Below, piece after piece: positions 1 to 32,245 of a stretch of 32,245 nucleotides of DNA. Both the position numbers and the translations under genes were made by a program. Origin of the DNA: a virus; the IMG/VR virus record IMGVR_UViG_3300046837_000266, positions 1 to 32,245 of that record; one strand, given 5' to 3'. Within the stretch, counting starts at the first letter, position 1. Each line of letters opens with the position of its first letter. The notes under the pieces were generated by a model, which worked only from the letters and a program-made list of their open reading frames with translations, did no database searches and was not told the origin of the DNA.

Positions 1-72
1 GATGGTGGCCGGTGAACGGCCCTGCGCCTCGAGGGATAGCGAGTGAATGGTGGCCGCGTCGTACAGATCCAC
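1..72 (-). CDS. int: Tyrosine integrase, N-terminal fragment cut by window edge
   Basis: Read leftwards from a GTG at 72, the frame stays open to the window edge and gives 24 residues starting MDLYDAATIHSLSLEAQGRS and continuing PATI. A pattern of the type 'sLsLeaqGRSPaTI' is typical of the first helix of the SAM-like core-binding domain of phage tyrosine recombinases, which cut and rejoin attP/attB. A strong AGGAGG ribosome site lies at 87-82 (minus strand), nine bases before the GTG, which supports this start. The gene lies just downstream of, and on the same strand as, the repressor, a common integrase position in temperate phages. Only the N-terminus is visible, so no catalytic residue (Arg, His, Tyr) can be checked. 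The call rests on a short motif plus context. Confidence 0.6.
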   Translation of the reverse strand, partial: MDLYDAATIHSLSLEAQGRSPATI

Positions 73-96
73 CTCGACCGCCTCCTGATCGATGAT

Positions 97-118
97 CCCT
101 AGAACATACTTTCTAGGG
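97..118. promoter_or_regulatory. Perfect inverted repeat upstream of integrase
   Basis: CCCTAGAA - CATACT - TTCTAGGG has perfect 8-bp arms around a 6-base centre. It lies between the repressor stop (165) and the putative integrase start (72). No T-run follows it on either strand, so an intrinsic terminator is not favoured. An operator for the integrase or an element of the attachment region is more likely. Its sequence differs from the CCCTAC-N4-GGGTA operators at 722 and 791. Confidence 0.45.
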
Positions 119-164
119 AAATAGGGTGGGAGGCGGGTAGCAGATGCGGGCCGGACAGAAAAAG

Positions 165-704
165 TCACAATCCGGTTGAGCCGCCTGTTAGCGGGTCAAG
201 TCGGCAGGCGGTGAGGGTGCCGAACAGGGCGCGGAGCAGATGTTGACAAACCAGTAACGGGGACTCGGGTGCCGACTTCCCCTCTGTGGCCGTGCCGGTT
301 GGCAGGGCTTTTGCCGCGCTAACAGGGGCTGCTTCCGACACGCTAACAGGGGGTTGCAGGCCACTTCCCGCTTCGGCCATGCGTTCGCAGGCGTCGATGA
401 CGGCCAGCCACCAGGCGCGCGGGTACGTGCTGAGGGTGGCTTCCAGGCGGGCCATGCGGGTCCGCAGCTCGGTCTGGACCGCGGGCGTGCCCGGCAGGTA
501 GCCGCACAGGCGCATCAGGTCTTCGTAGGGGATGCCCAGCGCGGGCGCGATCCTGGCGAGGCTGGCCGGTGAGGGGCGCCGGGTAGAATCGGTCGACCAC
601 CGTGAGATGACCCCGTCGGCGATCCCGCTCGCGCGTGACAGGTCGCCTTTCGACCAGCCGAGCTCGAGCAGTCGGCTCGCCAGCCACTCGCTAAACCGCT
701 GCAT
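165..704 (-). CDS. XRE-family (CI-like) phage repressor
   Basis: This 179-residue protein opens with an XRE helix-turn-helix domain at residues 5-68 (LLELGWSKGDLSRASGIADG, then ISRW, LARIAPALGIPYEDL). Such domains bind operator DNA as dimers. The remainder is Ala/Pro/Ser-rich with no recognisable S24 (LexA-like) peptidase, so RecA-driven self-cleavage is not indicated. It is transcribed away from a Cro-like gene at 823, the usual lysogeny-switch layout. The ATG at 704 has no Shine-Dalgarno sequence. It sits six bases after a TATCCT -10 box, so the message may be leaderless, as for lambda cI from PRM. An ATG at 708 is in another frame. A role as lysogenic repressor is inferred from domain and position, and other regulatory roles are possible. 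Confidence 0.85.
   Translation of the reverse strand: MQRFSEWLASRLLELGWSKGDLSRASGIADGVISRWSTDSTRRPSPASLARIAPALGIPYEDLMRLCGYLPGTPAVQTELRTRMARLEATLSTYPRAWWLAVIDACERMAEAGSGLQPPVSVSEAAPVSAAKALPTGTATEGKSAPESPLLVCQHLLRALFGTLTACRLDPLTGGSTGL
184..350. repeat. Three copies of CGCTAACAGG
   Basis: The 10-mer CGCTAACAGG occurs at 317-326 and 341-350 as direct repeats 24 bases apart (12 bases identical, CGCTAACAGGGG), and inverted at 184-193. All lie inside the repressor gene but in different reading contexts (encoding PVS, PVS and PLTG), so protein repetition alone does not explain them. A related GCTAACAG lies at 1098-1105. They could be arm-type integrase sites or another protein-binding site. Chance in GC-rich DNA is not excluded. 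Confidence 0.35.
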
Positions 705-739
705 GCATGCAGGATAGCGGGTACCCGAGTGTAGGGCAA
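704..739 (-). promoter_or_regulatory. Putative leaderless promoter of the repressor gene
   Basis: On the minus strand, TTGCCC (739-734), a 17-base spacer, TATCCT (716-711) and six bases lead straight to the ATG at 704. A start about seven bases after the -10 box would place transcription initiation on the start codon. The spacer holds an operator-like element (722-736) and the palindrome CGGGTACCCG (718-727). The -35 box is identical to that of the divergent promoter at 787. Confidence 0.6.
722..736. promoter_or_regulatory. Operator-like half-palindrome (left)
   Basis: TACCC-GAGT-GTAGGG on the plus strand, i.e. CCCTAC-N4-GGGTA on the minus strand. The same core, CCCTAC-N4-GGGTA, occurs at 791-805 inside the opposite promoter. 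Matching elements in the spacers of two divergent promoters are what repressor/Cro binding sites would look like. Confidence 0.55.
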
Positions 740-786
740 TGGAACAATGCCCGTTACATCTAAGAAAAACATACGCCCATTAGTTC

Positions 787-816
787 TTGCCCCTACCTGT
801 GGGTAGGGAGTAAGAT
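787..816 (+). promoter_or_regulatory. Putative leaderless promoter of cro with operator in spacer
   Basis: TTGCCC (787-792), an 18-base spacer and TAAGAT (811-816) precede the GTG at 823 by six bases, so initiation would fall at or next to the start codon. The palindrome CCCTACC-TGTG-GGTAGGG (791-808, perfect 7-bp arms) fills the spacer, so a bound repressor would block RNA polymerase. No ribosome site precedes the GTG, consistent with a leaderless message. Confidence 0.65.
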
Positions 817-822
817 GCCTTC

Positions 823-1032
823 GTGCAGGAAATTCACCCGATCGTAGCGCGCCTTCGGGAGCTCGACCGTTCCCAGAGTTGGCTGGCGCGCAAACTCGGG
901 GTTACCCCGTCGACGGTCAATCGCTGGATCAAGGGCGTACAGCCCATGCCAGCGCGGCGCCAGCGCGAGATGGCGCTAGTGCTGGGCGTGCGCGTCGAAG
1001 ACATCACCCCGAAGGCAACCGTCGCCGCCTGA
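823..1032 (+). CDS. Cro-like helix-turn-helix regulator
   Basis: A 69-residue protein made almost entirely of one XRE/Cro helix-turn-helix domain (RLRELDRSQSWLARKLGVTP, then STVNRWIKGVQPMPARRQREM, ending ALVLGVRVEDITP). The recognition helix is around residues 28-38. It starts at GTG 823, directly after the promoter's -10 box, and has no ribosome site. Size, single domain and divergence from the repressor fit a Cro-type antagonist that favours lytic growth by competing for the same operators. An excisionase-like role cannot be ruled out but the fold does not suggest it. It is the first gene of the long rightward transcription unit. Confidence 0.8.
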   Translation: MQEIHPIVARLRELDRSQSWLARKLGVTPSTVNRWIKGVQPMPARRQREMALVLGVRVEDITPKATVAA

Positions 1033-1045
1033 AGAACCATTGAAG

Positions 1046-1109
1046 CGTGGCCCGAGGCTAAGCGGGACCACGAACGAGACGAGGAGGAAGGGGCTGGGCT
1101 AACAGCCCC
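1046..1109 (+). promoter_or_regulatory. Two hairpins after cro
   Basis: The gene-free stretch 1033-1141 contains two potential hairpins. The first, 1046-1072, pairs CGTGG-CCCG with CGGG-A-CCACG (nine pairs with one bulged A, 8-base loop). The second, 1090-1109, pairs GGGGCT with AGCCCC around an 8-base loop. Neither is followed by a T-run, so they are weak terminator candidates. They could act as an attenuator or antitermination site between cro and the early operon. The stretch ends in a good ribosome site (GAAAGAGG, 1127-1134). Confidence 0.35.
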
Positions 1110-1141
1110 GAACCTCACACACCAACGAAAGAGGCAAGTCT

Positions 1142-1468
1142 TTGCACGCTCAACCGAATTTCGTCAGTGGTCCGCCAGAGGCGGCACCCCAATCATACGC
1201 AATCGCCGTTAGTGCGCAACCGATCCGGTCAACCAGTGACGTAACGATCCCATCAGGGACCGAGCGCACGTGGAGCCTGCAGGCCGCGGCTGACCGCGAC
1301 AAGGCCATCGCTCTGATTCAGGACGCACGCCAGCGTGTGTGCGACCTCAGGATGCTCCTGAATCACTACGACACGTCGCTGTCGTTCAAGCTGGATTCGT
1401 TCCAGCGCGAGCTCAACGACAGGCTCGGTGGACTGCTTGTAGCCAAGTTCGATCAGGACGCGCTGTGA
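1142..1468 (+). CDS. Hypothetical early protein
   Basis: 108 residues, function not recognised. The TTG at 1142 is chosen because GAAAGAGG (1127-1134) lies seven bases before it and no ATG is in frame nearby. The first 40 residues are Ser/Pro/Thr-rich and probably flexible. Residues 45-100 (SLQAAADRDKAIALIQDARQ, then a Leu-rich helix) look helical, possibly a short coiled coil. The stop codon overlaps the next start as GTGA. It heads a chain of small overlapping genes that are probably translationally coupled. Confidence 0.6.
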   Translation: MHAQPNFVSGPPEAAPQSYAIAVSAQPIRSTSDVTIPSGTERTWSLQAAADRDKAIALIQDARQRVCDLRMLLNHYDTSLSFKLDSFQRELNDRLGGLLVAKFDQDAL

Positions 1469-1596
1469 ACTGGGACGAGATCGTCTACCGCGTCACCCTG
1501 CTGGCGGTGATCCTGGGCCTGGTCTGGCTGGTGTTCGCGCCAATGCCCAGCGGTGAGCCGCTCCTACAGATCGTCCACCAGGCGTACATCGCATGA
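1465..1596 (+). CDS. Small single-pass membrane protein
   Basis: A 43-residue protein from GTG 1465, which overlaps the previous stop (GTGA). After MNWDEIVYR comes one hydrophobic helix, VTLLAVILGLVWLVFAPM, then a short tail. The same frame is open upstream to an ATG at 1339, but that longer form would overlap the preceding gene by 130 bases, so the GTGA start is preferred. Function unknown. Small membrane proteins are common in phage early operons (superinfection exclusion or lysis accessories), but nothing here selects between those. Confidence 0.6.
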   Translation: MNWDEIVYRVTLLAVILGLVWLVFAPMPSGEPLLQIVHQAYIA

Positions 1597-1841
1597 CGAC
1601 GGTGCCCTCGATTCGGATGACCGCGGCGGTGGAGGGCGCGTACACCAAGTACGTCTCGGACCACCACGGCGATCTCAGCGACGTCGAGGGTTTCGCATCG
1701 ACCATGTTCAACGCCGGCGCCCGCCACGCGGTGACGGCCATGGTCATCTTCGGCGACATCGTGCCGCAGCTCCACCGCATCGAAGGCAAGGTCAAAGCCT
1801 TGCTCGATCTGCTCGAAGCTTTCTCAGAGGAGGAGCCGTGA
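1593..1841 (+). CDS. Hypothetical small protein
   Basis: 82 residues starting at an ATGA overlap with the preceding stop. The sequence is mixed alpha-helical (AAVEGAYTKYVSDHHGDLSD, then FNAGARHAVTAMVIFGDIV) with an amphipathic C-terminal helix (IEGKVKALLDLLEAF). No conserved domain recognised. Normal GC and codon use, and tight coupling on both sides, support it as a real gene. Confidence 0.65.
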   Translation: MTTVPSIRMTAAVEGAYTKYVSDHHGDLSDVEGFASTMFNAGARHAVTAMVIFGDIVPQLHRIEGKVKALLDLLEAFSEEEP

Positions 1842-2113
1842 TGGCGTACGTCATCAAGCTCGAGGGGTTGGCCGTGGGACGGCCGAGCGAGTACGACGGC
1901 GAGTATCTGTCGTTCTACGATCCCGGCGCGGGCGAGCCGGGCGAGTGCCGGCTGGACACGGTGACCGATCCGCGGGCGGCGCGCCACTTCGCCACGTTCC
2001 AGGACGCCGTTTTTGCCTGGCAGGCTGACGACCCACGCCAGCCGGTGCGCGCCGACGGGAAGCCGAACCGACCGCTGACCGCGTATTCGGTGTCGATCGA
2101 ACCGGTGACCTGA
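1841..2113 (+). CDS. Hypothetical protein
   Basis: 90 residues from ATG 1841. The previous stop TGA (1839-1841) shares a base with the start, and AGAGGAGGAG (1826-1835) is a strong ribosome site. The frame is open upstream to 1553, but the ribosome site and overlap mark 1841 as the start. The sequence (YVIKLEGLAVGRPSEYDGEY, then RAARHFATFQDAVFAWQ) reads as a compact alpha/beta domain. A pattern of a query-type strand followed by 'A..F.t...A' is common in small phage proteins of unknown role. Function not assigned. Confidence 0.65.
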   Translation: MAYVIKLEGLAVGRPSEYDGEYLSFYDPGAGEPGECRLDTVTDPRAARHFATFQDAVFAWQADDPRQPVRADGKPNRPLTAYSVSIEPVT

Positions 2114-2116
2114 GAG

Positions 2117-2467
2117 ATGTTGCTGGCGGCGTTCGTGGTCCCAGGTCAGCCCGTCCCGAAGCAACGTGCTCGGGTGGTGGGCCGGCACGCGTACACGCCG
2201 CGCCGCACACGCGATGCGGAGCTACGGATAGCTCAGCGGCTGGTCGTGACGCACCCGCATCTGCGGCCCTCGGTAGCGCGATTACGCGCGGTGCTGCGCT
2301 TTCACATCAAGGGCCAGCGGGGCGATGCCGACAATTTCGGAAAGTTGGTGCTCGACGCCCTGCAGGGCAGGGCATACGTCAACGACTCCCAGGTCGACCA
2401 GGTCGACGTGACGATGGTGCGCTGCAGCCCCGAGCCGCGTACGGAAATCGAGTTGTGGCAGCTATGA
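2117..2467 (+). CDS. rusA: RusA-family Holliday junction resolvase
   Basis: This 116-residue protein has the RusA fold signature. The N-terminal strand is FVVPGQPVPKQRARV, and the active-site block is GDADNFGKLVLDALQGRAYV followed by NDSQV. Asp70, Asp72 and Lys76 line up by position with the catalytic D70, D72 and K76 known for E. coli RusA, and Asp90 fills the place of D91. RusA enzymes are dimeric metal-dependent nucleases that cut Holliday junctions in recombination and in debranching DNA before packaging. Length is normal for the family (about 120). A Bet-type annealing protein is encoded 2.3 kb downstream, so the phage has both ends of a recombination pathway. The stop overlaps the next start (ATGA). 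Confidence 0.92.
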   Translation: MLLAAFVVPGQPVPKQRARVVGRHAYTPRRTRDAELRIAQRLVVTHPHLRPSVARLRAVLRFHIKGQRGDADNFGKLVLDALQGRAYVNDSQVDQVDVTMVRCSPEPRTEIELWQL

Positions 2468-3066
2468 GGGTGCTCATCGCCTGCGAGTTCAGCGGCATTG
2501 TGCGGGATGCGTTTCGGGCACGGGGGCATGACGCGTGGTCGTGCGATCTGCTGCCCAGCGAACGACCTGGACCGCACATCCAGGGTGACGTCAGGAACGT
2601 GCTGAGCGATGGCTGGGATCTGATGGTGGCGCACCCCTCCTGTCAGTACCTGAGCCGCGCTGGCGCGCGCTGGGCGTCACCTGAACGGGACGCGCTAGCG
2701 CTCGGGGCGGTGGCGTTCGTGCTCGAGCTCTGGAACGCACCCATCCCGCGAGTAGCCATCGAGAATCCGATCGGCAAGCTCAATCAGCTATGGCGGTATC
2801 CCGATCAGACCATTGAGCCGTTCCACTTTGGCGACCCGTATACCAAGCGAACCTGTCTGTGGCTACGGGGTTTGCCGCCACTGATGGCATCAGTCGTCGA
2901 TCCGGCACACGCGCCGTGGGTCCAGGCGAACTACGTAACGAGAGTCGGGCGGATACGGCGCCCGAGGGGAAACGCACGTACCGCTAGGGACCGCTCCAGG
3001 TCATTCGTCGGAATCGCCAGCGCGATGGCCGATCAATGGGGCGGCGCGGTGGAGCTCGTCGCGTGA
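2464..3066 (+). CDS. DNA cytosine methyltransferase-like protein
   Basis: 200 residues from ATG 2464, which overlaps the rusA stop as ATGA (an ATG at 2455 is in frame but less likely). The protein has the motif-I-like start MRVLIACEFSGIVRDAFRAR and an acidic strand-end CDLLPSERPGPHIQGDV. A catalytic-loop-like HPSC sequence follows (Cys60), then YLSRAGARW and an ENP motif (Glu100) equivalent to the ENV of C5-cytosine methyltransferases. It belongs to a compact phage group that lacks an obvious target-recognition domain. In relatives the loop usually reads HPPC; here it is HPSC, so activity is uncertain although the Cys remains. Likely roles are protection from host restriction or DNA marking. 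It is much smaller than the Dcm-like enzyme at 7682. Confidence 0.75.
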   Translation: MRVLIACEFSGIVRDAFRARGHDAWSCDLLPSERPGPHIQGDVRNVLSDGWDLMVAHPSCQYLSRAGARWASPERDALALGAVAFVLELWNAPIPRVAIENPIGKLNQLWRYPDQTIEPFHFGDPYTKRTCLWLRGLPPLMASVVDPAHAPWVQANYVTRVGRIRRPRGNARTARDRSRSFVGIASAMADQWGGAVELVA

Positions 3067-3470
3067 GGGTGGCGGCGCTGGTGTCGGCGGCAGTCCTGGT
3101 GCTGACCACCCACACGGCCCAGGCGCGAGACGTCGGTGACGATCCCGTACCGGTCATCACTCAGGATGACACCCCGGACCAGGTCGTCGAGGCCGTTGTG
3201 GAGCAGCCGGTTGATCCGCGGGTCGACTGCATCATTCAGAAGGAAAGCGGCGGGTTGGACGTGCCCAACCGTCAGGGCAGTGGCGCGTCAGGTCCCGGTC
3301 AGTACTTTCCGGCCACGTGGGCGGCCCACACGGCGCTGTACCGACGCGCTACGGGCTATGGCGGCCCGCTGAGCCTGCACAGCCTGGCTGACGTGAGACG
3401 CGTCATGGGATTCATTCTGGGCACGTATCCGTCGATGCGGAGCGCGTGGAGCGTGGGGGGCTGTCGATGA
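3063..3470 (+). CDS. Secreted lytic transglycosylase-like protein
   Basis: 135 residues from GTG 3063 (GTGA overlap with the preceding stop). The protein begins with a classic signal peptide: MRVAALVSAAVLVLTTHTAQ, likely cut after Ala21. A short acidic linker leads to a lysozyme-like fold: DCIIQKESGG with catalytic Glu61, then SGASGPGQYFPATWAAH, the 'G..Q..p.TW' motif of goose-lysozyme-like transglycosylases. Two Cys (in DCII and the last residues, GGCR) could form a disulphide after export. It would cleave peptidoglycan outside the membrane and could serve as an endolysin exported by the host Sec system. Its position in the early operon, with no clear holin beside it, is unusual. Confidence 0.75.
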   Translation: MRVAALVSAAVLVLTTHTAQARDVGDDPVPVITQDDTPDQVVEAVVEQPVDPRVDCIIQKESGGLDVPNRQGSGASGPGQYFPATWAAHTALYRRATGYGGPLSLHSLADVRRVMGFILGTYPSMRSAWSVGGCR

Positions 3471-4171
3471 AGCCTTGTGCTCAGTGTGGGGGGACTGACC
3501 GATACCCCAGTGGGGCCTGCCGCGCATGCCACGCCAGGCGTGCGGAGCGCAGACAGACACAGCCGTGCGCGGTGTGTGGAGTCGTGGACCGCCGGCCCAA
3601 CGGGGGGTGTCGGCCGTGTTCAGTGACGGGCCATTTGACAGCCGCGCAGTTAGTCGATCCGATCGAGCGTTTCGAGAGGTATGCCGACCGATCGTCAATA
3701 ACTGGGTGTTGGCCCTGGATCGCTCACAAAAGCGCCGGTGGTTATGGTCGATTCAAGATTGCCGGGCGGATGGTCACGGCTTCTGTTTTTGCGTGGGAAC
3801 AGGCCACCGGATCGTCCACGCCGGCTGGTTTGTGTGTATGTCACACATGTGATCAGCCGGCGTGTGTCCGGAACGATGATAGCGGTATCTACGTCGTGCG
3901 TGGCCGCGCCTACGAACGTCACGGCCACCTGTGGTTGGGGACCATCGCCGCGAATTCCTGGGATGCATTTGACAAAGGGCGGTGGCACAGTTGGCCGCGC
4001 AGCGTCGGTGAACAGCATGGGACTAGCAAGCTAACGACTGCTCAGGTACTCGAGATCCGTGAGCGGTCCCGCAACGGCGCAACCTACGCCGCGATCGCCG
4101 CGGACCTGGGCGTATCCCAATCAACGGTCGGGTTGATTGTCATCCGAAAAACCTGGCGGCACGTGGAATGA
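3467..4171 (+). CDS. HNH endonuclease with zinc-ribbon N-terminus and HTH tail
   Basis: 234 residues from ATG 3467 (ATGA overlap). Residues 1-50 hold two treble-clef-like repeats, CAQCGGTDRYPSGACRAC and CAVCGVVDRRPNGGCRPC. The centre is an HNH_3-type nuclease: GCWPWIAHKSAGGYGRFKI, then VCHTCDQPACVRN, and after about 20 extra residues GHLWLGT and an N..D...KGRW stretch. The C-terminus has a resolvase-like helix-turn-helix (TYAAIAADLGVSQSTVGLIV) preceded by GEQHGTSKLTTAQVLEIRER, as in many phage homing endonucleases. The gene is less GC-rich than its neighbours, a sign of transfer. The same CRAC-type zinc module recurs in the HNH protein at 31548-32048. Role: probably a free-standing homing endonuclease. 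Confidence 0.85.
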   Translation: MKPCAQCGGTDRYPSGACRACHARRAERRQTQPCAVCGVVDRRPNGGCRPCSVTGHLTAAQLVDPIERFERYADRSSITGCWPWIAHKSAGGYGRFKIAGRMVTASVFAWEQATGSSTPAGLCVCHTCDQPACVRNDDSGIYVVRGRAYERHGHLWLGTIAANSWDAFDKGRWHSWPRSVGEQHGTSKLTTAQVLEIRERSRNGATYAAIAADLGVSQSTVGLIVIRKTWRHVE

Positions 4172-4371
4172 ATACCGGAGCCCGCAAGGACTATCGCCAG
4201 AAGTACCTCGACGAGATCTACGCGTTGGACAACGCTGGCCGTCGGCGCCGCAGTGTGACCGAGGTCATCGTGATCTGCACGATCTGGGCCGTGATCCTCG
4301 GGGTCAGCGTACTGATCCTGGTGGGGTCGGTCTTTCTCATAGTCGCGGTGGTGAGGCAGTTTCTCCCATGA
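4168..4371 (+). CDS. Small membrane protein
   Basis: 67 residues from ATG 4168 (ATGA overlap with the HNH stop). A charged, cytoplasmic-type N-terminus (RKDYRQKYLDEIYALDNAGR, then RRRSVTE) precedes one long hydrophobic segment, VIVICTIWAVILGVSVLILV, continuing GSVFLIVAVV. That is long enough for one kinked or two short membrane passes. Function unknown. A holin partner for the transglycosylase two genes upstream is possible, but an N-terminal cytoplasmic helix of this length is not typical and the HNH gene lies between. Confidence 0.65.
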   Translation: MNTGARKDYRQKYLDEIYALDNAGRRRRSVTEVIVICTIWAVILGVSVLILVGSVFLIVAVVRQFLP

Positions 4372-4580
4372 CGCGCTGGGTGCTGGTGGAGCTGGAGGAG
4401 GAGTTGCCCGCGTATCGGCAGGTGGGCCTGTTCTGCGCCTTCCAGCAATTACCGGGCGTCGTCAGCGTGACTGACCTGGAAGCGATCTCGCAGACCACGC
4501 TGGACGTGCTGCTGCTGGGTGAAGCGGCACCGGTGAGTCGTCCCTCCGTACGGGTCAAGCAGTTGGACTTTATGACATGA
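4368..4580 (+). CDS. Hypothetical small protein
   Basis: 70 residues from ATG 4368 (ATGA overlap). The sequence MTRWVLVELEEELPAYRQVG, then FCAFQQLPGVVSVTDLEAIS, suggests a small beta-alpha-beta (ferredoxin-like) fold. No family recognised. The frame is open upstream to 4137, but that would overlap two genes. Coupling on both sides and normal composition support it. Confidence 0.6.
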   Translation: MTRWVLVELEEELPAYRQVGLFCAFQQLPGVVSVTDLEAISQTTLDVLLLGEAAPVSRPSVRVKQLDFMT

Positions 4581-4750
4581 GCTACTTAGATGATCTGGCG
4601 GTCCAGATGCAGGTGGCGGCAGACCGGCTGAGCCAGGAGCCGGGCCATTTTCAACAACATTTCGCCAAACATCTGGCCGAGGACCGCAAGACGGTGCTGA
4701 TGTTGGCCTTGAGAGAACCTGAACCAGCCGAAACGGGAGTGATGACGTGA
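4577..4750 (+). CDS. Hypothetical 57-residue protein
   Basis: Starts MSYLDDLAVQMQVAADRLSQ at an ATGA overlap (4577-4580) and ends with a GTGA overlap into the bet gene (4747). Predominantly helical, with acidic and basic residues alternating (AKHLAEDRKTVLMLALREPE). Function not recognised. Perfect coupling at both ends and the absence of any other gene in the space make it a probable real gene. Confidence 0.6.
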   Translation: MSYLDDLAVQMQVAADRLSQEPGHFQQHFAKHLAEDRKTVLMLALREPEPAETGVMT

Positions 4751-5535
4751 CACAACTGGCGGTCCGCGAAGAGCGGCAATTTACCACTGACCAGATCGAC
4801 CTGATACGCCGCACGGTGGCGAAGGACGCGTCCGACGAGGAGTTGGCGCTGTTCCTGTACACGGCCAATTCACGTGGCCTGGACCCCCTGCTGCGCCAGA
4901 TACACGCGGTGTCACGGTTCGACAAGCGGCTGAACCGCAACGTCATGACCATTCAGACGGGCATCGACGGGTACCGCCTGATTGCCGAACGCACGGGGGC
5001 CTACGCCGGCAACGACGACCCTGAGTTTGAGTACAACGCCGACTCTGTGCCGACATCCGCGACGGTCACGGTCTACAAGATCGTGCAGGGCATGCGGTGT
5101 CCGTTCACGGCGCGTGCGCGCTGGTCGGAGTACTTCCCAGGCGAGGGGGCGGGCGCATTCATGTGGAAACGCATGCCACACACGATGCTGGGCAAGTGTG
5201 CGGAGTCGCTGGCGTTGAGAAAGGCGTTTCCCGCGGAGATGGGCGGGCTGTTCGTCCACGAGGAGATGGACCAGGCTGGCGGCCAGGTTGTATCAGTCGT
5301 CGATGCATCGCCCGCGCCGGTGGCGTTGCCCAAGGCGAAGATGGTCACGTCGGTCGAGCACCGGCTGTACAAGCGGTACTGCCAGTTAGTAGCGGACGCC
5401 GCGCAGTTGGGGATCGACGTGGACGGGCTCGAGTTGCCCATCACCGAGGAGCGGCTGACTGAACTGGGCAGTGAGCTGGTGGAGAAGATGGCCGCGGTAC
5501 GCGCGGAGCACCAGGACGAGGTGGAGGCGTTCTGA
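4747..5535 (+). CDS. bet: Bet/RecT-family single-strand annealing protein
   Basis: 262 residues from GTG 4747 (GTGA overlap). The Redbeta/RecT core is clear: FTTDQIDLIRRTVAKDASDE, then LFLYTANSRGLDPLLRQIHA, a TIQTGIDGYRLIAERTGAYA block, and a HTMLGKCAESLALRKAFPAE motif at residues 145-165. These proteins anneal complementary single strands and promote recombination, usually with a 5'-3' exonuclease partner. No exonuclease gene is visible next to it. It acts with the RusA-type resolvase encoded upstream. Length matches the phage lambda Bet family (about 260). The C-terminal 60 residues are the variable tail that in relatives contacts single-strand binding protein. Confidence 0.93.
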   Translation: MTQLAVREERQFTTDQIDLIRRTVAKDASDEELALFLYTANSRGLDPLLRQIHAVSRFDKRLNRNVMTIQTGIDGYRLIAERTGAYAGNDDPEFEYNADSVPTSATVTVYKIVQGMRCPFTARARWSEYFPGEGAGAFMWKRMPHTMLGKCAESLALRKAFPAEMGGLFVHEEMDQAGGQVVSVVDASPAPVALPKAKMVTSVEHRLYKRYCQLVADAAQLGIDVDGLELPITEERLTELGSELVEKMAAVRAEHQDEVEAF

Positions 5536-5536
5536 G

Positions 5537-5956
5537 GTGGCCGACCACGATCGCCAGCCGATCCGTGTGAAAGTCGCCGAGTTTCCTCGGGGGTACAAGG
5601 ACGTCGCCGATCTGCTGAACACGCCCGGTGGGGGTGAGGCGTTCGGCGCCATGATCCGCAATGCCCGTGACGGTCCGTTGTGGATGATCGACCACCTCGA
5701 GGACGTGCGCGGCCACGACCTGACCACCCTGAAGGGCACGGTCGACGCGTGCGAAGACATGATCGACACCCTGCTGCGGCAGCCACCGATCGCACGGTCG
5801 GTGTACGTGCGCGAGCTCGCGCAGAAACTGGAGGTGCCTGAGCGAGAGATTCGCCAGACCCTCAACCAGGTGCTGGCCGAACGCGCGGAGCACTACGAGC
5901 GTCACCCGGAGGATCGGCCGAAGCCAGCCGAAGTCTGGGAACGGGATGCCCTCTAA
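5537..5956 (+). CDS. Orphan DnaG-type primase C-terminal region
   Basis: 139 residues from GTG 5537, one base after the bet stop. The sequence follows the part of bacterial primase that runs from the end of the Toprim domain to the start of the helicase-binding region. VKVAEFPRGYKDVADLLNTP corresponds to the 'P.G.KD.D.ll...G' end of Toprim. It is followed by an F...I...DHL helix, DLTTLKGTVDACEDMIDTLL, and RSVYVRELAQKLEVPEREIR ('r.yy...la..lgv....ir'). The zinc-binding and catalytic Toprim parts, with the acidic metal residues, are absent here and upstream. It therefore cannot make primers alone, and more likely serves as an adaptor between a helicase and a host or phage primase. The next gene, overlapping by 11 bases, encodes an ATPase that could be its partner. 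Confidence 0.65.
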   Translation: MADHDRQPIRVKVAEFPRGYKDVADLLNTPGGGEAFGAMIRNARDGPLWMIDHLEDVRGHDLTTLKGTVDACEDMIDTLLRQPPIARSVYVRELAQKLEVPEREIRQTLNQVLAERAEHYERHPEDRPKPAEVWERDAL

Positions 5957-7202
5957 CTATGTGACCGACGGTCACGCGCTGGTGAAGCGTCGGCAGGTTG
6001 ATACGGAGCACGCGATGCTCTTTCGCGCTGAGGGCATCCGCCAGGAGCGCACTGGAGTCCACGCGCGGATCACGCTCGACTGCAATGGAGCAGTACTGGC
6101 GTGGTCGAACTTCAACATTGAAAAGGATGAGGACCGGGTGCGGCTGGCGAACTCGGCCTACCTGCACCTGAACGGGATGGCCGCCGCCTATCCGAAGACC
6201 CATCTGAAGAGCGACCTCGACCAGTTCTGTGCGGGGCTGTGGGACGCGCAGATCGCTGAGCTGGCGCCAGTGTTGATGGCGGGCACGCTCGAGCCGACGC
6301 CGCCGCGGTTCCTGCTGTATCCGTTCGTGCTGGCCGAAGGCGGCACCATCGTGTTCGCTCCACCCGGGCGTGGAAAGTCCTACACGCTGATGCTCATGGC
6401 CGTGTGCGTCGATATCGGTATCGAGAAGTTGTGGCGACCGGTCCGAAAATCGAAGGTGCTGTTCATCAACCTGGAGCGTGGCGCACGGTCGGTGGCCGAT
6501 CGCCTGGGCAACATCAACGGAGCACTGGGTCTTGAGCGGCACCGACCGCTACCAACGATCAACGCCCGCGGCAAATCGCTGGCGGATGTGGCCGCGTCTG
6601 CCGAACGCTACATCGGGGAGAACGACGTCGAGGTCGTGTTCGTGGATTCGATCTCGCGCGCTGGTGCGGGCGACCTGAATGCCAACGAAAGCGTGAACCG
6701 CATCATCGACGTGCTGAACCGGATGTGTCCAGCCTGGGTCGGGTTGGCGCATACCCCGCGAGCTGACGAGACGCACGTCTACGGAGGGATTCACTTCGAG
6801 GCTGGCGCTGACGTCGTGGTGCAGCTCCTGAGCGAGCAGGAAGAGGACGGTCCACTGGGTATCGGCATGCAGATCACCAAACAGAATGACATCGGCAAGG
6901 TGCCGTTGTGGATGATGGCGCTCGAGTTCTCAGAGAACGGGTTGACGAAGGTACGCCACGCGCGGCCTGGGGAGTTCCCCGAGATCGAGGCGGGGAAGAA
7001 GATGACCATGCGAGAAAGCGTCCGCCAGCACCTGATGGACGTCGGCGCGTCGTCCGCGACAGAGATAGCCCAGGCGCTCAGCCTCAATCGATCGAACGTC
7101 GCCAACCTGCTGGCAACAGGTACCGGCACCTTCGAAGTGTCGGAACGCCGCGGACCCAGCGTGCTGTACGTGGTCAAGCGAAACGAGGGGGATTTGAGAT
7201 GA
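5946..7202 (+). CDS. RepA-like hexameric ATPase (replicative helicase)
   Basis: 418 residues from ATG 5946. The core is a RecA/RepA-type P-loop domain. Walker A is APPGRGKS at 138-145 (Lys144) within LLYPFVLAEGGTIVFAPPGR. A LFINLERGA strand follows (its Glu occupies the site used in RepA ATPases), then Walker B VEVVFVDSIS (Asp234). A sensor-type VGLAHTPRAD and VVVQLLSEQE come next. Residues 350-400 form a winged-helix-like tail (MRESVRQHLMDVGASSATEI, then ALSLNRSNVANLL). Such proteins unwind DNA at an origin or load onto forks. It overlaps the primase-like gene by 11 bases and is followed by a repeat-rich segment, a possible origin. Confidence 0.82.
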   Translation: MPSNYVTDGHALVKRRQVDTEHAMLFRAEGIRQERTGVHARITLDCNGAVLAWSNFNIEKDEDRVRLANSAYLHLNGMAAAYPKTHLKSDLDQFCAGLWDAQIAELAPVLMAGTLEPTPPRFLLYPFVLAEGGTIVFAPPGRGKSYTLMLMAVCVDIGIEKLWRPVRKSKVLFINLERGARSVADRLGNINGALGLERHRPLPTINARGKSLADVAASAERYIGENDVEVVFVDSISRAGAGDLNANESVNRIIDVLNRMCPAWVGLAHTPRADETHVYGGIHFEAGADVVVQLLSEQEEDGPLGIGMQITKQNDIGKVPLWMMALEFSENGLTKVRHARPGEFPEIEAGKKMTMRESVRQHLMDVGASSATEIAQALSLNRSNVANLLATGTGTFEVSERRGPSVLYVVKRNEGDLR

Positions 7203-7384
7203 AAACGGGCATGTGTTGTTGTGTTGCCCCCTATAGAAGAAATGGCAACAACACATCACCTCGCGCGCGGTTAACTCCGGTAGGTAACTCCCTTTTTGAG
7301 GGAGGGAGTGTTGCCACTCCCTCAATGGCAACACATAGGCAACACCACGTTTTACGTCAACTAGACGCCCGGGTTACGGCGTGA
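7199..7384 (+). CDS. Doubtful 61-residue ORF over repeat region
   Basis: An ATGA overlap (7199-7202) starts MKTGMCCCVAPYRRNGNNTS, and the frame ends in a GTGA overlap with the next gene (7381-7384). These overlaps match the style of the real genes around it. However, the translated sequence is low in expected codon bias, has no recognisable domain, and is dictated by DNA repeats and hairpins (7220-7344). Either the repeats sit in a real coupled gene, or the frame is open by chance over a regulatory or origin region. Confidence 0.3.
   Translation: MKTGMCCCVAPYRRNGNNTSPRARLTPVGNSLFEGGSVATPSMATHRQHHVLRQLDARVTA
7220..7344. repeat. GGCAACA repeat and hairpin cluster, candidate origin
   Basis: Five copies of GGCAACA lie within 125 bases: direct at 7244-7250, 7327-7333 and 7338-7344, inverted at 7222-7228 and 7309-7315. 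AATGGCAACA is repeated at 7241 and 7324. A perfect hairpin GAGGGAGT-GTTGCC-ACTCCCTC spans 7302-7323, with a second CTCCC/GGGAG pairing just before it around a T-run. The segment is AT-richer than its surroundings and directly follows the RepA-like ATPase gene. Iteron-type repeats beside a helicase gene are typical of replication origins. A translational regulatory site is an alternative. Confidence 0.5.
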
Positions 7385-7509
7385 ACGTGCGCTGTCTACT
7401 TCTGGGTCACCGCTGGCGGTTCTGGGTCCGTTCCCCCAGCCCTGGTCTGGTCCTCGATCGCTGTCTCCGTTGCGGCAAGACCACCCCCCACTGGTCACGT
7501 CCCGCATGA
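7381..7509 (+). CDS. DUF1660-like mini zinc protein
   Basis: 42 residues from GTG 7381 (MNVRCLLLGHRWRFWVRSPS, ending LVLDRCLRCGKTTPHW). The pattern 'C..lGHrW...... CLRCGk' resembles the short DUF1660 prophage proteins, with one Cys/His pair near the start and CLRCG near the end likely binding zinc. The stop overlaps the next start (ATGA, 7506-7509). Function unknown. Too small for most gene finders, but conserved-looking and coupled on both sides. Confidence 0.6.
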   Translation: MNVRCLLLGHRWRFWVRSPSPGLVLDRCLRCGKTTPHWSRPA

Positions 7510-7685
7510 CCGACTACGCCCTGGTCACTCTCCGCGACCTGGCCCGCAAAATGATCGTCCTCGAAGCCAAAGCCAGAGCCGCCCTCGCCCACGGCGACGA
7601 CCTGCGCGCCCGCCAGCTCTGGTTTCAGCGCGTCCAGATCAGCACCGAACGGTCCGCAAAACTGCGGGAGTACTGGCGCCGATGA
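7506..7685 (+). CDS. Hypothetical helical protein
   Basis: 59 residues from ATG 7506 (ATGA overlap; an in-frame ATG at 7470 would overlap the previous gene). MTDYALVTLRDLARKMIVLE, then AKARAALAHGDDLRARQLWF, is a two-helix, heptad-like sequence rich in Ala, Arg and Leu, suggesting a helical hairpin. No family assigned. It is coupled to the methyltransferase gene by ATGA at 7682. Confidence 0.6.
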   Translation: MTDYALVTLRDLARKMIVLEAKARAALAHGDDLRARQLWFQRVQISTERSAKLREYWRR

Positions 7686-9058
7686 GGGCCGTCTCGCTCT
7701 TCTCGGGCGTCGGCGGCTTCGAGCAAGGCCTGCAGCGGGCTGGCATCGAGACGGTGCTGCAGGTGGAAAACGATCCCTGGTGTCTGTCGGTGCTCGCGCG
7801 GCACTGGCCGGAGGTGCAGCGCATTGACGACGTTCGCAAAGTGGACGCGGCCACATTTCAAGGACGATGCCGAGACGTGGTCGGAGTCAGACCTGGCCCC
7901 GACGCTGAACGGCTGGGAGGAGCGGCACGAGGTGCCACCGGTCCTGGCGATCAGCGAGAACCAGCGAACAATGGTCCCGATGACCACGAGGAACGCTGCT
8001 ATCTCGCTGGCTATGGTGAGGACGACCAGCCGGATGACGCCCCGGACGACGCCAGACGACGAACCGATGGCCGTGATGGAGAATCAGCGCGCGGAGGTCC
8101 GTCTACAGACCTACACGCGAGCGGTCAACTCGGGCGGCGGCAAGCCGGGCCAGGGATACCCGGCGATATTGACCTCGTCTACGGCGGATTCCCCTGCCAG
8201 GACGTCAGCGTGGCCGGTCAGCGGCGTGGTCTTTCCGGCGACCGCAGCGGTCTGTGGCATGAGTTCCACCGCGTGTTGTCCGAGCTGCGGCCACGATGGA
8301 CGGTCATTGAGAATGTTCCCGGACTCCTTTCCTCAGGAGCCGAGCCGGGCGCCGACTTCGGTGTCGTACTCAGGGGGCTGGTCGACCTCGGGTATGGCGT
8401 GGCCTGGCGGGTTCTGGACGCGCGCCACTTCGGAGTCCCCCAGCGAAGGCGCCGTGTCTTCGTTGTCGGCTGTCTTGGAGACGCGCCGCGTGCCGCGGCG
8501 GTACTGGCTGTCTGCGAAAGCTGCGGCGGGCATCCTCAGACGCGCCGCGAAGAGAGGCAAGATGCTTCCACCGAGACTGATGGCGGCATTACGGGCACTC
8601 TCAGTGGGCACCACGGCAACGTAAGGGCCGACCAGGCGTGGACGAACCAACTCGTCGCTGGATCGTTCCAGCAGAGCAGTCTGGCCGGCAAGGGCACGTT
8701 CGGCTATGACGAAGACCCGGACGTCCTGAAGCCAGTCAAGACTCAGTCAGACGGGCAGATGATCGTGATCGGCTCACAGATCGACGAGGGATCCGCTCGC
8801 CCGCTGGTCGCCAAGCCGAGCGGCTATCGCATGGACATGGAATCGGAGACGTTCGTCGCCGCCGGTAGTATGGGCGTCCGTCGATTAACGCCCAGGGAGG
8901 CAGAGCGACTCCAGGGATGGGCCGATGATTGGACGCGCTACACGGCCGACGGCAAGGAGATCCCAGATTCCCACCGCTACCGCTGCATAGGGAATGGGGT
9001 CGTCGCACCCGTCGCGGAATGGATCGGCCATCGACTGGTGGAGGCTGACACGTGGTAG
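7682..9058 (+). CDS. dcm: Dcm-type DNA cytosine-5 methyltransferase, rearranged
   Basis: 458 residues. C5-methyltransferase motifs in order: motif I AVSLFSGVGGFEQGLQRAGI (residues 3-22), QVENDPW, DDVRKVDAATF, motif IV LVYGGFPCQDVSVAGQRRG with nucleophile Cys172, motif VI IENVPGLL (Glu210), motif VIII FGVPQRRRRVFVVG near residue 250, a target-recognition region at 285-395, motif IX RRLTPREAERLQGW near 400, and motif X YRCIGNGVVAPVAEWIG near 435. It methylates cytosine at a sequence-specific site, probably against host restriction. Oddly, about 102 residues (60-161) separate the ATF after motif II/III from DIDLVYGG. These are normally nearly adjacent. That insert reads as low-complexity Arg/Asp/Gly/Pro sequence, while a neighbouring frame of the same DNA encodes target-recognition-like sequence (see 7859-8164). 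Whether the protein folds is uncertain. Confidence 0.85.
   Translation: MRAVSLFSGVGGFEQGLQRAGIETVLQVENDPWCLSVLARHWPEVQRIDDVRKVDAATFQGRCRDVVGVRPGPDAERLGGAARGATGPGDQREPANNGPDDHEERCYLAGYGEDDQPDDAPDDARRRTDGRDGESARGGPSTDLHASGQLGRRQAGPGIPGDIDLVYGGFPCQDVSVAGQRRGLSGDRSGLWHEFHRVLSELRPRWTVIENVPGLLSSGAEPGADFGVVLRGLVDLGYGVAWRVLDARHFGVPQRRRRVFVVGCLGDAPRAAAVLAVCESCGGHPQTRREERQDASTETDGGITGTLSGHHGNVRADQAWTNQLVAGSFQQSSLAGKGTFGYDEDPDVLKPVKTQSDGQMIVIGSQIDEGSARPLVAKPSGYRMDMESETFVAAGSMGVRRLTPREAERLQGWADDWTRYTADGKEIPDSHRYRCIGNGVVAPVAEWIGHRLVEADTW
7859..8164 (+). other. Out-of-frame Dcm target-recognition fragment inside dcm
   Basis: Read one frame off the dcm gene, this segment encodes SDLAPTLNGWEERHEVPPVL, then AISENQR, later AVMENQRAEVRLQTY and NSGGGKPGQGYPAIL. 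'ENQR.EVR' and 'GGGKPGQGYPA' are phrases of the variable target-recognition region found late in phage Dcm proteins. Here they lie in the early part of the gene and in the wrong frame. The length (about 306 bases) is a multiple of three, so the dcm frame survives. Interpreted as a displaced or duplicated fragment; an assembly chimera is the main alternative. Confidence 0.65.
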
Positions 9059-9309
9059 TCCTGACCGATGCCCAGATCATCCACGACTTCGGCCAGGAGA
9101 TCGCACGCCTCCGCCACGAGCTCGCCAACGCGAAAACCCACATCACCCTGCAGGCATCCATCAATCACCTGCTCGAGCAACACATCGCCTCACAGGACAC
9201 CGTCATCCGTGCCGCCCGCCAACTCGTCCATTGCCCAGCCTCAGGTGCTCTCGTCTGTCACGAGCGCCTCGAAGCCGCCATCAGAGCCCTCGACCATGCA
9301 TCATCCTGA
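9052..9309 (+). CDS. Hypothetical coiled-coil protein
   Basis: 85 residues from GTG 9052, overlapping the dcm end by seven bases. Residues 8-50 (IIHDFGQEIARLRHELANAK, then THITLQASINHLLEQHIASQ) form a heptad-like helix, probably a dimeric coiled coil. Two Cys in the C-terminal part (HCPASGALVCHERL) could bind metal but lack a full site. No function recognised. Confidence 0.55.
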   Translation: MVVLTDAQIIHDFGQEIARLRHELANAKTHITLQASINHLLEQHIASQDTVIRAARQLVHCPASGALVCHERLEAAIRALDHASS

Positions 9310-9490
9310 ATCCATGCAGCTCTACCAGATCGGCGATCGCGTCTACGTCCCGCTCAGCGGCATCACCGCCGGCTCTGGCACCATCCAGGACCTCTGGCCC
9401 CGTGGCTTGCTCTTGATCAAATTCGACTCGGACGGCGTCGTCGCTCCCTACCTGCCAGACGACGTCCGACCACTGCCGAGGCCCGAGTGA
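9296..9490 (+). CDS. Small SH3-like hypothetical protein
   Basis: 64 residues if started at ATG 9296, or 58 from ATG 9314 (MQLYQIGDRVYVPLSGITAG). The start is uncertain because neither has a good ribosome site; 9296 overlaps the previous gene and allows coupling. The sequence YQIGDRVYVPL, GSGTIQDLWPRGLLLIKFDS and a final YLPDDVRPL resemble a small five-strand barrel of the KOW/SH3 type. The function is not known. It precedes the terminase genes with a GTGA overlap. Confidence 0.55.
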   Translation: MHHPESMQLYQIGDRVYVPLSGITAGSGTIQDLWPRGLLLIKFDSDGVVAPYLPDDVRPLPRPE

Positions 9491-9882
9491 CCAATCAGTT
9501 CCCGGAACCTATGAGTTCTCCACGTTCCGATGGCAAACGCGCCTGTTCCGCCCATCGCACCGATGGTGTGCCTTGCCGAGGCCTCGCTATCCGCGGCGCC
9601 ACCGTGTGTAACGTCCACGGCGGCCGAGCTCCCCAGGTGCAGCGCGCTGCCGCTGATCGCATCCGCGACCTGGTCGATCCATCCCTGAATCGCATCCAGA
9701 AAACCATCGCCGACGACGACAACCCTGCCCTCGCACTGGCCGCGGCACGTGACATCCTCGATCGCGCCGGGCTCAAGCCCACCGAAAAGATCCAGACCAC
9801 CGGCGACTCCACCATCCGCGTCGAATACGCCGATGCCGCGACACCAACCGTCACCCCAGAACATCGCAACGGCCATGTGTAA
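9487..9882 (+). CDS. Putative small terminase subunit, zinc-binding type
   Basis: 131 residues from GTG 9487 (GTGA overlap). The N-terminal part carries a CxxH/CxxH-like zinc motif (CSAHRTDGVPCRG, then VCNVHGGRAPQV). The middle is helical and Ala-rich (AALALAAARDILDRAGLKPT in outline). Proteins with the 'C..HGG.APQV' motif are common immediately before large terminase genes in phages of GC-rich hosts, and probably bind packaging-site DNA. The stop shares bases with the next start (TAATG). No other small terminase candidate is visible, so the call is by motif and position. Confidence 0.6.
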   Translation: MTNQFPEPMSSPRSDGKRACSAHRTDGVPCRGLAIRGATVCNVHGGRAPQVQRAAADRIRDLVDPSLNRIQKTIADDDNPALALAAARDILDRAGLKPTEKIQTTGDSTIRVEYADAATPTVTPEHRNGHV

Positions 9883-11141
9883 TGCCGGTCACCATCACGT
9901 TGCCGCGGCCACTGCACTGGCAGCACGACGTGATGCAGGCCGGTGCCCGTTTCTCTGTCCTGGCCTGCGGCCGACGCTCCGGTAAATCTACCCTCGGCCA
10001 GCACCAGTTGATCCTGACCGCCCTCTCAGGCCGACCAGCCGGGTACTTCGCCCCCAGCTACAAGCTGCTCGGCGAGTTCTGGCGCGAGCTGCGTACCCTG
10101 ATCGAGCCGGTCACCCGCAACAAGAGCGAGCAGGACCACCGACTCGAGCTCGTCACCGGCGGCGTGCTCGAGCTCTGGTCCCTCGACGACCCCAACCCTG
10201 CCCGTGGTCGCAAGTACGCACGCGTGGTCGTCGACGAGGCCGCGATGGTGCCCAACCTGCTCGACATCTGGCAGCTGGCCATCCGCCCAACCCTGGCCGA
10301 CTACGCCGGCGACGCCTGGTTTCTGTCCACGCCCCGCGGCCTGAACGACTTTCACCAGCTCTACCAGTTGGGCCAGGACCCGCTCGAAGGGGCCTGGCGA
10401 TCATGGCAAATGCCTACCAGCGTCAACCCCTACATCCACCCCGACGAGATCGAAGCGGCCCGCCACGAGCTTCCTGAGCGGGCGTACGCCCAGGAGTACC
10501 TGGCCCAGTTTGTCCAGCTCGAGGGCGCTGGCGTGTTCCGCGGCGTGCAGGGTGTTAGCCGTCTCAAACAGATGCCACCCCAGCGCGGCCACACGTACGT
10601 GTTCGGCGTCGACTGGGCACGATCCAACGATTTCACCGTCATCAGCGTGCTCGACGCCACGCTCAACGAGCAGGTGGCGCTGGACCGGTTCAGCAACATC
10701 GACTTCGAATTTCAAGCCGAGCGGTTGCACAAGTGGGCCGAGCTGTACCACCCCGTGCAGATCGTGGCCGAGGCCAATAGCATGGGCGGCCCCCTGGTCG
10801 AACGTCTCCAGACGGGCTACGCCAGGTTGCTGGGGTCCGCCCGCGCGGCACTGCCGATCTATGCCTGGACGGCCACCAACGCCTCGAAGGATGCCGCGGT
10901 GAGGAGCCTGGCACTGGCGATCGAGCAGAACCAGATCAGTCTGCTCGACGATCCCGTGCAGACCTCAGAACTGCTGGCCTTTGAGAGCAGTGTGACCGTG
11001 ACGGGCATGGTGCGGTACTCGGCGCCGCCGGGCTTGCACGACGATACGGTGATCGCCCTGGCACTGGCCTGGCTGGGGTCGCAGTTGGCCACGGCTGAAC
11101 GGCCACGCTCGAGCTATCGGTTCGCGGCAGGACGTCGGTGA
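9882..11141 (+). CDS. terL: Terminase large subunit
   Basis: 419 residues. ATPase domain: Walker A CGRRSGKST at 29-37 (Lys35), Walker B VVVDEAAM with Asp118-Glu119, and a coupling motif WFLSTPRGLNDF. Nuclease (RNase H-like) domain: GVDWARSNDFTVI (Asp244), VAEANSMGGPLVE (Glu297) and LHDDTVIALALAWL (Asp387/388), the three acidic sites for metal ions. It pumps DNA into the capsid through the portal and cuts the concatemer. Length is typical of the T4/P22-like terminase group. It is joined to the small subunit by TAATG and followed by the portal gene after a 49-base gap with tandem repeats. Confidence 0.95.
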   Translation: MPVTITLPRPLHWQHDVMQAGARFSVLACGRRSGKSTLGQHQLILTALSGRPAGYFAPSYKLLGEFWRELRTLIEPVTRNKSEQDHRLELVTGGVLELWSLDDPNPARGRKYARVVVDEAAMVPNLLDIWQLAIRPTLADYAGDAWFLSTPRGLNDFHQLYQLGQDPLEGAWRSWQMPTSVNPYIHPDEIEAARHELPERAYAQEYLAQFVQLEGAGVFRGVQGVSRLKQMPPQRGHTYVFGVDWARSNDFTVISVLDATLNEQVALDRFSNIDFEFQAERLHKWAELYHPVQIVAEANSMGGPLVERLQTGYARLLGSARAALPIYAWTATNASKDAAVRSLALAIEQNQISLLDDPVQTSELLAFESSVTVTGMVRYSAPPGLHDDTVIALALAWLGSQLATAERPRSSYRFAAGRR

Positions 11142-11177
11142 CCGGCGTGTGACATTGGTGATCGGCGTGTGACGTAC
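11138..11177 (+). repeat. Two 20-bp tandem repeats between terL and portal
   Basis: GTGACCGGCGTGTGACATTG (11138-11157) is followed directly by GTGATCGGCGTGTGACGTAC (11158-11177), 16 of 20 bases the same. The first copy overlaps the terL stop. This is one of the few non-overlapping gaps in the operon. The portal GTG (11191) lacks a good ribosome site. The repeats may be a regulatory or packaging-related site, or a small duplication. Confidence 0.45.
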
Positions 11178-11190
11178 ACTTGGCAGTGTC

Positions 11191-13206
11191 GTGGCCATCG
11201 ACCGCTCGAAGAAGGAGCTCAAGCCGCCGGATAGCTCCTATCTGACGTCGCTCCAGACCGAGCTCAGCGACCTGTACCTGCAGCAGGACAACGACCTCGA
11301 CCTGGTCCGCGAACAGCGCGAGATGCGCCGCCCTGCCCTGTCAGAAGCCGACAAGGACTACATGCTCGTCCATGTTGATCCCCGCGACCCGGATATTACG
11401 GAAGAGGCATGGCAGCAGACCGCCATCCTCACCCTCGAGCGCCCCAAGCTCTCCATCGTCGGCGGCGAGGGTGACACGGCCCAAACGGTCGCGTCCAAGC
11501 TCGAGCATTTCACCGAGGAGACGCTCTGGGAGTGCGGGACCAGGGAACCTGGCAGCGACACGATGACTCAGGTCACCGACGCCACCCTCAACGATGGCGG
11601 CGGCTGGGCGAAGCTGCTCTGGGCCAGTGACCTGTGGTCGGAACGCTACGGCATCGCCGATCCGAGCAAGAACTCGAGCGCGACCACGGCGGACTACCAG
11701 TCCTACGACAAGATGACCGAAGAGGCCAAGAAGCGCGCCGGCCCACCCTTCGTCTGGCAGTACGTCGACCCGCGCCGCGTGTACCCCCAGTGGTCCAACG
11801 GCTACCTGTGCGAGGTGCTCGAGGTTTCTGAGATGCCGATGCGCAGCGCGTTCCGTCGCTACCGGCTGTCGCGCGACTCGCAGGGCGACATCGTGCCCGA
11901 GGAGCTCGGCCAGTCTCAGAACATCATCGAGGCCAGCCGCAACATGCTGTCATCGGTGACCTTCCTCGAGCACTGGGACGACGTCTGGGTCAGCTACGCC
12001 ATCTGCAGCCAGAATTTCAACGGCGACCAGACGGGCTACATCGTCAAGCAGTTCAAGCACAAATACAGCTTCGGCGTGCCCTACGACTACGCCCCAGGAT
12101 TGACGATGAACCACTGGCGCAACCGCAAAGTGGGCTGGGGGATTGGCCGCACCAAACTGTGGCTCGTGCAGTACCGGCAGTATCTGCGGGCCATGCACGC
12201 GCAGTACGTCGCCAGGGACCTCCTTTCCCCCCTGGTGACGTACGGCGACACCCCGGCGGCCGCGGTCATCGGCGACGACGGTCTGCCCAAGGAAACGGAT
12301 CCCACGGTCCACCCCGGCGAGATCCTGAACCTGCCGCCAGGTCGCCAACTGCAGAGGATCCAGTACCCCGACGCCAGCACCCTCGAAAAACACATGGCGC
12401 TGATCGACGGCGCCATCCGCGACCTCGAGTCTCCCAGGGTCACCACGCTGTCAGGCATGGAAGGCGCTGGCTTCGCCATCAGCCAGGTGCTCAGCTACTC
12501 GAGGACGCGCGTGGGTCCTATCCGCCACGGCATCGAGTCCCTTCTGAAGGGGCAGACCGAGAAGTTGTGGACGCTGATCCGCGAACGCGCCAACGAGAAG
12601 GTGTACGTCTTTTCAGGCGGCATCGACGTGGGCTCTGGCAAGGCGGCGGCCGAGTTCATCGGGTTCGGTCCCAAGGACCTCGAGCGCCCGATGCGAATCA
12701 AGTGGGAGGTGCAGGCGCAGCTCCCGACCGACGAGATGATCATGGCGCGCTACGCCCACGAGCGGCTCGCCGCGGGCACGTTCGGTAAGGACGAGGCCGT
12801 CACCTATCTGGGCGACAACCCCGACGAGATCCGCCGCAGCATCGCGCGCGACCGCATCCGCGCCTCACCCGCCTATCAGAAATGGCTGGACGCGGAAGTC
12901 TTCATGGAAGCGGGCAGGGGCGACCTGTTGCAGAAAGCGCAGGATGCCGAGCAGCTCGCGCTGAGCGGCCAGGTCAACGCCGCGCTACCCAGCGGGCAGC
13001 CGCAGCCCGGCGTGTTCGAGGGTGGTGGTCCCGGTGCCGGCAGTGTGCCCGACCTGGGCGCCCTGGCGGCGGCCCCCAACGGCACGGGTGTGTCCCCGCC
13101 CGGCTACGGGCAGGTCATCGGTGGGACGCAGCAACCAGGTGGCACACTGCCACCGGGTGGTGTCCCGTACGGCCCCCAGGGACCAGCCGCACCCGGTGGC
13201 CGTTGA
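11191..13206 (+). CDS. Portal protein
   Basis: 671 residues from GTG 11191. Position directly after the large terminase, size, and several blocks support a portal: ALSEADKDYMLVHVDPRDPD near the start, DATLNDGGGWAKLLWASDLW, then FVWQYVDPRRVYPQWSNGYL, a strand-rich wing region, and NHWRNRKVGWGIGRTKLWLV with helices after it. Twelve portals form the ring through which DNA is packaged and ejected. The length is in the range of P22/podovirus-type portals. The last 70 residues are a Gly/Pro/Gln-rich tail (QPQPGVFEGGGPGAGSVPDL), probably disordered and facing the capsid interior or barrel end. Confidence 0.82.
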   Translation: MAIDRSKKELKPPDSSYLTSLQTELSDLYLQQDNDLDLVREQREMRRPALSEADKDYMLVHVDPRDPDITEEAWQQTAILTLERPKLSIVGGEGDTAQTVASKLEHFTEETLWECGTREPGSDTMTQVTDATLNDGGGWAKLLWASDLWSERYGIADPSKNSSATTADYQSYDKMTEEAKKRAGPPFVWQYVDPRRVYPQWSNGYLCEVLEVSEMPMRSAFRRYRLSRDSQGDIVPEELGQSQNIIEASRNMLSSVTFLEHWDDVWVSYAICSQNFNGDQTGYIVKQFKHKYSFGVPYDYAPGLTMNHWRNRKVGWGIGRTKLWLVQYRQYLRAMHAQYVARDLLSPLVTYGDTPAAAVIGDDGLPKETDPTVHPGEILNLPPGRQLQRIQYPDASTLEKHMALIDGAIRDLESPRVTTLSGMEGAGFAISQVLSYSRTRVGPIRHGIESLLKGQTEKLWTLIRERANEKVYVFSGGIDVGSGKAAAEFIGFGPKDLERPMRIKWEVQAQLPTDEMIMARYAHERLAAGTFGKDEAVTYLGDNPDEIRRSIARDRIRASPAYQKWLDAEVFMEAGRGDLLQKAQDAEQLALSGQVNAALPSGQPQPGVFEGGGPGAGSVPDLGALAAAPNGTGVSPPGYGQVIGGTQQPGGTLPPGGVPYGPQGPAAPGGR

Positions 13207-13496
13207 TGGCTGAGAAGCGCTGTTCAACCTGTGGTGAGTTCAAACCCATCGAAGACTTCTATGTACGGAAGTCGGGCAGTGGTCACAACGTCTCTGCGGT
13301 GGGGAAACCGGTGTCATATTGCAAGTCGTGTACGCAGACTCGACTGAAGGCGTACCGGGATCGAAACCATCAAAAGATGACAGTCTGCCCGCGGTGCAGC
13401 GCGCCGTTGAGACAACGGGGCGCTGGCGATGGTCATGGCATCTGTGTGACCTGTCGAGTGCAGATCCAATATAGCCAGCACGTGCTCGAGGATTAG
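13206..13496 (+). CDS. Zinc-ribbon protein
   Basis: 96 residues from ATG 13206, sharing a base with the portal stop (TGATG). It has two zinc sites: CSTCGEFKPIEDFYVRKSGS with YCKSC about 20 residues later, then CPRCSAPLRQRG with CVTC. The first pair, 'rCs.Cge.kp...F', matches the small phage zinc-finger family often fused to or placed near HNH nucleases. No HNH motif is present. It probably binds nucleic acid; its role in the head-gene cluster is unknown. The frame is open upstream to 12882 but overlaps the portal gene. Confidence 0.65.
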   Translation: MAEKRCSTCGEFKPIEDFYVRKSGSGHNVSAVGKPVSYCKSCTQTRLKAYRDRNHQKMTVCPRCSAPLRQRGAGDGHGICVTCRVQIQYSQHVLED

Positions 13497-13498
13497 TG

Positions 13499-14005
13499 AT
13501 GGCCACGTCTCCGCAGCAGTCCGAGTTCCTCAAGCTGCAGCAGGAGATCACCAACGAGGTGCAGCGGGACGCGCCGGCGATCGCGCAGGGCGTGTTCGGC
13601 GACAACAAGAATCATCCGGACATGGCGCAGGTGTCCAACCAGAAGTTGGACGACCTGTACCGTCAGAAGTACCAGACCAACGATCGCGCGTGGCTGCAGA
13701 GTGAGGCGCGGAGAGATCCGCAGCAGTTCCTCGACATCGCTAAACGTATCGGCGTCAGTATGCCCGCACCGGGCGAGCCGTCCACCGTGGTCGACCCCAA
13801 CGCATTCGGCAAGGCGGTGATGGCCAACACCGCACCACCAGCGCCACCAGCTATGCCCGCGGCGCCGCCGGCGTTACCGGCTCCTCCTCCGGTGATGCCT
13901 GTCGCACCGCCGGTCATGATCGCGCCACCACCGGGGCCAGTGGCACCGCCGCCCGTGATTCTCGGGCCGAACGGGCAACCGTTGCCGCCCACGATGGCGG
14001 CGTAG
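13499..14005 (+). CDS. Proline-rich structural-region protein
   Basis: 168 residues from ATG 13499 (a GTG at 13496 is in frame and adjacent). The N-terminal 100 residues are helical and Gln-rich (SEFLKLQQEITNEVQRDAPA, then DPQQFLDIAKRIGVSM). The rest is almost all Pro, Ala, Val and Met (APPAPPAMPAAPPALPAPPP), an extended tail like those of the portal and several virion proteins here. It is followed within seven bases by the stop of a gene on the other strand. Function unknown; a minor head protein is plausible. Confidence 0.6.
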   Translation: MATSPQQSEFLKLQQEITNEVQRDAPAIAQGVFGDNKNHPDMAQVSNQKLDDLYRQKYQTNDRAWLQSEARRDPQQFLDIAKRIGVSMPAPGEPSTVVDPNAFGKAVMANTAPPAPPAMPAAPPALPAPPPVMPVAPPVMIAPPPGPVAPPPVILGPNGQPLPPTMAA

Positions 14006-14011
14006 CTGGTG

Positions 14012-14227
14012 TTACTTGATGCCCTGGTACTTGTACTGCCACCGCCACTCGGACGGTGGCTCCCAGCGGGTGACGCCAGGGTGAGCGGCGTAGTACTTGT
14101 TCTGGAAGGCAAGCCACGCGCGTTCCTTGAACCAGTCGCGCACGCCCGCGATGGCGATCAGCCCGTACGGCACGCCAACGATAAGGGCGAGCAGCACAAG
14201 GTCCCAACGCATAAACTGAGAAGACAT
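14012..14227 (-). CDS. Minus-strand small membrane protein
   Basis: 71 residues. The ATG at 14227 has a good ribosome site (GGAG nine bases before it on the minus strand). One hydrophobic segment near the start, WDLVLLALIVGVPYGLIAIA, is followed by a basic/aromatic region (VRDWFKERAWLAFQNKYYAA, then TRWEPPSEWRWQYKYQGIK). The protein would be anchored in the membrane with a charged tail. It is the only minus-strand gene inside the late cluster apart from the HNH cassette, converging on the proline-rich gene with a six-base gap. This suggests an independently expressed accessory gene (a moron). Confidence 0.6.
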   Translation of the reverse strand: MSSQFMRWDLVLLALIVGVPYGLIAIAGVRDWFKERAWLAFQNKYYAAHPGVTRWEPPSEWRWQYKYQGIK

Positions 14228-14253
14228 CTCGATACTCCAATTGTCGGGATGAT

Positions 14254-14282
14254 GGCGCTCCAGGTGTGTGGCCTGGGGCGCC
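14254..14282 (+). terminator. Strong hairpin before the giant gene
   Basis: GGCGCTCCAGG pairs with CCTGGGGCGCC around a 7-base loop (TGTGTGG): 11 pairs including one G-T. CTTGTTAT follows, a weak T-rich tail. It would terminate rightward transcription from the terminase/portal genes, or insulate the minus-strand gene's promoter. The gap 14228-14322 otherwise shows no clear promoter, and only a poor ribosome site before 14323. Confidence 0.5.
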
Positions 14283-14322
14283 CTTGTTATAGCCGCAGTG
14301 CGTTGAGCCGGGCGTGATTTAG

Positions 14323-17300
14323 ATGCCTGGCACCATCCTCCTCGACGACCTGCGCTCGAGCATCGGCGACGAGCTGCGCTCCCACGCTCAGGGATTGCTG
14401 CAACTCGGCCAGGGCGCCGTCCAGAGCATCAACGATGCGATCCCCCCGCCGCCGCCGGTACCCCAGGGTCCCGACCCCAACCAGATCCTGCAGGAGCTCC
14501 AGCAGCACGCCCAGCAGGCCGCGGCCGCGGCGCAACCGGCCGTTCAGGTGCTGGGCAACGCCAGTCAGGCCGCCAGCGGCGCGGTGACGCAGCTCGGCCA
14601 GGCGCGCGACCAGGTCAGTCAACAGCTTCAGGACCACGTCGCCAGCCTCACCCAGGGCGCGCAGAACGCCGTGCAGAGTCTGGCTACCCAACCACCACCA
14701 GCCGCACCGGCAGCACCAGTGACCACGCCCGTCCTGGGTGGCCCGGCGACCGACCAGGCCAATCAACTTTCGCTGGATCAGACCGCGTCTGACCGTGTAC
14801 GTGGTCAGTCTGATGTGATCGCCAGCGCCAGCGCGAAGACGGGCGTTCCCAGCCCCGTCATCGCCGCGATCATGGACACCGAAGCGGGCGGCCCGACCTC
14901 GAGGAGCTCCCAGGGTGCCAACGGGTTCATGCAGGTACTCGACCAGTGGTTCAAACCCGGCGAAGACCCGTTCGATCCATTGACCAACATCACCCGCGGC
15001 GCGGAGATCCTGGCCGACAACTACAAGCGGTACGGCAGTTGGGACAAGGCCGCCGCCGCGTATTTCGGCTCGATCGACGCCCACGGCAACATCACCAACG
15101 CCAGCGACGCGCAGGGCACCACCGGCAACAGCTACGTCGGCCGTTTCCTGACCAACCTCGACAAGTACGGCGGTGCGGTGGGGACTGCGCTGCAGAACGG
15201 CGCCCAGACACTGGGTGGTGCGGCATCCTCGCTTGGCACCACGGCTCGAGGCGCGCTGGACACGGCGTCGACCGCGATGAACCAGTCCCAGTTCAACGAC
15301 CCGCAGTTGACCGCAGACGAAGCCTACGCCGCGTGTGGTCCCGCGGCCGCCGTCCGGTTCGCCGAACGTTTTGGCCGCAACCCCACGCTCAGGGAAGCCA
15401 CCGACCTGGCCAAGCAGGTGGGCTGGACCAGTGGCGGTGGCATGGCGGGCATCACCAGCGAGCAGCGGCTGCTCAAGAACATGGGCGTCGACACCCACAT
15501 CGTGGCGCCCGATTGGGACGCGATCTCCAAAGAAGCCCAGACGGGCAACCCGGTGACCATCAGCACGCCCGGCCATTACTTCTTTGCCGACGGCTACAAC
15601 CCGCAGACGGGCGCGTTCCACGTGGGACGGTCGGGTCTGGACCTCGTGCATGGCAGCGAGTGGATGACGCCGGCCCAGATGGAGCAGTTGATGGGCCGCG
15701 CGCAGGGCGCCCTGTTCGCGGACAACCCCGCCGTGCCCGCCTCGAGCACATCTCCCACGTCACTCGGCGGTAGCACCGGCGCAGCCAATGCCCCGATCAC
15801 GATCGGTGGCCCGGCTCCCGTGAAGGCGCCGCTGTACGTCAAGGGTGGCCTGCAGGACGCCAACGGCAACGTGGTCGCCGACCAGGGACCAACCCCGATC
15901 CAGTCGGCCGCGGATGTGCTGGGCGGCGCCGCCGGCGCGGTTGGTGAAGCGGTCGGTGGCGCGGCATCGGCACTGGGCTCGGCCGCGCAGGGTGCGCTCG
16001 CTCAGGCCACCGCGCCCGTCCAGCTCCAGCCCGGCCAGGTGTCGGCGCGCGACCAGGTCAACCAGGTGGCGAGCGACGTTCAGCAGGCCGCCCAGGGCGT
16101 GCTGGGCGCGGCACAGGACGTCAACCGGTTGACGCCTGGCACATCGGCAGTCAATGCGGTAGCCCCCGTTCTGGGTGCCGCTGCAAGCGACCTGGGCACC
16201 ACGGCTCGAGGTGCGGTCGACGCCACTGTTCCCGTGCTCGGCGGAGCGGCCAGTGATCTCGGCACCCAGGCGGAGGCGTTCGCGCGGTCGCCGGTCGGTC
16301 AGCGTCTCTTACAGGCCGCCGCGGAGAATGCCCAGGAGGGTCCGTCGTTGATCCCCGCGGGCACGATGAGCCTGTACCGCGACGTCATGCAGGTCAAGAA
16401 TGACTGGCTCCAACAGAACAACCCGCTCAACAACCTGCCGGGTGCGACGCCAGAACCAGGGCACGAGGGCGACATCACGCCCGGCGGGCTGATCGCGGGT
16501 CTGACCACGGGCATCGCCCAGCAATTCACCGACCCGTTGATGCTGGCGTTGCTGGGACCGACCAGCGGTGTGGCCGAAGCGGGCACGGGTGCGCTGAGTG
16601 GCGCGGTGAGCCGCATCGTCGGGCCGCAACTGGCGGAACGGCTGTCGCCCGGCGCGGTCAGCGTGCTCGGCACGATCGCCCAGAAGTTTTCGCAGGGCGC
16701 CATTGTCGGCGGGCTGCAGAACGCGATGTTCGAGGCGGAGAAGAAAACGTCCACGCCAGAGTCGGTCGGTCAGGCGCTGGTCATTGGCGCTGGATTGGGC
16801 GGCGTGATCGATGTGGGCGCAGCCGGCGTTGCACAGGTCGTACGCCGTCTGGGCCAGGTGCTGCTCGACAACGCCCCACAGATCAGCGAGGCCTTGCGCT
16901 CGAGGCAACCGGCACAGGCCAACGTCAATGCCGCTCTGGGTGGCGTGCCGGAGTTGGCCGCGCGTGTTCGAGGGGAAGCTGCTCCAGCACCAGAAACCCC
17001 GGTGACACCAGCCGCGGTACAGACGCCGCGCACGCCGATTACCGAAGGTGGCCTCGGGACGCCGCGCTATGACTACCCCACCGGGTCGACCCCACAGGTC
17101 ATCAGCGACACGCTGCGGACATCGGCCGAACGCGACCCGACGGGTGTAGCGCATCTGGATCAGACGGCGATGGGCTCGCTGCCGTCGCTGCCACGGCAGA
17201 CACTCGACAACGGCAAGCCCGCGCCAGCGTGGCAGGCGGGCATCACGCCACATCTGGACGACCTCCGCTACGCCCAGGACGTGGGCATGAATCAGTCGCA

Positions 17301-20300
17301 GTGGTACTCGAAGTTTGCCCAGGCCGTGGCCAGTGTGGTCGGCGACCAGAACGTGAACGAGTTCAGGACGCTGTTCGGCATCACCAGCCAGCAGACGCCG
17401 CCAACGGAAAACCTGCAGTACACGCTCGGTTTGATGCGGATGGCGCGCGAGTTCACCGCCAACGGCACCGACTTCACCGTACCGAACATCAAGCAGTGGA
17501 TCGCTGACAACCCGCGCGTCACGTCCACCGGTACGCAGGGCGCGAAGTGGAAGATGAACAGCGACCAGTTCAAGAAGGTCGCGCAGCTCTACACCACCGG
17601 CGAGGTCCAGGTCGCTACCAACGCCAAGACCAGCAGCTACGCCAGCAACATCCTCAGTGCGCTGATGAATCGGTTTGATCCCAACAGCACGATGGATACG
17701 TGGATGGCGCAGATCTTCAACTACAAGAACCCCAATCGCACGGCCTCGAGTGACCAGGCGTTCCAGGCGATGCGGACGGTGGTCGATCACCTGGCAGGCG
17801 AGACGGGCCAGGTGCCGCACCAGGCGCAGGCGGCCATGTGGTTCGCCATTAAGGGCGCCAAGGATTTCGCTGCCAGCCGGCTGGCGTCGCCAACGCTGAA
17901 GGCGATGGTCAACGATTTTAAGAATGGGCGCACGACGCTGCGCCAGGTGCTGGATCGCGCGGGAAGCGAGGGCGCGTACGCCAATCCGACCGGGACGTGG
18001 GAGCAGGTGTCGAACGACCTCGGCGTGGCCAGCGAGCTCGCCAAACTGCAGCCGCATCTTGACTCGGGCGCGCCGCGGCCGGCCATCGCCGACAGTTCGT
18101 ACCTGTACTACCCCGGCAAGGGGACGAAGATCAAAGGCGTGGCGGCGATCAGGGGTGAGGCGCCGCGTGTGAGTGGGGTCGTTCCAGAGATGACGCAGAG
18201 CCGTGCAGGCGCCGCGGAGCGTCAGGCCGCCGTCGCCGAGGTGGCATTGCCACAGTCGGTGCGCGACACGCTGCGGTACGACCCGGAGACGCGCCAGTTC
18301 CGCGAGCTCAACGGCATCCCCCATGAGGTGCAGGGCGACCAGATCCTGGTGCCTGGCGGCAACATGGACACGCTGCGGTACGTCGCGGGCAGAGTGCATG
18401 ACGCCGCTGGGAGCGAAGCTGAACCGGCGACGCTGTACACGTACCGACCCGAGTCACCGGAGCATGTTGGCTGGCAGATCGTCGACATTCCCGAAGGCAG
18501 AAAACAACAACTCCTCGACGACCTGAGAGCCTCTGGAATCGGCCACCAGGAGCTCAATGACGGTACAATTGGAGTGAACGCGCTGCCCGTCCGCAGCGTC
18601 GAGCATGAGAACGCGATCGCCGACGCTGTGCAGCGAGCGGGCGCGGCCGTGGAGGAACTACGTGGTCACGTCCAAGAAGTCAGTCCGGGACAATCAGCCG
18701 TCGCGCTTGACCGCTATGGTGCGCGGTACGGCGCCGGCGAACTCGGCCGCGTATCAGAACCAGGGCGTGGTGTCGTTGACGCCGCCAACGTCCCAAGCAG
18801 TACCGCAGGCTTCAACGCCCCCGAGTCCATCGGCCGGTTCTTCACCTCCTCCAGCCGTGCTCGGGGCCAGGCCCCAGTCCCCTTCGGTGTAAACCTCACT
18901 GGCGCCGCGGTCGGCGGCTACACCGGTAATCTGGCGACACCCCAGGACGCGTCACCCGAAGAGCGCCTCAGAAACATCGGGCTCGGAGCAACCGCAGGGT
19001 TGCTCGGCACGCATCTGATCACCCGCGGCGGTGCCGGCTCCCTCGAGCGCGCCGTCGCGGGTGTCGGCCGTGAGGGCGAAGCCGGCTTCCGCGCACCAGA
19101 GACGCGGCCGACACTCGAGGAGCAGCTCGCGCGAGCAGCAGACCGGGGTCCACGCCCCGGCGACAACATTCTCAGAGCCACCACCGAAGAGCGGCCGCCA
19201 CCCAGCGAGGAGCCAACTCGCCAGACCGTACGCGGTGTCGAGTCAGGCACGCCGCGGAACATCGGCGAGGTCGTCACCAATCCGCATCTGCTGGATGCGG
19301 CTGGTCCCGGCGAGACGCCGATGACGATGGACGAGCGCCTCGCTCACGGTGACGCGCTCGAGCAACGCTACCAGGCCAATCAGGATCGGCTGGCTGCGAT
19401 CGACGAGCAGTTGCGTAATCCTACGCAGAAGCCGGAGCGGCCGCCGTGGGGTGCGGGCTACACCAACGACAACCTGGTCGAGATCGCCCAGCAGCACAAC
19501 CAGAGCGCGTACGACCCGCTGTGGTGGGAGAAGGCGGGCCTGGACACCGGGTCAGGCGAGGTGCGTCTGGACGTCGGCCAGTCGGGTATCCGCGGCACCG
19601 GGACGCGTGAACCCACGCCCACCGAGTTGCGCGCCGAACGCAACACGCTGGCGCTGGATCAACGCCACATCGAGGCCGCCGGCGAGCAGCAGGCGAATGC
19701 GCCAGACGACGCCCAGTTCGCACGCCGCGGTCAGAGGGCGGCAGACCTGCCGTTTGCGGGTGGTGAAGAGAACGCGCCGCACGGTCCGTACGCGACCGAG
19801 CAGGCGAGCTCGGGTGCTGGGTCGCTGGCTGAAGACATCGTCACCCAGAACGGTCGCAAGAGCTACGGCGACCCGCTGAGCGGCGACGGGCTGCGCGAGG
19901 CGCCCGGCGAGATCGTGGGTACCAAGGGCGGGATTACCGGCACGGGCATCAGCGACATCAACGCCGAGGGCGCGCGCCCAGGCGCGCCGTCAGCGGAAAC
20001 GCTCAAGCGGATGCCGAACCTGGACGCGATGCTGAAGGGGGCGATGCCCGAGGTCCGCGCGCAGATCCAGCGTGCGGCCGAGGACAACCCCGAACTGTTC
20101 GACGCGTACACCCAGGGCAGGATCTCGCACGACTCGCTGGTGAACGACCTGGCCACCAAAGTGGGCATGACGCGCGAGGAGTGGCTCAAGACGCCCGTCG
20201 GCAAGGGTTTCAATCCGCAGGAGATGGTGGCGCTGCAGGCCGCGGCCATCGATGCCCAGGCACGGTCCGAGAAGATGGCCAGGGACATCGTCGCCAGGGG

Positions 20301-22965
20301 TGGGGTGGATGCGCTGTCGGACGAGCAGGTCGCGTACGGGCTGCAGGAGCTTTCCAAGAACACCCAGTTGCTGACGGTGGCCAGGGGTGGGCGCAGTACG
20401 GCGGGCCGCACGCTGGAGTCGCTGAAGAACCGATTGGACGCGACGATGGCGCGCGGCATCAACGCCAGCAACGAGCGCATCGGCGCCCAGCGCATTGCCG
20501 ACCAGGCCAAGCGGGCGACGGCTCGCGCAACGCAGCTTCTGGAAAAAACGCGCGAGATGGACGTCGAGCAGAAGACCGCGGTCGCCACCGCGCGGTCGAA
20601 CGGGGCGCCGAAGAACATCCTCGATCAGATCGCGGCCGCGTACGACCAACTCGATCGCTACAACGCCATGACGCTGCACGAGAAGGCGGACGACTTCAAC
20701 GCCTTGAAAGCCGCGCGCGATGCGGCCGCGGCAAAACGTCAGGCAGCGGTGCGGGAGCCGCCCCAGGAATTGCTGAGCGCCTTGCAGGCTGAGCTCGCGG
20801 CCGAGCGTAAGAACTTCGCCAACCGTAAAGACACCTGGGAGAACATGGCGTTCTGGGATAGCAAGGCCAACGAGATCGCCGCGGAGAAACGCAACGCGTT
20901 CCGCGGCGGGCTGTACATCGAGCAGTACCGCAAGAGTGCGGACCTGGCCGCGAAGTCGGCCGAGGCTGACGCGAAACGCGCGTTCGACCTCGAGTCCAAG
21001 CGCCAGACGCTGCAGTCCCAACGCGCCAGCAGTGTGCTCGAGGCGGTGGGCGGGCAGAAGCCGTCCCGAGAATTGCTCGCCAACTACGTCAAGGCGATCA
21101 CGTCCGACGATCCGTTAGCCGCGGGCAAGTTCGTCAAGGGCTTGCTGCAGCAGGGCTGGTGGGGTCGGTCGCAGATCGTGCGTATAGCGGGTCTCCTCAG
21201 CGCGACGGTGACGCACATGGCCAACATGGTTGGCAACATCACCCAGGTGCCGCTCGAGGTGGCTACGCACGGCATGGTGGTCGGCATTGACTGGGCGCGC
21301 GCGGCGGCCACCGGTGGTGAGCGTCAGGCGTACATGGCCGAATTGGGGCCGATGCTCGAGGCGTACGGACCAGGTTTTCTGTCCAGCATGCCCGATGCGC
21401 TCAAGATCCTGCAGACGGGCATCTCGCCCGACGACCTGGTGAACCTGAAGAACATGCGGCCAGGTCTGGCGTCCGGCTCGGAGAAACTCGATGCGGCCGT
21501 GGAAATGCCGCTGCGGTTGCTGCAAGCCGAAGACCAGGTGTTCAAGGGTGGCGCGTTCGCCATGCAGGCGAACCGTGTGGCCACGCGCTACGCGGTTCGG
21601 GAGGGGTTCCGCGGCGAGCAGCTCAAGGGACGGACGGCGAACATCGTCAAGAATTTCGAGGAGTACCCCGACCTCTACAAAGAGGCGCACGACGCGATGC
21701 TGCGGATGGTCTTCCAGGAACACCGTGACTGGATACCGTCGCCGCGCGGTGCCGCGCAGGGCGTCGTGTCGCAGCCGCTGCCGTTCATCAAGACCCCGGC
21801 CAACATCACGGCCCAGGGCGGGGGTCTGTCACCGTTCGGGCTGGCCGGCACGGTCGCCGCCGTGCGAGCCCGTGGCGCGCTGCAGTCTGCCGGTGGCGCA
21901 ACGTCAGCCCAACTCGGTCGGGCCACCCTGCTGGCGGAGCAACGCCTGGCGCGCACCGCGCTGGGCACGGCCATCGTGGGCATGGGCGTCGGGATGGGGG
22001 CCGGCACGTTCAGTGGCGGCAAGAGCATGCTCACCGGCGCGTACGACCCCAACGAAGCCAGCACGTACCCGCAGGGCTGGCGGGAGTGGTCGGTGGTCAC
22101 CCAGGACCCGGTCAGCGGGAACACGTACTACGTGCCGATGCAGAATTTCGGCGCGGCCGGCGCGCCGCTGGCGATGGCGGCCATCCTGACCGACGCGGGC
22201 AAACGCGGGCACAGTTTGCTGGACAAGGACGAGGCCGCTCGAGCCGCGACCAGCATCGGCCAGTACGTCCTCGACAACACGTTCCTGCAGGGTCTCTCAG
22301 ATACGGTGAACGTGCTGCACGATCCGTCGAGGTACGCCAACAAGTTCCTCGAGAGCCTGGTGTCGAGCTACGGTCCGTATTCGGCGATGGGCCGCCAGAT
22401 TCAGCGGGCCTACGGGGTGGCCAGCCGCAATCCGCACGACGGCTTCATGGGCCTGGTCGAAGCGATGGAGTCGAACTATCCGGGCCTGAGCGGCAACGTG
22501 CCCGAGTCGTTGACGGCCATCGGTGAGCCACGATCGCAGGGCATCTCTGGCGTCGCGGCGTTCGCTTTGCCGGTCCGAGCCGACATCCTGCGCGACGAGC
22601 CCACGCTGAAAGTCTTGCGGGACAACGACGTGCGGATTCCGCCGGCGCCGAAGGCGGTCAATGTGGGCAACGGCTGGTCGGTCGACCTGACGCCCGAGGA
22701 GCAGGACCAGTTGCAGCGATCGCGCGGCGAGATCATCCGCCAGCAGGTGGCCGCGGTGATGGGTTCATCGCTGTATAAGGACGGCGACATCAGCGTACGG
22801 AACCAGTTGTTGTCGAAGGCGATCAGCAACGCGTCGCAGAACAGCGACGTGCTGTTCACGCGGACGTTGTCGCGGGCTGACTTGCAGTCCACCACCGCGG
22901 GCGGCCGCGCGGTCCGCCGCACCGTGCCGACACCCTACACCGTGGCAGGAGAGGACGCAGCCTGA
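14323..22965 (+). CDS. Giant polyvalent internal virion protein (lysozyme-like + C39-like)
   Basis: 2,880 residues, 27% of the window. Residues 1-150 are Ala/Gln-rich helices. Residues 162-282 form a lytic transglycosylase domain: SDVIASASAKTGVPSPVIAA, catalytic Glu187 in MDTEAGG, NGFMQVLDQWF, and an 'AAAAYFGS' block. Residues 325-460 look like a C39/papain-type peptidase: DEAYAACGPAAAVRFAERFG with Cys338, and PGHYFFADGYNPQTGAFHVG with His418 and Asp423. Ala/Gly-rich membrane-like helices follow near 722-750, 818-840 and 2544-2560. A globular domain lies at about 950-1280, a charged coiled-coil region at 2050-2260, and a C-terminal helical domain follows. In podoviruses such long internal proteins are ejected to cross the cell wall and membrane. 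The gene lies between portal and scaffold, as expected for a virion protein. The C39-like call is weaker than the lysozyme-like one. Confidence 0.8.
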   Translation: MPGTILLDDLRSSIGDELRSHAQGLLQLGQGAVQSINDAIPPPPPVPQGPDPNQILQELQQHAQQAAAAAQPAVQVLGNASQAASGAVTQLGQARDQVSQQLQDHVASLTQGAQNAVQSLATQPPPAAPAAPVTTPVLGGPATDQANQLSLDQTASDRVRGQSDVIASASAKTGVPSPVIAAIMDTEAGGPTSRSSQGANGFMQVLDQWFKPGEDPFDPLTNITRGAEILADNYKRYGSWDKAAAAYFGSIDAHGNITNASDAQGTTGNSYVGRFLTNLDKYGGAVGTALQNGAQTLGGAASSLGTTARGALDTASTAMNQSQFNDPQLTADEAYAACGPAAAVRFAERFGRNPTLREATDLAKQVGWTSGGGMAGITSEQRLLKNMGVDTHIVAPDWDAISKEAQTGNPVTISTPGHYFFADGYNPQTGAFHVGRSGLDLVHGSEWMTPAQMEQLMGRAQGALFADNPAVPASSTSPTSLGGSTGAANAPITIGGPAPVKAPLYVKGGLQDANGNVVADQGPTPIQSAADVLGGAAGAVGEAVGGAASALGSAAQGALAQATAPVQLQPGQVSARDQVNQVASDVQQAAQGVLGAAQDVNRLTPGTSAVNAVAPVLGAAASDLGTTARGAVDATVPVLGGAASDLGTQAEAFARSPVGQRLLQAAAENAQEGPSLIPAGTMSLYRDVMQVKNDWLQQNNPLNNLPGATPEPGHEGDITPGGLIAGLTTGIAQQFTDPLMLALLGPTSGVAEAGTGALSGAVSRIVGPQLAERLSPGAVSVLGTIAQKFSQGAIVGGLQNAMFEAEKKTSTPESVGQALVIGAGLGGVIDVGAAGVAQVVRRLGQVLLDNAPQISEALRSRQPAQANVNAALGGVPELAARVRGEAAPAPETPVTPAAVQTPRTPITEGGLGTPRYDYPTGSTPQVISDTLRTSAERDPTGVAHLDQTAMGSLPSLPRQTLDNGKPAPAWQAGITPHLDDLRYAQDVGMNQSQWYSKFAQAVASVVGDQNVNEFRTLFGITSQQTPPTENLQYTLGLMRMAREFTANGTDFTVPNIKQWIADNPRVTSTGTQGAKWKMNSDQFKKVAQLYTTGEVQVATNAKTSSYASNILSALMNRFDPNSTMDTWMAQIFNYKNPNRTASSDQAFQAMRTVVDHLAGETGQVPHQAQAAMWFAIKGAKDFAASRLASPTLKAMVNDFKNGRTTLRQVLDRAGSEGAYANPTGTWEQVSNDLGVASELAKLQPHLDSGAPRPAIADSSYLYYPGKGTKIKGVAAIRGEAPRVSGVVPEMTQSRAGAAERQAAVAEVALPQSVRDTLRYDPETRQFRELNGIPHEVQGDQILVPGGNMDTLRYVAGRVHDAAGSEAEPATLYTYRPESPEHVGWQIVDIPEGRKQQLLDDLRASGIGHQELNDGTIGVNALPVRSVEHENAIADAVQRAGAAVEELRGHVQEVSPGQSAVALDRYGARYGAGELGRVSEPGRGVVDAANVPSSTAGFNAPESIGRFFTSSSRARGQAPVPFGVNLTGAAVGGYTGNLATPQDASPEERLRNIGLGATAGLLGTHLITRGGAGSLERAVAGVGREGEAGFRAPETRPTLEEQLARAADRGPRPGDNILRATTEERPPPSEEPTRQTVRGVESGTPRNIGEVVTNPHLLDAAGPGETPMTMDERLAHGDALEQRYQANQDRLAAIDEQLRNPTQKPERPPWGAGYTNDNLVEIAQQHNQSAYDPLWWEKAGLDTGSGEVRLDVGQSGIRGTGTREPTPTELRAERNTLALDQRHIEAAGEQQANAPDDAQFARRGQRAADLPFAGGEENAPHGPYATEQASSGAGSLAEDIVTQNGRKSYGDPLSGDGLREAPGEIVGTKGGITGTGISDINAEGARPGAPSAETLKRMPNLDAMLKGAMPEVRAQIQRAAEDNPELFDAYTQGRISHDSLVNDLATKVGMTREEWLKTPVGKGFNPQEMVALQAAAIDAQARSEKMARDIVARGGVDALSDEQVAYGLQELSKNTQLLTVARGGRSTAGRTLESLKNRLDATMARGINASNERIGAQRIADQAKRATARATQLLEKTREMDVEQKTAVATARSNGAPKNILDQIAAAYDQLDRYNAMTLHEKADDFNALKAARDAAAAKRQAAVREPPQELLSALQAELAAERKNFANRKDTWENMAFWDSKANEIAAEKRNAFRGGLYIEQYRKSADLAAKSAEADAKRAFDLESKRQTLQSQRASSVLEAVGGQKPSRELLANYVKAITSDDPLAAGKFVKGLLQQGWWGRSQIVRIAGLLSATVTHMANMVGNITQVPLEVATHGMVVGIDWARAAATGGERQAYMAELGPMLEAYGPGFLSSMPDALKILQTGISPDDLVNLKNMRPGLASGSEKLDAAVEMPLRLLQAEDQVFKGGAFAMQANRVATRYAVREGFRGEQLKGRTANIVKNFEEYPDLYKEAHDAMLRMVFQEHRDWIPSPRGAAQGVVSQPLPFIKTPANITAQGGGLSPFGLAGTVAAVRARGALQSAGGATSAQLGRATLLAEQRLARTALGTAIVGMGVGMGAGTFSGGKSMLTGAYDPNEASTYPQGWREWSVVTQDPVSGNTYYVPMQNFGAAGAPLAMAAILTDAGKRGHSLLDKDEAARAATSIGQYVLDNTFLQGLSDTVNVLHDPSRYANKFLESLVSSYGPYSAMGRQIQRAYGVASRNPHDGFMGLVEAMESNYPGLSGNVPESLTAIGEPRSQGISGVAAFALPVRADILRDEPTLKVLRDNDVRIPPAPKAVNVGNGWSVDLTPEEQDQLQRSRGEIIRQQVAAVMGSSLYKDGDISVRNQLLSKAISNASQNSDVLFTRTLSRADLQSTTAGGRAVRRTVPTPYTVAGEDAA
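15211..16275 (+). repeat. Repeated GAASxLGTTARGAxD modules in the giant gene
   Basis: LGGAASSLGTTARGALDTAS (15211 on), LGAAASDLGTTARGAVDATV (16171 on) and LGGAASDLGTQAEAF (about 16234 on) are copies of one amphipathic module; VGGAASALGSAAQGALAQA (about 15950) is a more distant copy. DNA identity is high in places (GGCACCACGGCTCGAGG is shared). The repeats flank the peptidase-like domain and may form lipid-binding helices or flexible spacers. Confidence 0.55.
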
Positions 22966-24845
22966 TGCCCTACAACTCGAAACAAGCCGTCGTCGACGCG
23001 CTGCGACCGGGATCGAAAGTGGTCGGCGAGGCGCCGTACACCGTCAAGGTCGCCAATCCTCGGGCTGGTCTGGCTGGTGAGCCGGCGCAGATTGATCAGC
23101 AAGCGGGCATCACCCTGTCCATCGAGGGACCGGACGGTGAGCCCGACACCATCGTCGTCAAAGAGATTGGCAACAACCCGGCTACGAAGGGTGGTACCGG
23201 GTTCGACGTCATCCAGGGGCCGACCAAGGCGCCGTCGAAGACGTCCACCCCAGCCGGTGGGCTCGAGCGATTAGACGAGAACCTGAACGTCATCCCCCCA
23301 GGTTCGAGCACGCCGACGGTCTACGTGCGCGACCCGAAGGCGCCCCCAGGCACCCAGCCGTTCAAGGTCGATCCGAACGTCAAGACCGACCCGTCCACGT
23401 GGACGCCGATCACCGACCCGAACGATAAGAGCGACAGTCCGCGCGTCATCGGTCTGTGGGACCCCGCCAACAACAAGGTGGGCGCCAGCGTTTCTGCCCA
23501 GGCCGGCGCGAAGACCTCGGACCCTGGCAAGTGGACGCCGGTGTACCGCACGCCAGGCGACACCAGCAGCGGCGTGGTCGGCCAGTGGGACCCGGTCAAC
23601 AGCGAACTGCACGCGGTGTCGGCCGCACCCGACGGGACGCAGATCGTGGCGACGTCGACGGCGATCTACACGCTCGACAAGGCCACCGGCAAAGTCATCA
23701 ACACCCAGGAGGTCGCGCAGGGCGACGTCAACAAGCAGGCCGTGTCGAGCAACGGCAAGGTGTACGTGTTCGATCCGAAGACGGGTGAACTGACGCTGCC
23801 GGCCAACGTGAAAGACGCGGCCACGGTGGGCAACAGCACCACCCTCAAGGATCTCGTCTGGTACGACGACCAGGGCAACGAGGTCAGCCGCACCCCCAAC
23901 CCGAACTACGGCAAGGCGCCGGTCACCGCGCCAACGCCGAACACGGTCGCGCCGATGATCCAGGTGCCCGACCCGAACAACCCGTCGCAACTGATCTGGA
24001 TCGAGAACAAGGGCCAGGTGACCGCGAGCGCCGCGCTGCAGCAGTTGGCGGCGCATCTCACCGGCCAGGTCATCGACAAGAAGATCACGGTCGACGAGGC
24101 CAAGACGCTGATCGACGCGGCCAACCAGCGGATGACGGCCGACACGGCGCAGACCAACGCCGAGACGGCCCAGCAGCAGAACGTCACGACGGCGGCCGGC
24201 GATGTCCTGAGCAACACGCGCGGCAATGCCCAGACGGGCGCTGGCATGCTGCAGCAGCGGGCGGCGTCGGCGAGCGGGATGCTGCAGAACATCCTCGGTC
24301 AGGCAACCGGCGCCAAGAACCTGATGTCGGCGCCGGCGGGTCTCGGCGAGCAGCTCGTGGGTGGCATCGGCGGCTGGACGGCAGACATGATGGGCGGCCA
24401 GAGCACGCTGGATTCGGCCGCGCGCATGGTGCAGATGGCCGATCCCTCGAGCAACATGGCCGATCCGGCGACCCAGACCGCGGTGGGCGTGCTGCAGCAG
24501 ATGCTCGACAAGTACCACCAGGTGACGGGTGGTCCGCATCCGGCGGTTGCGGCGACCAACGCCGCGCAGCAGAGCGCACAGAATGGTGGTCTGACGGCGC
24601 CGGTGACGACGGCCACGCAGCAGACGCAGCAGACGCCGCCAGTGCAGCAGCGGTTCGCTGGTCTGGCGCAGGGAGGCGCGAACATGGGTGGCATGAACCT
24701 GTACCCAACGCCAGGCTCGCCAGGGATGCCGATCAGCGGTCTGGCTCAAGGAGGAGGTGGCGGTATGCCGCTGCAGCAGATGCCGGGCTTCGTCGCCCCA
24801 GGTGCGCCCGTCAAGCCGCCGCCAGTCACGGTCACGGTGGGCTAG
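22965..24845 (+). CDS. Repeat-containing virion-like protein
   Basis: 626 residues from ATG 22965 (TGATG with the giant gene). The N-terminal half is beta-rich with two copies of a unit of about 40 residues: DPSTWTPITDPNDKSDSPRV, then IGLWDPANNKVGASVSA (142-180), and DPGKWTPVYRTPGDTSSGVV, then GQWDPVNSELHAVSAA (186-223). These are followed by propeller-blade-like strands (TAIYTLDKATGKVIN, KVYVFDPKTGELTLP). The C-terminal half is helical and Gln/Ala-rich (AQTNAETAQQQNVTTAAGDV) and ends in a Gly/Pro/Met tail. No family recognised. The position suggests an internal or tail-hub protein working with the giant protein. Confidence 0.65.
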   Translation: MPYNSKQAVVDALRPGSKVVGEAPYTVKVANPRAGLAGEPAQIDQQAGITLSIEGPDGEPDTIVVKEIGNNPATKGGTGFDVIQGPTKAPSKTSTPAGGLERLDENLNVIPPGSSTPTVYVRDPKAPPGTQPFKVDPNVKTDPSTWTPITDPNDKSDSPRVIGLWDPANNKVGASVSAQAGAKTSDPGKWTPVYRTPGDTSSGVVGQWDPVNSELHAVSAAPDGTQIVATSTAIYTLDKATGKVINTQEVAQGDVNKQAVSSNGKVYVFDPKTGELTLPANVKDAATVGNSTTLKDLVWYDDQGNEVSRTPNPNYGKAPVTAPTPNTVAPMIQVPDPNNPSQLIWIENKGQVTASAALQQLAAHLTGQVIDKKITVDEAKTLIDAANQRMTADTAQTNAETAQQQNVTTAAGDVLSNTRGNAQTGAGMLQQRAASASGMLQNILGQATGAKNLMSAPAGLGEQLVGGIGGWTADMMGGQSTLDSAARMVQMADPSSNMADPATQTAVGVLQQMLDKYHQVTGGPHPAVAATNAAQQSAQNGGLTAPVTTATQQTQQTPPVQQRFAGLAQGGANMGGMNLYPTPGSPGMPISGLAQGGGGGMPLQQMPGFVAPGAPVKPPPVTVTVG

Positions 24846-24848
24846 GTC

Positions 24849-26078
24849 ATGCCCTGGTTTCCTGATCCCAACGGTGGCGCACCTATCCAGGCCGCGACGA
24901 ATCCGAATCCGGCAGGCGGTTCCCTGGGTTACTACTCCGATCCGAGTTACACCGGGCCGGCTCCCGGTCAATCAGGTGGCAGCGGTAGCGGCGGGGGAGG
25001 CGGCGGAGGTGGTGGTGCAGCGCCGACGGTCACCGCGCAGTCCGGCCAGCAGCTCGCCTCGGGTATCAACAGCCTGCTCGGGGCGATTGCCTCGGGCAAC
25101 AAGCAAGCCTTCGACGAGGCGGTTCGCCAGTTCAACGTCACGTCGGGTCTGGATCAGACCAAGTTCGACGAGAGCGTCCGTCAGTTCAACCAGAATCTGG
25201 GTATTTCCCAGGCGGGTCTGACGGGCCAGTACAACGGCCAGCAGACCCAGCAGGCGCAGTTGCAGGCGTACAACGAGGCGGTCGGTACCGCTGGCCTGAC
25301 GGGCTACTACCAGGCGCCTGGCACGGCCGGCGGCGCTGGCGGTGCTCCGACGCAGGCCCAGTACATCGCCGCGCGCAGCCAGCAACTGCAGGGCATGGGC
25401 TGGGCCGCGGGTGCCGCAACTCAGACGGCATTGTCCGAGTGGAACCAGGGCCTAGCCCAATCGGGCAATGTTGCAGGCGGCATGCCAGCCAGTTTGATTC
25501 CCGCCTCTGCCGGCGCAGCAGCGGGTGGGTTGGGCACCCCGACCCTGGCGGCGCAGGCACAGTGGGCCAACCTGTACGGCCAGAACGCGGCGCCAACCGC
25601 CGGCCAGACCACGCTGGCCGCGCAGCAGCAGGCGTACGCCCAGCAGATGGGCGCGGTCAATGCGGCGGCCGCGATGCAGGCCAACCCGTTCAGGCAGGCC
25701 CAGGTGATCGGTCAGGCAGGCCGCATCCTGCAGGGCATGCCGACCGCTGGTTTTTCAGCACCGAATACGGTCGCGGGCGTGGGCACCGCCGGTGGCAACA
25801 CCCAGGGCGGCATGGGCTATCTCTCCCAGTTGATCTCCGACATTCAGGACCCGACGGCCAATCAGACGACGGCGCAGTCCTGGTTGGACGCCACGCCGAC
25901 CCCCAACAAGATAGATTCGACCAGCTTTCTCGGAGCCTCGCCGACGACGCAGAACCTGATTCTGCAGAGCATGCAGGAGAAGTACGGGTTGGACCCGACC
26001 GATTCGCTGGCGCAGATCAAGAACACGCTGCCCCAGTTCAACGCCCCGAACACCGTGGGCACGATCCGGAGGGGTTGA
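24849..26078 (+). CDS. Glycine/glutamine-rich virion-like protein
   Basis: 409 residues from ATG 24849, three bases after the previous stop. A Gly-rich spacer (GGSGSGGGGGGGGG, about residues 43-56) separates a short Pro/Asn-rich head from a helical, Gln/Ala-rich body. AFDEAVRQFN and KFDESVRQFNQNLG show a short repeat. Later regions (QSWLDATPTPNKIDSTSFLG, LILQSMQEKYGLDPTDSLAQ) look folded. Its composition resembles ejected internal proteins of podoviruses, but no domain is recognised. It shares the Ala/Gln/Gly style with its two upstream neighbours, suggesting a three-gene internal-protein set. Confidence 0.6.
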   Translation: MPWFPDPNGGAPIQAATNPNPAGGSLGYYSDPSYTGPAPGQSGGSGSGGGGGGGGGAAPTVTAQSGQQLASGINSLLGAIASGNKQAFDEAVRQFNVTSGLDQTKFDESVRQFNQNLGISQAGLTGQYNGQQTQQAQLQAYNEAVGTAGLTGYYQAPGTAGGAGGAPTQAQYIAARSQQLQGMGWAAGAATQTALSEWNQGLAQSGNVAGGMPASLIPASAGAAAGGLGTPTLAAQAQWANLYGQNAAPTAGQTTLAAQQQAYAQQMGAVNAAAAMQANPFRQAQVIGQAGRILQGMPTAGFSAPNTVAGVGTAGGNTQGGMGYLSQLISDIQDPTANQTTAQSWLDATPTPNKIDSTSFLGASPTTQNLILQSMQEKYGLDPTDSLAQIKNTLPQFNAPNTVGTIRRG

Positions 26079-26081
26079 GTG

Positions 26082-26216
26082 ATGCCACTCAAGAAGTCAG
26101 CGAGTAAGGCCGCGGTCGGGCAGAACATCAAGGCGGAGATCAAAGCCGGCCGCCCACAGAAGCAGGCAGTAGCGATCGCGCTGGACGTGCAGCGGCGGGC
26201 GAAGGGCAAGAAGTAA
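26082..26216 (+). CDS. Small basic DUF6496-like protein
   Basis: 44 residues: MPLKKSASKAAVGQNIKAEI, then KAGRPQKQAVAIALDVQRRA, ending KGKK. The pattern 'MPlkkG.S...i..Ni..ei..G.p.kQAvAIAl' is a widespread short phage protein found beside head genes, annotated as DUF6496-type. It is very Lys/Arg-rich and probably binds DNA or an acidic virion partner. A strong ribosome site (GGAGGGG, 26068-26074) precedes it, and its stop overlaps the scaffold start (TAATG). Confidence 0.75.
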   Translation: MPLKKSASKAAVGQNIKAEIKAGRPQKQAVAIALDVQRRAKGKK

Positions 26217-27103
26217 TGCCAGGCGACTGGGACCGCAACGTTCACCCCGACCTGGTCGATGACGAGGAGAGCTCGTCGTCCGAGCCGTCGGCGCCCCGCC
26301 CTCGCGGTCGCGGCCGTGCCAACTCTGACGCGGCCAGTCCCGCGACGGCGGGCGAGGTGGTGTCGGAAGAGCCTGTCACTGAGTCAGGTTCCGAAGGCAC
26401 TGCTGAGCCCGACCCGGCACGTGATCTGGCCTGGTTCGACCAGATGCGCGAGTCGGCCAAAGATCCGACCGAAGCACTGCGGTCGATCCTCAAGAACGTC
26501 CCGTATGACGAGCTCGAGAAAGATGACGTCTTTTCAGGGCTGATCGGGCACGTCGCCGATCGGCGGCTCAAGACGCTGCAGGCCAAGCAGGAGCGCGACG
26601 CCGCGGAGCGGGCCAAGTTCGAAGCCGCGGCGAACAACGACCTGTACACGCTGGGTGAGATGACTCAGCGTGAGATCCAGCAGCAGCATGCGTCCCAGCA
26701 AGCCGCCCAGTCATTGGCGCCCGCGATGGACGGCATCGTGTTGTTCCAGAAGACCCTGCCCGATGCCATTCAGAAGGATGTTGCCGGGAAGTCGTTTGGG
26801 GTTGGGAAAAGCTATGCCGAGGGCGTGGCAGAATACATGGACTACGTCTCAGAGCAGCGGGTCAAGCTCGAGCTTCAGAAGCGCGAGTCTGCACTCCGTA
26901 AATCTCTGATGTCGGAAGTAAACGGTGACGAGCCCGTCCCCGAGCGCGACTCAGGTACCCCCGGTCGCGTCCGCGAGGTAACGGACGAGCAGATAGCCGC
27001 CATGACGTTACGCGAGTATGAGGCGCTGTTCGACGAGAACGGTAAGCCAAAGCCAGGGGTACGCCATCGGTCAACCCGCGGCATCCCCGTTCGTCAACAT
27101 TAG
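26216..27103 (+). CDS. Scaffold-like protein
   Basis: 295 residues directly before the capsid gene, where scaffolds usually lie. Residues 1-65 are acidic, Ser/Glu-rich and probably disordered (DLVDDEESSSSEPSAPRPRG). The middle is strongly helical and charged (DPTEALRSILKNVPYDELEK, then AKQERDAAERAKFEAAANND), coiled-coil-like. The C-terminus contains a basic stretch (GVRHRSTRGIPVRQH), comparable to the basic helix with which scaffolds hold coat subunits. Scaffold would guide procapsid assembly and then leave. Base composition drops in GC from about 26750 to the end, continuing into the capsid gene. Confidence 0.65.
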   Translation: MPGDWDRNVHPDLVDDEESSSSEPSAPRPRGRGRANSDAASPATAGEVVSEEPVTESGSEGTAEPDPARDLAWFDQMRESAKDPTEALRSILKNVPYDELEKDDVFSGLIGHVADRRLKTLQAKQERDAAERAKFEAAANNDLYTLGEMTQREIQQQHASQQAAQSLAPAMDGIVLFQKTLPDAIQKDVAGKSFGVGKSYAEGVAEYMDYVSEQRVKLELQKRESALRKSLMSEVNGDEPVPERDSGTPGRVREVTDEQIAAMTLREYEALFDENGKPKPGVRHRSTRGIPVRQH

Positions 27104-27133
27104 CAACAGGTACCACTGAAGGGGGTAGCACTC

Positions 27134-27988
27134 ATGGCCACGGGCGCAACGGAATTTGTTGATAAAACTATCTCTGATGGCGTCTTCTCGCCGGACATCT
27201 GGAGCAAGCAGGTACTGCGAGCAACAGAGTCGAATCTCTTGTTCGCCAAGAGCGTCAACCGTGGGTTTGAAAACGACGCATCGGTCGGCAAGACCGTCAA
27301 AGTAGCGTCAATCGGGAATCTGGCGGCGAGGGCAAAGACCGAAAATACCGCTATTGTCTATGAGACAGTTGCAGAAACTGCCACGACAATAACCTTAAAT
27401 ATCTGGTCATACGCAGCCCTTGGAATTGAGGACATCGTCAAGGTGCAGAGCATCATCGATGTCCAATCGGAATACCAGCAGAAGCTGGGCTACGCGTTGG
27501 CCAAGGACGTCGACACCAACCTGGCCGTCGACGTCGCGGGCTTCACCCAGACGGTCGGCACGCTGGGCACGGCACTGTCAGACGCCAACGTGCTGGCCGC
27601 GGTGCAGTTGCTGGATAACGCCGACGCGCCCCAGACCGAGCGGTTCTTTCTGATGTCACCGGCTGAGAAGGTGGCCAAGCTGGCGCTGGACCGCTGGTCG
27701 AACGCGTTGTACATCGGCAACACCAACCTGCCGTCCAAGGACGGCCAGCTCGGCGATATGTACGGGCTGAACCTGGGCATCACCACCAACCTGGTGAAGC
27801 CGTCCGCGGGCCAGGCCAACAATTTCATCGGCCATCGCGAGGCCATCGCGCTGGTGATGCAGCGCACGCCCAAGAGCCACATCTTTTATGACATTGACGT
27901 TTTCTCGTGGAAATTGGCCGTCGAGGAAATTTACGGCCACCAGATGATGCGACCCACATTTGGGGTCTGGGCCAAGGGAGCCGCGTAG
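27134..27988 (+). CDS. Major capsid protein
   Basis: 284 residues. A strong ribosome site (GAAGGGGG, 27118-27125) precedes the ATG, fitting high expression. Coat-like features: TISDGVFSPDIWSKQVLRAT near the start, KTVKVASIGNLAARAKTENT, LGIEDIVKVQSIIDVQSEYQ, a spine-helix-like LGYALAKDVDTNLAVDVAGF, then FLMSPAEKVAKLALDRWSNA and MYGLNLGITTNL near the end. This matches a HK97-fold coat of the small P22/phage-like group in length and order. Codons 1-115 use many A/T-ending codons while the rest uses GC-ending codons, suggesting recombination within the gene. Location after the scaffold-like gene supports the call. Confidence 0.8.
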   Translation: MATGATEFVDKTISDGVFSPDIWSKQVLRATESNLLFAKSVNRGFENDASVGKTVKVASIGNLAARAKTENTAIVYETVAETATTITLNIWSYAALGIEDIVKVQSIIDVQSEYQQKLGYALAKDVDTNLAVDVAGFTQTVGTLGTALSDANVLAAVQLLDNADAPQTERFFLMSPAEKVAKLALDRWSNALYIGNTNLPSKDGQLGDMYGLNLGITTNLVKPSAGQANNFIGHREAIALVMQRTPKSHIFYDIDVFSWKLAVEEIYGHQMMRPTFGVWAKGAA

Positions 27989-27991
27989 ACC

Positions 27992-28603
27992 GTGGCTGGT
28001 GAAACCTTCACCGAGCGGATGCAGGCCAGGACGCTTGGCCGCTCGGACATTCCCCTGCGCCGCGGGCAGAACTACAACTACCCGTTGCGCTGGTGGGCGA
28101 CCCCCAACGGCGACATCGTCCAGTTGCAGTCCGACCCCCAGAACCGCGCGCTGTACGCCGACCTGGGTTTTCACCTGCTGGCCGACGTCGCGGCACGTGG
28201 CGACTCGATGTCGGAAGTCGAGGAGTGGGAGCGGCTCGAGCGGCCGCGGATCATCGCCGAGCAGCGCAAGCGGGCCAAGCTCATCAATGCGATCCGCAAG
28301 GCAGACCAGAAAGACCCCACCCTGGGCACGCTGGTCGACGTCGAGACGATCGACAACCAGTCGACCGACGAGCTCGAGGCCACCATCCGAGACATTCGAT
28401 CGCGTGGCGGGGTCGTCCGCGTGGTCGACTCGAAGTTTCGGGACGAGCCCGAGCCGAGTCTGCTGCGCGGCGTCGAGACGAGCGCGACCAACGCGCTCGA
28501 GGACCTGCAACGCAAACTGAGCGCCGATGGCGCCAGGGCAACCACGATCGAAGGCACCGGTAAAGATCCCATCGACGAGGCGCGTCGAAGGAGCAGGACA
28601 TGA
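27992..28603 (+). CDS. Hypothetical head-proximal protein
   Basis: 203 residues from GTG 27992, three bases after the capsid stop. The N-terminus (LRRGQNYNYPLRWWATPNGD, then IVQLQSDPQNRALYADLGFH) has aromatic strands. The middle is highly charged and helical (ERLERPRIIAEQRKRAKLIN), and the C-terminal region ends in DEARRRSRT. No known domain. Location directly after the capsid gene is that of head-decoration or head-completion proteins, but nothing in sequence proves either. It overlaps the next start (ATGA). Confidence 0.6.
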   Translation: MAGETFTERMQARTLGRSDIPLRRGQNYNYPLRWWATPNGDIVQLQSDPQNRALYADLGFHLLADVAARGDSMSEVEEWERLERPRIIAEQRKRAKLINAIRKADQKDPTLGTLVDVETIDNQSTDELEATIRDIRSRGGVVRVVDSKFRDEPEPSLLRGVETSATNALEDLQRKLSADGARATTIEGTGKDPIDEARRRSRT

Positions 28604-28902
28604 GTGAACCTGTGGATTTCGTGGCTCAGGCGAACCTGATGCACGAGCACGGCCCGGCGGTCACGCCGCCCAGCACGTTGTTCTTCACCTACCTGAAACC
28701 TGACGGTGAGTCGATCATCGCGCCGGCGACCAGTGCCGAGGTGTACCTGCGGGAAGGGTTCACCATTACGGGCGAGCAGACCATCGAAAGCCTGGAGGCG
28801 TATAGCGCCGAGCAGGCCGCGAAGGCGGCCCCGAAGGCAGAACGTGAAACGCACGCGCCCAGGGCTGAGCACGTCGAGGGGCCGGCTCGGCCGAGGTCCT
28901 GA
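28600..28902 (+). CDS. Hypothetical protein
   Basis: 100 residues from ATG 28600 (ATGA overlap). The first 65 residues look folded (TLFFTYLKPDGESIIAPATS, then AEVYLREGFTITGEQTIESL). The end is Ala/Lys/Glu/Pro-rich and likely disordered. The 'aeVYLreGFt.tGeq' phrase resembles short phage proteins near capsid genes, but no function is known to me. Confidence 0.55.
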   Translation: MSEPVDFVAQANLMHEHGPAVTPPSTLFFTYLKPDGESIIAPATSAEVYLREGFTITGEQTIESLEAYSAEQAAKAAPKAERETHAPRAEHVEGPARPRS

Positions 28903-28904
28903 CG

Positions 28905-29360
28905 ATGCCGCTGGACGGCGGCAAAATCGGCTCGCAGGTCGGCGCCGCGATGGGCCTGTGGACGCACACGCCCGTCGATTGGCGTGGGAACGAAACGGGT
29001 CAGGCGCCGCCTGGTCCGGCGGGGTGGCCGCCCAACGCGTCGGCCGCCACCGCGGTCTTTCCGAATGGCTCGCCCAGCGTGGCCACCGGTCAGGCAGTCA
29101 GCATTACGGCCATTTCGGTCACGGGTATCACCGTGTCGGGGGCGACCGTCAATTTCACGCTGTCGCAGTCCGCGTTGAACTGGATCGACTACGGCACGAC
29201 GGTGGCCTACGGATCGACCAACACGCAGGGCTCGGGCACGGGTCCGCAGACCAAGGCGTTGGGCGGTTTGACGTCGGGCACGCTGTACCACTACCGGATT
29301 GCGGCGTACGCCAACGGTCTGACGACCTACTCGCCAGACGGCACGTTCACAACCAGCTAG
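28905..29360 (+). CDS. Fibronectin III-like virion protein
   Basis: 151 residues. After a Gly/Pro-rich lead, residues 60-150 form an Fn3-like beta sandwich: NWIDYGTTVAYGSTNTQGSG, then ALGGLTSGTLYHYRIAAYAN and a final TYSPDGTFTTS. The 'l.sGTlYhYRi.a...' signature is the classic F-strand of Fn3 domains, common on phage surfaces where they may bind carbohydrate or the host surface. Probably a decoration or tail-surface protein. Confidence 0.7.
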   Translation: MPLDGGKIGSQVGAAMGLWTHTPVDWRGNETGQAPPGPAGWPPNASAATAVFPNGSPSVATGQAVSITAISVTGITVSGATVNFTLSQSALNWIDYGTTVAYGSTNTQGSGTGPQTKALGGLTSGTLYHYRIAAYANGLTTYSPDGTFTTS

Positions 29361-29369
29361 GAGACGTTG

Positions 29370-29585
29370 ATGGTGATGCAGGACGACGACAACGCACGCG
29401 GGCAGGTGGCGTACGAGGCGTACTCGGCCAATACCGGCGGCAAGTCGCTGGCGACCGGTGACACCCTGCCCGCGTGGGGCGACCTCGGCGACGCGTACAA
29501 AACGGCGTGGATTGCCGCGGCGCGCGAGGTCGTTGCGAACGCCACCGAGCCCGTCGACAGTGCAGAGCCCGAAGCCCCGGCGTGA
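29370..29585 (+). CDS. Hypothetical small phage protein
   Basis: 71 residues from ATG 29370, seven bases after GGAG (a TTG at 29367 and an ATG at 29376 are alternatives). The sequence ARGQVAYEAYSANTGGKSLA, then TGDTLPAWGDLGDAYKTAWI, matches a common short phage module ('vAYeay....ggksl.tG..lP.W..L.....aW..Aa'). Its role is unknown. It overlaps the next gene by GTGA. Confidence 0.65.
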   Translation: MVMQDDDNARGQVAYEAYSANTGGKSLATGDTLPAWGDLGDAYKTAWIAAAREVVANATEPVDSAEPEAPA

Positions 29586-30028
29586 TCGACGAGCACGGTC
29601 GGACCGAGTACCTGAGCGTCACCGCGGCGCATCGGGCCGACTGTGCCTTCGGCCAGGGCTTTTTCCGCTTGACCTTCGGCGAGCACGAGGTGCGGTACTG
29701 CCAGACATGGGACGCCGTGCTGACCGCGACCAAACTGCTTGAGGGCGTGGTGCCGGAGATCCGTGTCGAACGCGACGGGCATTGCCTCGATGGCGACCCG
29801 CTGATCGGGGATGCCAACACGCCGGACGTTGTCGACGGCGAATGGTGGCTGTCTCTGCCGCGTGAGGACGCGATGCGTGAGCTCGGGCTGACCAGGGAAG
29901 CCGACTATCGGCGGGCGTACGACGCGATCGCGGCCACGGTTTACCGTAGGGACAATCGCGCGTCGCAGGGCGGCGTGCGGGCGTCCATCGTCATCAAGCG
30001 ACCTGGGGCCAGGGTGGTGAACGCATGA
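29582..30028 (+). CDS. Hypothetical connector-region protein
   Basis: 148 residues from GTG 29582 (GTGA overlap); the same frame is open back to 29474 but that overlaps the previous gene. Features: EYLSVTAAHRADCAFGQGFF, RLTFGEHEVRYCQTWDAVLT, WWLSLPREDAMRELGLTREA, then YRRAYDAIAATVYRRDNRAS. Size and position between capsid and tail genes fit head-tail connector proteins, but the sequence does not match one that I recognise. Two Cys near residues 23 and 45 could pair or bind metal. Confidence 0.55.
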   Translation: MIDEHGRTEYLSVTAAHRADCAFGQGFFRLTFGEHEVRYCQTWDAVLTATKLLEGVVPEIRVERDGHCLDGDPLIGDANTPDVVDGEWWLSLPREDAMRELGLTREADYRRAYDAIAATVYRRDNRASQGGVRASIVIKRPGARVVNA

Positions 30029-30378
30029 TCGACACGACGTATCCGGTCAGCCAGGACCGTTTCACCGACGGCGCGTGGCGGCACACGGGACGGCTGCAGG
30101 TCAGCCGGCGATTGCCGACGGGCGTGGTGGTGACGGTGACGCTGCCAGACGACTGGCAGACGCTGTCGGTGGCGGACGGGTCGATCACCTCGGCCAAGAT
30201 CGCCGACGGCACGATTCAGACGGTGGACATTGCCAATGGGGCGGTGACCGCGGCGAAGCTGGGGCCTGACGTGCATCCGACGCCGGCCGAGTTCAACGCA
30301 CTGGTAGCGCGGGTGACGGCGCTTGAGGCCAGACCGGTGATAAACAGCATCGATGACCTGGTGTATGGGCCAGCCTGA
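30025..30378 (+). CDS. Fibre-repeat protein
   Basis: 117 residues from ATG 30025 (ATGA overlap). Residues 47-80 contain short repeats of the kind found in phage tail fibres: ADGSITSAKIADGTIQTVDI, then ANGAVTAAKLGPDV ('dGtIt.akIadgtI.t.dIanGaVt.aKL'). These form trimeric beta-helical shafts. The C-terminal part (AEFNALVARVTALEARPVIN) is a short coiled coil, likely the trimerisation helix. Probably a small fibre or spike component; too short to be a complete fibre. Confidence 0.72.
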   Translation: MIDTTYPVSQDRFTDGAWRHTGRLQVSRRLPTGVVVTVTLPDDWQTLSVADGSITSAKIADGTIQTVDIANGAVTAAKLGPDVHPTPAEFNALVARVTALEARPVINSIDDLVYGPA

Positions 30379-30381
30379 GTG

Positions 30382-30492
30382 ATGGCGCCGTCACTGCAGC
30401 CCGCTCCCCCGAGCCCGCCAGCGCCGTCGCTCGAGCCCGCGGTGCAACCGCCGGCGCCGGTCGTGGCGGTCGATCTCATGGGTGGAGGATGA
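30382..30492 (+). CDS. Possible 36-residue proline-rich peptide
   Basis: ATG 30382 lies four bases after the previous stop (TGAGTGATGG) and opens MAPSLQPAPPSPPAPSLEPA, followed by VQPPAPVVAVDLMGGG. Nearly all Pro, Ala and Ser, like the tails of other virion proteins here. It ends five bases before the next ATG (30497), within that gene's ribosome site. It may be real or a chance frame in GC-rich DNA. Confidence 0.35.
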   Translation: MAPSLQPAPPSPPAPSLEPAVQPPAPVVAVDLMGGG

Positions 30493-30496
30493 GCTG

Positions 30497-31522
30497 ATGG
30501 CCACGCTGCAGCAGTACCGCGCGACCTTTTCGGTCGAGGCCGGCCCGTACATCGGCCCGTCGTCGTATGAGGTCAGGGCGATGGTCGGCTCGACGACCAG
30601 CCAACTCGTGTGTCTGGCCTATCCGATCATGTCGGGCATTCCGCAGGAAGACCAGTTGATCGACCGTCCGCTGTACCGTCCCAACGCCACCCAGCCCACC
30701 GATCGCCATCGCTACGTGATGGCGTACGACCCGTCGACGGGCACCATTACGCCCGATCTGCCGTGGTCGGTCAGCCCGTTCTCGGATGGCGCGGGCACGA
30801 CGTACGGGTTCCTCGAAGCACTGACCTATTACGACATGGAGCAGTACGAGTACCTGGACCTCGCGGGCGGCGGGCTGACCGGGGTCGGCGAACGGTTCGA
30901 GGTCCTGGGTCCGTTCGACGCGCCGACGACGCACCGCTTGATCAACGAGGGATTGAAACATTGCTGGATGGTGGTCGAGGTGGCGTGTGTCCCGACCATC
31001 CTGACCACGCGGCACGATCTGAACGTGGTGGCGCCGTGGCTGATCGACAGTGGCAACGTGCTGCAGGTGGGGTTGTTGGCCAGTGGCGAGGACCGCAACC
31101 TGCAGGACCCGTTCGAACGCAGGATCATGGGCCAGGTCGAACGCGACGGCGGCCACTTCTTTCTGAACACCCAGCCGCACACGTTCAACGACGGCGACCT
31201 GATTTATTTGAGGTGTCTGAAGCGGGCGTACGACCACTGCCGGCCGGCGGGGGGCACGTTCGGCGATCAGGCGGGATTGAGCTTGGAAACCGACGAGGCG
31301 GCCATTGAGCCTGGGTGGGCCGCGTCCGCGGCGCTGGTGGCAGGTTGGCGTCAATTCGGGCATCTGCTCGAGCCGGCGGCGAACCAGCGATTGATCCGTG
31401 ACCAGGCCAGCGCGGTGGCCGCCTTCAACGACCTGGTCAGAGAACATCTCGTTGCGGACATGCCGCAAAAAAAGCTGTACCGGCAGCGCACGTTCGGCCC
31501 AGGCGTCAGGACGGCAGGCTAG
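30497..31522 (+). CDS. Structural protein of the neck or tail region
   Basis: 341 residues from ATG 30497. GGTGGAGG (30481-30488) lies eight bases upstream and decides this start over the in-frame GTG at 30482. The protein opens MATLQQYRATFSVEAGPYIG, then PSSYEVRAMVGSTTSQLVCL. The body mixes beta-rich and helical parts (RYVMAYDPSTGTITPDLPWS, then LTYYDMEQYEYLDLAGGGLT, with HDLNVVAPWLIDSGNVLQVG further on). The C-terminal 80 residues are helical and end KLYRQRTFGPGVRTAG. The order after a fibre-type gene suggests a tail or neck component. No family assigned. Confidence 0.6.
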   Translation: MATLQQYRATFSVEAGPYIGPSSYEVRAMVGSTTSQLVCLAYPIMSGIPQEDQLIDRPLYRPNATQPTDRHRYVMAYDPSTGTITPDLPWSVSPFSDGAGTTYGFLEALTYYDMEQYEYLDLAGGGLTGVGERFEVLGPFDAPTTHRLINEGLKHCWMVVEVACVPTILTTRHDLNVVAPWLIDSGNVLQVGLLASGEDRNLQDPFERRIMGQVERDGGHFFLNTQPHTFNDGDLIYLRCLKRAYDHCRPAGGTFGDQAGLSLETDEAAIEPGWAASAALVAGWRQFGHLLEPAANQRLIRDQASAVAAFNDLVREHLVADMPQKKLYRQRTFGPGVRTAG

Positions 31523-31549
31523 ATGAGTCTGTACGCGAAGCGCGAGCCT
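31523..31549 (+). pseudogene. Severed 5' end of the interrupted structural gene
   Basis: ATG AGT CTG TAC GCG AAG CGC GAG CCT, coding MSLYAKREP, starts directly after the stop of the upstream gene (TAG at 31520-31522). It then runs into the minus-strand HNH gene. The frame stays open to 32077 as an antisense shadow of the HNH gene and is not a meaningful protein. The same nine residues reappear at 32074-32100 as the start of the complete gene. Confidence 0.7.
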
Positions 31550-32048
31550 ACCGATTGCGGACGGCGTTTACTCGCTGGTAGCAAGCACGGCACAGACCAC
31601 GCGCCTGATGCGGGCGGTCGGTCTTGGCGCATTGGAGACAGGCCGGGTGCTTCAGTGACCAGCGGTCGCCAAGAACTCGCTCGTCGTGGTGCATGGCCTG
31701 ATGGGCAACGTTGGAGACAAGGTGCAGATTTTCGATGCGGTTGTCTGTCTTGTCGCCATTCAAGTGATGGACGTGCATGCCGCGGGGAATCTGTCCGCGC
31801 GCGGCTATCCAGACAACTCGATGTTCGAGGTCGCGTTTGCCGGGGGCGACCCAGACACGAACGTATCCGTCTTTCAGCGAACGTTCGCCGCCCTTCCAGT
31901 GCCAGTGCGTGGGGCCTCTTTGCTGATGTGCGGCAGGTGGTCGGCAGAGGTCGCAAAACCGGTGCCAGTACGAGGTTCCCGTGGGTGTACGCAGTCTGTA
32001 GCACGGCACCCCGCACGTCTCGCAGGGCTTTGACAGGATTGCTCGCAT
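31548..32048 (-). CDS. HNH homing-type endonuclease
   Basis: 166 residues. The N-terminus has a zinc ribbon (CETCGVPCYRLRTPTGTSYW, then HRFCDLC). The HNH nuclease centre is DGYVRVWVAPGKRDLEHRVV, WIAARGQIPRGMHVHHLNGD, KTDNRIENLHLVSNVAHQAM: the double His in HVHHLNGDKTDN and the later Asn-Leu-His are the ββα-metal site. The C-terminus carries a treble-clef-like CLQCAKTDRPHQARGLCRAC module closely similar to those of the HNH protein at 3467-4171. The ATG is at 32048 with a weak ribosome site. The stop codon overlaps the end of the upstream gene fragment by two bases. It is opposite in direction to its neighbours, as expected for an inserted free-standing homing endonuclease. Confidence 0.88.
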   Translation of the reverse strand: MRAILSKPCETCGVPCYRLRTPTGTSYWHRFCDLCRPPAAHQQRGPTHWHWKGGERSLKDGYVRVWVAPGKRDLEHRVVWIAARGQIPRGMHVHHLNGDKTDNRIENLHLVSNVAHQAMHHDERVLGDRWSLKHPACLQCAKTDRPHQARGLCRACYQRVNAVRNR

Positions 32049-32100
32049 ACGACCACATGATAAGGGTTATCGAGTGAGTCTATACGCTAAAAGAGAGCCG
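31550..32100 (-). mobile_element. HNH cassette with recoded host-gene start
   Basis: The element covers the HNH gene plus a copy of the target gene's first nine codons at its far edge (32074-32100). The left edge meets codon 9 of the severed copy (31523-31549) and the right edge continues into the rest of the gene. Six of nine codons differ between the copies (20 of 27 bases identical), but both encode MSLYAKREP. There are no terminal inverted repeats or transposase, so insertion by endonuclease-driven homing is inferred. Confidence 0.65.
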
Positions 32101-32245
32101 TGGCCGTTCCACGTGAAAGTCGACGGCGTGGGTTTTCTGATTGGTGCGCCGCAGCCGGGGCAGCCGGCGCTGGTGTCCACCAAGACGGCCGACGTCGGCT
32201 CGGTGGCGCCGCCCGACTACTCGTACGCGGGATCGAATCCGACCA
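32074..32245 (+). CDS. Structural protein, 5' part, cut by window edge
   Basis: 57 residues from GTG 32074, preceded by AAGGG (32062-32066, seven bases before). Begins MSLYAKREPWPFHVKVDGVG, then FLIGAPQPGQPALVSTKTAD, ending VGSVAPPDYSYAGSNPT at the window edge. Codons 2-7 (AGT, CTA, TAC, GCT, AAA, AGA) include several A/T-ending codons rare here, and from codon 10 on the usual GC-ending codons resume (TGG CCG TTC CAC GTG). The upstream copy at 31523 codes the same nine residues with typical GC codons. The function is unknown; location suggests a tail or fibre protein. Confidence 0.75.
   Translation, partial: MSLYAKREPWPFHVKVDGVGFLIGAPQPGQPALVSTKTADVGSVAPPDYSYAGSNPT

What the first reader, a model, noticed from the sequence alone, without database searches (positions are those of the whole stretch)
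31523..32100. HNH endonuclease cassette carries a synonymously recoded start of the gene it splits
Seen: ATG AGT CTG TAC GCG AAG CGC GAG CCT (31523-31549) and GTG AGT CTA TAC GCT AAA AGA GAG CCG (32074-32100) both encode MSLYAKREP. Seven of 27 bases differ, yet every change is silent apart from the start-codon swap. The copies flank a minus-strand HNH gene whose stop codon abuts the first copy. Only the second copy continues into a full gene, with its own ribosome site. Inference: the cassette inserted near codon 9 and brought a replacement 5' end, so the host gene survives and the repaired junction no longer matches the uncut site, which would protect it from re-cutting. Homing elements that carry a substitute end of their target gene are known from some fungal mitochondria; I know of no established phage-HNH version.
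Basis: partly seen in the sequence, partly recalled or inferred. Interest (0 to 1): 0.85.

Follow-up and report, generated by a model that had tools for sequence, protein, structure and literature searches.

The report
Phage cutting-enzyme cassette with replacement gene start

Summary
Two 27-nt stretches, both MSLYAKREP, differ at 7 bases (6 silent, plus ATG/GTG) and flank an intact minus-strand HNH_3 endonuclease gene. Five further phage populations carry related HNH cassettes (44-76% pairwise protein identity), always antisense, at the 5' end of the same tail-hub-like gene. Two of these also keep the full native start and have a differently spelled second start, with empty-site relatives. 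The three others keep at most about 6 native bases. Endonuclease and target-gene relatedness are discordant, so the cassette moves. In the three full cases the native start's frame stays open through the whole cassette and stops overlapping the new start codon, suggesting a translational relay. Cleavage, homing and immunity were not tested; the alternative spelling could be ordinary divergence in a donor lineage. Fungal mitochondrial endonuclease ORFs carrying substitute 3' gene ends are the closest precedent; the ShiLan phage methylase insertion may be a relative in kind. Verdict: a new variant of free-standing homing endonuclease, a natural 'home-and-rescue' element.

The parts
30482..31522 (+). 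upstream gene, 346 aa, unknown function; its stop (TAG) directly precedes the native start of the target gene
   Evidence: abuts or overlaps the target gene in most uninterrupted relatives
31523..31548 (+). copy 1: native 5' end of the target gene (26 bases kept)
   Evidence: 25/26 identical to the uninterrupted allele L034
31549..32094 (.). inserted cassette (right edge 32094-32099, ambiguous because GAGCC occurs on both sides)
   Evidence: comparison with the empty site L034; 6 differences in the 151 bases from 32095 on
31548..32048 (-). HNH_3 endonuclease gene, 166 aa, CxxC pairs at N and C ends; stop codon formed at the left junction
   Evidence: relatives at the same locus in five other phage populations
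31523..32077 (+). relay frame: copy-1 ORF open through the whole cassette, antisense to HNH; TGA overlaps the copy-2 GTG
   Evidence: stop-free in only about 1.4% of synonymous shuffles of the HNH gene
32062..32066 (+). AAGGG, ribosome-binding-site-like, 7 nt before the copy-2 start
   Evidence: sequence; inference
32074..32100 (+). copy 2: replacement start of the target gene, same peptide, different codons
   Evidence: codon-usage score at about the 0th percentile of this phage's 8-codon windows
32074..32245 (+). target gene (651 aa in L034), cut off by the contig end; P22 gp10 / Sf6 gp8-like beta-propeller tail-hub candidate
   Evidence: low-confidence model

Best explanation
This is a free-standing HNH homing-endonuclease cassette that targets the conserved 5' end of a phage tail gene. 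It sits at the presumed cut site inside codon 9 and carries, on its downstream side, its own ribosome-binding site and a replacement start with the same peptide in different codons. Proposed working: the HNH cuts (or nicks) uninterrupted genes of co-infecting relatives near GAGCC^NTGG; repair copies the cassette in; copy 2 restores the full protein. Copy 2 is spelled differently because a native copy 2 would rebuild the uncut site and expose the phage to its own enzyme. Shown by sequence: precise insertion, empty sites, recurrence, discordant relatedness, intact frames. Inferred: cleavage site, homing, immunity, and a translational relay in which ribosomes starting at native copy 1 read the open antisense frame to a stop that overlaps the copy-2 start and restart there.
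For: Empty-site alleles exist for three cassettes: L034 (window), L193/L070 (L066) and L086 (L078); copy 1 differs from them at 1/26, 2/26 and 3/28 bases, copy 2 at 5/26, 9/26 and 13/28. Six phage populations carry antisense HNH cassettes at this gene's 5' end, while 120 uninterrupted starts show no such arrangement. HNH and target relatedness are discordant: window-L044 target 94%, HNH 48%; L044-L066 target 55%, HNH 75%; window-L078 target 27%, HNH 55%. In window, L066 and L078 the insertion falls at the same place (GAGCC|T, GAGCC|T, CGCC|T). Copy-2 codons are unusually rare for their genomes (Mann-Whitney p = 0.0014 against natural starts). The copy-1 frame is open through the cassette in all three full cases (1.4%, 7%, 2% of synonymous shuffles) and stops overlapping the copy-2 start as GTGA, TAATG, ATGA. 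No intron or other RNA family reaches the Rfam threshold.
Against: No cleavage, homing or expression data. The copy-2 junction still matches a native 30-mer at 27/30 positions, and homing endonucleases often tolerate silent changes (general knowledge). Natural same-peptide alleles differ as much, and several HNH-free alleles also use rare codons at the start. L044 and L164 show no significant excess of silent change, and L044, L164 and L206 keep at most about 6 native bases, so the full duplication is seen in three of six. The HNH genes are related, so the relay frames are not fully independent evidence.
Confidence: 0.75

Rival explanations
1. The cassette is mobile as described, but the different spelling of copy 2 is passive: the 5' end simply came from a divergent donor phage and was not selected for cut resistance.
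For: Same-peptide natural alleles differ by 1-11 bases over 7 codons; nearest natural alleles to copy 2 are 3 (window, L078), 5 (L066) and 2 (L044) bases away; L044 shows a tract of donor-like sequence through about codon 19.
Against: Copy-2 codons are rarer than in natural starts (p = 0.0014); L206 copy 2 is 7 of 21 bases from any natural allele; L078 copies differ at 12 of 21 bases with no residue change, more than any of 249 natural same-peptide pairs; a native copy 2 would rebuild the intact site.
Confidence: 0.35
2. The recoding serves expression: unfolding the new mRNA start, or making a promoter for the antisense HNH gene.
For: Copy 2 needs its own translation start; TATAAT-like hexamers lie 6-9 nt before the HNH start in L066, L044 and L078 (by eye).
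Against: Predicted mRNA folding around copy-2 starts is not weaker than at natural starts (p = 0.64); no promoter match in the window.
Confidence: 0.12
3. Two ordinary genes or a tandem duplication beginning alike, with an unrelated HNH gene between them.
For: Two in-frame starts with the same peptide.
Against: Uninterrupted relatives have one start directly followed by the rest of the gene; the copy-1 ORF beyond codon 9 is antisense HNH sequence, not a relative of the target gene.
Confidence: 0.01
4. Assembly artefact near the contig end.
For: The second copy lies 171 bases from the contig end.
Against: Same architecture away from the ends of other contigs and in pairs of contigs from different samples (L066/L069; L164/L165).
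Confidence: 0.02

Closest known systems
Mobile endonuclease ORFs (mORFs) with gene hybrids in fungal mitochondria (Allomyces atp6; Glomus atp6, atp9, cox2, nad3; PMC3630166)
   Same: Endonuclease gene inserted in a conserved gene and carrying a substitute end of that gene; displaced native end retained and close to that of relatives; the substitute end differs in DNA far more than in protein.
   Different: Those replace the 3' end, with LAGLIDADG or GIY-YIG enzymes in mitochondria, often in phase on the same strand; here the 5' end is replaced, the enzyme is HNH, encoded antisense, in phages.
ShiLan domain: out-of-frame HNH insertion in mycobacteriophage DNA methylases (PMC11855218)
   Same: Phage HNH insertion without intron or intein; the enzyme is a distant relative (about 33% identity to the L066 HNH). 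The paper reports that the first 11 residues of the insertion resemble the 11 residues after the insertion site, more at protein than at DNA level; in ShiLan gp65 I see SYEPVCVAVKP before and AFEPIVVARKP after the HNH.
   Different: Middle of the gene, same strand in another frame, host frame read through; the authors considered an intron signature and did not propose a substitute gene segment.
T4-type free-standing homing endonucleases (seg/mob; SegF, MobE; PMC2988022)
   Same: Intron-less phage endonuclease genes that home by cutting alleles lacking them; donor flanking sequence replaces the recipient's.
   Different: They normally lie between genes, with cut sites hundreds of bases or more away; insertions inside genes (mobA, Aeh1 mobE) split the gene instead of restoring it.
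Synthetic home-and-rescue gene drives (PMC7968924)
   Same: Same logic: nuclease plus a re-spelled, cut-resistant replacement for the essential gene it cuts.
   Different: Engineered CRISPR elements in insects; analogy only.

Membership tests
HNH_3 endonucleases (PF13392) | HNH_3 domain above the curated cutoff | tested here: met
   61 bits against 24.8; L066 and L164 relatives also pass
Free-standing homing endonuclease | endonuclease gene outside any intron or intein | tested here: met
   no Rfam intron; gene antisense with its own stop
Free-standing homing endonuclease | horizontal spread into empty alleles | tested here: met
   empty sites and discordant relatedness; inferred from sequence, not observed
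Free-standing homing endonuclease | cuts the allele lacking the gene and spares the allele carrying it | not testable with these tools
   needs purified enzyme
T4 seg/mob type | inserted between genes, cut site distant | tested here: not met
   inserted inside codon 9 of the target gene; cut site itself unknown
Fungal mORF gene hybrids | cassette carries a substitute end of the interrupted gene, native end retained | tested here: met
Fungal mORF gene hybrids | 3' (C-terminal) end replaced by a LAGLIDADG or GIY-YIG cassette | tested here: not met
   5' end, HNH, antisense
Group I intron or intein | self-splicing element that restores RNA or protein | tested here: not met
   no Rfam intron match; the gene is restored by a second start, so no splicing is needed

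The most novel reading that the evidence does not exclude
A recurrent class of self-rescuing phage homing cassette: it inserts in the start of a virion gene, supplies a cut-resistant substitute start, and keeps the native start plus an open antisense frame so that ribosomes are relayed to the new start; a natural counterpart of home-and-rescue gene drives.
Probability: 0.45. Interest if true: 0.82.

Novelty: new variant of a known kind. Interest (0 to 1): 0.72.

Why it matters
It offers an answer to how an intron-less endonuclease can live inside an essential gene, the most conserved and therefore best homing target, without splitting it: bring the severed part along, re-spelled. Repair errors at such a site would probably be lethal, so resistant broken alleles could not spread, which is the logic engineers use for home-and-rescue gene drives. 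Six natural examples, three with empty-site relatives, make the recognition sequence, the immunity and the possible ribosome relay directly testable.

Tried and rejected
Cultured phages: no match to the upstream gene, the N-terminal 57 aa or the full 651 aa target, so no laboratory host is known. Bacterial and archaeal genomes: no HNH relative confirmed with the first alignment. Promoter scan: none; the single terminator-like hit (32099-32113, minus strand) is at chance level. mRNA unfolding as the reason for recoding: no difference. Nearest-natural-allele distance alone is not significant (p = 0.07). HNH structure prediction was poor (pLDDT 58) and was not used. L210-L213 HNH hits lie elsewhere and were not pursued. 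The relay-frame shuffle is uninformative for L164 and L206, where the open frame is codon-aligned with HNH. Literature searches for a phage version of a re-spelled gene start found none, but only open-licence papers were searchable.

Full report
Observation. Both 27-nt stretches are present at the stated coordinates. They encode MSLYAKREP and differ at 7 positions, all silent but for the ATG/GTG swap. Between them lies a minus-strand ORF, 31548-32048, with an HNH_3 domain far above the Pfam cutoff. Its stop codon overlaps the last two bases of copy 1, so the first inserted base is 31549, inside codon 9.

Empty site. The upstream gene and the N-terminal target peptide were used to fetch relatives from IMG/VR. 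In most of them the upstream gene abuts or overlaps the target gene with no insertion. L034 (IMGVR_UViG_3300047408_000344) is a clean uninterrupted allele: ATGAGTCTGTACGCGAAACGCGAGCCGTGGCCGTTCC. It differs from copy 1 at 1 of 26 bases and from copy 2 at 5 of 26; from position 32095 on, the window and L034 differ at only 6 of 151 bases. Copy 1 is therefore the native start, and copy 2 came with the cassette.

Recurrence. The same gene family carries HNH cassettes in five other phage populations. L066 (same virus as L069) has native ATGTCGCTGTACGCCAAGCGCGAGCC followed by the cassette and then ATGAGTTTATATGCTCGCCGCGAGCCG, with one residue changed (K to R). L078 has native GTGAGCCTGCTCAGTAGCCGCCGTCGCC, cassette, then ATGAGTCTGCTGTCGTCAAGGCGCAGACCG, encoding SLLSSRRR both times; L086 is its empty-site relative, and L193/L070 that of L066. 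L044, L164 (same as L165) and L206 keep at most about 6 native bases, but their cassettes also supply the start codon. All six HNH genes are antisense to the target gene. Of the relatives examined, 120 uninterrupted starts have no such arrangement.

Mobility. Identity of the endonuclease does not follow identity of the target gene: window and L044 share 94% in the target but 48% in HNH; L044 and L066 share 55% and 75%; window and L078 share 27% and 55%. The cassettes have moved between lineages or arrived separately at the same place. In the three full cases the insertion point is the same to within about a base (GAGCC|T, GAGCC|T, CGCC|T).

Why the different spelling. If copy 2 had native codons, the junction with TGGCCG would recreate the uncut sequence exactly. 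The copy-2 starts stand out in their genes: in L066 versus L193, 0 of 632 other 9-codon windows are as divergent, and in L078 versus L086 none is as divergent without a residue change. Their codons are rare for the genome, more so than natural starts (p = 0.0014), whereas predicted mRNA folding is no weaker (p = 0.64). Against selection for resistance: natural alleles with the same peptide already differ by 1-11 bases over 7 codons, and natural alleles within 2-5 bases of copy 2 exist for four cassettes. Copy 2 may therefore be a 5' end taken from a divergent donor lineage, as proposed for the fungal elements; L044 shows such a tract through about codon 19. Immunity is an inference.

Relay frame. 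In window, L066 and L078 the reading frame of native copy 1 stays open through the whole cassette (184, 266 and 185 codons) and ends at a stop overlapping the copy-2 start: GTGA, TAATG, ATGA. Synonymous shuffles of the HNH genes keep that frame open in only 1.4%, 7% and 2% of trials. In L044 the homologous frame is open from a TTG/ATG just after the upstream stop to TAATG. This suggests that ribosomes are carried across the cassette to restart at copy 2, which would give the retained native start a role. The HNH genes are homologous, so the cases are not fully independent, and nothing about translation was measured.

Target and host. The 651-aa target has no Pfam or PHROG match. A low-confidence model (pLDDT 58) resembles P22 gp10 and Sf6 gp8 tail-hub proteins, among many other beta-propellers. 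With a major head protein and an internal-virion-protein-like giant gene, the window looks like a short-tailed phage; no cultured relative was found.

Comparison with known systems. Fungal mitochondrial mORFs that carry substitute 3' gene ends, differing much in DNA and little in protein, are the closest precedent (PMC3630166). T4 seg/mob enzymes lie between genes or split them (PMC2988022). The ShiLan HNH insertion in mycobacteriophage methylases has a repeated 11-residue flank that its authors noted without this explanation (PMC11855218), and I could see that repeat in the sequence. Synthetic home-and-rescue drives (PMC7968924) use the same logic by design. The finding is a new variant of a known kind: phage, HNH, 5' end, antisense, with a possible relay.

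Noticed in passing
L128/L129 and L134, around the target-gene start: HNH-free alleles with rare, unusual start codons (e.g. ATGTCCTTATACGCAAAAAGA) that could be scars of a lost cassette or resistant alleles.
   Followed up: partly
L044 4205-4966 and L066 4229-4969, minus strand: These HNH proteins carry three C-terminal CxxC zinc-ribbon-like repeats; the window and L078 enzymes carry one, and L164/L206 none, with their C-termini running into antisense upstream-gene sequence. A modular DNA-recognition array is possible.
   Followed up: partly
L214 (Mycobacterium phage ShiLan gp65): HNH insertion flanked by two versions of the same methylase segment (SYEPVCVAVKP / AFEPIVVARKP), which may be a culturable case of the same principle.
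   Followed up: partly
L072 4816-5002: A small gene (about 60 aa) sits between the upstream gene and the target gene; it resembles the window ORF 29367-29585.
   Followed up: no
window 14323-22965: 2880-aa protein with an N-terminal match to phage internal virion proteins with an endolysin domain (phrog_342).
   Followed up: no
window 7682-9058: C-5 cytosine DNA methylase gene (PF00145) in the phage.
   Followed up: no
L029 2415-2948 and L182 4944-5429, minus strand: Other HNH-like genes near, but not at, the target-gene start.
   Followed up: no
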